From the NCBI GenBank assembly GCA_001784155.1, contig MFPL01000007.1:103896-162369 (forward strand): 58,474 nt of DNA, in the 5' to 3' direction. A model generated the notes under the pieces. It was given only the letters and a program-made list of their open reading frames with translations, was not told the DNA's origin and did not search any database. The DNA is from Candidatus Levybacteria bacterium RIFCSPLOWO2_12_FULL_41_12. Lineage in GTDB: Bacteria > Patescibacteriota > Microgenomatia > Levybacterales > UBA12049. The position numbers and the translations under genes were made by a program. Shown one piece after another: positions 1-58,474 of this stretch (positions within the stretch are counted from its first letter, which is position 1; each line of letters opens with the position of its first letter).

Positions 1-273
1 GTTTCAAGATATCTTTCGATTCTGGAAGCACTTGCCGCAAAACGCTTAGCGTTCGCGTTGTATGACAATCCAATAAAGGAGGATTACCTAAGAATGTCAC
101 CATTCTCAGGTTATATTGTCATAGAAAATTCTCCTAAAAAGTTAGCTGAGAGAGTTGATTACTATCTTAGAAACCGACAAGCAGAAGAAGAGTTAATCGA
201 GAAGGGATTTAGTTGGGTAACTAATCAAACATGGGAGAACGTAGTGGGTGCTTATCTACGTCTTTGGAGATAA
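1..273 (+). CDS. Glycosyltransferase family 1/4, C-terminal fragment (truncated by window start)
   Basis: Open frame continues upstream from base 1 (VSRYLSILEALAAKRLAFALYDN...); GT4-like C-terminal 'S.LEALA..' followed by a helical tail. Confidence 0.6.
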   Translation, partial: VSRYLSILEALAAKRLAFALYDNPIKEDYLRMSPFSGYIVIENSPKKLAERVDYYLRNRQAEEELIEKGFSWVTNQTWENVVGAYLRLWR

Positions 274-278
274 CTAAA

Positions 279-1175
279 ATGCAGATTATTAAATGTGCTA
301 TTTGCGGTAATAACAGTAAAGCAAAAACTTTGTATAAAGATAATTATGAATTCTCAAAAATAGATAGGAAATCATTTTCGGCAAGAAGAATGCCTGACGG
401 GACCCACTACAGATTTTTAAAGTGTTGCGAATGTGGATTAATATTTTCCAGTCCTATTATAGATGCTTTGAAGATAAAGAAATTTTATGAGGATAGCGAT
501 TTCAATTATCAAACCGAGTCAGAATACCTGCGAAAGGTATATTACAAGTATTTTAAAAAATTTATTAATGCAAAAAATAAAAATGTAAAAATACTGGAAA
601 TTGGTTGTGCGAACGGGTTTTTCTTAGATGAGCTTTATAAAAATGGGTACAAAAATGTAAATGGGGTCGAGCCGGGAGAGGGTTCTGTGAACAGAGCTGC
701 AGAAAATATAAGAAAGGAAATAAAGATAAATATATTCGATAGAAAATTATTCAATAAAAATACGTTCGACATAATACTTTGCTTTCATACCCTAGATCAT
801 GTCGTAGACCCGAATTTATTTTTAAAAGATGTAAATTTATTGCTAAAGAAAAAAGGGAAAGTATTATTTGTAGTTCATGATACAGACGCACTATCAGCTA
901 AATTGTTTGGGCAGAAATCTCCAATCTTTGACATTGAACATATTTTTCTTTTTAACAAAAATACTTTAGAAAATATATTCAAAAAAAACAAATTTGATAA
1001 AGCGATGGCGTTCACTATAGTCAATGAGTATCAATTATCTTATTGGGTAAAGCTTTTCCCCATGCCCTCGATAATTAAAAGGTTATTATTAAGGTCTCTT
1101 GCTATATCAAGAATTGGAAATCTTTCTGTTTCTCTTCCTGCGGGAAATATTGGCGTAGTTGCTCAAAAGCAGTAA
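279..1175 (+). CDS. Class I SAM-dependent methyltransferase with N-terminal Cys4 zinc-binding motif
   Basis: Start MQIIKCAICGN at 279 preferred over listed 231; CxxC...CxxC then VKILEIGCANGFFLDEL SAM motif. Confidence 0.8.
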   Translation: MQIIKCAICGNNSKAKTLYKDNYEFSKIDRKSFSARRMPDGTHYRFLKCCECGLIFSSPIIDALKIKKFYEDSDFNYQTESEYLRKVYYKYFKKFINAKNKNVKILEIGCANGFFLDELYKNGYKNVNGVEPGEGSVNRAAENIRKEIKINIFDRKLFNKNTFDIILCFHTLDHVVDPNLFLKDVNLLLKKKGKVLFVVHDTDALSAKLFGQKSPIFDIEHIFLFNKNTLENIFKKNKFDKAMAFTIVNEYQLSYWVKLFPMPSIIKRLLLRSLAISRIGNLSVSLPAGNIGVVAQKQ

Positions 1176-2945
1176 CTTGCCATTTCTTGGCTTAAATAAA
1201 ACGATACCTAGGCTTATGAAACCTCCCAAGCTAATTATCCTTGAGGCTCTTCTGTCTGTAGTCTCTTCAAAAGACAGGACAACTTTGTGGTTCCCTCTTT
1301 CCAACTTGAAGGTTATAACTCCGGGGTATTTTCTGTCATCGAAATCGAATTTATAAAAATTATTATTTATTCTTAGTTTCCATCCCGGAAAAAATAAAGT
1401 ATTTTCCTTAATTACTGCCGCTTCATTCGTTTTTATGAGGTAAGTGTGATTCACGGATGTTCTCTGAAGTAATTTTATTTCTGCAGTTCCAGATAGCACT
1501 TCAATATGTTTTCCGTTATTGTCCCTAAGAAAAACAGAGCCCGGGTTGGCCCATATGGGTGAACTTGGTTCCAGATAGGTACCAACGTCCGGCTTTCTTG
1601 CAAATTCTTGTGCTAGGTACTGATCGTTTATTTCAGAGACAGACCTTCGATTGCCCCAGTTTAACATAGTGTATCCAATCGTTAATATTACTAGAATCAT
1701 AAAGAAGAGTCTGCTTTTATAGTAAGTAACAACAATTCCCGCAAGAACAGATGTGAATAATGACATGAAAACTAACAGTCGGTAAGAAAACTGGAAATAT
1801 TTTAAAAGTGGTAAGTTTTCCCATAGAACTTTAGACGTTGGAAGTATAAGTAAAAATAAAAACAAGGATCCCATAGAAAAAAATAAAAGCATGTATTTTG
1901 TTGTCCTTTTGGTGTGTTTAAACAATAGGTAGGTAGAAAGAGCGAATATTAATAGCTGAGTGTATCCAATTATGTAAGAAAGTTCTCCATAATGGCCTTG
2001 AAATAAAAATCCATAACGCCAGGGACTAAAAATTAATTCTTTAAAAGTTGGGAATATTACGACAGATGAGGAGATGCTTGCTTGAGTAAAATTTGATTCA
2101 TAAAGAATTGGAAACCAATAAAAGGCCGATACCAAAAGTCCCATAAAAATTGAGAATAAGAAGTAAAAAACTCCCTTGGTGTTCTTAGGTTTTACAATTT
2201 TGTATTGAATCAAACCGTAAAGCAATAATATGATGGTAAACCCTAAAGATATAATTTGATGGGTCATAATGAGAAGGGCGAGCAAAATCGATTCAGTAAC
2301 GATATATCCAGGTGATGGATTTTTAATGATTTTTTTTGCAAAATATAAACACGCTGGAAGAAATGCGAACGATATGCTTTCAGCTACGCTAACTCGGAAA
2401 TGCATATCTATTAAGTGATATGGAGCAAATAAATAAAAAACAGCTGATATAAATCCTGCTTTAGGACCAAAAGATTCTTTTACCCATTTATACATGAAAA
2501 GTCCGGAAGCGACATAGGATAACGCAAGCAGAATTTTAATTGATAAGATAAAAGAAAAACCTATCTTATGCAGAACAGATGCTAAAAAATAAGGCAATAA
2601 ATAGGTAAATAGGAAATGAGGATCTCCATATCCGGCATTGAATTCCGGGGTCCAAACCGGTCGAATGTGCTCTTCAAAAAGAATTTTAAAATAAGACATT
2701 GATCTCATTGCATGAAGAGAAAGATCTCCGCTTTCGTAACTACCTTTTCTAAGCAGGCTTATTAGGGGAAGAAGGGATAAGAGAAATATCATCAGGGGAT
2801 AGGGTGGAGTTTTTTTTGGGTATATATACTTGTAAAACAGAAAAGCAAATAGAAGAATGAAGGACGCAGCTATGTTTATAACGACCATTCTATATGGGTC
2901 AAGCATGCTGATATAATATAAAGACGAATATAAAAGGGCAAGCAT
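1107..2945 (-). CDS. Polytopic membrane protein, 6-pyruvoyl-tetrahydropterin synthase-related (PTPS_related) type
   Basis: Long ORF with many TM segments; start MLALLYSS at 2945 (or 2960) fits better than 2975 because of the divergent neighbour. Confidence 0.6.
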   Translation of the reverse strand: MLALLYSSLYYISMLDPYRMVVINIAASFILLFAFLFYKYIYPKKTPPYPLMIFLLSLLPLISLLRKGSYESGDLSLHAMRSMSYFKILFEEHIRPVWTPEFNAGYGDPHFLFTYLLPYFLASVLHKIGFSFILSIKILLALSYVASGLFMYKWVKESFGPKAGFISAVFYLFAPYHLIDMHFRVSVAESISFAFLPACLYFAKKIIKNPSPGYIVTESILLALLIMTHQIISLGFTIILLLYGLIQYKIVKPKNTKGVFYFLFSIFMGLLVSAFYWFPILYESNFTQASISSSVVIFPTFKELIFSPWRYGFLFQGHYGELSYIIGYTQLLIFALSTYLLFKHTKRTTKYMLLFFSMGSLFLFLLILPTSKVLWENLPLLKYFQFSYRLLVFMSLFTSVLAGIVVTYYKSRLFFMILVILTIGYTMLNWGNRRSVSEINDQYLAQEFARKPDVGTYLEPSSPIWANPGSVFLRDNNGKHIEVLSGTAEIKLLQRTSVNHTYLIKTNEAAVIKENTLFFPGWKLRINNNFYKFDFDDRKYPGVITFKLERGNHKVVLSFEETTDRRASRIISLGGFISLGIVLFKPRNGKLLLLSNYANISRRKRNRKISNS

Positions 2946-3885
2946 GAGAATATCATTCATTACCACGGTGCTCAACGAGGAAAATTCTATAAAACCCCTG
3001 CTGGAGTCGTTAAATTCTCAAACATTACTACCTAATGAAGCGATTATTGTGGATGGAGGATCAACGGACGATACTTTGTCCGTAATTTCCAATTTCAAAT
3101 CTTCAATATCCAATAAAAAAATAAAAGTTCGAGTGTTAGCTAAAAAAGGAAATCGATCTGTTGGGAGGAATGAAGCCATTGAAAATTCAACGGGAGAAAT
3201 AATAGTTTGTACAGACGCAGGTTGTATTCTAGAAAAGAATTGGCTCAAAAATATAACTAAAGATTTTACAAATAAAGAAGTGGGTGTTGTTGCAGGTTAT
3301 TATGAAGGAAAAGCAAAAAATGTATTTGAGAAGTCCCTATTGCCTTACGTTTTAACAATGAAGGATAAAATAGATCCAAATAACTTCCTTCCTGCTACGA
3401 GATCTATGGCCATTAGAAAGAGTGCATGGACTGAAGCAGGGAGGTTTAATGAAGAATTGTCAAATAATGAAGATTATGAATTTTCTCAAAGATTAAGGAG
3501 GAAAAGGATAAGTATAGCTTTTGCTAGGGATGCAATTGTTTATTGGGAGCCCAGAAAAAACACCATAGAGGCCTTCATAATGTTCTATAGGTTTGCTTTA
3601 GGAGACGCGGAGGCAGGCATTTTAAGGCCAAAGGTGGTTTTCATATTTGTTCGCTATGCTATCGGACTCGTGATGGTTGTGTTATTTTTAAAAACAGATA
3701 TTTTTTTTAGTATAATTTTTCTAGCTTTAGGAACATTCGCATATACTGTTTGGGCGATATTAAAAAACTTTAAATATGTAAAAGAAGCAGAAGCTTTTTA
3801 CTATCTGCCATTACTTCAGCTTGTTTCTGATGCTGCAGTTCTTTTAGGTACTTCTCTCGGTTTAATAAAGAGATTGGGAAAATAA
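2944..3885 (+). CDS. Glycosyltransferase family 2
   Basis: MRISFITTVLNEENSIKPLLESLNSQT...VDGGSTDDT GT2 signature; C-terminal TMs. Confidence 0.85.
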   Translation: MRISFITTVLNEENSIKPLLESLNSQTLLPNEAIIVDGGSTDDTLSVISNFKSSISNKKIKVRVLAKKGNRSVGRNEAIENSTGEIIVCTDAGCILEKNWLKNITKDFTNKEVGVVAGYYEGKAKNVFEKSLLPYVLTMKDKIDPNNFLPATRSMAIRKSAWTEAGRFNEELSNNEDYEFSQRLRRKRISIAFARDAIVYWEPRKNTIEAFIMFYRFALGDAEAGILRPKVVFIFVRYAIGLVMVVLFLKTDIFFSIIFLALGTFAYTVWAILKNFKYVKEAEAFYYLPLLQLVSDAAVLLGTSLGLIKRLGK

Positions 3886-3909
3886 CTTCCGTTTAGCTAT
3901 AATTCATGC

Positions 3910-5133
3910 ATGGGCTACAGAACTGATGTTTTTAAAGGAATCTCCTGGATGGGACTCCTGAGGGGATCTACTCGAGCTATCACATTTGTAAGGCTTGCTA
4001 TTCTTGCCCGTATCCTAACGCCTGCACAATTTGGAGTATTTGGAATAGCAAGTCTTATGCTCTCATTCCTGGAGATAATAACCGAAACGGGAATTAATAT
4101 ATTTCTCATTCAAGAAAAACGAGACATAAAGGAATATATAAATTCAGCATGGATGGTCTCAATCTTGAGGGGGATTCTTATTTCAATACTCTTATTCGGA
4201 TTAGCTCCTTTTATCGTAGATTTCTTTAATTCTCCCGAGTCAGAGCGAGTAATATATATTATTGCGTTTGTTCCTTTGATAAGAGGCTTTATAAACCCGT
4301 CCATTATTTATATACAAAAGGAGATACAGTTCCATAAAGAATTTTATTTAAGATTTATCCTTTTTGCAGTGGATGCCTCAGTTGCAGTATTCGTAGCTTT
4401 TGTAACACGAAGCGCAGAAAGTTTTGCATACGGGCTTATAGCATCCGCTTTTTTAGAAGTAATTTTATCTTTCGCATTCTTTAAGCCTCGTCCCAAGCTA
4501 TTCTTCGAATTAGATAAAATGAAATACATAGTAAGCAGGGGTTGGTGGGTAACTCTTACAGGGATGTTCGCATATTTGTCTGATAACGGAGACAATCTCG
4601 CAGTTGGAAAAATTATGGGATCAAGCTCGCTAGGGTTATATCAAGTGGCATACAAGCTATCAACGCTTCCCATAACTGAAGTTACAGACGTGGTAAACAA
4701 GGTCGTTTTCCCCGTGTACTCAAAGTTCTCCGATGATAGAGGCCGTTTGTTACGTGCTTTCTCGAAGGTAACACTGTTATCTTCATTGGTAGCCTCAGCT
4801 GTTGGTATTTTTATATTTGTTTTTGCAGAAAATATAACTTTAATTATTCTAGGCAAAGAATGGTTAGGTGCAGTGCCGGCCATTAGAATTCTTAGCTTTT
4901 ACGGTATACTTCGTACTGTTTTTGGGAATTTTGCTCCTCTTTTTCTGTCTCTCGGTAGACAAGACTACGTAGCCAAGATGACGCTCTTCAGGGTTGCAGC
5001 GCTTGCACTTACAATAGTTCCTCTTACCACCGCTTATGGTTTGGCGGGAGCCGGACTTTCTGCCTTAATCTCAATTGCAGTCGAAATGCCTATAGCCCTA
5101 TTTCTATTCCGTAGATTATTTAGAAAACAATGA
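3910..5133 (+). CDS. Lipopolysaccharide/oligosaccharide flippase (Wzx/MOP superfamily)
   Basis: Polytopic ORF with MOP-like 'LAILARILTPAQFGVFGIA' N-terminus. Confidence 0.85.
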   Translation: MGYRTDVFKGISWMGLLRGSTRAITFVRLAILARILTPAQFGVFGIASLMLSFLEIITETGINIFLIQEKRDIKEYINSAWMVSILRGILISILLFGLAPFIVDFFNSPESERVIYIIAFVPLIRGFINPSIIYIQKEIQFHKEFYLRFILFAVDASVAVFVAFVTRSAESFAYGLIASAFLEVILSFAFFKPRPKLFFELDKMKYIVSRGWWVTLTGMFAYLSDNGDNLAVGKIMGSSSLGLYQVAYKLSTLPITEVTDVVNKVVFPVYSKFSDDRGRLLRAFSKVTLLSSLVASAVGIFIFVFAENITLIILGKEWLGAVPAIRILSFYGILRTVFGNFAPLFLSLGRQDYVAKMTLFRVAALALTIVPLTTAYGLAGAGLSALISIAVEMPIALFLFRRLFRKQ

Positions 5134-6227
5134 ACGTAGCTTTTTTTCACGAACTTCACTTTGGAGGAGCAAGGCGTGTTGTGGTTGAATACGGCAAAGT
5201 TTTTTCAAAATATCACAAGATTGACCTGTATTACGTAGATAGGCAGAATGAAAAAGATTTGGAAAAGATTTTTAAAGAACACAGTTTCTACCCGTTCTTA
5301 TATAAACAATACGATGGGGGAAATTTTCCACTCAAAATTTATAAAGACTTAGTAGAACCGATAAGGCTTTATTTTCTACACAAAAAAATTGCGAGAGATA
5401 TAGATAAAATGAAGTACGATTTTGTCTTCGTACATCCTTCTCAGTTTACCCACGCCCCTTTCATACTGAGGTTTCTTAAGACCCCAACGGTTTATTTTTG
5501 TCACGAGCCGTTAAGAATTGCTCACGATCCCACTCTTATTTTTTCCCGAAAAGGTAGTTTGAAAAACATTTACGAGGGTTTTGTAAGAATAGTAAAAAGG
5601 GAGATAGACTCCTCCAATATAAAGCATGCAAAACTTGTTCTTGCCAATTCTAACTACACAAAATCAAACATACGTAGGGCTTATGGAAAAAATTCTACGA
5701 AATGTTATTTAGGAGTAGATTCGGATGTATTTAAGCCAATCAATGTTAGGAAAAAATACGATGTAATCTTTGTTGGTAAAGACGTGTGGATTGAAGGATA
5801 CGACACATTTTTAAAAATAATAAAGCTGTTTAAAAACAAATTAAAGGTATATGTGGTTAAGCCAGAAAAGGGGAACTTTATAACAGACAAAGAACTGGTA
5901 AGAAAATATAGCAGTGCAAAGGTTGTGGCTGTATTAGGACGATTCGATCCTTTCAGTATGGTTCCATGGGAAGGAATGGCTACTGGAGCAGTGCCTGTAG
6001 TTGTAAAAGAAGGAGGTCCGATAGAAGCTGTTAGGGATGGCGTTACGGGGTATTTAGTAGAGAGAGATGCTAAGAAAATGAAATCGGCAATCGAAAAACT
6101 TCTAAAAGATAGGGAGCTGAGAGGGAGAATAGCAAAGAAAGGTAGGGAAGAAGTTTTGTCTACGTGGAACTGGGAAAGAAGCTCTGAAAGAGTGCTGGAC
6201 ATAGTAAAAAAGAAACTATTGAAATGA
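5130..6227 (+). CDS. Glycosyltransferase family 4
   Basis: C-terminal 'DPFSMVPWEGMATGAVPVVVKEGGPIEAVRDGVTGYLV' GT4 motif. Confidence 0.85.
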   Translation: MNVAFFHELHFGGARRVVVEYGKVFSKYHKIDLYYVDRQNEKDLEKIFKEHSFYPFLYKQYDGGNFPLKIYKDLVEPIRLYFLHKKIARDIDKMKYDFVFVHPSQFTHAPFILRFLKTPTVYFCHEPLRIAHDPTLIFSRKGSLKNIYEGFVRIVKREIDSSNIKHAKLVLANSNYTKSNIRRAYGKNSTKCYLGVDSDVFKPINVRKKYDVIFVGKDVWIEGYDTFLKIIKLFKNKLKVYVVKPEKGNFITDKELVRKYSSAKVVAVLGRFDPFSMVPWEGMATGAVPVVVKEGGPIEAVRDGVTGYLVERDAKKMKSAIEKLLKDRELRGRIAKKGREEVLSTWNWERSSERVLDIVKKKLLK

Positions 6228-7366
6228 AAATGAATATTGCCGTTATTATGCAGTCACCTGACTTAGGGGGTGCTGAGAAATTTATGATCACACTTATGTC
6301 TCGATTTAGAAGAGCAGGGTGTAATACTGTTGTTGCGAGCAATAGGGGGAAATTTTTTGAGCAGGTATCTAAAGAAAGATTTAAGACAATTGCTCTCCCT
6401 TTTATTTTAGATATCATCGGAAATAAAAGAGGACTTTTTAAATCAATTTTACTTTTACCATTCGCAATTGTCTTTTATTCACACCTGCTCTGGAATTTAA
6501 GAAAGCAAAAAACCGACTTAATACTCATGAGTGGATTTTCTGAGAAACTTTTGATAACTTTTCTTACAGTTTTTTTCAGAATTCCAGTTTTTTGGATAGA
6601 GTATGGTGCGCTTAAGACAATTTTTATAAGAAACTTCTATATTCCCTGGATCCTTTATCAGTCTCTACTCGGTATTCCGAAAAAAATTATTGTTCCGAGC
6701 GATTTCACAAAAAATGATCTTAAAAAAAATCTCCGGATAGCTGAATCCAAGATTTTACTAGTTCCGTGTGGAATCGAGATAAGACTAGATAAAAAAATAA
6801 AAATTCCGGAAAAGCTTGAAAAAAAGCTCATAATTGGTTCTGTCTCACGCTTGACTTATGAAAAAGGACAGGATTATTTGATCAAAGCAGTGCCTCTTGT
6901 TTTAGAAAAAATTCCTAACGCCTATTTTATCATTGTCGGAGACGGACCTGATAGAATCCGTTATCGAAGCTTAATAAATGAATTGGGAATACACAAAAAC
7001 GTAAGAATGACAGGCTTTGTAACGGATACAGCTAATTACTATCCATTGTTCGACTTATTTATTTTCCCAAGCGTTTGGGAACTGGAAGGATTTGGACTTG
7101 TGGTGGTTGAGGCAATGATTAACAAAATTCCTGTAATAGGAACAGATAACGGACCGATCCCTGAGATAATTGAAGATGGGACTAGCGGTTTGATAGTTCC
7201 TGCAAGGGATGAAAAAGCTTTGGCGCGTGCGATAATAAGACTGGGTCAGGACGCTTCTTTAAGGTCTAAAATGGGAAAAGCAGGATATGAAAAAGCAATT
7301 GAGAAATATAGCATTGTGGACGTAAGCAAAAAGTACTTAGATACTTTCAATGAAGCAGCTAAATAA
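6224..7366 (+). CDS. Glycosyltransferase family 4
   Basis: 'SVWELEGFGLVVVEAMINKIPVIGTDNGPIPEIIEDGTSGLIV' motif. Confidence 0.9.
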   Translation: MKMNIAVIMQSPDLGGAEKFMITLMSRFRRAGCNTVVASNRGKFFEQVSKERFKTIALPFILDIIGNKRGLFKSILLLPFAIVFYSHLLWNLRKQKTDLILMSGFSEKLLITFLTVFFRIPVFWIEYGALKTIFIRNFYIPWILYQSLLGIPKKIIVPSDFTKNDLKKNLRIAESKILLVPCGIEIRLDKKIKIPEKLEKKLIIGSVSRLTYEKGQDYLIKAVPLVLEKIPNAYFIIVGDGPDRIRYRSLINELGIHKNVRMTGFVTDTANYYPLFDLFIFPSVWELEGFGLVVVEAMINKIPVIGTDNGPIPEIIEDGTSGLIVPARDEKALARAIIRLGQDASLRSKMGKAGYEKAIEKYSIVDVSKKYLDTFNEAAK

Positions 7367-8756
7367 ACACAAAATTCTTTTAATATTCATTCTTTTGATA
7401 GGCGCTTTTCTAAGGCTTTATAAACTACCACAGTTAATGCCGTTCATTGCAGATCAAGGCTGGTTTTATATCTCAGCCAGAGATATGCTCATGGGAGGTG
7501 GAATACCGCTTGTAGGTATCACATCAAGCCACACGTGGCTTCATCAAGGAGCAATGTGGACATATATATTGGCCGTAATACTTAAGCTGTTTAACTATAA
7601 TCCTGTGGCTCCGGCTGTGTTCACAGCGCTCCTGGGGGTTATAACGGTTTTTGTAGTATATAAACTGGGAAAAGAACTTTTTTCAGAAAGAGTAGGATTA
7701 ATTTCTGCGTTTTTATTTGCTACGGCTCCAATTATAATAGCCGATGCAAGAATGGCATACCATACAAGCTCTATACCCTTAATTACTGCGCTCTTGATCC
7801 TTTCCGTATATAGATGGTTAGGTGGTAAAATTTTGTATTTCCCGCTATCTTTATTTTTGATTGCCCTTCTTTATAATTTTGAAATTGCTACATTTCCGTT
7901 AAGCGCAACGGTTTTTCTGATAACTCTATTCGGTTTGATAAAAAAGAAAAAGTGGATGATGCAGGCTATTAACAGGAAGGTGATCTCGGTATCGGTGCTT
8001 GGATTGATTATACCCATGATTCCAATGCTAATTTACGATTTAGGACACGGATTCCCTCAGACCTTGAAATTTACAGTGTGGGTATTTTACCGTATTGCAG
8101 TTTTCCTGGGATATCCTCCGCTCAACCCCAACTCGGCTGGAGAAACATGGACAACTTTTGGAACTTATACCCTTATTTTAATAAAAAAATTAATATTTCT
8201 ACCTAGCCTAGAGCTATCTATGCTCATTCTTACTCTTAGCTTTATTTTCCTCGGCGCTTTAGTTTATCATAATTTCAAAAGAAAGGAGATCAATTTAAGC
8301 CATTCGTTGATTCTCGTATTCTTTTTTATTCCAGCGCTTGCTTATATAGCTGCAAAAACAAATTCATCTGCCTATATACTCATTTTTTATCCCCAGGTAA
8401 TAATTGTGATTGCATTGTTATTTAATAAATTTTTTGAAAAGAAAGCTCTTTACTTATCCTCCTGTGTCTTGCTTATTGCTTTTGGGTTTGTTAACGCCTA
8501 CACAACAATTAGGGGTAATTTTTTGACAGGTCCTCCCTTTACGAAAAGAGTTGAAGCAGCCCGTTTTATTATCAAGGAAGCCAACGGACGTCCATATAAT
8601 ATTTTGGGTATTGGGGAAGGTAGCATTTATGAAAGCTTTACGATGCCTCATGAATACTTAACTTGGTATCTTGGTCACGGACCTTCCGAAAAAAAAGAAA
8701 AATTGAGGTTTTATGTTTCGGAGCATATTGATAGAATAGATGTAGAAAGAAAGTAA
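7350..8756 (+). CDS. GT-C/GT39-like membrane glycosyltransferase
   Basis: Multi-TM ORF with ArnT/PMT-like N-terminus (FLRLYKLPQLMPFIADQGWFY). Confidence 0.65.
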   Translation: MKQLNKHKILLIFILLIGAFLRLYKLPQLMPFIADQGWFYISARDMLMGGGIPLVGITSSHTWLHQGAMWTYILAVILKLFNYNPVAPAVFTALLGVITVFVVYKLGKELFSERVGLISAFLFATAPIIIADARMAYHTSSIPLITALLILSVYRWLGGKILYFPLSLFLIALLYNFEIATFPLSATVFLITLFGLIKKKKWMMQAINRKVISVSVLGLIIPMIPMLIYDLGHGFPQTLKFTVWVFYRIAVFLGYPPLNPNSAGETWTTFGTYTLILIKKLIFLPSLELSMLILTLSFIFLGALVYHNFKRKEINLSHSLILVFFFIPALAYIAAKTNSSAYILIFYPQVIIVIALLFNKFFEKKALYLSSCVLLIAFGFVNAYTTIRGNFLTGPPFTKRVEAARFIIKEANGRPYNILGIGEGSIYESFTMPHEYLTWYLGHGPSEKKEKLRFYVSEHIDRIDVERK

Positions 8757-9512
8757 ATGTTAACAGCAGTTATACTTACCAAAGACGAAGAAAAAAATAT
8801 AGTTGATGCTGTCGAGAGCGTTCTTTTCTGTGATGAAATTTTAATAATTGATGATTTTTCAATTGACAGAACTGAAGAAATTATTAAAAAATATTTCGGA
8901 AATTTAAGAAAACTGAAGGTAGTTAAGAGAAAACTTGAAGACGATTTTTCGGCTCAACGAAATTTTTCTTTAGAAAATGCGAAAAACGATTGGGTACTGT
9001 TTATCGACGCAGACGAAAGAGTATCGTCTATCCTAAGAAAGGAAATAATCTACAAGCTTGACGAGCTAAAAAAGGATTTAAACGGATTTTATCTGAAAAG
9101 GGAAAATTATTTGTGGGGTAGGCTTATGAAGTTTGGAGAATTTGCAGGAGAGAAGAATATAAGGCTCGCTAATAAAAAGTATGGCCGTTGGGAGGGAATG
9201 GTGCATGAGGAATGGAAGCTTTCGGGAAAAATTCAAACATTAAATAATCCAATAATTCATTATCCGCACGAATCGCTGAATGAGTATCTGAACAAGCTAA
9301 ATTTTTACACAGACATAAGAGCAAAAGAGCTTTTTCAAAAAGGTACTAGGTCGGGGGCATGGAAGATTCTTCTCTACTCTTTGGGAAAGTTTATCTACAA
9401 TTACTTCTTTAAATTAGGGCTTCTTGATGGCGTCCGGGGTCTTATTGTTTCCTGCCTAATGAGTTTCAATTCATTTTTAGTCAGGTCAAAACTGTGGAAA
9501 ATGCAAGAATAA
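8757..9512 (+). CDS. Glycosyltransferase family 2 (WaaE/KdtX-like)
   Basis: MLTAVILTKDEEKNIVDAVESVLFCDEILIIDDFS...NDWVLFIDADERVS. Confidence 0.85.
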   Translation: MLTAVILTKDEEKNIVDAVESVLFCDEILIIDDFSIDRTEEIIKKYFGNLRKLKVVKRKLEDDFSAQRNFSLENAKNDWVLFIDADERVSSILRKEIIYKLDELKKDLNGFYLKRENYLWGRLMKFGEFAGEKNIRLANKKYGRWEGMVHEEWKLSGKIQTLNNPIIHYPHESLNEYLNKLNFYTDIRAKELFQKGTRSGAWKILLYSLGKFIYNYFFKLGLLDGVRGLIVSCLMSFNSFLVRSKLWKMQE

Positions 9513-9594
9513 ACATCTTAAAGCTTCTTTTTGTAATTTATTCTCTGACTGTTGTTGTTCTCTATGTTAAGTATTTACTTTGCAGAGGAGGGAT

Positions 9595-11193
9595 ATGTTT
9601 GTATTAGCATTTCTGGTTGGAATTTATTCTTATTTAATTTTAAGCATTGGTCTTCTTGGCATTTTATATAGGGAAACTATTTATGTTTCATCGTTAATAT
9701 TCATTTTATTTTTTGTCTACATATATAAAAGTTATTTTATAGATGGGGTTAGACATGCTAAGCATTTCGCAGTTGAGGTCACAAAAGACAAGAAAATTTT
9801 ATTTCTAATTTGTCTTCTCTCAGCCCACGCATTAGTAAATCTTATAGGAGTACTGGGTCCTGAAATCTCCTTCGACGCCTTGTGGTACCATTTGACTCTT
9901 CCTAAAATTTATCTTCAAAATAATGAAGTCTTTTTTATCCCGGGAAGTCTCTTTTACTACTCGGCAATGCCAAAACTTACAGAAATGCTATACATTCCAG
10001 CAGTTCTTTTGAGTGGAGAAATCCTTGCAAAGCTTATACACTTTTCGTTTGGTGTTATCACGTGCATCTCGGTATATAAAATCACTCGGGAATTTTTAAA
10101 TAAAAGATACGCGGTTTTAGCATCACTGCTTTTTTATGGAAACTTGGTAGTAGGATGGGAATCTATCGCCTCTTACGTTGACCTATCTAGAACTTTTTTT
10201 GAGTCCCTTTCTTTTCTTGCATTTCTCTATTGGATTAAGACAAAAAAAGAGTATTTTTTCATTACTTCAGCTTTTATGTTGGGTCTTGCCGTTTCCTCAA
10301 AGGTGATAGCGTTAGGGAGTCTTGTGATTTATTTTGTTTTGATTGGAATGAATGTTGAAAAAGTAGCTGAGCGCATAAAGAGGGTTTTTATATTTTCTTT
10401 TCTTGCTATATTTCCTTCTCTGCCTTGGATTGCATTTGCCTACGTTCATACAGGTAATCCGGTCTATCCCTTTTTTACCGATCTTTATCAAACAAGACTC
10501 AATATAAACATATTTCCATACGACGTATTTAAAACAATTAGGGATACTTTTCTTTATGGACAGGATCCAATATCTCCAATCTACCTAATAATTATTCCTA
10601 TTGTTTTGGTAGTCTTTCCTAGATTGAAAAAATTGGCTAAAATGCCCTTTGTTTATAGCGGATTGGCTTTATTAATATGGTATTTGACGCCTCAAACAGG
10701 GGGTGGCAGGTTTATTCTTCCCTATCTTCCCGTACTCTCTGTTGCCACGCTTATTACGGTAAGCGCAGTAAGAGACAGGCTGATTAAAAAACTATTGGTG
10801 AGTCTTATGATATTTGTTTTTGTAGTTTCTATCGGTTATAGATTTCTCGCAAATCAGAAATTCATTGGCTTTCTGACGGGAGCCCAGTCAAAGAGCGAAT
10901 TTCTTAGAAAAAATCTTAATTTTTCGTATGGAGACTTTTACGATATTGATGGATTTTTCAAAAAAACAATTAAAGATTCGGACACGGTTCTGCTTTACGG
11001 TTTTCATAATCTTTACTACGCAGACTTTAAATTTGTTCATTCAAGCTATTCGAGAGAGGGCGACAAGTTTAATTATATTGCAACTCAAGGGGTCCAGATC
11101 CCTGAAAGGTTTAAGTATTGGCAGCTCATGTATTCAAATCCAGCAACTAATGTAAGAATTTATACCCTAGGAGGTAGAGAATGGATCTATTGA
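9595..11193 (+). CDS. Polytopic membrane glycosyltransferase-like protein (GT-C)
   Basis: ATG at 9595 with GAGGAGG Shine-Dalgarno (listed start 9580 is TTG); many TM segments. Confidence 0.6.
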   Translation: MFVLAFLVGIYSYLILSIGLLGILYRETIYVSSLIFILFFVYIYKSYFIDGVRHAKHFAVEVTKDKKILFLICLLSAHALVNLIGVLGPEISFDALWYHLTLPKIYLQNNEVFFIPGSLFYYSAMPKLTEMLYIPAVLLSGEILAKLIHFSFGVITCISVYKITREFLNKRYAVLASLLFYGNLVVGWESIASYVDLSRTFFESLSFLAFLYWIKTKKEYFFITSAFMLGLAVSSKVIALGSLVIYFVLIGMNVEKVAERIKRVFIFSFLAIFPSLPWIAFAYVHTGNPVYPFFTDLYQTRLNINIFPYDVFKTIRDTFLYGQDPISPIYLIIIPIVLVVFPRLKKLAKMPFVYSGLALLIWYLTPQTGGGRFILPYLPVLSVATLITVSAVRDRLIKKLLVSLMIFVFVVSIGYRFLANQKFIGFLTGAQSKSEFLRKNLNFSYGDFYDIDGFFKKTIKDSDTVLLYGFHNLYYADFKFVHSSYSREGDKFNYIATQGVQIPERFKYWQLMYSNPATNVRIYTLGGREWIY

Positions 11194-12350
11194 TAGTAGC
11201 AATATTTCTAGTATTTCCACTGGGCGAGATAGCAAGAATACATCTGGGAGAAGTATCCGTTGGGCTGATTGACCTCCTAATGCTTCCCGCAATTTTTCTG
11301 TCTCTTAGGGTTTCTTACAAAGAAAAATCAAAACTGTTATATCCAATAGCGCTTACTGCGCTTGCGTTTCTTTTCTCTCTTTTGATTAACCTGTCTCAAT
11401 ACAGCTTGGATCAAAGTTTAGTAGCAATTCTATATCTTATCAGATGGATTTCTTATTCATCGATTTATATCATCCTATTGAGGTTTGCCCGGAAGAATAA
11501 AAAAAATCTATATCGTTATATGTTTTTTTCAGGAGCACTCTTTCTGACGTTAGGTTTTTTTCAGTATTTTTTCTATCCCAGTCTTAAAAACCTTTATTAT
11601 TTAGGGTGGGATGAACATATGTATAGACTTTTTTCAACTTTTCTAGATCCAAACTTCACTGGAATATTCATGTCTCTGTTTTTATTTTTTTCATTTATTC
11701 TGAGAGATAAAATAGCAGGTAAGAATAAAACTCTTAAGTTTCTAGTAGATACTTCGATTCCTTTTTCAGCGCTTGCTGTAGTTTTAACATATTCAAGGAG
11801 TGCTTTAATCACCCTTCTAACTGGGTTTTTCGTTTACTGCATTATAAAAAGAAACGTTAGGCTTCTTGCTTTCATTCTTTTTTCTTCAATATTGGTTTTT
11901 GTTGTCCTGTCTAAGAATTTCTACATAGAGAACACAAACCTCCTTCGTACTGCTTCTTCCAAGCAAAGACTCGAGACAATCGTTCAAAGTGTCGAAATTT
12001 ATAAAAAGAGTCCTGTTTTTGGAATAGGATTTAATGCTTTAAGGTATGCCAGGGAAGAAAGCGGATTTAAAGATAAATCACTATTTGGCCCAAGTCACTC
12101 CGGAGCGGGAGTGGATAATAGTTTTGTTTTTGTTTTGGTGACTTCTGGTATTGTGGGACTCGCGGCCTATCTTTATCTGCTGTACAGCATTTTTCTTCTG
12201 GCTGTTAAAAAACTTTCAGAGCCCGAAGGCGTTCTTCTTCTGGTTTCCCTCTCGGGACTAGTAATATCGTCTTTTTTTATCAACTCCTTGTTCTTCAGCT
12301 TTTTAATGATCTGGGTTTGGGCGCTTGCTGCTATTTCGGAGCGTACTTAA
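11181..12350 (+). CDS. O-antigen ligase/polymerase (Wzy/WaaL-like) membrane protein
   Basis: Polytopic ORF with 'PVFGIGFNALRYAREESG...SHSGAGVDNSFVFVLVTSGIVGLAAYL' Wzy_C-like loop. Confidence 0.75.
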   Translation: MDLLIVAIFLVFPLGEIARIHLGEVSVGLIDLLMLPAIFLSLRVSYKEKSKLLYPIALTALAFLFSLLINLSQYSLDQSLVAILYLIRWISYSSIYIILLRFARKNKKNLYRYMFFSGALFLTLGFFQYFFYPSLKNLYYLGWDEHMYRLFSTFLDPNFTGIFMSLFLFFSFILRDKIAGKNKTLKFLVDTSIPFSALAVVLTYSRSALITLLTGFFVYCIIKRNVRLLAFILFSSILVFVVLSKNFYIENTNLLRTASSKQRLETIVQSVEIYKKSPVFGIGFNALRYAREESGFKDKSLFGPSHSGAGVDNSFVFVLVTSGIVGLAAYLYLLYSIFLLAVKKLSEPEGVLLLVSLSGLVISSFFINSLFFSFLMIWVWALAAISERT

Positions 12351-13038
12351 CTCTTACTACCTTCTCAGCTTTATTTCCTGCCTCATCCAGCGCCTCTACC
12401 TTGATATCATTGTCGCCGTCTTTTAGAGGAAGCATGTAGGAAAATCTGTCGTTATCCATCATAGCCCAGTATCCATTAATGGTAACCCTGCTATCTGAGT
12501 CTGTTTTGCCTTTAACTTCAAAGGGGCTTTTAGATACTTCTTGGCCGTCAGTAGGGGACTCGATTTCAATTTCAGGCGGGGTAAGCTTAATATTTATTAC
12601 GGTTGGGTCTGTGAATTCACTTTCTCTTTTATTATGGGTGGCCTTAAGCTTAATGATATTCTCTCCCTCAGAAAGATTTCTTCTGAATGAGAAATCTCCA
12701 TCTCCTGCTGTTTCTTCGTCGATTAGTTCGCCGTTTATGTAGAGTTGAACCTTATATCCGGGTAGAGATGAACCTGAAATCTCAACCCTTGCGCTGTTGG
12801 TGGCTTCAGGTAGGGGATTAAGTATAGGTGTAGAAACAAAATCGTCGCTGTTCTTTAGGCTGTCAATGTTTTTATTCCCGAATAAACTTCCCGTTTGAAA
12901 ACTAAGCGTAGCTAGAAGTGGAATACCAATCTTTATCAGAAATGTTAAAATCAGAATAATTCCAAGAAAACTTAAAATAATATTTCTCTTGGACTTTCTT
13001 TCGATGTTTTTATTAAGCCTTGATCCTCTTTTCTTCAT
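12331..13038 (-). CDS. Membrane-anchored protein with Ig-like (glucodextranase_B-type) domains
   Basis: One N-terminal TM, then repeated ...GY-V-LYINGE..., ...SRVTINGYWAMMDND... beta-rich domains. Confidence 0.65.
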   Translation of the reverse strand: MKKRGSRLNKNIERKSKRNIILSFLGIILILTFLIKIGIPLLATLSFQTGSLFGNKNIDSLKNSDDFVSTPILNPLPEATNSARVEISGSSLPGYKVQLYINGELIDEETAGDGDFSFRRNLSEGENIIKLKATHNKRESEFTDPTVINIKLTPPEIEIESPTDGQEVSKSPFEVKGKTDSDSRVTINGYWAMMDNDRFSYMLPLKDGDNDIKVEALDEAGNKAEKVVRVKYAPK

Positions 13039-13040
13039 GA

Positions 13041-13111
13041 GCCGACAGCAGGAATCGAACCTGCGACCTAGTGTTTACGAAACACTTGCTCTGCCCCTGA
13101 GCTATGTCGGC
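13041..13111 (-). tRNA. tRNA-Thr (anticodon CGT)
   Basis: Cloverleaf read by eye: acceptor GCCGACA/TGTCGGC, anticodon arm AGTGT-TTCGTAA-ACACT, T arm GCAGG-TTCGATT-CCTGC. Confidence 0.95.
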
Positions 13112-13276
13112 AAACTGCCACTGACCCGCCAGCAACGCTTGCGCTAGCATAGCGGGCAGGGTTACTTAGGCGAACTACTGGTATTTTATAAAACTCTGCC
13201 CAAAAGGGCAAATTATCATATACGAGAAGACTGTGAGACGGGTGAACTGCCTAAGTGTTTCAATCCTTGTGGCAGA

Positions 13277-13894
13277 TTATTCGGTTGCAATACGTTTTGC
13301 TTCGCCCTTTATAGCTCCATTTTCGTAAATAAATTCAAGCGCTTCACCCTTTTTAGGGTAATAGTCTTTCTGCATTTGTGCGTAAGAATTCGGAATCCCA
13401 TCATTTCTTAATACCCAATAGAGAGCGCATAGAGGATCTCCATGCGAAACGATTGCGATAGCTCCGAAACCATTTCTTTTTGCCACGGATTGTATATGCT
13501 CAAAAGCTACCCTTTCTCTGTCAATTAAATGCTCTAAAGTTTCTTGGGTAGGCCCAAATGGATGAGCGTAGACATCACTCCCAACAGAATTCAACTCGTC
13601 CAGAGTATGTCCATCACTTTCATTTGGATCAACTTCCCTCAAATCTCTTACTGTTTCTAAATCTGCTATGCCTAGGTCTTCTTGCAAAATCCTTGCTGTT
13701 TGAGTAGTTCTTAAATAGGGACTTACGTATAACGCGTCTGGCACTATGCTATTCTTTACTAGTTCTTTTGCTAGCGCGTGAGCCTGTTTTTCTCCAAGTT
13801 TAGATAGGGGAGAATCGGGAAGAGAAACTAGTCTTCTGCCCTGATCATCGACTGGTCCCTTTTGATCAGTATGTCTTATGAGTAGAACTTTCAC
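13277..13894 (-). CDS. Histidine phosphatase family protein (phosphoglycerate mutase-like)
   Basis: VLLIRHTDQ N-terminus, 'YVSPYLRTTQTA', 'AIVSHGDPL'; GTG start. Confidence 0.85.
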   Translation of the reverse strand: MKVLLIRHTDQKGPVDDQGRRLVSLPDSPLSKLGEKQAHALAKELVKNSIVPDALYVSPYLRTTQTARILQEDLGIADLETVRDLREVDPNESDGHTLDELNSVGSDVYAHPFGPTQETLEHLIDRERVAFEHIQSVAKRNGFGAIAIVSHGDPLCALYWVLRNDGIPNSYAQMQKDYYPKKGEALEFIYENGAIKGEAKRIATE

Positions 13895-13918
13895 TTAGCT
13901 ATTTTATAAAATTGAGGA

Positions 13919-14239
13919 TTAAAGAGCAAACTCAGAGGAGTCATCCTGCCAGGAGTAAACGATACGCGAGCCCGTAAGAGTTCTTAGCGTTGGGAATTTG
14001 GCTTGTTTTAAAGCTTCACCTCTTAATGTTTCATTTGTTACTAAAACAACTTCTCCGTCGTCTATTTCGTGATCCACTCTTACCTCGGCGGGTCCAGTTT
14101 CTGTTAATGTATCTCTGAATGTTAGGACATCAAGTTGAGTAGCGTGAGTATAAGCCCGTAGTGTAACAGTTTTTCCCGCTCGAAATGGTTCTCCCTTTTT
14201 GAGTCCAAAGAATTGTTCTTTCTGTCCGTATAGTGTCAT
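13919..14239 (-). CDS. Hypothetical protein
   Basis: ORF; ATG at 14239 (MTLYGQKEQFFGLKKGE) preferred over TTG at 14275. Confidence 0.5.
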   Translation of the reverse strand: MTLYGQKEQFFGLKKGEPFRAGKTVTLRAYTHATQLDVLTFRDTLTETGPAEVRVDHEIDDGEVVLVTNETLRGEALKQAKFPTLRTLTGSRIVYSWQDDSSEFAL

Positions 14240-14314
14240 ATCGAGGAATATATCATACAAAAATCGAATATTCAACTATCTTTTCAAAACTACGATTGAC
14301 GTAAATGACCGCAA

Positions 14315-16981
<2,667 letters not shown>

Positions 16982-18517
16982 TTATTTAAAAACTTTCTTA
17001 AATCCAGTCACAGATTTTTCCATTTCCTTTAATACTGTCTCTGAAGGTTTTTCTCCCGCTGATAGGATAGAGATAAGTTTTGAATAGTTTCTGGTAATGT
17101 ACTGATGATATTCCTTCTCAAACTTACCAATCCGATCAACAGGAATGTCATCTAAGTGTCCATTTGTTACTGCCCATATGCTTAGGATTTCAAGGGGTTC
17201 GGGTAAGGGCTGGTATTGCCCTTGCTTGAGAATTTCCTGTGTTCTTTTTCCCCTCTCTAAAGCAGAGGCAGTTGCGGGATCGAGATCTGAGCCAAACTGT
17301 GAAAAAGCAGCAAGCTCAGCGAATTGTGCCAACTCGAGCTTCATTTTTCCAGAAACAGACTTCATTGCCGAAGTTTGTGCCGATCCGCCAACTCTTGATA
17401 CCGAAGTACCTATGTTAATTGCAGGCCTAACCCCGCCATTAAATAGATCTGATTGTAAATAGATTTGGCCGTCTGTAATAGATATAACATTTGTTGGGAT
17501 GTAGGCTGAAATATCATTTGCCTGAGTCTCAATTACAGGAAGGGCAGTGATTGATCCGCCTCCATTTTTTGCGTTTAGTTTTACAGCCCGTTCGAGAAGT
17601 CTTGAATGAAGATAGAAAACGTCTCCGGGATAGGCCTCCCTACCCGCAGGACGCTTTAAGACCAACGAAATCTGTCTATAAGCCCATGCATGTTTAGTCA
17701 GATCATCGTAGACCACGAGAACATCCTGGCCTTTTTCAAGAAAGTATTCAGCTATTGCAGCTCCGGAATAGGGAGCCAGATATTGTAAAGCTGCCGGATC
17801 CGATGCAGAGGCCGAAACAACTATCGTATATTCCATAGCTTCATTCTCCTCGAGTTTTCCGATGATCCGAGTAATATTGCTTCTTTTCTGGCCAATCGCA
17901 ACATATATACAAACAACTGGTCTAAGTCCAGTCGATTTGCCCTTGTTTTTGTTGTAAGATTTCTGATTTATTATCGTGTCAATCGCGATAGCAGTTTTAC
18001 CAAGCCCTCGGTCTCCGATGATAAGCTCTCTTTGGCCGCGCCCGATGGGAAACATAGCGTCAATTGCTTTGATACCTGTCTTGATGGGTGTATTAACAGG
18101 CTCTCTCTCAACAACGCCTGCAGCTATTTTTTCAAGTGGCATTTGTTTTCCCTTTTTAATCCTTGTCCGACCATCCTGAGGATCACCAAGTGGGCCTATG
18201 ACACGTCCTAAAAGGTCCTCAGATACGCTAATAGATAACATTTCTCCCGTTCTTTTGACTAAGTCTCCCTCTTTTATTTCGTCTCCGCCTCCCAGAAGAA
18301 TAATTGATACCGAGTCTTCGTCTAGATCCAATATTACTCCCGAAGTATTTCCGTCAAATTCCACCCTCTCTCCCATTGTTGCCCGGGAAAGGCCCGATGC
18401 CCTTATGACCCCGTCTGTATTTCTCTCTACTACACCGATATTTTGAACTTTAGGATCGGAGCTAAGAGAGCTAAGCTTCTTTTCAAGCTGTTGTAATATG
18501 TCTTCGCTATTTATCAT
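16982..18517 (-). CDS. atpA: F1Fo ATP synthase subunit alpha
   Basis: GDRGLGKTAIAIDTIINQK; VSRVGGSAQTSAMK. Confidence 0.98.
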   Translation of the reverse strand: MINSEDILQQLEKKLSSLSSDPKVQNIGVVERNTDGVIRASGLSRATMGERVEFDGNTSGVILDLDEDSVSIILLGGGDEIKEGDLVKRTGEMLSISVSEDLLGRVIGPLGDPQDGRTRIKKGKQMPLEKIAAGVVEREPVNTPIKTGIKAIDAMFPIGRGQRELIIGDRGLGKTAIAIDTIINQKSYNKNKGKSTGLRPVVCIYVAIGQKRSNITRIIGKLEENEAMEYTIVVSASASDPAALQYLAPYSGAAIAEYFLEKGQDVLVVYDDLTKHAWAYRQISLVLKRPAGREAYPGDVFYLHSRLLERAVKLNAKNGGGSITALPVIETQANDISAYIPTNVISITDGQIYLQSDLFNGGVRPAINIGTSVSRVGGSAQTSAMKSVSGKMKLELAQFAELAAFSQFGSDLDPATASALERGKRTQEILKQGQYQPLPEPLEILSIWAVTNGHLDDIPVDRIGKFEKEYHQYITRNYSKLISILSAGEKPSETVLKEMEKSVTGFKKVFK

Positions 18518-18869
18518 AATCTGCTATTTTCCTCAAGTTATTCTCAAGCAGGTCTTTAAGACTTAGCTCGTAAATATTATCGTAATTTCTTATCTTTACA
18601 CCCGCGAGGAGAGTAGAATCTATCGTTATTTCTATTTTTTTCTCTGGGTAAATAACTGAGAAGGTTTTTTGAACAAATGCTTTAATCTCGTTATTTTCAG
18701 GGATGGAAATATATACAGTCTGTTTGTCGATAAGCCTCTTTAAAGCCTTCAGGTATGTTCTTAAGTCGCTCTTTTTCAAAACCCTACTAATTCTTTTGAA
18801 TTTTGCTAAGTCTAGGTTATTTTTTTTAAAACTGTATAGGGCGAGTGTGTTAACCGTTTTCTTATTCAT
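18507..18869 (-). CDS. atpH: F1Fo ATP synthase subunit delta (short, 120 aa)
   Basis: Position between b and alpha; C-terminal 'IDSTLLAGVKIRNYDNIYELSLKDLLENNLRKI'. Confidence 0.8.
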   Translation of the reverse strand: MNKKTVNTLALYSFKKNNLDLAKFKRISRVLKKSDLRTYLKALKRLIDKQTVYISIPENNEIKAFVQKTFSVIYPEKKIEITIDSTLLAGVKIRNYDNIYELSLKDLLENNLRKIADYDK

Positions 18870-19371
18870 TATGTTCTAATCTTATCTGATCAGCCGCCTT
18901 TTTGATAAGAGTCTTTTGTTGGTTTTTATCTAAGAGATGCGATAGGGAATTTTCTAAAATCTTAAGCGCAATCCCCGAAACCCTTGCCATAAGTTTATTC
19001 TCAGCGTCTTCTGTTTCCTGCTGGATGGTAAGACGAGCCCCTGTGATAAGCCTTTCTGATTGAGTTTTGGCCTTCAGTTCTATTTCGGAAGCCATTTCCT
19101 CTGCCTGAATCCTAGCTTCACCGACTATTTTATCAGCTTGAGCCTGAGCACTTTTTAACATCTTCTGCTCTTGATCTTGTGCATCAGCCAGGATTTTCTG
19201 GCCTTCTTCGGAATCCTTAATCCCCTTTTTAATATCAAACTCGCGCTTCCTAAGTATCTCAAGAATAGGTTTATACGCAAACCTTTTTAAGAGGTAAAAA
19301 ATTATTAAGAAATTAACAATTTGTGCAATTAACAGAATCGGATTTACACCGAAATCTTTAAGAATTTCCAT
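18862..19371 (-). CDS. atpF: F1Fo ATP synthase subunit b
   Basis: N-terminal TM, long coiled coil; operon position. Confidence 0.93.
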   Translation of the reverse strand: MEILKDFGVNPILLIAQIVNFLIIFYLLKRFAYKPILEILRKREFDIKKGIKDSEEGQKILADAQDQEQKMLKSAQAQADKIVGEARIQAEEMASEIELKAKTQSERLITGARLTIQQETEDAENKLMARVSGIALKILENSLSHLLDKNQQKTLIKKAADQIRLEHNE

Positions 19372-19372
19372 C

Positions 19373-19579
19373 TTATCCTATAAATGCGAGAATCAAGGAA
19401 TAGATAGCAATAGCTTCGGCAAATGCCATAGCTAAAAGCATTGCTGGTAGAATTCTTCCGGATGCTTCTGGATTTCTCCCCAAAGCTTCCATTGCCTTCG
19501 CTCCTATAAATCCGACTGCAAGCGCGGGTCCTAATCCTCCAATCGCAATGATCAAACCTCCTGAAACGCTAATATTCAT
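19373..19579 (-). CDS. atpE: F1Fo ATP synthase subunit c
   Basis: 68 aa hairpin: GLGPALAVGFIGAKAMEALGRNPEA...AMAFAEAIAIYSLILAFIG. Confidence 0.97.
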   Translation of the reverse strand: MNISVSGGLIIAIGGLGPALAVGFIGAKAMEALGRNPEASGRILPAMLLAMAFAEAIAIYSLILAFIG

Positions 19580-19580
19580 G

Positions 19581-20324
19581 TTATAAGCTCACCTCCTTAG
19601 CCTCTTCGTGATGAGGCGTTGTTAATATTACCATGAAAGCCATTGTGAGCATAGCAAAAACAAGGCCTTGCACTGCGCCCACAATAACTTCCAAAAGTAA
19701 GAAAGGCAAGGGGAAAATAAAGGCAAATATATTTGAAACCGTTTCCAGCACTACCTCGCCAGCGTAAATATTACCAAAAAGTCGAAAGGAGAGCGATATA
19801 ACTTTTGTAATCTCCGAAATTATCTCAAGTGCCCCTACGAATAGAAGGATGGGGCTCAGTGAAATAAACCGGCCAATGTATGCTTTTAACCCTAATGCTC
19901 TTATGCTCATGATGTGGGTAGCTGCTACGGATATGAGTGCTAGGGCAAGTGTTGTGTTGAGGTCTGTAGTAGTACTTCTAATAATGGGAATTAGGTGGTT
20001 TTCGTCTTGAACTATCCCAACTGTAGTAAACCCGGGTATTAATCCGCTCCAATTAGCGATTACTATGAATAAAAAAAAAGTCATGAAGAAGGGAAAAATT
20101 TTTGACGTCCGGTCTCCTGCTATAGACTCGGTTAAGTTATAAAAACCGCCAATTATTAATTCGGCAACGTTTTGGAGTCTGCCTGGAATTAAACTGATTT
20201 TCTTTTTATGAATGAGAACGATCAAAGATACAAGAACTAGGTCTACGAAAATTGTATTAATGAATGTATTGGTTACGGGGAATGATCCTACAAAAAAAAT
20301 AACCTCTGACGCGAATGACGGCAT
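19581..20324 (-). CDS. atpB: F1Fo ATP synthase subunit a
   Basis: SFRLFGNIYAGEVVL motif. Confidence 0.96.
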   Translation of the reverse strand: MPSFASEVIFFVGSFPVTNTFINTIFVDLVLVSLIVLIHKKKISLIPGRLQNVAELIIGGFYNLTESIAGDRTSKIFPFFMTFFLFIVIANWSGLIPGFTTVGIVQDENHLIPIIRSTTTDLNTTLALALISVAATHIMSIRALGLKAYIGRFISLSPILLFVGALEIISEITKVISLSFRLFGNIYAGEVVLETVSNIFAFIFPLPFLLLEVIVGAVQGLVFAMLTMAFMVILTTPHHEEAKEVSL

Positions 20325-20333
20325 TGTATATTT

Positions 20334-20362
20334 ATTTTAAGGACAAATTAGCCTTAAGTCAA
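20334..20362 (-). promoter_or_regulatory. Sigma70-type promoter of the atp operon
   Basis: Minus strand TTGACT-N17-TAAAAT, then 9 nt to atpB ATG. Confidence 0.7.
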
Positions 20363-20370
20363 GAAGAAAA

Positions 20371-23300
20371 TTATATCGGAGATATCTTTTCAGCTATAAC
20401 AATAGGTCTCTCGTTTTTGGTATCTATGCGTCCTTCTATTACTACAACCTGGTCTTTTAAAAGGAGTGACTTATATTTTTCGTAAATTTTAGGAAAAACA
20501 ATGCTTTCAACCATTAACCCTTTTTCGTCCCCGATCGTTATAAAAGCCATCTCGCTGCCTGTTTTTTTTGTAAAGATTTTTCTGTAGTTTTCAATAATTC
20601 CACCAACTACTACTCTTTGTCCTTCAGCCTCATCAGCCAAAATATCTAGTTCGTGGGTGATAACCGTTTTGAGTGCTACAAGGTTATCCATCTGTGGATG
20701 AGATGTAAGATATATTCCTAAAAATTCTTTTTCAAAAGCCAGCTTCTCATTTTCTGAGAAATCCTCTACACTCCTTGCTTCTCTTTCAGCTTCTGTCTCA
20801 ATCGGCTCTCCAAAAAGACTTGTCTGGCCTTCATTCTTATCCTTTTTTTCCTTGGTAGCTTTATCCATAATATCTTGATAGTTAATAAGAAGATTAGCTC
20901 TGTTTCCAAACGAATCCATCGCCCCGGCTTTTATAAGACTTTCCACAGTTTTTTTGTTAATTACGCTCAGATCTGCGCGAGAAATAAAATCAGGAAAATC
21001 CATGAATAGACCCTTTACCTTTGTATCTATTATGTTTTTGATTGCAGCAAAGCCTAGGTTTTTGATCGCAGAAAGCCCAAACCTGATTTCGCTATTGCTC
21101 TCGATCCTGAAATCGCTTCCTGAGGTATTTATATCCGGTGGTAGAACTTTTAACCCGAGCCTTCTGCACTCGGCTACAGCTTGAGCTACCTTCTCATTCT
21201 TTATTGGGCCGGATGCTCCGCGCGATTCAGCAGTAAGAAGGGCGGTCATGAACTCCACTGAGTAATTTGCTTTTAGGTAAGCTGTTCTGTAAGCAATAGT
21301 AGCGTAGCATGCAGCATGCGCTTTATTAAATCCGTATCCTGCAAAAGGAGCAATTAGATCATAAATTTTCTCGGCTTTTTCAGAAGAAAGGCCGTTACTT
21401 ACAGCGCCTTTTAGAAATTGCTCTTTTTGTTTTTTCATTTCCGAAGGAATTTTTTTACCTATCGCTTTTCGAAACTTATCAGCATCAAGCCAGGAGTATC
21501 CAGCGATCGCTATGGTAGTTAGAAGAACGTCGTCCTGGAATGTAATAATTCCATAAGACTGAGATAGTATATCTACAAGTCTTGGATCGGGGTATTTTAT
21601 AAGCTTAGGATTTCTTTTTCTCGCAATAAACTCCGGAATATTTGCCATAGGGCCAGGTCTATATAAAGCTACCATTGCCATAAGATCAAAAATTGAAGTC
21701 GGTTTAAGATCTTTTATGTATCTCCTCATTCCGGCAGACTCGAGCTGAAAAATACCAGTTGTCTCTGCTTCTGAAAGAAGGTCATAGGTTTTTTTATCAT
21801 CTAAAGGTACTTTTGATAAATCAATTTCGGAATTTCTGGTTTCCTTAACGAATCGTAATGCTTCCTCGATGATGGTTAAATTCCTAAGACCTAAAAGGTC
21901 CATTTTGAGAAGTCCTACGCCATCGTAATCAGCTCCGATTGTGTACATATCATACTGAGTAACGATTTTTTCTCCGTTTGATTCTCTTTGAAGAGGCGTA
22001 TAATCTGTGAGTGGCTTATCAGCAATTACTACTCCCGCGGCGTGCGTTGAAGCGTGTCGGACTACGCCCTCAACCTTTCTTGCGAGATCCAAAACTTTTT
22101 TTGTGTCAGGTTCTGTAGAATAAGATATTTTTAGCTCTGGGCTTTGTTCTAGGGCACTGTCAATGGTCATCGCGTGTCCTTGCCATCCAGGCGGAATTAG
22201 TTTGGCAATTCTGTCGGGTAGGGAATAGGGATACCCCATGACTCTCCCAGTGTCTCTTACTGAACCTCGTGCTTCCATTGTTCCAAATGTTATAATTTGC
22301 GCAACTTTATCTCTGCCATATTTCTCTGTAACGTATTCTATTACCTCGTCCCGCCTAGTGTCTGCGAAATCTAGATCTATATCGGGCGCAGAAGGTCTTT
22401 CCGGGTTAAGGAATCTTTCAAAAGGTAATTTAAAGAAGAAGGGATCAATGTCTGTAATTCCCAGTGAGTAAGAAACAACCGATCCCGCGGCAGATCCCCT
22501 TCCCGGTCCTACAGAGATGCCTTGGCTTTTAGCCCAGTTCACAAAATCTGCGACTATAAGAAAGTAAGTCTCGTATTTTTTTCCCAGTATTACTGAAAGT
22601 TCATGATCCGCTCTTTCCTTTATTTCGGGTGTTATCTTTAAGTAGCGCACTTTTAAGCCCTTGTCTACAAGGTCTTTAAGAAAAGCAGAAGTTGTTTTCC
22701 CCTTTGGTACTTCAAAGTTAGGCATTATCCATTTCCCTAGATTTATCTCGACATTACACATCTCCGCAATTTTGACCGTGTTTTCTATGGCTTCGGGATA
22801 CTGTATAAAAAGACCCTTCATCTCTTCAGGGGACTTAATATAAAAATCTGGCGAGTCTATCATAGATAGCCTTCTATTGGGTGTATCCAGCGTTGTCTGG
22901 GTCTGGATACAAAGTAAAGCCTCCTGTGCTTCTGCGTCGGTTTTGTTTACATAATGATTGTCGTTAGTTGCTACCAGGGGAATACCGAGTTTTTTGGACA
23001 GATCAATTAGTTTCTCGTTTACGTTGTCTTGGTCTTTAACATTTAGATGTTTTTGAAGTTCCAGATAAAAATGGCCGGGTCCAAAAACCCCGGTTAATTC
23101 CTTTGCCCTTCTTATCGCCGTCTCTTCTTGATTTTGGAGAAGGGGATCTGATATATATCCGTTAACACAAGAGCTTAAGCATATTAACCCTTCGCTATTT
23201 TGCTTGAGAAGCTCTATATCACTTCGCGGTTTGTAGTAGTAGCCCTCGAGGTTTGATATAGAAATAATTTTCATTAGGTTTTTGTATCCTATTTCATCTT

Positions 23301-23580
23301 TTGCGAGTAAGATCAAATGATTTGAGTCTGAATCAATCCCTGGCTCTTTATCTGTTCTCGTCCTTTTGCTCATGTATATCTCGCAACCTATAATAGGCTT
23401 TATTCCTTCTTCGCGGCATTTCTTATAAAACTTTATCGCGCCGTACATATTGCCGTGGTCTGTTATAGCGATTGAATTCATTTTCAGTTCTTTTGCACGC
23501 AAAACCATCTCGTCAATTTTTGACAATCCGTCTAGAAGCGAATACTCACTATGATTATGAAGATGTACAAAATCCGCCAT
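20371..23580 (-). CDS. dnaE: DNA polymerase III subunit alpha
   Basis: PHP N-terminus FVHLHNHSEYSLLDG; catalytic PDIDLDFAD; C-terminal OB fold. Confidence 0.98.
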   Translation of the reverse strand: MADFVHLHNHSEYSLLDGLSKIDEMVLRAKELKMNSIAITDHGNMYGAIKFYKKCREEGIKPIIGCEIYMSKRTRTDKEPGIDSDSNHLILLAKDEIGYKNLMKIISISNLEGYYYKPRSDIELLKQNSEGLICLSSCVNGYISDPLLQNQEETAIRRAKELTGVFGPGHFYLELQKHLNVKDQDNVNEKLIDLSKKLGIPLVATNDNHYVNKTDAEAQEALLCIQTQTTLDTPNRRLSMIDSPDFYIKSPEEMKGLFIQYPEAIENTVKIAEMCNVEINLGKWIMPNFEVPKGKTTSAFLKDLVDKGLKVRYLKITPEIKERADHELSVILGKKYETYFLIVADFVNWAKSQGISVGPGRGSAAGSVVSYSLGITDIDPFFFKLPFERFLNPERPSAPDIDLDFADTRRDEVIEYVTEKYGRDKVAQIITFGTMEARGSVRDTGRVMGYPYSLPDRIAKLIPPGWQGHAMTIDSALEQSPELKISYSTEPDTKKVLDLARKVEGVVRHASTHAAGVVIADKPLTDYTPLQRESNGEKIVTQYDMYTIGADYDGVGLLKMDLLGLRNLTIIEEALRFVKETRNSEIDLSKVPLDDKKTYDLLSEAETTGIFQLESAGMRRYIKDLKPTSIFDLMAMVALYRPGPMANIPEFIARKRNPKLIKYPDPRLVDILSQSYGIITFQDDVLLTTIAIAGYSWLDADKFRKAIGKKIPSEMKKQKEQFLKGAVSNGLSSEKAEKIYDLIAPFAGYGFNKAHAACYATIAYRTAYLKANYSVEFMTALLTAESRGASGPIKNEKVAQAVAECRRLGLKVLPPDINTSGSDFRIESNSEIRFGLSAIKNLGFAAIKNIIDTKVKGLFMDFPDFISRADLSVINKKTVESLIKAGAMDSFGNRANLLINYQDIMDKATKEKKDKNEGQTSLFGEPIETEAEREARSVEDFSENEKLAFEKEFLGIYLTSHPQMDNLVALKTVITHELDILADEAEGQRVVVGGIIENYRKIFTKKTGSEMAFITIGDEKGLMVESIVFPKIYEKYKSLLLKDQVVVIEGRIDTKNERPIVIAEKISPI

Positions 23581-24210
23581 TTATGCAGCAGGTTTTACTA
23601 ATTGGTTTGTGATTCTTCCTCCTGTTGTTTTCGTTTCTTTTAGTGTTTGTGTAAGATCTATTCTTGTTTGCTCTACGTTAGCCCTGTTGATATGCATCGC
23701 ACTCGCTGTGACTGTATATCTATCGCCGTTTATCATTTCGGTAAATCTTCCCCACCAAGGTGATAAGACTTCTTCGGAAGAACCGGTGAAGAGGATTGCA
23801 AATTCGTCGCCGCCATATCTCGCTACGAAATCCGTTTCGCGGATTGTTTCTTCTATAGCGTGAGCAACTGTTCTCAGGGCTTTATCTCCTTCAGGATAGC
23901 TGATCTCGTTTATTTTCTTTAAATCATTTAAGTCTACAAGGCAAAAAGTAAGCGGAGTTCCAAATCTTTCCGAGCGCGCAAGTTCTTCTTCTAATCTTTC
24001 TTCGAATCGTCTTCTTACGGGGAGGCCTGTTACGGCATCGTAGTCCATCTTATACATTTCTTTAGCAAATTTGCCCCTAGCTTTGCGAAATCTCGTACCT
24101 GATTTTATTCCTGAGGTTTCCAGGTTTTCTTGAGCTTTTTGCCTAAGAGGTAGGTATTTCTGCCTTAGTTTTGTTAGTTTGGAGATGTTCTCTCCTGAGT
24201 CTTCAGCCAT
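23581..24210 (-). CDS. GGDEF-domain protein (putative diguanylate cyclase)
   Basis: DAVTGLPVRRRFEERLEEE...RETDFVARYGGDEFAILF. Confidence 0.92.
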   Translation of the reverse strand: MAEDSGENISKLTKLRQKYLPLRQKAQENLETSGIKSGTRFRKARGKFAKEMYKMDYDAVTGLPVRRRFEERLEEELARSERFGTPLTFCLVDLNDLKKINEISYPEGDKALRTVAHAIEETIRETDFVARYGGDEFAILFTGSSEEVLSPWWGRFTEMINGDRYTVTASAMHINRANVEQTRIDLTQTLKETKTTGGRITNQLVKPAA

Positions 24211-25529
24211 TATTTTATTTTCGCGAGTAAACTCGCCTTAACTTTGTCTGCGTCAATTTTTTCGGGGAATTGGCGCATAACCTGTCCTACTAAAAACATT
24301 ATAGCGTTTTCTTTGCCTTTTTTGTAGTCCTCAACTGCTTTTTTATTTTGTTTTAGTACATTATTAATTATCCTATTTAAGTCGTCATCTGAAAGGCTTG
24401 TCGTTTGGTTTGATACTGTGATTTGTTCTACTAACTCCTCAGGGGATACATTCTCTGGATCGACAGCCTTATTTATTAGAGCATTTGCTATTTGTTTAGG
24501 TAGAATGCCTTTTTTGCTACCAATTTCAACTGATTTTTCAAAATAGCTAGATAAAGCGTTGTCTCTTGTTAATATTTCCGAATCATAATCATTAAGGGAA
24601 TAGTCTTTTTTAAACCTTGCCACTTTTACGTGGGGAAGTTCTGGTATCTGTTTTTTTAGCTCTTCAATATAATCTGCAGTCCATCTAAAAGGAGGAATAT
24701 CAGGATCCGGAAAGTATCTATAGTCTGATGCTTCCTCTTTAGTTCTTTGGGATACAGTAGAATTGGAGGCCTCTACAAAGCCTCTGGTCTCCTGAGCCGG
24801 TGTCTCGCCTTTTTCCAATATTTCCTCCTGCCTATTTAATTCGTATTCAATAGCTTTGCTGACGAATTTAAACGAATTGATATTTTTTATCTCCACCTTA
24901 TATTTAGGTAAATCCGAAGATCCAACGGGTCGTAGGGATATGTTTGGTTCAAGCCTCATGTCTCCTCTTTCCATGTCTGCGTTCGAGACCCCCAGATACC
25001 TTACTATCTGTTGAAGCTTTTTTAGGTATTCAACTACATCTTCAGAGCTTTTGAAGTGCGGCTCAGTCACTATTTCCACGAGTGGAACTCCTGACCTGTT
25101 AAAATCTATTAGCGTAACTTTCTCATCGCCTATTGTTTCGTGTAACAATTTTCCCGTATCTTCTTCCATGTGGACTCTTGTTAATCCAATTTTCTTTCCG
25201 TTTGAAAGCTCGATAGAACCTTTTTTACAAAAAGGTTCATCGTACTGAGATATCTGATAGCCCTTTGCGAGATCAGGGTAGAAGTAATTTTTTCGATCAA
25301 ATTTTGAATAAAGAGGTATCTCGCAATTTAGCGCAAGACCGATCATTATGCACCACTCTATGGCTGTTCTGTTTGGTACTGGAAGTGCTCCCGGAAGCCC
25401 AAGACAGACAGGGCATGTGTGGGTATTGGGTTCTTTTCCGAAGTAGTCAGCAGTACAGCTACAAAACATCTTCGATTTTGTTTTAAGTTCGACATGGACT
25501 TCAAGACCTATTACTGCTTCGTATTTCAT
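24210..25529 (-). CDS. gatB: Asp/Glu-tRNA amidotransferase subunit B
   Basis: MKYEAVIGLEVHVELKTKSKMFCSC...; gatB-gatA-gatC order. Confidence 0.97.
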   Translation of the reverse strand: MKYEAVIGLEVHVELKTKSKMFCSCTADYFGKEPNTHTCPVCLGLPGALPVPNRTAIEWCIMIGLALNCEIPLYSKFDRKNYFYPDLAKGYQISQYDEPFCKKGSIELSNGKKIGLTRVHMEEDTGKLLHETIGDEKVTLIDFNRSGVPLVEIVTEPHFKSSEDVVEYLKKLQQIVRYLGVSNADMERGDMRLEPNISLRPVGSSDLPKYKVEIKNINSFKFVSKAIEYELNRQEEILEKGETPAQETRGFVEASNSTVSQRTKEEASDYRYFPDPDIPPFRWTADYIEELKKQIPELPHVKVARFKKDYSLNDYDSEILTRDNALSSYFEKSVEIGSKKGILPKQIANALINKAVDPENVSPEELVEQITVSNQTTSLSDDDLNRIINNVLKQNKKAVEDYKKGKENAIMFLVGQVMRQFPEKIDADKVKASLLAKIK

Positions 25530-26965
25530 AAATTTGGTTTACCCTTTGAAACTTCAGTGAAGGAGGGCTCATTCTTTCTCCACGCTGCATTTTGCGTGTT
25601 TTCCTCAAATGATTTGGCAAATCCTAAAATAGCGTTTTCCTGAAATTGCGGTCCGATTATCTGTGCGCCTATAGGAAGACCAGAGCTTGAAAAACCTACC
25701 GGGATATTTATTCCTGAAAGTCCTGCAATTGATGATGGTTCTACTAAAACATCAGCAAGCTCACCAAACATTGAAGAATCTTTAGTAGATCCTACTGGTA
25801 GGGGAAGTGAAGGGCTTGTGGGCGCAATTATCACATCAACTTTTTCAAAAGCTTTACGGAAATCCTCAATAATTATCGCTCTCACCTTCTGAGCTTTGTT
25901 GTAATATTGGTCGTAGTAACCGGAAGATAACGCATAAGTTCCTAGCATTATTCTCCTTTTTGCTTCCTCTCCGAAATAGCTCCTATCTTTTCCGAATCGT
26001 ATCCCATCGTATCTGGCAAGATTTGAAGAAACTTCAGATCTCTGAATAATCGTATATACGTCAATTGCATAATTTGGATCAAAAAGTTCTAGCTCTTTGA
26101 TTTCGGCACCCAACTCTTTGAACGTCTTAACTGCGTTTTTGACACCGGACTCAACTTCTGGATCGATGCCGTTAATAAAATATTGTGGTGAGACCCCAAT
26201 CCTTAAGCCCTTAATGTCTGACTCGATTTTCAACTTAAGCTTTAGTGGGGAAGTAGTAGCATCTTTTGGATCCTTTCCAGCTAAAACACTTAGAATAAGA
26301 GCAGAATCTTCAACGGTTTTAGTTATGGGACCGGCTGAATCCAGGGACGATCCCATTGCCACTATGCCATATCGTGAAACTCTGCCGTATGTTGGCTTAA
26401 GTCCCACTACACCGCACCACGAAGCCGGTTGCCTGATGGATCCTGCAGTTTCAGATCCTATTGCAGCAATTGTCTGATGCGCAGCTACTGCCGCAGCAGA
26501 ACCGCCAGAAGATCCCCCTGGAAGCTTGGATATATCCCATGGATTTCTGGTTGCACCGTAATCCGAAGTTTCAGTCGAAGATCCATGTGCCCATGCGTCC
26601 ATGTTGGTTTTTCCAAGTATTACCATTCCCGCATCTTTTAATTTGAGAACCACTGTAGCATCGTATGTGGGCATAAATTCATCTAAAATCTTACTTGATG
26701 CTGTGGTTCTGATGCCTTTCGTGAGGAAGTTGTCTTTTATTGCCAGGGGAATTCCCTGTAGCGGTGCATCTTCGCCCTTTGAGATCTTTTCGTCAGCGTT
26801 TTTAGCATCCCTTAGCGCTTCCTCCTCGCTAACTGTTACGAACGAATGGAGTTTCTCGTCGGTCTTTCTTATTGCGTCTAAGCACGCTTTTGTGACCTCA
26901 AGAGAGGAGAACCTTTTTTCTTTTAGACCGTTTTTTACTTGCTTTACAGATAGTCTATTTAGCAT
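25526..26965 (-). CDS. gatA: Asp/Glu-tRNA amidotransferase subunit A
   Basis: Amidase signature LPGGSSGGSAAAVAAHQTIAAIGSETAGSIRQPA. Confidence 0.97.
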   Translation of the reverse strand: MLNRLSVKQVKNGLKEKRFSSLEVTKACLDAIRKTDEKLHSFVTVSEEEALRDAKNADEKISKGEDAPLQGIPLAIKDNFLTKGIRTTASSKILDEFMPTYDATVVLKLKDAGMVILGKTNMDAWAHGSSTETSDYGATRNPWDISKLPGGSSGGSAAAVAAHQTIAAIGSETAGSIRQPASWCGVVGLKPTYGRVSRYGIVAMGSSLDSAGPITKTVEDSALILSVLAGKDPKDATTSPLKLKLKIESDIKGLRIGVSPQYFINGIDPEVESGVKNAVKTFKELGAEIKELELFDPNYAIDVYTIIQRSEVSSNLARYDGIRFGKDRSYFGEEAKRRIMLGTYALSSGYYDQYYNKAQKVRAIIIEDFRKAFEKVDVIIAPTSPSLPLPVGSTKDSSMFGELADVLVEPSSIAGLSGINIPVGFSSSGLPIGAQIIGPQFQENAILGFAKSFEENTQNAAWRKNEPSFTEVSKGKPNL

Positions 26966-27239
26966 CCAAAATTCCTTTTACTTTAAAAAAACCTCTGTGC
27001 GTTGATTTAGTATTCCTAAGAGCTTCTTCTTGAGAAAGTGAGGGTTCTACTATGTCTTCCCGGGTAATATTGGTGAGGCCTGTAACGTTATCTGCGGGCT
27101 TAACTTCAGTTGTATCTACTTCATTAAGGTTTTCAATATATGTTAAGGTTTCTTCTAGCTGTTTTTCAAATTTCTTTTCCTCATCAATAGATACTGGAAG
27201 ATTGGCAAGTCTCGCTACGTTTTTTACGTTTATTTTCAT
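26955..27239 (-). CDS. gatC: Asp/Glu-tRNA amidotransferase subunit C
   Basis: Start at MKINVKNVARLANLPVSIDEEKK; typical GatC. Confidence 0.93.
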   Translation of the reverse strand: MKINVKNVARLANLPVSIDEEKKFEKQLEETLTYIENLNEVDTTEVKPADNVTGLTNITREDIVEPSLSQEEALRNTKSTHRGFFKVKGILDAK

Positions 27240-27246
27240 TAGCCAA

Positions 27247-28005
27247 TTATATTTCAATTCCCATTCTTTTGGCAATTGCCTTATGGGCATTTAATTCCAC
27301 CGTATCATCAAGTAACGGTAGAATAGCCGATCTATCTTTCATTTGCAGGGCACACTTAATAAGATAATCCGCAAGATGTGGATTTTTAGGAAGAATAGGA
27401 CCGTGCATGTATGTGCCAATACTGTTCTTGTAAAACGCACCCTCTGTAAGATCCTCGCCATTGTTTCCGTGACCGTTGAGAACTTTAGCTAAGGATTTAA
27501 CTTTTTTTCCCAGATATGTTCTGCCTCCATGATTCTCAAAACCCACAAGAGTTGTGAGCGGTGAATCAATTGACATACTTATTCGGGTCGTCAGGTTGCC
27601 TATTAAGCGTTTGCTTTTCTCGCCGGGGTTCACGGTATGCAAATCAAATATTTTTAGTCCTTCAATAATTTTCCCATCGGCATCTTTATAGTAATTACCT
27701 AAAAACTGGTAAGCACCACAAACATAAAGTCCGGGAACACCGGCTTCGATGATGGAGCTAAGGGCTTTCCGTTTTGGTAAAAGATCATCTGATACTATTT
27801 TTTGCTGAAGATCTTGAGCGCCGCCCATCATTAAAATGTCACAATTATATAACTCCTTTTCTGAAAACCCCAGCTCGAGAAGCTTAACTTCGGCTTTTAA
27901 GCCGCGCCACGTGCATCTTTTCTGAAGCACGAGAATGTTCCCGCGATCTCCGTAGATATTCATGAATTCAGGATAAAGCCATCCTATTGTAATTTTGTGT
28001 TTCAT
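27247..28005 (-). CDS. gatD: Lipid II isoglutaminyl synthase glutaminase subunit (GatD, CobQ/CobB-like)
   Basis: 'LYPEFMNIYGDRGNILVLQKR...CGAYQFLG' type I GATase; adjacent to murT. Confidence 0.9.
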   Translation of the reverse strand: MKHKITIGWLYPEFMNIYGDRGNILVLQKRCTWRGLKAEVKLLELGFSEKELYNCDILMMGGAQDLQQKIVSDDLLPKRKALSSIIEAGVPGLYVCGAYQFLGNYYKDADGKIIEGLKIFDLHTVNPGEKSKRLIGNLTTRISMSIDSPLTTLVGFENHGGRTYLGKKVKSLAKVLNGHGNNGEDLTEGAFYKNSIGTYMHGPILPKNPHLADYLIKCALQMKDRSAILPLLDDTVELNAHKAIAKRMGIEI

Positions 28006-29288
28006 AAGATTTTTTTGCCTGTTAGAATCTTTCTTGTTTCAAGCATTGCTGAATAGTTAGGTAAGATGAAAAGAGTGTTTCCTGGGCGAGTATTTTCTAG
28101 AGAGTTCTTAATAGCATCGTCAAGATTTGGAAAAGAAATAATTTTTTTAAAACCAGCATATTTAAGTCTAAGGCTCATGTCCCAAAGCCGGTCTCCGGAA
28201 ACAGAGATGACAGTATTTTTTGAAAGATGGTTTTCAAAGTTCACGTCCCATATCCAAGACACATCAAGCCCGTCTGGTACTCTATCGTTAAGAATTATGA
28301 GAACATCGGTAGCTTTATGGGTATTTAATATACTCAATGTTTCGTTAAGACTTGTTGGGTTTTTAGAGAGATAAATTTGAACACTTTTATTATCCACGAT
28401 TAGTTTTTCTTGTCTGCCAAACGCAGGCTCAAAGCGTGTAAGGGATTTATTTAAGGACGACTGTGGTATCCTAAGAACTTTTGCCAACAGGGAGGCTGCA
28501 TTTACATTATACTTGTTATGTAGTCCTTCAAGGGGATAATGCGAAGACGCGCTTAGCTGAGGCGTTTTTCTCTTTAGTCCGCAGCCGGTACAGCTCCATA
28601 TTCCCAGGTGGGAATAGAAGACTTGAGAAAATGTAAGCTTGCTACTGCATTTTGGACAAAAAATCGAGTCTGCGCCGTGAGCAATGCTTGAGCCAGAGAG
28701 CGGAGATTTTATTCCAAAGAAGTAAGTTTTGGCCCTGGTATCTTCTGAAAAAAAAGAAATCTGAGGATCGTCTGCGTTTAGGATTAGCGTAGACTTTTCA
28801 AGGAGACCATAAATGCCCTTTTTCCACTTCTTCGCTATGGAATCAAGCTCTCCATATCTATCCAGTTGGTCTCGGAAAAGGTTTAGAAGAACTAGATAAT
28901 CGGGATTAATCTGTTCGAGTAGATTTGGAAGCGTGTTTTCATCACTCTCGAATAGGAGGAAGTCGAAAGGGAGTCTACCACCCAGGCTTATTCCCTCAAG
29001 AAGTGTAGACGCAATTCCGTTTTCCAAATTTGCGCCTGATTTGTTGTGTAATGTTTTGTAACCTGCTCCTTCCAATATCGTCTGAATAAGTAAAGACGTT
29101 GTTGTCTTTCCATTAGTGCCTGCAATAATTATGATCTTAGATTTGCTTTTCCTAAGAACATCGGTTGTAAAGTTTGGGTTTATAGATATGGCTATGTGTC
29201 CCGGCCAAGTAGATCCAGAACCTAAATTAAATAGTCTGCTGAGTTTTAGAATAAGTTTTCCTAAAAAAATTAACAAAAAATTCTTCAT
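28002..29288 (-). CDS. murT: Lipid II isoglutaminyl synthase Mur-ligase subunit (MurT)
   Basis: IIIAGTNGKTTTS P-loop, CPKC...CTGC Zn ribbon; start MKNFLLIFLGK at 29288 avoids overlap with htpX. Confidence 0.9.
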   Translation of the reverse strand: MKNFLLIFLGKLILKLSRLFNLGSGSTWPGHIAISINPNFTTDVLRKSKSKIIIIAGTNGKTTTSLLIQTILEGAGYKTLHNKSGANLENGIASTLLEGISLGGRLPFDFLLFESDENTLPNLLEQINPDYLVLLNLFRDQLDRYGELDSIAKKWKKGIYGLLEKSTLILNADDPQISFFSEDTRAKTYFFGIKSPLSGSSIAHGADSIFCPKCSSKLTFSQVFYSHLGIWSCTGCGLKRKTPQLSASSHYPLEGLHNKYNVNAASLLAKVLRIPQSSLNKSLTRFEPAFGRQEKLIVDNKSVQIYLSKNPTSLNETLSILNTHKATDVLIILNDRVPDGLDVSWIWDVNFENHLSKNTVISVSGDRLWDMSLRLKYAGFKKIISFPNLDDAIKNSLENTRPGNTLFILPNYSAMLETRKILTGKKIL

Positions 29289-29289
29289 T

Positions 29290-30177
29290 CTACATTGAGC
29301 GGAGAATTTTAATTCTGTCTTCGATTGGAGGGTGAGTGTTGAAAAGGCCTGTGAATAAGTTTTTAACCCTTTTATTATCAAAAGGGTTTTCTATAAATAA
29401 GTGTGCGGTAGCATTGCTGGCAACACGCGGTGCTGTTTTATCATGAGCTAGTTTTTCAAGAGCAGAGGCCAGACCGTCAGGATAACGCGTTAGAAGAACG
29501 CCTGATGCGTCTGCTAAATACTCTCTTTTACGAGATACGGATAGTTGAATTAGAGTTGCAGCAATAGGAGAAAGAATAGCGAGAATAAGAGCAATTACTA
29601 AGAATACGGCATTACCCTTATTGTCATCGGAATTCTTAAAAAAATTTATCCTGATAAAAAGATCTGAGAGAATAGCGATAAAACCGACTAAAATTGCCAC
29701 AACGCCCATAAGCCTTATGTCGTAGTTTTTAATGTGGGAAAGTTCATGCGCGATTACTCCTTCCAGCTCGGCATCTGTAAGTATATTAAGGAGTCCGGTT
29801 GTCGCACAAATTACGGAATGCTTTGGATCGCGTCCTGTTGCAAAAGCGTTCGGGGAAGGGTCATCAATGACATAAATTCTTGGTAAAGGAAGACCTGAGC
29901 CAATCGAAAGATTTTCAACTATTCTATAAAACCTTGGAAAGTCTTTTTTCTCAACAGCTTTTGCTCCGGAAGTAGCAAGCACCAATTTATCGGAGTAAAA
30001 GAAGCTCCCAATACTCATAAGTCCCGCTAAAATAAAAGAAATTCCAACTAAAGAAAGACTATCCAAGCCCCAAGCGCGGCTCATCACGTAAACAACGGTT
30101 GTGATAAACACAACAAAAAGAACCATGATTGACCATGTCTTCCACCTATTGGAAGAAATAGCAGAATAAATGTCCAT
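29290..30177 (-). CDS. htpX: M48 family zinc metalloprotease HtpX
   Basis: GVIAHELSHIKNYD; N-terminal TMs. Confidence 0.93.
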   Translation of the reverse strand: MDIYSAISSNRWKTWSIMVLFVVFITTVVYVMSRAWGLDSLSLVGISFILAGLMSIGSFFYSDKLVLATSGAKAVEKKDFPRFYRIVENLSIGSGLPLPRIYVIDDPSPNAFATGRDPKHSVICATTGLLNILTDAELEGVIAHELSHIKNYDIRLMGVVAILVGFIAILSDLFIRINFFKNSDDNKGNAVFLVIALILAILSPIAATLIQLSVSRKREYLADASGVLLTRYPDGLASALEKLAHDKTAPRVASNATAHLFIENPFDNKRVKNLFTGLFNTHPPIEDRIKILRSM

Positions 30178-30178
30178 G

Positions 30179-30730
30179 CTAGAAGTTTACCTTTATATCT
30201 TTTTTTTCTTCGTCCGAGGCGGCGAAGAATTCTGCGGGCTTAAAATTAAGAAGCCTTGCAAAAATTACATTTGGAAATATTTCAAGTTTTGTATTGTAAT
30301 TCAAAACATTACTGTTATAAAATTGTCTAGAATAAGCAATTTTATTTTCCGTATCGGAAAGTTCCTCCTGAAGTTCTTTGAAATTCTCGCTCGCCCTAAG
30401 GGTAGGATAATTTTCAGCTACCGCAAATAGAGACTTAAGGGCACCCGTAAGCATGTTATTTGCCTGAGCCTTTTCTTCTGGTCCTTGAGCTTTCATAAGC
30501 TGAGACCTAAGTTCAGTAACTTTTTCAAAAAGACCTTTCTCATGCTTTGCGTACCCCTTAACGGTCTCGATCAAGTTTGGTATCAGACTTGTTCGTCTTT
30601 TTAGTTGGACATCTATCTGGGACAACGCTTCTCTTACCCTAAACCTCGTAATAATAAGGCTGTTGTATAGATAGAGTACGAAAAGAGCCACTGCTCCTCC
30701 TATGACTGCTAGTATTATTGTTAGATTCAT
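30179..30730 (-). CDS. lemA: LemA family protein
   Basis: N-terminal TM, '[36 protein letters not shown]'. Confidence 0.93.
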
Positions 30731-30742
30731 TTACATCACCAC

Positions 30743-32506
30743 CTAACTCCTAAGAATTTTGATTAAGCTATTATAGCTTAGCGTATTAATTATATCATCT
30801 TTCTGGGCCCAACCGCGCCTAGCAATAGCTACCCCGTATTTCATAAGCTCCATTTGGTCCGAGGCATGACTGTCGGTATTTATGACAAGTTTTACTCCGG
30901 CATTTACAGCCCTTCTTACTAGCGAATCGGGGAGATCAAGTCTTTGTGGCCAGCTGTTAATTTCCAAAATTTTATTATTATTTTTGCAAAAATCAAAGAG
31001 TCTGTCCCAATCCAAATCATACCCTCCCCGCTTGTTATAGAGTCTTCCTGTAGGGTGGGCTAAAATGCGCGCTTTTTTGTAAGATAGTCCTGAAATGATT
31101 CTGTCTGTCATTTGTGTAGGCGGCATGTTAAAAACAGAATGAACAGAGACAATAGCAGCGTCAAGAGTCTGAAGGGTCCTATCATCCACGGCGAGTTTTC
31201 CGGTAGGTAGGATATCTACCTCGAGCATCTTTATTACGTTCACCCTGTAGAGCGATTTTACCCTGTCAAGCTCTTCATTCCTCCTGGCAACCAAATCATA
31301 GATTTGCCCAGCGGTGTGTTTGGAGATACTCGGGTTATGCTCTGAAAAGCCTATGTACTCATAGTTTAGACTTGCTGCTTTAGTTATCATTTCCTCTGCG
31401 CTGCTTCTTCCTAAATCATGACTCGGTTCTATTGGAAAGCTTGAGTGAATATGAAAATCTCCTTTAATATCCGGAAGATCAACAAGCCTGGGTAGAGTAT
31501 GTTTTATCGCTCTTTCAACTTCGCCGGTATCTTCGCGTATTTCTGGAGGAACCCAGTCCAGGCCTATCGCGTGGTAAAAATCTTCTTCGGTTGCGTAGCA
31601 TAAAAGGATTTCTTTGTCTTTGTTTTTAACCTTGATTCCTCGTTCGGAAAGAGACATGCCGCGCGTCAATGCGTATTCTCGTAGGCGTACGTTATGTGCC
31701 TTGCTTCCTGTAAAATGCTGGAGAAGAGATCCGAATGACTTATGGGGTTGAATCATTAGGTCTACTTGTTTTCCGCCTAATGCGAGAACGGATGCGGTTG
31801 AAGGACCTTTCTCGATCACCCTTTCCAGGTATGGCATATTCACAAAATGTTCAATTACTTCTTTGGGATGGTCGGATGCTACGGCAATATCCACGTCCCC
31901 TACGGTGGGTGACATTCTGCGAAGACTACCCAAAAGCTCTGCTTGTTTAACATTCTTATTCAAATAAAGGTAATCAATTACTCTCATTCCGGCCTCGAAA
32001 GCGATTGGGAGTACCATTCTTGTAGTTTTACCGATGCCTTGCTTAAATTCTTCAATTGCCCTTAAGATATTTTTTTCCGACTTTTCCCCAAAGCCTGCAA
32101 GCTTTGCAATTTCGCCTTTCTTTGCTATCTTTTCAAGCTCTAAGGCTGGACTTTTAGGCCCAAGACCAAATTCAAGAGCAAGTCTATATGCTTTCTTAGG
32201 TCCTATGCTTGGAATCTCCATAATTTCAAAGACAGCAGGGGGAATATCCTTCAAAACTGATTCAAAGTATGAAACCTTACCTTTCTTGAATAGCTCCTCA
32301 AGCCTGCCTTTTATTGTCTTGCCTATATTGGGTACGTTTTCGAGCCTACCTTCTTCGTAGAGGTTTTTGAGTTGTTCGGGAAGAGACTCTATCGTATCTG
32401 CGGCATTTTCGTAGGCTATTAACTGGAAGTAGAATTTTCTTTCGTCTTTAATCCTGTAGGCTGCGGCAACGTTTCGCAATAGCTTCGCGATTTCGTGGTT
32501 ATCCAC
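30743..32506 (-). CDS. polX: DNA polymerase/3'-5' exonuclease PolX (pol beta + PHP)
   Basis: HhH + 'LLGSLRRMSPTVGDVDIAVAS' + C-terminal PHP 'KGDFHIHSSF'. Confidence 0.93.
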   Translation of the reverse strand: MDNHEIAKLLRNVAAAYRIKDERKFYFQLIAYENAADTIESLPEQLKNLYEEGRLENVPNIGKTIKGRLEELFKKGKVSYFESVLKDIPPAVFEIMEIPSIGPKKAYRLALEFGLGPKSPALELEKIAKKGEIAKLAGFGEKSEKNILRAIEEFKQGIGKTTRMVLPIAFEAGMRVIDYLYLNKNVKQAELLGSLRRMSPTVGDVDIAVASDHPKEVIEHFVNMPYLERVIEKGPSTASVLALGGKQVDLMIQPHKSFGSLLQHFTGSKAHNVRLREYALTRGMSLSERGIKVKNKDKEILLCYATEEDFYHAIGLDWVPPEIREDTGEVERAIKHTLPRLVDLPDIKGDFHIHSSFPIEPSHDLGRSSAEEMITKAASLNYEYIGFSEHNPSISKHTAGQIYDLVARRNEELDRVKSLYRVNVIKMLEVDILPTGKLAVDDRTLQTLDAAIVSVHSVFNMPPTQMTDRIISGLSYKKARILAHPTGRLYNKRGGYDLDWDRLFDFCKNNNKILEINSWPQRLDLPDSLVRRAVNAGVKLVINTDSHASDQMELMKYGVAIARRGWAQKDDIINTLSYNSLIKILRS

Positions 32507-32529
32507 TTCGCTTCATAATAGCAAAAACA

Positions 32530-32558
32530 TTGACGCTTTGGCAATTATTTGTTAGTAT
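32530..32558 (+). promoter_or_regulatory. Promoter of tRNA-Asp
   Basis: TTGACG-N17-TAGTAT 17 nt upstream of the tRNA. Confidence 0.6.
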
Positions 32559-32575
32559 GAGGTACCAAATTATTT

Positions 32576-32650
32576 GGGGTGGTAGCTCAGTTTGGTTAGA
32601 GCGCTTCCCTGTCACGGAAGAGGTCGCGGGTTCGAGTCCCGTCCGCCCCG
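32576..32650 (+). tRNA. tRNA-Asp (anticodon GTC)
   Basis: Acceptor GGGGTGG/CCGCCCC, anticodon arm CTTCC-CTGTCAC-GGAAG, T arm CGGGTTCGAGTCCCG. Confidence 0.95.
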
Positions 32651-32796
32651 CACATTCGACTCGCTTTGTTCGCTCAGTGCGTACAAAGAAAAATAGTATC
32701 AGGGGGTAGGGACGAGAAGTTTATACCGAGCATCGTCGAAGTAAGTCCCGTCCACCCCGCCCACTGCCCATTATCTCTGCCTGGGAAAGGAGAAAA

Positions 32797-33396
32797 ATGG
32801 CAAGAACATCAAAAAGGAAAGAAAGCAAAAATAGTAAAACCCCTATAAATCAGGATATATTAACAAAACTGGGATTAAACCAATCTTATGTAAGCCTGGC
32901 GTTGGGAATCGCTGTCGTGCTCATAATAGGCTTTCTGGCTTTATTTTTTCTTCGTGACAAAAACGGTCTCCAGAATGTGTCTATAAGAGATATTCTTACG
33001 GGTGACAGAGACGCTCAGGACGAGCAAGTTGATAACGCACCTAAGGAATATATCGTAAAGGACGGAGATAATCTTTGGATGATTGCGGAGAATCATTATA
33101 AATCCGGATACAATTGGATTGACATCGCAAAGGCAAACAATTTAACTGATCCCAATCTTATTGAAGCAGGACAGAAACTTAATATTCCGCAAAACGTAAA
33201 AGTTATAATACCCTTAGGACAAGGGCAGGCGCTCATAGCTGGTACATCCTATACGACAGTTGATGGGGATACTTTGTGGGATATTAGCGTAAGAGCGTAC
33301 GGAGATGGGTATAAATGGGTAGAGGTAGCCGATTTTAATAAGCTTCCAAACCCAGATATTATTCCAGTTGGTACAGTGCTGAGTATACCTAGATAA
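32797..33396 (+). CDS. Membrane-anchored protein with two LysM domains
   Basis: TM then two LysM modules: EYIVKDGDNLWMIAENHY... and YTTVDGDTLWDISVRAYGDGYKWVEVADFNKL; AAAGGAG SD. Confidence 0.9.
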   Translation: MARTSKRKESKNSKTPINQDILTKLGLNQSYVSLALGIAVVLIIGFLALFFLRDKNGLQNVSIRDILTGDRDAQDEQVDNAPKEYIVKDGDNLWMIAENHYKSGYNWIDIAKANNLTDPNLIEAGQKLNIPQNVKVIIPLGQGQALIAGTSYTTVDGDTLWDISVRAYGDGYKWVEVADFNKLPNPDIIPVGTVLSIPR

Positions 33397-33438
33397 CCTT
33401 TACATTTTCTAGAACTTGGATTAAGCTTAATTTAAGCC

Positions 33439-34092
33439 ATGATTCAAGATCGAATAAGGATTTTTGAAATAAGCCTTTTAAAGGCGGGTATTCTTTTATT
33501 CTTTCTCTTTTTATTTGGCAATATATTGATTTTGGATATTCTGTTTATCCAGAACCTGAAAGCCAAGGCAATCGTTTCAAGCCTGGAAACAGAGAAAATA
33601 CCCTCTGATGAATCGAATCCAGGGTCTGAAAATCAAGGCTTGTGCCCTGCAAGTTGTATTTCAGAGATAAGACAGGCTAGCTTATCTTCAGAGCAAAGGG
33701 TTTCGACACCAACAACAGTCACTTCTCAAGTGAAAGAGTCTCTGATTACCCTTGGAACGGGCACTAATGCATCAACGGACTACGAAAATGTTCTTACAAC
33801 GCAAGTTTACATAGACCCTTCGAAATACGGAAATATTAAATCAGTTAAGTTCGAGGTCTCAATAGCTGTTCCTACGGCAAATCAATTCGTATATGTGAGG
33901 TTATTTAATGTGACCGATAATAATCCCGTTTGGAATTCAGAAATGTATATGTCAGGCGGTCCCTCCTCATACCTCGTCTCCGGCCCAATAACACTAACTT
34001 CGGGAAATAAGCTTTATGTCGTTCAAATAAAGAGTCAGCTAAAAGCGCTGACGAATCTGAACCAAGCAAGACTTCGAATAAAAACTTATTAG
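33439..34092 (+). CDS. Hypothetical single-TM extracytoplasmic protein
   Basis: ORF with N-terminal hydrophobic segment and beta-rich C-terminus. Confidence 0.6.
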   Translation: MIQDRIRIFEISLLKAGILLFFLFLFGNILILDILFIQNLKAKAIVSSLETEKIPSDESNPGSENQGLCPASCISEIRQASLSSEQRVSTPTTVTSQVKESLITLGTGTNASTDYENVLTTQVYIDPSKYGNIKSVKFEVSIAVPTANQFVYVRLFNVTDNNPVWNSEMYMSGGPSSYLVSGPITLTSGNKLYVVQIKSQLKALTNLNQARLRIKTY

Positions 34093-34110
34093 TGTTATAA
34101 TCCCAACTAA

Positions 34111-34182
34111 GCGGTGGTAGTTCAGTGGTAGAACGTCTCCTTCCCAAGGAGAAGGTCGCCGGTTCGAATCCGGTTCGCCGCT
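34111..34182 (+). tRNA. tRNA-Gly (anticodon CCC)
   Basis: Acceptor GCGGTGG/TCGCCGC, anticodon arm TCTCC-TTCCCAA-GGAGA, T arm GCCGGTTCGAATCCGGT. Confidence 0.93.
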
Positions 34183-34198
34183 CACATTTTCCCAACTG

Positions 34199-34227
34199 TT
34201 GACGTTTACCGGGCAATTTGATATTAT
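34199..34227 (+). promoter_or_regulatory. Promoter of pyrG
   Basis: TTGACG-N17-TATTAT; predicted +1 falls on the GTG start at 34233. Confidence 0.7.
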
Positions 34228-34232
34228 TAATC

Positions 34233-35948
34233 GTGCCCGATAGTAATATAAAAAAAGGAAGAAATCCTTCGACTTCGCTCAGGACGAAGTACATTTTTGT
34301 CTCCGGAGGCGTCATTTCAGGCATCGGCAAAGGCATCACGGCAGCTTCAATTTCACTTCTTTTAAAGTCCTCAGGGTACAAGGTGTCACCAATAAAATTT
34401 GAAAACTACCTCAACTTAGACGCAGGCACAATTAATCCGATAGAACACGGAGATACTTTTCTCTGTGAGGATGGAACAGAGGCAGACATGGACATTGGGA
34501 CTTATGAAAAATTTCTCAACGAAGACATGGGAATAGATAACTTCGTTACTATGGGAAAGATTTACTCAACAGTTATTGAAAAAGAAAGAAGATTTGAGTA
34601 CAACGGCGAAGACGTCGAAGCAATACCGCACATAACTGACGAGATTATAAGAAGAATTAAAAGTCTAGCCACAAAAAAGGCTGCAGATATTGTAGTTATC
34701 GAATTAGGCGGAACAGCAGGGGAATATCAGAACGTATTTTATTACGAAGCATCAAGAATTCTAACACTTAAGAACCCTGGCGATGTAATTCACGTACATG
34801 TAAGCTATGTGCCCACGCCCCCACACTTAGGAGAGCCGAAGACAAAACCTACTCAATTATCTGTGCGCACATTGAACTCATTAGGTATTCAACCTGATTT
34901 TATAATTACTCGTTCTGAAAAGTTCTTAGATGAAAGAAGGAGAGACAGGTTGGCGCTTTTTTGCAACGTTTCGCCGGAAAACGTGATATCAAGCCCTGAT
35001 TCTGAGTCGGTCTATCAAGTTCCTCTCGTTTTAAATGAACAAGAACTTCCTAGAAAAATCTTAGAAAAACTAGGCTTATCCTTTAAAGCGCCAAAGCTTT
35101 TGGAATGGGAAAAGTTTGTAAAAAGCATAAAGCACGCAAAGTCTCAGAAGAAATCTTTTGAAGTAGCGATAGTAGGTAAATATTTTGGGACAGGAGACTA
35201 TGAATTGCGCGACTCATACGCAGCGCTTTTTGATGCAATAGATCACGCCTCGTACCGATTGGGTATTAAGATTAAAACAAGGTGGGTAAACGCACAAAAA
35301 GCAGAGACCGAAGGAAAGCTTGACGAGTTGATAGGAAATCCGGACGGAATAATAGTTCCGATCGGTTGGGGAGAGAGAGGAGCTGAGGGTATGATTAGAG
35401 CAGCAGGGTATGCCAGAGACAGAAAGATCCCCTATCTTGGGCTCTGTTATGGAATGCAGCTTGCTTCAATATCCTACGCCAGAGACGTCTTGGGAATTAA
35501 AGATGCAGATACAGAGGAAAATAACACGGATGGAAAAGAAAACGTAATTCACCTAATGCCTATGCAAAAATTATTCATGGAAAAACGCGCTTATGGCGGC
35601 ACAATGAGGCTTGGATCGTGGCGTGCAATTGTTAAAAAGGGAACACACGCATATGAGCTTTATAATAAATACAACGATTTTATAGATAGATCAAAAGGAA
35701 TAACATCAGAAAGACACAGGCACAGATTCGAGTTTAGTAATAGATATGCAGATAGGTTTGAAAAGGAGGGTTTTGTAATTAGCGCGAGATCGGTAGACGA
35801 AAATCTCGTAGAAATAATAGAGCTTTCTAAGGAATTACATCCATTTTATTTGGGAACACAAGGACACCCGGAATACAGAAGCCGTCCTCTCAGGCCGCAT
35901 CCAATATTTCTCGGGTTCCTAGAACAAGTTGCCCAATTGAAGAAATAG
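34233..35948 (+). CDS. pyrG: CTP synthase
   Basis: (R)TKYIFVSGGVISGIGKGITAASI...; C-terminal GATase. GTG 34233 preferred over TTG 34218; no in-frame ATG near the conserved N-terminus. Confidence 0.96.
   Translation: MPDSNIKKGRNPSTSLRTKYIFVSGGVISGIGKGITAASISLLLKSSGYKVSPIKFENYLNLDAGTINPIEHGDTFLCEDGTEADMDIGTYEKFLNEDMGIDNFVTMGKIYSTVIEKERRFEYNGEDVEAIPHITDEIIRRIKSLATKKAADIVVIELGGTAGEYQNVFYYEASRILTLKNPGDVIHVHVSYVPTPPHLGEPKTKPTQLSVRTLNSLGIQPDFIITRSEKFLDERRRDRLALFCNVSPENVISSPDSESVYQVPLVLNEQELPRKILEKLGLSFKAPKLLEWEKFVKSIKHAKSQKKSFEVAIVGKYFGTGDYELRDSYAALFDAIDHASYRLGIKIKTRWVNAQKAETEGKLDELIGNPDGIIVPIGWGERGAEGMIRAAGYARDRKIPYLGLCYGMQLASISYARDVLGIKDADTEENNTDGKENVIHLMPMQKLFMEKRAYGGTMRLGSWRAIVKKGTHAYELYNKYNDFIDRSKGITSERHRHRFEFSNRYADRFEKEGFVISARSVDENLVEIIELSKELHPFYLGTQGHPEYRSRPLRPHPIFLGFLEQVAQLKK
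34266..34291 (+). repeat. REP-like element in pyrG 5' coding region
   Basis: tccttcgacttcgctcaggacgaagt, same TTCGAC...CTCAG core. Confidence 0.65.
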
Positions 35949-35965
35949 TTATTTTTAGGTATAAT
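35937..35965 (+). promoter_or_regulatory. Promoter of rplS
   Basis: TTGAAG-N17-TATAAT-N6-ATG. Confidence 0.65.
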
Positions 35966-35971
35966 AGCCTC

Positions 35972-36253
35972 ATGTTAAAAACAATAGATTTCGTAGCGGG
36001 TGACACTGTCAGAGTCTCCCAAAAAATTAAAGACGGAGACAAGACGAGAATTCAGGTATTTGAAGGCGTAGTTCTCCAAATAAGAGGACGTGGAGAAAAT
36101 AAAATGTTTACCGTCAGAAAAACTGTAGGGGACGTTGCGGTAGAGCGAATATGGCCGGTTAATTCCCCAAGTATTGAAGACGTCAAGCTTAAAGAAAAGC
36201 CAAAAAAAACTCCTAGGAGAGCAAGGCTTTTCCATCTCCGAAACACAAATTAG
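35972..36253 (+). CDS. rplS: 50S ribosomal protein L19
   Basis: FVAGDTVRVSQKIKDGDKTRIQVFEGVVLQIRGRGENKMFTVRK. Confidence 0.95.
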   Translation: MLKTIDFVAGDTVRVSQKIKDGDKTRIQVFEGVVLQIRGRGENKMFTVRKTVGDVAVERIWPVNSPSIEDVKLKEKPKKTPRRARLFHLRNTN

Positions 36254-36265
36254 TAGTTATTATTA

Positions 36266-36628
36266 ATGAGGATTGTAAATCCTACTGCTCAAAAAGGTGA
36301 AAATATAGCCTGCGAATTCCTCAAGAAAAAAGGCTATAAAATCATTGAAAGAAATTTCAGAAAAGGATATGGCGAGATAGATATTATTGCTATCAAAGAT
36401 AAAACGTTGGTTTTTGTTGAAGTCAAAACCAGAACGTCAAATGCCTATGGTACTCCGTTTGAGGCGATTTCCTACTTCAAATTAAAATCTTTGGTCAAAA
36501 CCGCGCAGTTTTATAAAGTTTTAAATCCACGGTTACCCGACAGCTTAAGAATCGATGCAATTTCAGTTTTACTTGATAAATCCAAGGATACTACAAACGT
36601 AGAGCACATGGAGAATGTTTCCAGCTAA
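36266..36628 (+). CDS. yraN: YraN/UPF0102 family endonuclease-like protein
   Basis: GENIACEFLKKKGYKIIERNFRKGYGEIDIIAIKDKTLVFVEVKTR. Confidence 0.92.
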   Translation: MRIVNPTAQKGENIACEFLKKKGYKIIERNFRKGYGEIDIIAIKDKTLVFVEVKTRTSNAYGTPFEAISYFKLKSLVKTAQFYKVLNPRLPDSLRIDAISVLLDKSKDTTNVEHMENVSS

Positions 36629-36644
36629 ATGATATAATTTTCGT

Positions 36645-36881
36645 ATGGGTGAAGTTAAAGTTGGTGAGATTTATAAACATTTCAAAGGACATGTGGTTAA
36701 GGTGATTGCGGTTGGCCGGCATTCTGAAACAAGAGAGTGGTACGTAGTTTATGAAAAAACAGAAGACGGAGACGGATACAAAAAGGGCGACGTTTGGATA
36801 AGACCTAAGGATATGTTTTTGGAAACAGTTGAGCTCGACGGCAAAAAATTTCCCAGATTTGAAATAATCTCTAATACTTAA
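36645..36881 (+). CDS. DUF1653 domain protein
   Basis: VGEIYKHFKGHVVKVIAVGRHSETREWYVVYE. Confidence 0.8.
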   Translation: MGEVKVGEIYKHFKGHVVKVIAVGRHSETREWYVVYEKTEDGDGYKKGDVWIRPKDMFLETVELDGKKFPRFEIISNT

Positions 36882-37425
36882 GCGTTTTTTGAGCTACGGT
36901 CGCTGGAGAAGCCAATATTCTTCGTTGATGAACTAATAATTGGGGATCCATTGGAACAGCTTTTCCGTCTTTGGCCAACTGTAATAACTCTATATAGCCG
37001 TTCATGTCGGCAGAGGTAGCTACTGGAAGTTTTGATATTTTCTCTACGTCTTTCGCCAAGCCCCAGGCATGTAGTGGTGTATTTGTTTGCTCATCACCAT
37101 ATCTAGCTATTCTAGGAGCAGCAAGGCCACTCATAACATATAACACCTCTTTTAGGCCTTGAAGTTCAATTGTGTAATCTTGCCCTCTGTCTGAACGAAG
37201 ATCGAATCGAACCTTTCCGTCTCCAACTTTATATTCAAAGGGAATTGTAGCGTAAGAATATTTTGCTTCGTAAAACCTGCCGACTACATCTCTTGCTAAG
37301 CCTTGGAAAACACTAGCCCTCCCAATAGCGTCTCCTTGGTCTTTTCTTCTATCCAAGAGTCTTTGAATTAAAACTGGTTTGTCTCTGACTTCTATTGGTG
37401 GATCTTCAGGACTTCTTTTTGCCAT
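36871..37425 (-). CDS. Hypothetical protein
   Basis: 184-aa ORF, no family recognised. Confidence 0.5.
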   Translation of the reverse strand: MAKRSPEDPPIEVRDKPVLIQRLLDRRKDQGDAIGRASVFQGLARDVVGRFYEAKYSYATIPFEYKVGDGKVRFDLRSDRGQDYTIELQGLKEVLYVMSGLAAPRIARYGDEQTNTPLHAWGLAKDVEKISKLPVATSADMNGYIELLQLAKDGKAVPMDPQLLVHQRRILASPATVAQKTLKY

Positions 37426-37467
37426 GTGCGGATTTTATGTCAAAAAGATTGAAATGTCAACCTAAGT

Positions 37468-39456
37468 CTACCGTTTGAGTATTTTGATTTGATCTCGAAT
37501 TATTGCGGCGGTTTCAAAGTCAAGATCTTTAGCAGCCTCTCTCATCTCAAGACTCAGCCTTTTAATAAGTTCTTCTTTTTCATCAGGCAGTAGAATCTCT
37601 TTCTCCTTAAGGCTTAAAATGAATTGCGCAGATTTTCTATCTTCTTTTTCTTCTTCAACAAGACGCGCTCTTATGGCTTTCTGAATACCAATTGGTGTTA
37701 TTCCGTGTTCTCTGTTGTAATCTATTTGAATTTGGCGTCGCCTGTCTACTTCTTTTATAGCCTCTCGCATTGATCCGGTCTCGTTATCCGCATACATTAT
37801 TACTTCTGATTCTACGTGTCGGGCAGCGCGCCCCATGATCTGAATTAGAGACGTTTTGCTTCTTAAAAAGCCTTCTTTATCTGCATCTAGTATTGCAACC
37901 AGTGAAACTTCGGGAAGATCTAAGCCCTCTCTTAGTAGGTTAATTCCTACAAGTACGTCGTAATCTCCGCTTCGAAGCTTGTCTAATTCGTCCTGACGAT
38001 CAAGTGTCGCAATATCTGAGTGAAGGTAAGATACTTTTATGTCCCTTTCCGAAAGATAGAAGGACAAATCTTCTGCCATTCTTTTTGTCAATGTCGTAAC
38101 CAGGACTCTTTGACCCTTTTTCACTCGCATAGCAATTTCCCTGATGAGATCCTCAACCTGTCCTTTTGTAGGTTTTACCGTAACCTTAGGATCAATAAGA
38201 CCTGTTGGTCTTACAAGCTGTTCTGTAATTCCGCCGCTCTCTTTAGACAGTGAAATTTCGTATTCATCGGGAGTTGCAGAAACGTATACCTTCTGATGTG
38301 TTCTTTGCATAAACTCCTCAAAGCGGAGTGGTCTGTTATCAAGCGCTGAGGGAAGTCTAAAGCCATACTCTATAAGTGTTTCTTTTCTAGACCTGTCTCC
38401 GTTGTACATTCCTCGTATTTGAGGCAAGGTTATGTGTGATTCGTCGATTATGCAAAGCCATTCCTTTGAGGCTTCTTCAAAATAGTCAAGCAGGGAGAAC
38501 GGTGGGTCTCCCGGGCTTCTTCCGTCAAAGTAGCGGGAGTAATTTTCGATTCCATTCACGTATCCAACCTCTTTTATCATCTCCAGATCGTAATTGGTTC
38601 TTTGGGTCAGCCTTTGCGCCTCAAGAATTTTACCCTGTTTTTTTAAAACCCCCACTCTTTCTTCAAGATCTTTGTTTATTTGAGGAAAAACATTTTTATA
38701 AGTGGCGGGATCGGTCATAAAGTGCTTTGCGGGGTAGACAGTAAACTTTTCTTTTTTTGAGACATCATCGCCTGTGAGCGGGTCAAATTCAGAGATATCG
38801 GTAATAACTTCGCTTTCTATTTCAATTCTAAGTCCTGTGTCTTGGTAGGCCGGAAAAAGATCGATTGACTCGCCCCTAATCCTAAAAGTTCCCCGTTTAA
38901 ATCCATAGTCGTTTCGATCATACTGAAGATCCGCGAGACGTAGAATTACATCTTTTTGCGAAGTTTTAGATCCTTTTGCAATCTCCAATACAAACTTTCC
39001 ATACTCAAGCGGCGCGCCAATGTTATAAATTGAAGAAACAGATGCTACAACAATTACGTCCTTTCTTGTTAAAAGGTTCATAGTTGCAGCAAGCCTAAGC
39101 TTATCTATTTCCTCATTAATTTCCGACTCTTTTTCTATGTAAGTATCTGAATGGGGAATATACGCTTCCGGCTGATAGTAGTCGTAGTAGGACACAAAGT
39201 AAGAAACAGCGTTACCCGGAAAGAAATCTCGGAATTCCTGATAAAGTTGCGCGGCGAGAGTTTTATTGTGGGAAATGATTAGAGTAGGGCGACTTAGCTT
39301 TTCAATGACATTAGCCATGGTAAAGGTTTTGCCGCTTCCGGTAACGCCTAAAAGCACTTGATGCATATTATCTTCTTTAATCGACTGAATAAGCTTGTCT
39401 ATTGCCTGAGGCTGATCGCCTGCAGGCTTGAATCCTGACTTAACTTTGAAATTCAT
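37468..39456 (-). CDS. uvrB: Excinuclease ABC subunit B
   Basis: GVTGSGKTFTMANVIE; YYQPEAYIP; UvrB C-terminal motif. Confidence 0.98.
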   Translation of the reverse strand: MNFKVKSGFKPAGDQPQAIDKLIQSIKEDNMHQVLLGVTGSGKTFTMANVIEKLSRPTLIISHNKTLAAQLYQEFRDFFPGNAVSYFVSYYDYYQPEAYIPHSDTYIEKESEINEEIDKLRLAATMNLLTRKDVIVVASVSSIYNIGAPLEYGKFVLEIAKGSKTSQKDVILRLADLQYDRNDYGFKRGTFRIRGESIDLFPAYQDTGLRIEIESEVITDISEFDPLTGDDVSKKEKFTVYPAKHFMTDPATYKNVFPQINKDLEERVGVLKKQGKILEAQRLTQRTNYDLEMIKEVGYVNGIENYSRYFDGRSPGDPPFSLLDYFEEASKEWLCIIDESHITLPQIRGMYNGDRSRKETLIEYGFRLPSALDNRPLRFEEFMQRTHQKVYVSATPDEYEISLSKESGGITEQLVRPTGLIDPKVTVKPTKGQVEDLIREIAMRVKKGQRVLVTTLTKRMAEDLSFYLSERDIKVSYLHSDIATLDRQDELDKLRSGDYDVLVGINLLREGLDLPEVSLVAILDADKEGFLRSKTSLIQIMGRAARHVESEVIMYADNETGSMREAIKEVDRRRQIQIDYNREHGITPIGIQKAIRARLVEEEKEDRKSAQFILSLKEKEILLPDEKEELIKRLSLEMREAAKDLDFETAAIIRDQIKILKR

Positions 39457-39511
39457 TGAATCTTTATTTTAACAGAGTTGGTTTTGAGAGGCTATGTTCC
39501 AGATTGTCCTA

Positions 39512-39547
39512 TTGACAATGTTCTACTATTTTTCGTATAAAATACTA
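39512..39547 (+). promoter_or_regulatory. lexA promoter with candidate LexA operator
   Basis: TTGACA-N18-TATAAA overlapped by inverted repeat TACTATTTT-tcgtat-AAAATACTA (39524-39547). Confidence 0.6.
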
Positions 39548-39549
39548 AT

Positions 39550-40188
39550 ATGCCCGGAGTCCTTTATAGAAAAGAGAGACAGGTTTTGGAATTTCTTGCC
39601 CAGTTTCAGAAACAATACGGGTATTCCCCAACTCTATCGGAAATCGCTCAAGCTACGGGACACAGAAGCAATTCTACGGTTCATACCCTCATCAGATCTT
39701 TAGTAGAGAAAGGTTATGTTCAAAAAGTTGACGGGAATACAAGAGTACTAAAGATTTTGGACGAGAAAATGACTTCAGGGCTTTTAGGCACACAGCCATC
39801 AATAGAACTTCCTCTAATGGGATATATTGCAGCAGGAAGCCCCTTGGAGCCCCACACAGATCCAAATGCCACATTTCAGATCTCAGCCTCAATGATTTCC
39901 GGTAAAAAAACAGCCTATGTTCTTCAGGTAAAAGGACAATCAATGATAGAGGACGGAATATATGACGGAGACTTTGTGGTAATTGAAAAGTCGGAAATTG
40001 CGGAAAACGGAGACATAGTGGTAGCCTTGGTAGATGATAACATGGCCACGCTTAAAAAGTTTTATAAAGAGGGCGGTCAAGTGGTGCTCCGACCCGCAAA
40101 TGCTTCAATGGATCCAATTTATCCAAAGTCCCTAAAAATACAGGGAATTGCCGTGGGAATCGTCAGGAAGTTTAAGAATTATTACTAA
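39550..40188 (+). CDS. lexA: LexA repressor
   Basis: Winged HTH, IAAGSP cleavage region, 'VKGQSMIEDGIYDGDFVVIEK' S24 Ser, catalytic Lys region 'MATLKKFY'. Confidence 0.95.
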   Translation: MPGVLYRKERQVLEFLAQFQKQYGYSPTLSEIAQATGHRSNSTVHTLIRSLVEKGYVQKVDGNTRVLKILDEKMTSGLLGTQPSIELPLMGYIAAGSPLEPHTDPNATFQISASMISGKKTAYVLQVKGQSMIEDGIYDGDFVVIEKSEIAENGDIVVALVDDNMATLKKFYKEGGQVVLRPANASMDPIYPKSLKIQGIAVGIVRKFKNYY

Positions 40189-40826
40189 GATTTTAAACTA
40201 GGAAATTTGATAAGCCTTAGTTTGTGGTTAATGTACCAAAGTATGAATATCAGAAATATAGCTCCTAGGCCCATCTGGAATTTTCTAAAGTAGGGCTCTA
40301 AGATGCTCCATTCTCCTCCAAAATAAACTCCTACGTACGTAAGAAGCGCAGACCAGATTAAAGAGCCTAGAAAAGTGTAAAAAGAAAATTTCCAGATATT
40401 CATTTCGGAAAGTCCTGCCGGTAGAGATATAAACGTTCTTACAGCAGGTAGAACTCTTGAGAAGAACGCTACCTGGTCTCCGTATTTTCTCAACCATTCG
40501 AGCGACCGCTCGTACTCATGCTCAGATATTAAGAAAAACTTGCCATATTTTTTGATTAGCCTTAGTACAACGTGTTCCTCAAGATAATATCCAAGAGCAT
40601 ACGCAATAAGAGACCCGATAAGATTACCGAATGCTCCGGCAAAAACTACCAACCAGAAATTCAATTTCCCCTGTTGTACCAAAAAACCTGCGAATGGCAT
40701 AGTGATCTCTGACGGAAGCGGAATTAGGGCGGATTCGAGAGTCATCAGGGCGAATATACCAACGTATCCCGTTGTGTCAATAAATTGTATAATATAGGTT
40801 GTTATAATTTCGACGATCTGATGCAT
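40185..40826 (-). CDS. DedA family membrane protein
   Basis: ESALIPLPSEITMPFAGFLV...RVLPAVRTFISLPAG. Confidence 0.92.
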   Translation of the reverse strand: MHQIVEIITTYIIQFIDTTGYVGIFALMTLESALIPLPSEITMPFAGFLVQQGKLNFWLVVFAGAFGNLIGSLIAYALGYYLEEHVVLRLIKKYGKFFLISEHEYERSLEWLRKYGDQVAFFSRVLPAVRTFISLPAGLSEMNIWKFSFYTFLGSLIWSALLTYVGVYFGGEWSILEPYFRKFQMGLGAIFLIFILWYINHKLRLIKFPSLKS

Positions 40827-41528
40827 ATGGGAATTCTTTTTATTGTAGCAACCCCAATCGGTAATTTACAAGATATAACTCTACGGGCAATCGAAGTTCT
40901 CAAGCGTGAAGAGTACATAGCGTGTGAAGATACAAGAATGGCGGCAAGGCTCCTGCGACATATCGGAATTAGAGGCGATAAGATGCTTGTCTCCTATTTT
41001 GAGCATAACGAAGAAAAGCGAATTCCAAATATTATTAATGTTTTAAAAAATGGAAAAAATGTTGCATTGATCTCAGATGCAGGTACTCCGGGTATTTCAG
41101 ATCCCGGGTTTAGACTAATAAGAGCGGTTTTGAGGGAGGGAATAAGAGTGGAGGCAATTCCTGGACCCTCAGCGCTCACGACTGCGCTTGTTGCATCCGG
41201 ACTTCCGACGGATAAGTTTCTATTCTTGGGTTTTCTTCCTCTAAAGGAAGGAAATAGGATAAGGCTTCTTCAAAATCTAAAAAAGGGTTTAAAACTCATT
41301 GAGTCTACTGTTATTATTTATGAATCCCCGCATAAGATTGTTAAAAATCTCAAAAGCATTATGGATGTTTTTGGAGATATAGAAATTACGGTTGCAAGAG
41401 AGTTAACTAAAATTTATGAAGAGGTAAGAACAGAAAACGTAAGCGTATTTATAACGAAATATAGTGAGAATAAACCCAAAGGTGAACTGGTAGTGCTTTT
41501 TACCATAAAAGACTTAAATCCCTCTTAG
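40827..41528 (+). CDS. rsmI: 16S rRNA (cytidine-2'-O)-methyltransferase RsmI
   Basis: GILFIVATPIGNLQDITLRAIEVLK; CEDTR; SDAGTPGISDPG; EAIPGPSA. Confidence 0.96.
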   Translation: MGILFIVATPIGNLQDITLRAIEVLKREEYIACEDTRMAARLLRHIGIRGDKMLVSYFEHNEEKRIPNIINVLKNGKNVALISDAGTPGISDPGFRLIRAVLREGIRVEAIPGPSALTTALVASGLPTDKFLFLGFLPLKEGNRIRLLQNLKKGLKLIESTVIIYESPHKIVKNLKSIMDVFGDIEITVARELTKIYEEVRTENVSVFITKYSENKPKGELVVLFTIKDLNPS

Positions 41529-42773
41529 CTGGCGGTCAATCAAAAGAAGCCTGTTGTACTTGGCTACACGTTCACCCCTGGATGGTGCACCGAACTTTAC
41601 GTAATCTGCTGATACCGCTACAGAAAAATCCGCTATAAAATCGTCGTTGGTTTCAGCGCTTCTGTGTGAAACTACTATCTTTAAATTTGCTAGTCTTGCA
41701 GCCTCCACCATAGCCAGGGCTTCAATGACCGTTCCTATCTGATTTGGTTTTATGATTATTCCTGTAATTGCTTTTCTATCAAGTGCGATTTGAAGCCTGT
41801 AGGGATTTGTTGCTACCAGATCATCGCCTACTATTATTGTTTGGTGAGATATTTTTTGATTAAGATTTGCCCATCCTTCCCAGTCGTCCTCGGACATAGG
41901 ATCTTCAAGATATATAAAGTGAAACTCTTTAGTCAGTTCATTGTAGAACGAGACCAAAGCCTCACTGGACATGGCTGAAGCAGAATCTTTCAGCTTGTAC
42001 TCTTTGCTTGAATAGAAGTTGTCTGCGGAGCAGTCTAAGCCGAGAAAAACGTCGTAATTGGGGCGATACTTGGTTTCCATAATAGCTTCCTGAAGAAAAG
42101 TCAGACCTTCTTTGTTGGTGGGGAATGTCGGGGCATATCCTCCCTCATCTCCCGTAAGGCTTATGGCGTTTCTCTCCTCGAGGTTCTTCCTTATTGATTG
42201 ATAAACTGATGTAGCAAGATTTAGGGATTCAGGGTATGAAATTGAGGTAGCGGGAATAACTAAAAATTCTTGAAAGTCCATGTTGTTGTTAGCGTGTTTG
42301 CCTCCGTTAATTAAATTAAAAGCTGGGGTCGGAATCTTAAGCGGAATATTCTCATTTTTTATATATTCCCGAAGATACATAAAAAGCGGGAGGTGAAGGG
42401 ATATTGACGCAGCCTTGGCGACTGCCATGGAAACAGACAAGATTGCATTAGCACCAAGCTTACCTTTATTAAGGGTTCCGTCAGCATGCATCATGAGGTT
42501 ATCTATTTCTTGCTGTTTTGTCGCGTCTTTGTCTAAAAGTATTGGAGCGATAATTTTCTCAACATTCTCAACAGCTTTTAAAACTCCTTTGCCCTGGAAT
42601 TTTTCCGGATCATTGTCTCTCAGCTCTGCTGCCTCATAGCTTCCGACAGACGTTCCGCTAGGGCACGAGGCTGAAGCTACTGTTCCGTCGCTTAGGACAA
42701 CAGTAGTCTCAAGTGTCGGTGTCGCCTTAGAGTTTAGTATTTCCCTTGAAAATATCTGCTTAATTTTTGACAT
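41514..42773 (-). CDS. eno: Enolase
   Basis: REILNSKATPTLETTVVL; ISLTGDEGGYAP; VVSHRSAETNDDFIADF. Confidence 0.97.
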   Translation of the reverse strand: MSKIKQIFSREILNSKATPTLETTVVLSDGTVASASCPSGTSVGSYEAAELRDNDPEKFQGKGVLKAVENVEKIIAPILLDKDATKQQEIDNLMMHADGTLNKGKLGANAILSVSMAVAKAASISLHLPLFMYLREYIKNENIPLKIPTPAFNLINGGKHANNNMDFQEFLVIPATSISYPESLNLATSVYQSIRKNLEERNAISLTGDEGGYAPTFPTNKEGLTFLQEAIMETKYRPNYDVFLGLDCSADNFYSSKEYKLKDSASAMSSEALVSFYNELTKEFHFIYLEDPMSEDDWEGWANLNQKISHQTIIVGDDLVATNPYRLQIALDRKAITGIIIKPNQIGTVIEALAMVEAARLANLKIVVSHRSAETNDDFIADFSVAVSADYVKFGAPSRGERVAKYNRLLLIDRQLRGI

Positions 42774-45027
42774 CTTTTTTCATTATAATACTTCTTTCAA
42801 TCTCCGAAATAGTCCTTCTTGTCGCTTGAATTGCATCGGGAGATACAGAAACACTTGTTATACCCCACGGAATGACTTTATCCAAGATCAGGGGGTTTGA
42901 TCCAGCCTGGCCGCAAATTGAGGAAGTAATTCCGTGTTCACTGGCTGTCTTAATAATTTTCTCTAGTGCCCAGAGAACCGCAGGGTCAGTCTCTGAGTAT
43001 TCTGAAGCTACTTCATCATTATCTCTGTCTGTACCAAGCATGAGCATTGTAAGGTCGTTTGTTCCGATAGATATTCCGTCTATGCCTACTTTTATAAAAT
43101 CTTCGAGAAGTACGACGTTTGATGGAATTTCTACCATCATCCAAAGCTTGAAAGACGACGATCTGTGAAGACCGGATATCGAAATTAATTTGATTACCTC
43201 CTCAAGCTCATTTACATTCCGTACAAATGGAATCATTATGTTAAGATTTTTAAATCCTTTTTTATTCCGCACGTTTTTAATCGCTTCAAGTTCGAGTTCG
43301 AAAACCGATGCGTCATGAATATAGCGGAATGCTCCTCTGTATCCCAGCATTGGATTGGGCTCTACCGGCTCAAACTCTTTTCCGCCGATAAGGTTTCTAT
43401 ACTCGTTCGTCTTAAAGTCAGATGTTCTATAAACTACGGGACTCGGATTAAAAGTTTTACAGAATGTAAAAATACCATCCGAAAGTTTTTCTATAAACTC
43501 CTTTTTCCTTCCGTCTTTAATCATTTTTTTTGGATGTACTCCAATTTTCGCCATCATAAACTCAGCTCTTAGAAGTCCGACGCCATCAGGTTTCATGGAA
43601 ATCGTCTTTTCTGCAAATTCAGGTTCTGCGAGATTAACATAGACTTTTGTAGCTGTTTTTATGTCCTCATAGACTTGTCTAGCGATGTTATTTGCAAAAG
43701 AAAGACTTCCTCCCTTATAAACTTCCCCTTTTGATCCGCTTACGGTTACCACCTGACCGTCTTTAAGAACCTTCGTAGCGTCTTTCGTACCAACAACCGC
43801 AGGAATTCCGAGTTCCCTTGATACTATTGCGGCATGGGACGTTCTACCACCATGGTCTGTAACTATTGCTGCCGCTTTTTTCATCGCCGGAACATAATCC
43901 GGATTTGTCTCTTCAGCCACGAGTACTTCACCAGTTAGAATTTTTCCTACATCAGTTGCCTTTTTTAGTACTCGTACCGGACCAGATGCGAGCCCAGGGC
44001 TTCCTCCGTCTCCTTTAAGCAAAAGCGGCAAGACGGAGTCCTTCTCTTTCTCAGTCTTACCGGTTTTCATAGTAGTTATTGGTCTCGTTTGAACTATATA
44101 AATCTTCCCTTTCTCAATTGCCCATTCAACATCCTGGGGAAAGAAGTAGTGATGCTCGAGTTTTTTGCCAAGCCTTGCCAGGTCTTTAATCTCTGAGTCT
44201 GATATTTTTTGTTTCGACCCTTCTTTCCTTGACAGAGAAATTTCTTTATCTACAGTGCCTCTTTTTACAAGCTTTTTTAATTGCTGTGCGGTTTTTTTCT
44301 CCAGTATTGAAATGTCTTCCTTATCAATTTCATAGCGATCCGGAGTCTCTTTTCCCTGAACAATCATTTCACCAAGTCCATATACAGCCTCTATCACAAT
44401 TTTTTTCTTGTCGTTTGTCAGGGGATCCACGGTAAACATTACTCCTGATTTTTCAGACTGAACCATTTCTTGAACAGGAATAGCAATGGCTACTTTAAAA
44501 TGGTCGAATCTATTTTCATGCCTATAGAATATGGCTCTGGCCTCAAAAAGAGACGCCCACGCTTCTTTGATGTTATGGATTAAATTGGCTTCTCCCTTAA
44601 TGTTGAGGAATGTTTCCTGCTGGCCTGCAAATGAAGCATTTGGAAGATCTTCGGCCGTTGCAGAAGATCGGACAGCCACTAATGCTTCTCTTAAAAAGCC
44701 TCCGAGCTTTTTATAGTGGTTGTAAATATCCAAAACAAGATCCCTGGATAGCTCGCCCTGCATTATCTGCTTTTTGATATGGCTTGAGACCTGGCTTAAT
44801 GAATCCTGATTGTTGAAATCAACTGTTCCCAGGAGGTGGTTTATTTTAACCTGTAGGTCATTTTGCTTAATAAAGTCTTTATATGCTTTCGCAGTTACTA
44901 TAAAGCCGTTGGGAACAGGGAAGCCAGCCTTTGTCATTTCTCCTAAATTCGCACCTTTTCCTCCGGCTAGGGAAATATCTTCTTTATCAACTTCCGAAAA
45001 CCATACTACGTCCTTTAGGGCAGGCAT
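42760..45027 (-). CDS. ppsA: Phosphoenolpyruvate synthase
   Basis: SLAGGKGANLGEMTKAGFPVPNGFIV; swivelling His motif DHGGRTSHAAIVSRELGIPAVVGT. Confidence 0.95.
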   Translation of the reverse strand: MPALKDVVWFSEVDKEDISLAGGKGANLGEMTKAGFPVPNGFIVTAKAYKDFIKQNDLQVKINHLLGTVDFNNQDSLSQVSSHIKKQIMQGELSRDLVLDIYNHYKKLGGFLREALVAVRSSATAEDLPNASFAGQQETFLNIKGEANLIHNIKEAWASLFEARAIFYRHENRFDHFKVAIAIPVQEMVQSEKSGVMFTVDPLTNDKKKIVIEAVYGLGEMIVQGKETPDRYEIDKEDISILEKKTAQQLKKLVKRGTVDKEISLSRKEGSKQKISDSEIKDLARLGKKLEHHYFFPQDVEWAIEKGKIYIVQTRPITTMKTGKTEKEKDSVLPLLLKGDGGSPGLASGPVRVLKKATDVGKILTGEVLVAEETNPDYVPAMKKAAAIVTDHGGRTSHAAIVSRELGIPAVVGTKDATKVLKDGQVVTVSGSKGEVYKGGSLSFANNIARQVYEDIKTATKVYVNLAEPEFAEKTISMKPDGVGLLRAEFMMAKIGVHPKKMIKDGRKKEFIEKLSDGIFTFCKTFNPSPVVYRTSDFKTNEYRNLIGGKEFEPVEPNPMLGYRGAFRYIHDASVFELELEAIKNVRNKKGFKNLNIMIPFVRNVNELEEVIKLISISGLHRSSSFKLWMMVEIPSNVVLLEDFIKVGIDGISIGTNDLTMLMLGTDRDNDEVASEYSETDPAVLWALEKIIKTASEHGITSSICGQAGSNPLILDKVIPWGITSVSVSPDAIQATRRTISEIERSIIMKKDVKN

Positions 45028-45083
45028 ACGATAATTATGGGGCTAAACTGAAATATTGGCAAGTACCTAACGGGTAGCTATCT

Positions 45084-46115
45084 TTAGGCAAGAATCTTTT
45101 TTAGCTTTTCTACCATTTCCACAGGAGTAGGATCCTGGTTATATTTTAAGGCCAGGTAGTATGACGTCCAATCTGCAAGAGAAATGCTTAAGAACATTTT
45201 AGAAAAAACGTCCTCTCCCTTCATGTCAACAACCTGAGACTCTATTCCTTCCTCAGCTAACAATTTGGCTGTAGTGTCATATCTTTTAAGATTCATCGGA
45301 TTATCATCCGGGTCTTTAAGCATTATTATAAAAAACTTAGCCTGAGGATTAGTAAATCCTACCATTTCATTATGATTTAGCTCCGGAAAGAAATTCCAGA
45401 ACGCGGGCGTTTTGGCGTTTTCGTTAAACTTAATCTTCCAAACCATTGCTGTCGATTTATACTTAGGAGAAGCGTAAATTACAGGGGTTTTGCCTGACAA
45501 TTTCTTTGAAAGCTCTTTTCCTTTTTCTTCGTATTCCGGCATGACTTCTTTAAACTTCCGGGTTGATGCTAAAATTTCCTCAGTCAAATCCGGCACAAGG
45601 CCTTGATTAACAAGTATCTGAAACATTGCTCCGAAGAAATACCCCGTTCCCATTCTTGGTTGATAGTTGGGAAAAGGAATTGGCAATTTCATATGCGGCA
45701 TCCCGTATTCTTTTGATAATTCCTCCAGTTTCCCCCCGCTGGATAGCGCAACGAAAGGCAGTCCGAGCTCCTTTAACTCGTTTAGCGAGGATAGCGTTTC
45801 TTCGGTATTGCCTGAGTAGGAAGCAACAAAATTAAGAGAGGATTTAGATTCTGCTTCCGGGGGAAGAGAGTAATACCTGTTTATATAGATTTCAAACGGT
45901 TTGTAGTCAGGGTGGTTTTTAAATAAGCTTCCTAAGTATGTTCGAAGAAGATTTGCAGGCAGTGCCGAACCACCCATTCCTGAAACCGTTACTGACGAAA
46001 ATCTTCCCCCTAGCTTTACGTTCTTTGCCAGAGACATACCTATCTCAAACTGCTCCGGCGTTTGAAGGATGAACTGTCTGAAATTCGATTTATCTATTGG
46101 ACTTAAATCAGTCAT
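45084..46115 (-). CDS. Bifunctional phosphoglucose/phosphomannose isomerase-like SIS protein
   Basis: SIS fold 'VSGMGGSALPANLLR...SYSGNTEETLSSL'. Confidence 0.85.
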   Translation of the reverse strand: MTDLSPIDKSNFRQFILQTPEQFEIGMSLAKNVKLGGRFSSVTVSGMGGSALPANLLRTYLGSLFKNHPDYKPFEIYINRYYSLPPEAESKSSLNFVASYSGNTEETLSSLNELKELGLPFVALSSGGKLEELSKEYGMPHMKLPIPFPNYQPRMGTGYFFGAMFQILVNQGLVPDLTEEILASTRKFKEVMPEYEEKGKELSKKLSGKTPVIYASPKYKSTAMVWKIKFNENAKTPAFWNFFPELNHNEMVGFTNPQAKFFIIMLKDPDDNPMNLKRYDTTAKLLAEEGIESQVVDMKGEDVFSKMFLSISLADWTSYYLALKYNQDPTPVEMVEKLKKILA

Positions 46116-46123
46116 TTCAATAT

Positions 46124-46636
46124 TTAACTATATTGTCCACCTTTTGTAAACCAATCGTTTATTGCTTCTCTATGTTTGTAAGCGATTTTTTCCGGAAGGT
46201 GGTCTTTGGTAAAATACGCCCAGCTCTTATCTTCTCTACTCAAGGTTATAGCGTCATCAGCTACTCCATGAAAGATTATATCTATATGCATTCCGCGAGG
46301 ATCATTGTCTATTAAGTAAACACCGGCTATTCCCTTTACATGAATACTTGCTCCCAATTCTTCTTTTGTCTCTCTTCTTATTGTTTCTTCGGCCGATTCG
46401 CCGTACTTTACAAATCCTCCGGGCAGTACCCAAAATCCTTTAAAGGGTTCCTCAGCTCGTTGCAACATTAAAATCTCGTTATCTTTATGAATAAGCACAC
46501 TTGTGGTGGGTTTTGGATTATTCCAAAAAACAAATCCGCACTTATCGCAATACTTAACTTTGTGGTGCTCAATTTCTTTAAGAACTAGTGCATTTGAACA
46601 TGTAGGGCAGTACTTATATTTGTCTTGTTCAGACAT
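46124..46636 (-). CDS. NUDIX hydrolase with N-terminal zinc ribbon
   Basis: CPTC...CDKCGF; Nudix box GGFVKYGESAEETIRRETKEELG. Confidence 0.92.
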   Translation of the reverse strand: MSEQDKYKYCPTCSNALVLKEIEHHKVKYCDKCGFVFWNNPKPTTSVLIHKDNEILMLQRAEEPFKGFWVLPGGFVKYGESAEETIRRETKEELGASIHVKGIAGVYLIDNDPRGMHIDIIFHGVADDAITLSREDKSWAYFTKDHLPEKIAYKHREAINDWFTKGGQYS

Positions 46637-46639
46637 AGG

Positions 46640-48037
46640 TTAATGTTTGTCGTATTGACGGTTCCAGTCAAGGTGTATCTCGGGAAAGTTTTTAAAACCT
46701 TCTTCGATAAATTTCTTAAGCCTGTCCAAGCCCTCCGGCGTCTTGGCCTCAGCTCTTACAGAAACCAAAGGACCTGTATTAGAAGCGCGAAATAAAAACC
46801 ATCCATCATCCGTATATCCTCTTATTCCGTCTATATCTAGGTATTTTGTGCATTTTGGCTTAAAATAATCGACAACGTCCTTAACCAGTTCAAATTTTTT
46901 GTCTTCAGGAACTCCAATTCTGTATTCAGGAGTTGCGAAGTACTTGGGAAAAGTATCGATAATTTCGGAAAAAGTTCTATCACTCTCGCTTATTATTCGC
47001 ATGGTCTGACACATCGCGTGGACTGCGTCGTCAAAAACATACCAGTCAGGAGTTATCCAATAGTGACAACTCATTTCACCACAAAGAATTGCTTTTTCTT
47101 CGTGCACTTTTTCGTCAAGAAGGGAGTGTCCTGTTTTCCATAAGATTGGAACCCCACCCAGCCTATTTACTTCATCAATTACCATTTCTGAATCTTTAAG
47201 CTCAACTATTACCTTCGCTCCTTTGTGTTTAGGCAAATAGTCTTGAACAAGAAGCGTTAAAATAACATCTCCCAGTTGAATTCGCCCTTTATCATCCACA
47301 AAACCTACTCTGTCTGCATCCCCGTCAAACAAGACTCCGAGATCAGCTTTTTCCTCAAGCACTGTTTTTATTAAAACCTCATACGCGTCCATTGCTACGG
47401 GATCAGGTGTATGGGGAGGATTTGTAGGATTAAGCTCCGGATAGAGATCGACAACCTCACAGCCCATCTCCTCAAGAAGTTTCGGTACAAAAAGGGCAGA
47501 AATTGCGGCACTTGAATCAACTACTACTTTTAATTTTTTCTTTATCTTAACTTTTTCTTTTAATTCTCCGTAATATTCTTCATTTCCTTTGGGGAAAGGA
47601 ACTATTTTACCCATCCCTTTAGCAAAGTTCCCGTCCAGCATTATTTTCAAAACATTCTGGATCTCCTGGCCTGACAAAGTATTTTGTCCCTGACACAGCT
47701 TAAACCCGTTATATTTGGGGGGATTGTGACTTGCCGAAACCATTACTCCGCCGTCTATATTAAATTTTTGTCTCGCATAATACATTGTTGATACGATGGC
47801 AATCCCAAGGTCATAAACATCACACCCTACAGAAGTTAAACCCTCCATAAGGGTTTTTTGATAAGGCTCTGAGGTAGTTCTTGTGTCTCGCGCTACGACC
47901 ACATCTTTTGTTCCTTTACTTTGGAGGTACGTTCCATAAGCTTTGCCTAAAGTCCTTGCAAATTCTTCATCTAAGTCTTTATCAACAATACCTCTTATGT
48001 CGTATTCGCGGAAAATTGAGGGATTTATTTTTACCAT
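46640..48037 (-). CDS. Phosphomannomutase/phosphoglucomutase
   Basis: FREYDIRGIVDKDL; MVSASHNPPKYNGFK; LFDGDADRVGFVD. Confidence 0.95.
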   Translation of the reverse strand: MVKINPSIFREYDIRGIVDKDLDEEFARTLGKAYGTYLQSKGTKDVVVARDTRTTSEPYQKTLMEGLTSVGCDVYDLGIAIVSTMYYARQKFNIDGGVMVSASHNPPKYNGFKLCQGQNTLSGQEIQNVLKIMLDGNFAKGMGKIVPFPKGNEEYYGELKEKVKIKKKLKVVVDSSAAISALFVPKLLEEMGCEVVDLYPELNPTNPPHTPDPVAMDAYEVLIKTVLEEKADLGVLFDGDADRVGFVDDKGRIQLGDVILTLLVQDYLPKHKGAKVIVELKDSEMVIDEVNRLGGVPILWKTGHSLLDEKVHEEKAILCGEMSCHYWITPDWYVFDDAVHAMCQTMRIISESDRTFSEIIDTFPKYFATPEYRIGVPEDKKFELVKDVVDYFKPKCTKYLDIDGIRGYTDDGWFLFRASNTGPLVSVRAEAKTPEGLDRLKKFIEEGFKNFPEIHLDWNRQYDKH

Positions 48038-48055
48038 AAAGGCGTAATTTAAATG

Positions 48056-48733
48056 CTACAAACCCAGAAGGAAAAAGTCAATGCTTTGGGAAAGCGACAT
48101 GTTAAGGCTTCCTGTTTTGTGACCTCTATCCAAATCGTAAAGTTTTTTGTAGGCAGATTTCAGACGACCTTCGTTAAAATAATCTGCCTGATGTTTAAAT
48201 TTACTTTTTTGCCAAGGAGCCATTCTTTTTGCTTCTTCAATTCCGTATGCTCTATAAAAAGTAGCAATAAGAAGTCTAAATTGACGTATAAGCATGAAGA
48301 GAATGACGTTTTCGTCTACCTCCCTGAGGGTTTTGTGAAATAGGTCTAGTGCCTGGGTATTTCCAGGCCTAATGCTGTCGAGAAAAGCGAATAGGTTTTG
48401 GGGGAGCTTAAAGCTTTTTACGTTAATCCCTTTAAAGATAGAGGCTGCTTTGGATGAAACTTCGCTGCCTTCCCACAGATGTATCTCAACATCCTTAGAT
48501 TTTTTCTGCAAGATTTCTGCGGTTGATTTTAAAAAAGTTGAGGACTTCTTAGTGAATAGGTTTTCAATAAATATTTTCTGGGACGTAGTAAACATACTTG
48601 ACTCTTCAAGTGCCTGCAGTAAATCCTGAACGCTTGTGTTCTCGGCATCAAATGACAGGGAAGTCTCGTCTTTTTGATCAACGAATGCAATTCTCGATGA
48701 AACAATGTCTGAGCCATGGTAAAGAGTAATCAT
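48056..48733 (-). CDS. holA: Divergent DNA polymerase III delta subunit (HolA-like)
   Basis: Weak similarity by eye to HolA C-terminus: FAFLDSIRPGNTQALDLFHKTL...ILFMLIRQFRLLIATF. Confidence 0.65.
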   Translation of the reverse strand: MITLYHGSDIVSSRIAFVDQKDETSLSFDAENTSVQDLLQALEESSMFTTSQKIFIENLFTKKSSTFLKSTAEILQKKSKDVEIHLWEGSEVSSKAASIFKGINVKSFKLPQNLFAFLDSIRPGNTQALDLFHKTLREVDENVILFMLIRQFRLLIATFYRAYGIEEAKRMAPWQKSKFKHQADYFNEGRLKSAYKKLYDLDRGHKTGSLNMSLSQSIDFFLLGL

Positions 48734-49110
48734 TGAATTAATTTACTTTTATATTCCCGAAACAGCTTGTCTGCCTCTTTATGAAGATGCCTTCCGCGTC
48801 CCCGATGTGATAAAAGGGCGCCTGAGAAATTCTTAGGAATGTGCAGGATTTCATGAATTAATATACTTTTCTTATCGTCATCATTTTTTTTATCATAGTA
48901 TTTAGCCAAAACTTCTATCACATATGCAGGCTGTATTCCCAGTGCATTTTGAAAAATCTTAGGCATAGCCCATATTCTGGCATAAGAGCGAGAACTTGAG
49001 CCTGTGGTTCTATAACAGAAAATTCTTGATGTATCTATGTGAGCAAGGTCGAGGGTTTTTACTATCTTTATAATGTCGCGTTTTACGTCTTTTGCTTCGC
49101 TCCATTCCAT
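48730..49110 (-). CDS. Putative zinc metallopeptidase (phage/CPR metallopeptidase type)
   Basis: SILIHEILHIPKNFSGALLSHRGRGRHLH; HExxH motif. Confidence 0.75.
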   Translation of the reverse strand: MEWSEAKDVKRDIIKIVKTLDLAHIDTSRIFCYRTTGSSSRSYARIWAMPKIFQNALGIQPAYVIEVLAKYYDKKNDDDKKSILIHEILHIPKNFSGALLSHRGRGRHLHKEADKLFREYKSKLIQ

Positions 49111-49115
49111 GGCGA

Positions 49116-49150
49116 TAGTATCTAGTATTTTGTATTAAGTATCAAGTATT
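49116..49150. repeat. Five tandem heptamers (WWGTATY)
   Basis: tagtatc tagtatt ttgtatt aagtatc aagtatt, no gaps. Confidence 0.75.
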
Positions 49151-49228
49151 TAAGAATTATCACCGCCATCGGCGGGATCCCGACTGAAAAGTATCAGCGG
49201 GAGAAATTCATCCGCCAGTTCGCTCGGA

Positions 49229-49750
49229 TTATGTGTGCTTATCAGCGACATAAGAGGCTGCGTAGGCATCAGGCTTTGTCTTGGCTACAAATCCTGATCC
49301 CGTTACCATTCCGACAACTTCCTTTATCATTTCTCTTGTATCGCCGTGTTCCCCGACATCTATATGAATTTCAAGGAGGTAGTTGGGAGAGTGACCATTG
49401 AGATTTTTCCTGAGTAGCGGGACAAAACCTCCGGCGAATTCGATCGATGCCATTGTTTCGGCATAAATCTTGTCTCTGAGGGTATGAATATTACCCACGT
49501 ATTTTCGCAGCCAAAAATATTTGCCCCCAAATCCTTTTCTGTGAACCAGAACTGCGGTTACAAGATTTATTGTTTTTGAAGAGTTGTTATGCGGGCCCGC
49601 CTTGCCGTGCGAGTCAGTACCAATAAGAAGCCTATATTCAGCGTTCGGCTCTTCTTCAAGAAAATCTTTTATTAGACTTATTACTTCGAGGGAATCTAGC
49701 GATCCGTGGGTTATGCTTTCAAATCGGGTCTGATCTGCCTTTTCATCCAT
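49229..49750 (-). CDS. RNase H-like YkuK/DUF458 family protein
   Basis: YRLLIGTDSHGKAGPHNNSSKTINLVTAVLVHRKGFGGKYFW. Confidence 0.8.
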   Translation of the reverse strand: MDEKADQTRFESITHGSLDSLEVISLIKDFLEEEPNAEYRLLIGTDSHGKAGPHNNSSKTINLVTAVLVHRKGFGGKYFWLRKYVGNIHTLRDKIYAETMASIEFAGGFVPLLRKNLNGHSPNYLLEIHIDVGEHGDTREMIKEVVGMVTGSGFVAKTKPDAYAASYVADKHT

Positions 49751-49837
49751 ATTTAGCGTCTTTAAACAGAAAGAGGACTGTCTATAGCCCTTCTTTAACT
49801 AACATTATATCACAGCTAATCAAACGGCTTAGACCGC

Positions 49838-49913
49838 AAAAAAACCCCTTGCGGGGTCTTTTCGTGAAAAACTATTGCTAGTTCTTCTACCTTCATAATT
49901 TCTTATGATGGTA
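49838..49913 (-). ncRNA. Candidate small RNA A
   Basis: Minus strand: TTGACT-N17-TATTAT promoter (49920-49948), hairpins TCATAA-GAAA-TTATGA, AACTA-GCAA-TAGTT, terminator ACCCC-GCAA-GGGGT + T7. Confidence 0.65.
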
Positions 49914-49919
49914 ATATAC

Positions 49920-49948
49920 ATAATACATTTCAGAAGTAGCCCAGTCAA
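49920..49948 (-). promoter_or_regulatory. Promoter of candidate sRNA A
   Basis: TTGACT-N17-TATTAT; upstream direct repeat TTGCTAT-gtt-TTGCTAT. Confidence 0.7.
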
Positions 49949-50043
49949 TAGGATTAAATATAGCAAAACATAGCAATTTTAAGAAAGCTTATTACAAAAC
50001 ATCCTATCTTGACAGATTCTTTCCGAAGTGGAATGCTTATAGT

Positions 50044-50676
50044 ATGAACGGTAGTGTAAAAAACAGCATCTTTAAGGAAGAGTCTCAATTCGAACATGAG
50101 ATTCAGAGAAGCAGAAAAGTCATAAAAAGTTTTAAGGCAAAAGCAGATAGGGGAAGATCTCTAAGCGAGAAATTTGCCGACCAAATGACTTCCACATTCG
50201 GAACAGTTTTTTTCCTAAGCTTAAACATGGTTCTATTTACTTTGTGGATACTAATAAATATCGGTCAATTCCCTGAAATCAAACCTTTTGACCCATTTCC
50301 CTTTAGCCTTCTTACGATGATCGTGTCTCTTCAGGCAATTGCACTTGCAATCATTGTACTTATTTCACAAAACAGAACAGGGAAAGTAGATGAGCTTAGG
50401 GAAGAAATTGACTACCAGCTGGGTATTATTGCCGAGCAGGAAGTTACAAAGCTTCTATATATAGTAGCGAAAATTGCCGAGAAGAACGGAATTGATTTAT
50501 CAAAGGACATAGTGCTTCAGGAAATGCTTAGACCTACGAATACGGATACCATAGGAAAAAGTCTTGAGAGACAAATCGAAAAGTACGACTCATCGATAAT
50601 TCCACTAAAGCAAACTTTATCCAAGGTTCTTAATAAAGAAATCCTTAATAAAGAGATCAATCTTCCCTCACTCTAG
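50044..50676 (+). CDS. DUF1003 membrane protein
   Basis: Two TMs and 'FAD.MTSTFGTVFFLSLNMVLFTLWILIN...QAIALAIIVLISQNRTGKVD'. Confidence 0.88.
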   Translation: MNGSVKNSIFKEESQFEHEIQRSRKVIKSFKAKADRGRSLSEKFADQMTSTFGTVFFLSLNMVLFTLWILINIGQFPEIKPFDPFPFSLLTMIVSLQAIALAIIVLISQNRTGKVDELREEIDYQLGIIAEQEVTKLLYIVAKIAEKNGIDLSKDIVLQEMLRPTNTDTIGKSLERQIEKYDSSIIPLKQTLSKVLNKEILNKEINLPSL

Positions 50677-50700
50677 CAAGAACCCTAAAAAATAAGCCGC

Positions 50701-50781
50701 AAAAAAACCCCTTGCGGGGTCTTTTCGGGGCAACTTTCTTGCGAAAGTCTCCTGCCTTTTTCTACTTGCGTATCGAAGGTA
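50701..50781 (-). ncRNA. Candidate small RNA B (paralogue of A)
   Basis: Minus strand: TTGACA-N18-TATGAT promoter, hairpins TAC-GCAA-GTA, ACTTTC-GCAA-GAAAGT, terminator ACCCC-GCAA-GGGGT + T7. Confidence 0.65.
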
Positions 50782-50787
50782 AAAATC

Positions 50788-50817
50788 ATCATACAGTTTT
50801 GTACTACACTCTGTCAA
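50788..50817 (-). promoter_or_regulatory. Promoter of candidate sRNA B
   Basis: TTGACA-N18-TATGAT; upstream TTGCTAT-agt-TTGC box. Confidence 0.7.
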
Positions 50818-50853
50818 TAGGGCAAAATGGCGCAAACTATAGCAAATTTGGGG

Positions 50854-51099
50854 TTAGGCGTTCACTGGAAAAAAATCTCTAATTCTTGCCAGAGTTATCC
50901 TACCTATTCCCTGTGTTCTTCCGGCGCTTCTTACAGATGTCATAATTTGTCCGTCAGTCATGGCTCTAAGATCGTCTACCTGAGCTAATCTTGCATCCCT
51001 TATAGCCCAACCAATATTATTTCGGGCTCGAGCAGGAAGAGCGCCCGGAATAGATCTTTCAATTTCCAATGGTGTTTTATTGTGCCTTTCTACTTCCAT
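50854..51099 (-). CDS. Small HhH protein resembling RNA polymerase alpha C-terminal domain
   Basis: ARNNIGWA...LAQVDDLRAMTDGQIMT...GIGRITLARIRDFF resembles alpha-CTD pattern. Confidence 0.5.
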   Translation of the reverse strand: MEVERHNKTPLEIERSIPGALPARARNNIGWAIRDARLAQVDDLRAMTDGQIMTSVRSAGRTQGIGRITLARIRDFFPVNA

Positions 51100-51227
51100 A
51101 TTTATAAACCTTCTCTTTGTGCCAGTGGGATAGTATCATAATTCCCAGCTTCAAGCCAGCTTTAGGGCTTAGCTACCATTGGAGAGTAGAACTAATTAGA
51201 TTTCAGTACTGTTGATGATTTAACCAA

Positions 51228-51255
51228 TTGACATTGTCCCATAGTGTGATATACT
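51228..51255 (+). promoter_or_regulatory. Sigma70-type promoter
   Basis: TTGACA-N16-TATACT, 8 nt before ATG 51264. Confidence 0.7.
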
Positions 51256-51263
51256 CACGGCTT

Positions 51264-51617
51264 ATGACAGAGAGACACAGAAGAGAAGAGCGTTCAGTTG
51301 GGTGTGGGTGTTCCAGCACGATTGCTGTTCTTACCGTAGGACTGGGGCTTGCACTTCTTAATGCAGGGGCTTCGATAGGAGTCACTGTTGGGATACCTCT
51401 TACAGATGCCAATATTACTCTTGCTGGTTGCATTGGGCAGAAAGATAAAGCCATAGAAGCTCTTCCTGACTATGTAGAGGAGAGGGTTGGCGACAACCAG
51501 AACTTTATTAACTCCTCACACTCATTAACTATTGGTCCAGTTGAAGGGTGTGGAATATTCGTAATTGGTAAGCAAGAAGGCGCTCCCGCTATTGGTCTCC
51601 ATATAAATATTAAATAA
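51264..51617 (+). CDS. Hypothetical single-TM protein
   Basis: Start MTERHRREERSVG; one hydrophobic helix then small Cys-containing domain. Confidence 0.6.
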   Translation: MTERHRREERSVGCGCSSTIAVLTVGLGLALLNAGASIGVTVGIPLTDANITLAGCIGQKDKAIEALPDYVEERVGDNQNFINSSHSLTIGPVEGCGIFVIGKQEGAPAIGLHINIK

Positions 51618-51686
51618 GACTTAGCCGAATCTTCCTATATGGTAGCTTTTTGACTCTGGATTTCTAAGTATGTAGGTGTAAAACAT

Positions 51687-51712
51687 TAGCTTGCACTGAG
51701 CTTGCCGAAGTG
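51687..51712 (-). repeat. REP-like element abutting tRNA-Glu 3' end
   Basis: Minus strand CACTTCGGCAAGCTCAGTGCAAGC starts right after discriminator A. Confidence 0.7.
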
Positions 51713-51786
51713 TACCCCCAGCCGGATTCGAACCGGCGATTTACTGGCTGAAAACCAGTCGTCCTAGGCCGCTAGACGATGGGGGC
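51713..51786 (-). tRNA. tRNA-Glu (anticodon TTC)
   Basis: Acceptor GCCCCCA/TGGGGGT, anticodon arm ACTGG-TTTTCAG-CCAGT, T arm GCCGGTTCGAATCCGGC. Confidence 0.94.
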
Positions 51787-51865
51787 CGAACATCAAAGAC
51801 GCCTACCTAAGGAAACCTTAATGCAGGCGTCTCTATTATACCCAAAAAAGACTATGAATAACAAA

Positions 51866-52537
51866 CTATTTTAGTCTTTTTCTGATAATACCTAATATAT
51901 CCCTGGCCGTATCTTGTCCTCCGAAACCAAACGCAATTCCGCCGGCAAGCGCAAGCATCGCAACAATTCCCGTGAACAGAATTCTTAGCATGTCTGAAGC
52001 AACACCAAGTTGATCCAAAACTACCAGTATTACGAAAATGCTGATTGCCCATTGAGTTACAGTTGCTAGGCCGTTAGCCGTATCAGCGGTAAGACCTTTA
52101 ACTGACGCCAGAACGACATCATGAGCGAGTTTTGCGAGCACAAATCCAACAAGACCTATGACCGCAGCCACAAATACATTGGGAATATAAAGCAACAGCT
52201 CATTCAAAAGATTTCCGATTCTGGGAAGACCCCAAACATCGGCTGTAGGAACTAAGAAAACAATAATAACGAACCATCGTCCGATCTCAGACAAGATGTT
52301 GCCCCAGCTATATTCCGGTCTCATCTCAGGCACGCCATAGCGCCGTAGATAAAACTCTATTTTAAGGGACTTAAAGAAGCTTAAAACCAGCTGCTTTACA
52401 ACTGAAGCTACTATAATACCGATCAAAAGTACTACTAGACCTGCAACGAACCTGGGGATGAACGATATGACAGCCTGGAGATCGTTATTTAGCGAGGTCA
52501 CCAGGGTGTCTCCTATTTCATTGAGCATTCCTATCAC
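51866..52537 (-). CDS. Small-conductance mechanosensitive channel-like membrane protein (TM-helix/MscS family)
   Basis: Multiple TMs; 'GGIAFGFGGQDTARDILGIIRKRLK' MscS-like C-terminus. Confidence 0.8.
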   Translation of the reverse strand: MIGMLNEIGDTLVTSLNNDLQAVISFIPRFVAGLVVLLIGIIVASVVKQLVLSFFKSLKIEFYLRRYGVPEMRPEYSWGNILSEIGRWFVIIVFLVPTADVWGLPRIGNLLNELLLYIPNVFVAAVIGLVGFVLAKLAHDVVLASVKGLTADTANGLATVTQWAISIFVILVVLDQLGVASDMLRILFTGIVAMLALAGGIAFGFGGQDTARDILGIIRKRLK

Positions 52538-52623
52538 CTCCTTTCGTTTTACTCCGGTTTAATCGGAGAAAATTTAATTTAGACTGTCTTATTTAGGCAA
52601 ACTATATACCGTACCAATCTGTG

Positions 52624-52652
52624 TTGTCAAGCATCAGCCTTGTTGATATAAT
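52624..52652 (+). promoter_or_regulatory. Promoter of GIY-YIG gene
   Basis: TTGTCA-N17-TATAAT; overlaps -35 of a divergent TTGACA promoter. Confidence 0.65.
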
Positions 52653-52668
52653 AAATACTGGAAACATA

Positions 52669-52905
52669 ATGTTTTACACTTATGTTTTAAGAAGTAAGAA
52701 AGATAATAAACTGTACGTTGGCTTTTGTTCTGATTTAAAACAAAGATTGATAGACCATAACAAAGGAGAGATTCCATCAACAAAATCAAGACACCCAATG
52801 GAAATTGCTTATTATGAAGCTTGTTTGAATAAAGAAAAAGCAATAAAAAGAGAAAAGTATTTTAAAACAGGCTTTGGAAGAAATTTCTTAAAAAATAGAA
52901 TTTAG
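52669..52905 (+). CDS. GIY-YIG nuclease superfamily (UPF0213-like) protein
   Basis: MFYTYVLRSKKDNKLYVGFCSDLKQRLIDHNKG; start 52669. Confidence 0.92.
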   Translation: MFYTYVLRSKKDNKLYVGFCSDLKQRLIDHNKGEIPSTKSRHPMEIAYYEACLNKEKAIKREKYFKTGFGRNFLKNRI

Positions 52906-52967
52906 TTATTTTTAAATTTGACTCAGGCTCGCCTGTCAACGCCTGAAGTCGTAGACAATGGCGGACA

Positions 52968-53039
52968 GGGCCGGTAGCTCAGCGGTAGAGCAGGAGCCTT
53001 TTAAGCTCTTGGTCACAGGTTCGAATCCTGTCCGGCTCA
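52968..53039 (+). tRNA. tRNA-Lys (anticodon TTT)
   Basis: Acceptor GGGCCGG/CCGGCTC, anticodon arm GGAGC-CTTTTAA-GCTCT, T arm ACAGGTTCGAATCCTGT. Confidence 0.94.
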
Positions 53040-53063
53040 CACTTCGGCAAGCTCAGTGTAAGC
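53040..53063 (+). repeat. REP-like element abutting tRNA-Lys 3' end
   Basis: CACTTCGGCAAGCTCAGTGTAAGC starts right after discriminator A; one mismatch to the tRNA-Glu copy. Confidence 0.7.
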
Positions 53064-53112
53064 ATGCGCTTGCACTTTCATAGCTTTCATTTTTACTGTT
53101 ATAATCAGGAAA

Positions 53113-54609
53113 ATGTCGTTTCCTCTTAAAATAGGGTTCTTGGCAATTATTGCCTTCTCAATTTTCTTTGCATCGTGGTACGCTCTTCATGGAGATATTG
53201 TATTCGGAGCGGATGTAGCGCGCGACTTCCATCTTCTTAGAGAGATCGATGAAAAGAAAATTGTATTAATTGGTCCAAGAGCGAGCGGGGATCTATTCCA
53301 CGGTCCCGGATGGCCATACCTAAACTACCCTTTTTATTTAATCGGCGGGGGTAGCCCCGTCGCTGTAGGCTTCGGTTGGGTAATACTTACCGCTATATCA
53401 GGGGCGGTAGCCTACTTTGTGGGAAAGAACCTTTTTGATATCAAAACAGGCTACTTATTTTCGATTATGGTAACGTTAAACACAGCCTTTCATGCGAAAG
53501 GAATGATCAACCCTGACGGAGTAATGATCCTGATTCCTCTCTTTTTCCTCTCTTTCGTCAAGTATCTGAAAGAAGGTAAGTCAAAATTTCTTTTGTTAAA
53601 TATTGTTGTCGGAGGACTCATGGTTCAAATGGAACTTATGGCAATACCCCTCCTAGTCCTTTCATTCGGAGCAATCTTAGTAAAACAGCTAAGGAAAAGG
53701 AGATTTAGACAGATATTTCTTTTCTTACTTTTTCCAATTCTTTTGCTTAACTTCATAGCTTTTGATCTAAGACATGACTTCTTACTCCTTCAAAGATTTT
53801 TAGAATTCGCATCTCCCGAAGGCGGACCTATATATAGTTACTCTTCTTTTTTGTGGAATAGAATAGATCTCGCATTTCAGGGAACAGAAATACTTAGAAG
53901 AAACATGGGTCCTGCGAATTTAATTTTATTTCTCATGACTTTAGGAATTCTCGTGTATCAAGTAAAAAACAAAAAATATCAATTAACTTATTTAAGTTTT
54001 TTATATTTTTACTTTGGCTATTATGTATTGAGCCTCTTTAATAAAGGTCAAGTCTTGTACTTCCATCAATTCCCGCTTTTTCCGTTGGTCTTCCTGGCTT
54101 TTTCGTCATTTATCACTTCCAAATATAGGAAGGTATTTCTCATTCTTTTCCTTGTGGTTCTGGGACTAAATTTGAAGTCAGCTTACCTAGACATAAAAGA
54201 GTCAAAAAGCTTTATAGGACAGGATATGTATTCATGGAAGTTTCTAAATGATGCTACGCAAAAGGCTTTTACTGGAGATGAGAAAGAGCTTGGATATTTC
54301 GTGTACGCTCCGGATGTGCTAGCTTACGAACCCAAATACGCTATGATCTATAACTCGGAGAGATCTGATAAAAAATCTTACTACTTTCAAAAAAAACCCG
54401 TTACGTACTTGTTTATTCAAAAGCCACCCAATAACGACCCCTTTATGACAGAAGATTTCTGGATAGAGCATCAGATTAATATTTCTTCATCTCCGTCATC
54501 TGTGTTGTTATTTCCTAACGGGTATAAGCTCGAAAAGTTCATGCTTAAGAAGGAGGAAATAAGCATTCCGTTTGATCCTGCCATCGACCCCGGACTACAC
54601 TTCAGATAA
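53113..54609 (+). CDS. Polytopic membrane protein, GT-C/ArnT-like
   Basis: Many TMs, N-terminal 'GDIVFGADVARDFHLLREI' loop as in GT-C enzymes. Confidence 0.6.
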   Translation: MSFPLKIGFLAIIAFSIFFASWYALHGDIVFGADVARDFHLLREIDEKKIVLIGPRASGDLFHGPGWPYLNYPFYLIGGGSPVAVGFGWVILTAISGAVAYFVGKNLFDIKTGYLFSIMVTLNTAFHAKGMINPDGVMILIPLFFLSFVKYLKEGKSKFLLLNIVVGGLMVQMELMAIPLLVLSFGAILVKQLRKRRFRQIFLFLLFPILLLNFIAFDLRHDFLLLQRFLEFASPEGGPIYSYSSFLWNRIDLAFQGTEILRRNMGPANLILFLMTLGILVYQVKNKKYQLTYLSFLYFYFGYYVLSLFNKGQVLYFHQFPLFPLVFLAFSSFITSKYRKVFLILFLVVLGLNLKSAYLDIKESKSFIGQDMYSWKFLNDATQKAFTGDEKELGYFVYAPDVLAYEPKYAMIYNSERSDKKSYYFQKKPVTYLFIQKPPNNDPFMTEDFWIEHQINISSSPSSVLLFPNGYKLEKFMLKKEEISIPFDPAIDPGLHFR

Positions 54610-54642
54610 GGCATTGATTGCCGGGTATATAATAGTATCCTA

Positions 54643-55146
54643 ATGCGAAATCTAAAAATTCTTCTGGTACTTTTCTTAGTCTTCGTGGTGTCTTCTCTTG
54701 TAAATCAAGCAACGCTAGATTCGGAAAAGGTGAAAAAAGGCGAGCTTCTGAGAGACAAAACCAAAGAAACTCAACCCACTTCCACGCCAACTTCTTCTCC
54801 TGCGCCTACAAAGCCAACACAGGCCGCTAAGCCTGAAACGACAGAACAAACCCAATCTGATTCCGAAAGCATAGAATATGTTTATCCCGGCTCAACTGTG
54901 ATAAGAACTGACGGCTCAACGATTTTTCTTGAGTCTTCAGCAAACCCCGAAACTATTACCGAATGGTATAAAAATCAAATTGAAAAAGCAGGGCTTTCTG
55001 TAAAATCAACGGTCATAACAGATAGCAATAAGAATTTCTTAGAAAGAATCTCAGCTATGGGATTTAATCAAAAAATTGAAGTACAGATAAAAAGAGGAGC
55101 AAACGATATGGCTTCCGAAATTAAAATCAATATATCCTCTTTGTAG
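54643..55146 (+). CDS. Secreted/anchored protein with Pro/Thr-rich stalk
   Basis: N-terminal hydrophobic segment, TSTPTSSPAPTKPTQ linker, small C-terminal domain. Confidence 0.6.
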   Translation: MRNLKILLVLFLVFVVSSLVNQATLDSEKVKKGELLRDKTKETQPTSTPTSSPAPTKPTQAAKPETTEQTQSDSESIEYVYPGSTVIRTDGSTIFLESSANPETITEWYKNQIEKAGLSVKSTVITDSNKNFLERISAMGFNQKIEVQIKRGANDMASEIKINISSL

Positions 55147-55162
55147 AAATGGTATAAAAACA

Positions 55163-55190
55163 TTGACATTTGGCAATTCAGGAGTATAAT
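55163..55190 (+). promoter_or_regulatory. Consensus sigma70 promoter
   Basis: TTGACA-N16-TATAAT, both hexamers perfect, upstream of the giant surface-protein ORF. Confidence 0.8.
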
Positions 55191-55222
55191 TCAGCTCAGT
55201 TGGTTTGGTTTTATAATCTAAT

Positions 55223-58200
55223 TTGAGGAAAAGAGTATTTAAAAAATTATTTACCGCTCTTTTAACTCTATCGCTCTTACTAAACTCAGCAAGTCCGATT
55301 CTGCGAATCTCCTATGCTCAGGAATCAACTCCTGATGCAGCTGTAACCGAAGAAACATCTCAGCCGGCAATTACCGAACAGCAAACAGACCAATCGACAG
55401 CCGAAAATTCACCGGAGCAGGAGGCGACTGTTTCAGAAACACCGACGCCAGAGAATTCTCCCGCTGAAACAATAACTCCTACACTTAGTCCGGAGCCCGA
55501 ATCCGCGACCGATACCGAGGTTAATAATTTATCCCCTCCTCCAACTGATAATTCAATTCAAACTTTAAACTCACTAACACAAGAAACGAGCACTACATCA
55601 GAAGAAAGCGCACAGCTTGTGCCGGCAGTTTGGCAGACAGAGGATGGCAAAGCAACCACTATAAAGAACGTAGTTCTTGACCAAACATATACTGCTCCTC
55701 AAAATGACAAGGTGAAAATTGTCTTCACTAAATTGCCGGAAACTTCCGATAAGTTGAGCATTAGGGAAATTAAGCTGTCTGCTGATCAGCAGGATGAACT
55801 TTCGGCGCTTTCAGATACTGCTTATGAGTTTACCTCACCGATGACAGACGGCACCTTTGAGTATGATTTGACACTGCCTCTTCCACAAAATGTCAACAAA
55901 GATGAAGTAGCTGTTAAATCAGCCGAGTCAACTGATGAACTTGGTAATGCTCAAACACTTTCAGAAACAAAAGATGTTACAACTGATGCCATAACGATCA
56001 AAAGTTTAACTCACTTTACTGTTTTCGTAGTTGTTAATCCTTCTCCTCCGCCAACTAATCAGGTTGGGAATATTTTTGACAACGATAATGGCATGCCTAC
56101 ATACGTCGAATCGGACACTTGGTTTGCTAGCGGATGTACAGGATATGACGGTTTGACAACTCGTTATGCGCCTAATGGCACAGGCACAAGCATTGCTACA
56201 TGGACCTTTAATGTTCCTACCACAGGAAGATATCAAATCTATGTAGCTTGGGCATCACACTCTAATCGAGGAAACGCTGTAAAATATACGGTTAATTCAG
56301 ATGATGTCGCTGAACCAGTTTCTATAAACCAGCAAAGTGGGGTTGCAAGTTGCGGCTGGTCGGATTTTCAACTTCTGGGAGCCGTTCATAATTTCACTCG
56401 TGGTTCTAATTACACCGTAGTTCTATCAAATGATACTGCTGGGGGAAATGTAAGCGCTGATGCTGTAAAAATACTTTCAGTTGATGATCCTAGTGTTGTT
56501 TATGTTGACAATGACTGGATTGGAACGCCCAATGCTACCGATCTTGGGGACGGCAAAATATTTGGTTATTCCGCTTTTTCAACAATCCAAGCTGGGATTA
56601 CTGGTGTTTCTTCAGATGGTACGATTAATGTCGCAGCGGGGACGTATGCTGAAAATGTAACTATTAATAAATCGCTGACGCTTATGGGCGCTGGCGCAGC
56701 AACCGTTATTCAGGTTCCAGGAGCAAGCCCCGGTATCGATATTCTTGCTGGTGACGTGACAGTGCGCGACCTCCAAGTTTCTTCCTCAGGGGACAGCGCG
56801 CCCTATCTCATTGGTGCCGCCGGCACAATTGACGCATCGGATCTGCCGCTCAACGGCCTGACACTACTCAATGTGATTATTACGGGTCCTGGCGCGAGTG
56901 CGACATTCGGGACGGCGCAGGGCTTCAGGGCGGAAGACATCACTGACCTGACCATGACGAACGTTACAATTTCTGGCATGAGAAATCATGCTATGGACAT
57001 CCTGCACAGCAGCACTGTCGCGATTGACAATGCAAACGTAACGGGTGTCGATGGATCGGGGACCTTTGGGGAAGGTGGGACATTCGCGCCCGGTCCCGAG
57101 GCTATCCGGATTGAAGACAGCAACGGAGTGAGCGTTGAAAATTCTACCATTGACGGTGGATTTCTCGGCATCAATTTTGCCTACAATCCCGGAACTTGGG
57201 ACGACTCCGGAACGCAGGGCACCATCAGTAGCACCACGATTGACCGTACGTGGGATGCCGTACTTCTTGCGGACAAGGCCCAAGCGACGGTGGAGAATAA
57301 CACTCTCCGTACATCAAACACCGGTGTACTCGTTGGTTTCTACGACACGGCGGACGGAGAAACACCGGTTTCCCCAGCCGTAACGGCTAATATCAGCGGA
57401 AACACAATAACAGAAAATGCTCGCGGAATTCGTGTATTGGACACGCAATCGGCTACCACAAACATAAATTCCAATAGTATTTCCGGAAATAGTGAATTCG
57501 GCGTTAAGAACTTTGATTCCGATGATACCTTAGATGCCACCAACAACTGGTGGGGAAATGCCTCAGGCCCCCTTGATGATAAGGGGCTTCCTGGTAGTCC
57601 AAACTACAATAATCCATTAGGTACGGGAAATGCTGTAAGTTCTTATGTAGATTATAAACCATGGTATAAAGACGCAGCAATGACTATTTTAAGCAATACT
57701 GCGCCTGCAGTTCCAACGCTGGTAAGTCCAACAGATGGCGCGTATGTAAAGCCAGCAGGTTTAATTTTGGATTGGTCAGATGTTACAGATCCCAGTACGC
57801 CAATTACCTACTATTATAAATCTTCTTATAGTTCAGCTGTTGGCAGTAATAACGCCTTGACATCGCCGATATATACCTCAGGAGCTCTTACAACTTCTCA
57901 AATCGACGCTTCCGGTAGCGCTGATCACTTGTATTATTGGCAAGTAAGAGCTTGTGACGGTCTGGGTAATTGCAGTGATTGGTCAGGTCCATGGCAGGTT
58001 ACGGTAGACTCTGTTGCACCTACGCTTACCCAGATTACCCCGGTATCTAACCCGACCAATGACGCTACGCCTAATTACATCTTTAGCTCAGACGAAACAG
58101 GAACGATTAGCTACGGCGGCGATTGTTCAAGTGCCACTACAACGGCAGTAACAGGTAATAATACCGTTACATTTAACGCACTTTCAGATGGCACGCACTC

Positions 58201-58474
58201 CAACTGTACGATTACAGTTACGGATCCCGCCGGAAATCCAAGCGATCCTTTAAGCGTAAGTACTTTCACTGTTGATACTCAAGCTCCTGTTTCTTCATTT
58301 AGTTCTCCTGTAGATGGTAGCTTTTGGAACACCTCAATAGATATTCAAGGAAGCTCGACTGATGTACCAGATACAACAGTTGATTATGTCCGGCTTTTCT
58401 ATAGAGAATCGGTAGAGGAAGACGAGGATTTTGTATGGATTGAAATTGATACGGTCGAAAATACCGAAGGTGAC
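55223..58474 (+). CDS. Very large secreted surface protein: signal peptide, S/T/P/E linker, golvesin-like domain, right-handed beta-helix, Ig/FN3-like repeats; truncated by window end
   Basis: Continuous frame of 1084 codons from TTG 55223 to base 58474; MRKRVFKKLFTALLTLSLLLNSASPILRISYAQES signal; GTINVAAGTYAENVTINKSLTLMGAG beta-helix start. Absent from the supplied ORF track because it has no stop. Confidence 0.88.
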   Translation, partial: MRKRVFKKLFTALLTLSLLLNSASPILRISYAQESTPDAAVTEETSQPAITEQQTDQSTAENSPEQEATVSETPTPENSPAETITPTLSPEPESATDTEVNNLSPPPTDNSIQTLNSLTQETSTTSEESAQLVPAVWQTEDGKATTIKNVVLDQTYTAPQNDKVKIVFTKLPETSDKLSIREIKLSADQQDELSALSDTAYEFTSPMTDGTFEYDLTLPLPQNVNKDEVAVKSAESTDELGNAQTLSETKDVTTDAITIKSLTHFTVFVVVNPSPPPTNQVGNIFDNDNGMPTYVESDTWFASGCTGYDGLTTRYAPNGTGTSIATWTFNVPTTGRYQIYVAWASHSNRGNAVKYTVNSDDVAEPVSINQQSGVASCGWSDFQLLGAVHNFTRGSNYTVVLSNDTAGGNVSADAVKILSVDDPSVVYVDNDWIGTPNATDLGDGKIFGYSAFSTIQAGITGVSSDGTINVAAGTYAENVTINKSLTLMGAGAATVIQVPGASPGIDILAGDVTVRDLQVSSSGDSAPYLIGAAGTIDASDLPLNGLTLLNVIITGPGASATFGTAQGFRAEDITDLTMTNVTISGMRNHAMDILHSSTVAIDNANVTGVDGSGTFGEGGTFAPGPEAIRIEDSNGVSVENSTIDGGFLGINFAYNPGTWDDSGTQGTISSTTIDRTWDAVLLADKAQATVENNTLRTSNTGVLVGFYDTADGETPVSPAVTANISGNTITENARGIRVLDTQSATTNINSNSISGNSEFGVKNFDSDDTLDATNNWWGNASGPLDDKGLPGSPNYNNPLGTGNAVSSYVDYKPWYKDAAMTILSNTAPAVPTLVSPTDGAYVKPAGLILDWSDVTDPSTPITYYYKSSYSSAVGSNNALTSPIYTSGALTTSQIDASGSADHLYYWQVRACDGLGNCSDWSGPWQVTVDSVAPTLTQITPVSNPTNDATPNYIFSSDETGTISYGGDCSSATTTAVTGNNTVTFNALSDGTHSNCTITVTDPAGNPSDPLSVSTFTVDTQAPVSSFSSPVDGSFWNTSIDIQGSSTDVPDTTVDYVRLFYRESVEEDEDFVWIEIDTVENTEGD

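Follow-up and report, generated by a model that had tools for sequence, protein, structure and literature searches.

A family of small RNAs with GNRA-capped hairpins and a conserved upstream box in Microgenomatia

Two Minus-Strand RNA Loci in a Levybacteria Genome

The window, the whole 58,474-nt stretch of Candidatus Levybacteria DNA analyzed here, carries two minus-strand loci, A and B, each with a promoter-like site, a predicted three-hairpin RNA and an intrinsic terminator. RNA A (type A, 49838..49912) and RNA B (type B, 50701..50781) are predicted to be about 75 and 81 nt long, respectively, where the 5' ends were estimated from the -10 positions. The promoter of A (49920..49948) combines a -35 hexamer TTGACT (49948-49943), a 17-nt spacer and a -10 hexamer TATTAT (49925-49920), and that of B (50788..50817) combines TTGACA (50817-50812), an 18-nt spacer and TATGAT (50793-50788). 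An earlier note on this DNA had proposed these promoters, and they were the two best minus-strand matches in the promoter scan of the region. We also reproduced the gap-free alignment of the 38-nt upstream blocks (28/38 identical). The 24-bp boxes of A (TTAAAATTGCTATGTTTTGCTATA, 49959..49982, minus strand) and B (CCAAATTTGCTATAGTTTGCGCCA, 50828..50851, minus strand) scored 23.4 and 23.6 bits in a scan of the window, while the next best site reached 14.8 bits and shuffled maxima were 11-13.5; within the window, the box is confined to A and B. Both terminators (A, 49837..49864, with its U7 tract at 49838-49844; B, 50700..50727, with its U7 tract at 50701-50707; both minus strand) have a 12-pair stem, a GCAA loop and a U7 tract.

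The sequence, strand and hairpins of the twin loci were confirmed as previously described, but the stems are longer than had been written. Hairpin 1 of A is UACC-A-UCAUAA-GAAA-UUAUGA-A-GGUA with an outer UACC/GGUA helix, hairpin 2 is a 9-bp stem, GAAGAACUA-GCAA-UAGUUUUUC, and the terminator hairpin is CGAAAAGACCCC-GCAA-GGGGUUUUUUUG. In B, hairpin 1 (CCUU..UAC-GCAA-GUA..AAGG) has an outer CCUU/AAGG helix and is followed by a CA linker, and hairpin 2 (GG-A-GACUUUC-GCAA-GAAAGUU-G-CC) has a GG/CC base and is followed by the terminator hairpin. The 12-nt spacer that the earlier note had placed between hairpins 2 and 3 is indeed of equal length in A and B, but part of it (GAAAAG) belongs to the terminator stem, as its 5' arm, and pairs with the U-tract. 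Folding energies were well below those of shuffled sequences (z=-7.8 for A and -3.7 for B), and none of 200 shuffles was as good.

When RNA B was searched against the whole 853-kb genome, A was recovered at E=3.8e-11 and no third real copy was found; A and B are paralogues and the only two copies in this genome. Copy B lies 3' of a mechanosensitive-channel gene and tRNA-Glu, and since several relatives share this setting, the ancestral site is probably the one occupied by B, with A as an additional copy. A DUF1003 gene (PF06210, 50044..50676, plus strand) does sit between A and B as had been remarked; it is, however, an incidental neighbor, and tblastn found no DUF1003 homologue adjoining any other RNA copy examined. 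On the other side of B, an 81-aa ORF with no Pfam or NCBIfam match (50854-51099, minus strand) terminates a few bases upstream of the box.

Family Members and Their Distribution

In a DNA search, 25 of 119 genomes had matches, and these extended to other genera and to a second family within the order; a few of the matches were plain terminators. A covariance model built from form B (R1) matched strongly in about 22 of 73 Levybacteria-family genomes and also picked up form A, and diverged relatives lie elsewhere in the class. The alignment splits these RNAs into two forms, to which the window's A and B belong, respectively. Form B runs from hairpin 1 through GGCAGGA, hairpin 2 and CCCCGAAAA to the terminator, and in form A, hairpin 2 is longer and is built around CUAGCAAUAG.

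A second covariance model (R2), applied to 384 class genomes, revealed two further layouts, which co-occur in several genomes. Type II (families f5 and f29) is form-A-like and mostly lacks the box, and type III (family f5) consists of GNRA hairpins, of which an outer stem often encloses one to four, with UUCUC(U/G)AA and the terminator in its 3' part and usually the same box upstream. Promoter and hairpins, plus the box in the case of type III, were the basis for assigning both types, which are likely homologous to type I. In a phylum-wide search, the matches outside the class were gene-end terminators only; an R2 score near 40 bits is therefore no proof of membership by itself, and members of types II and III were accepted on R2 score plus promoter, hairpins or box. 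As judged by these models, the family is restricted to Microgenomatia among the genomes searched. A loose DNA pattern run over all genomes returned mostly chance matches, from which the model singled out three named Candidatus Levybacteria records, and it yielded no family member in viral contigs. One type-II RNA, at L085:1559-1642 in a genome of the Levybacteria family (G003), closely resembles those of f5 and precedes a gene of the same kind as at L086, which suggests segment transfer or shared ancestry.

The earlier note had recognized no Rfam family here, and this held in a scan of Rfam release 15, where A, B and their relatives matched nothing at gathering score and no weak match was meaningful at E<=10 (A and B) or E<=1 (20 relatives). 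The best weak matches, MIR390 and Thr_leader (E ~0.5), were judged to be chance. A limited literature search found no earlier description of such a regulatory RNA in Patescibacteria. Going by the models and alignments, A and B belong to a real, previously uncatalogued RNA family.

Conserved Structure of the RNAs

In the alignment fitted to the model (n=25), 96.8% of cells were paired and double changes occurred in 19 of 26 pairs, which none of 500 shuffles reached. Considering that a fitted alignment leans towards its model, we repeated the count on a plain, structure-free MAFFT alignment of the 16 form-B sequences; 95.6% of cells were paired, 13 of 26 pairs showed double changes and again none of 500 shuffles was as high, where the shuffles ignore the relatedness of the sequences. 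Sliding the partners along this alignment left only 39-64% paired, and RNAalifold, to which no structure was supplied, recovered essentially the same fold. The covariation-like pairing noticed between A and B is thus supported by homologues with compensatory changes in many genera, and we take the RNA structure to be under selection.

In single-sequence folding, which may overstate pairing, the longest unpaired run outside the loops was 1-5 nt in all 25 type-I RNAs. The hairpins, capped by GNRA loops, are predicted to form a compact rod with hardly any unpaired linker. GGCAGGA and CCCCGAAAA are nearly invariant among the 16 type-B RNAs while the stems vary, and the near-invariance of GGCAGGA makes sequence-specific recognition or pairing possible. 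The RNAs could accordingly be antisense regulators, with these two type-B linkers as seeds for pairing with mRNA. In the consensus structure, however, both linkers are mostly paired: the GG of GGCAGGA pairs with CC in hairpin 1 and at the base of hairpin 2, GAAAA pairs with the U-tract, and roughly CA and C are left free. Runs of at most 5 nt in type I also fall short of a seed of ~7 nt, and neither linker is kept in types A, II and III. Furthermore, Hfq (PF17209) and ProQ (PF04352) were absent in 20 of 20 genomes. The mRNA of a neighboring glycosidase, tried as a pairing target, was unsupported, since duplexes predicted with its start region (z -1.4 to +0.1) were no better than those of shuffles. 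With the molecule nearly all paired and both chaperones missing, we consider antisense action unlikely.

GNRA Loops

GNRA loops cap 160 of 165 hairpins overall, though stem sequence and hairpin number vary. All 55 terminal hairpins have such a cap, as do 48 of 50 inner hairpins in type I, 32 of 32 in type II and 25 of 28 in type III (105/110 in total), where the loops are GCAA, GUAA, GAAA or GCGA. The exceptions are a UUCG loop in one hairpin of L055 and a few non-GNRA loops in L025, L084 and L094; for some caps, stability may thus be the only criterion. Among control terminators beside the glycosidase gene in 40 class genomes, none of 19 had a GNRA loop and one had a 4-nt loop, not GNRA, in what is a small sample under a strict terminator criterion. 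Because the models favor GCAA terminators and the control is small and strict, the inner hairpins provide the fairest contrast, which is still large. In type III, the number of inner hairpins ranges from one to four, and loop type, box and terminator persist while the sequence does not.

GNRA loops are classic tertiary-contact elements. As the most conserved feature of the family, they would fit a regulated RNA that docks them into receptors in the ribosome or another large RNA instead of a protein, but the hairpin number differs between types; we regard such docking as rather improbable.

Promoter and Upstream Box

Although the covariance models were built from the RNA body only, type-I copies have a TTGACA-like hexamer, a 17-18-nt spacer and a -10 element upstream; in L054, the promoter pair from the scan is poorly placed. 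The 24-bp box (consensus TTAATATTGCTATATTTTGATATA) lies ~34 bp before the -35 hexamer. Its start is at -34/-35 in most copies, nearer (~-24) in L024, L029 and L073 and farther (-45) in L008, and these displacements equal one helical turn, which a bound activator would allow. The Levybacteria RNAs share the box with type-III RNAs from a different family in the class, and with a looser box pattern in 20 genomes, the top site was in many cases the one preceding the RNA. It holds a direct repeat, TTGNTAT..TTTGATATA, with a 10-bp period before the -35 hexamer, similar to OmpR/PhoB sites. As a general explanation, an OmpR/PhoB site was rejected because two box-bearing genomes, G007 and G033 (97-98% complete), lack any PF00486 (Trans_reg_C) hit at E<=1e-5. 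From its placement, we infer that the box binds an activator.

The dedicated box and promoter also bear on the possibility that no functional RNA is made and that a strong regulated promoter and hairpin-rich, terminator-like DNA insulate neighboring genes. In its favor, the layout of the terminators is bidirectional, a convergent gene often shares them, and the distribution is patchy (~22/73 genomes). Against it speak that box and promoter as well as the compensatory changes seen in the first two hairpins, which termination does not require, and we find the proposal very improbable.

A related direct repeat (TTGATATAGTTTGATATA, then TATAGGA) precedes long ORF-free stretches at L266:1501-1560 and L260:1501-1570, in one genome of the window's family (Levybacteria) and one of f5, and similar repeats occur in G064, G256 and G232. 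Near the glycosidase gene, L291 (reverse complement position 4729) and L294 (position 4068) have boxes of 20.2 and 27.4 bits with no recognizable family RNA behind; these are possibly decayed copies of the locus.

Neighboring Genes

The RNAs of form B and type III are usually found within ~2 kb of a gene for a secreted glycosidase (L013:1613-2764, L023:1692-2843 and L081:321-1454), which has the clan GH-A catalytic pattern with NEPN/NEVN and ETGW motifs, a weak PslG match and no match to a Pfam or NCBIfam model. The gene was present in 312 of 384 class genomes, and the glycosidase is a near-core protein of the class without a family model. Where RNA and gene were on one contig, they were at most 3.5 kb apart in 24 of 29 listed genomes. 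In the window's genome, the gene is on a different contig from A and B, and in 20 Levybacteria without a convincing RNA copy, its flanks had neither an RNA nor a strong box. The linkage looks like co-inheritance of a shared locus, and a functional link is putative. At L029:1333-1444 (minus strand, genome G050), the stretch separating the small RNA from the glycosidase gene contains a TPP riboswitch (63.8 bits).

In L013, L023 and L055, the glycosidase gene is on the RNA's strand and begins 29-61 nt beyond the terminator, an arrangement that a cis-acting leader or attenuator with a conditional terminator governing the downstream gene would show. Against this, the gene beyond B in the window is convergent, several relatives have a convergent obg-like gene only 4 nt away, and different copies are followed by different genes. 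We consider control in cis very improbable.

Proposed Function and Comparison with Known Systems

Computation established the RNA family with its structure, its promoter-like sites, box and terminator, and we further infer that A and B are transcribed and that their partner is a protein. Each RNA would be transcribed alone from a sigma-70-type promoter, controlled through the 24-bp direct-repeat box on a fixed helix face, and would stop at its own terminator. It would then act in trans by presenting its GNRA-capped hairpins to a protein instead of base pairing with mRNA, serving as a decoy or allosteric partner much as CsrB/RsmZ do, though for a different protein. In CsrB-like protein-titrating RNAs, the sequence drifts while the hairpin loop motif, activator site and terminator stay. 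As the same holds here for caps, box and terminator, we prefer a regulated hairpin-array RNA acting through a protein partner over an antisense RNA, and we give this reading about an even chance. CsrA (PF02599) was absent in 20 of 20 genomes and was detected in 3 control genomes. A Microgenomatia-specific system, in which box-controlled RNAs titrate a protein that reads GNRA hairpins and fills the role of CsrA, Hfq and ProQ, is a tentative and rather unlikely extension.

Patescibacteria have tiny genomes and are mostly uncultured. The 20 genomes tested lack the usual RNA chaperones, and a box-controlled, covarying RNA family spans several families of one class; its covariance model, promoter motif and loop motif provide an entry point to the regulator and the RNA-binding partner.

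Among known systems, type III toxin-antitoxin RNAs (ToxI) are likewise small structured RNAs with a terminator, but the RNAs here contain no sequence unit repeated in direct orientation, and the gene that follows is often convergent. No toxin gene was seen directly behind the RNA; the neighbors are obg-like, glycosidase, DUF1003 or unrelated genes. With Hfq- and ProQ-dependent trans-encoded sRNAs, the family shares an intergenic position and its own predicted promoter and terminator, whereas both chaperones are missing from the 20 genomes and a single-stranded seed is missing from the RNAs. In comparison with CsrB/CsrC and RsmX/Y/Z of gammaproteobacteria, the loops are GNRA (105/110 inner hairpins) and not GGA-bearing, CsrA is missing from the same 20 genomes and the RNAs are shorter (~60-170 nt, mostly 75-85). 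The predicted transcripts resemble those RNAs in being free-standing, with repeated hairpins of drifting number and sequence, and, as in CsrB/RsmZ, a putative regulator site lies upstream at a set promoter distance (-34/-35 or one turn off).
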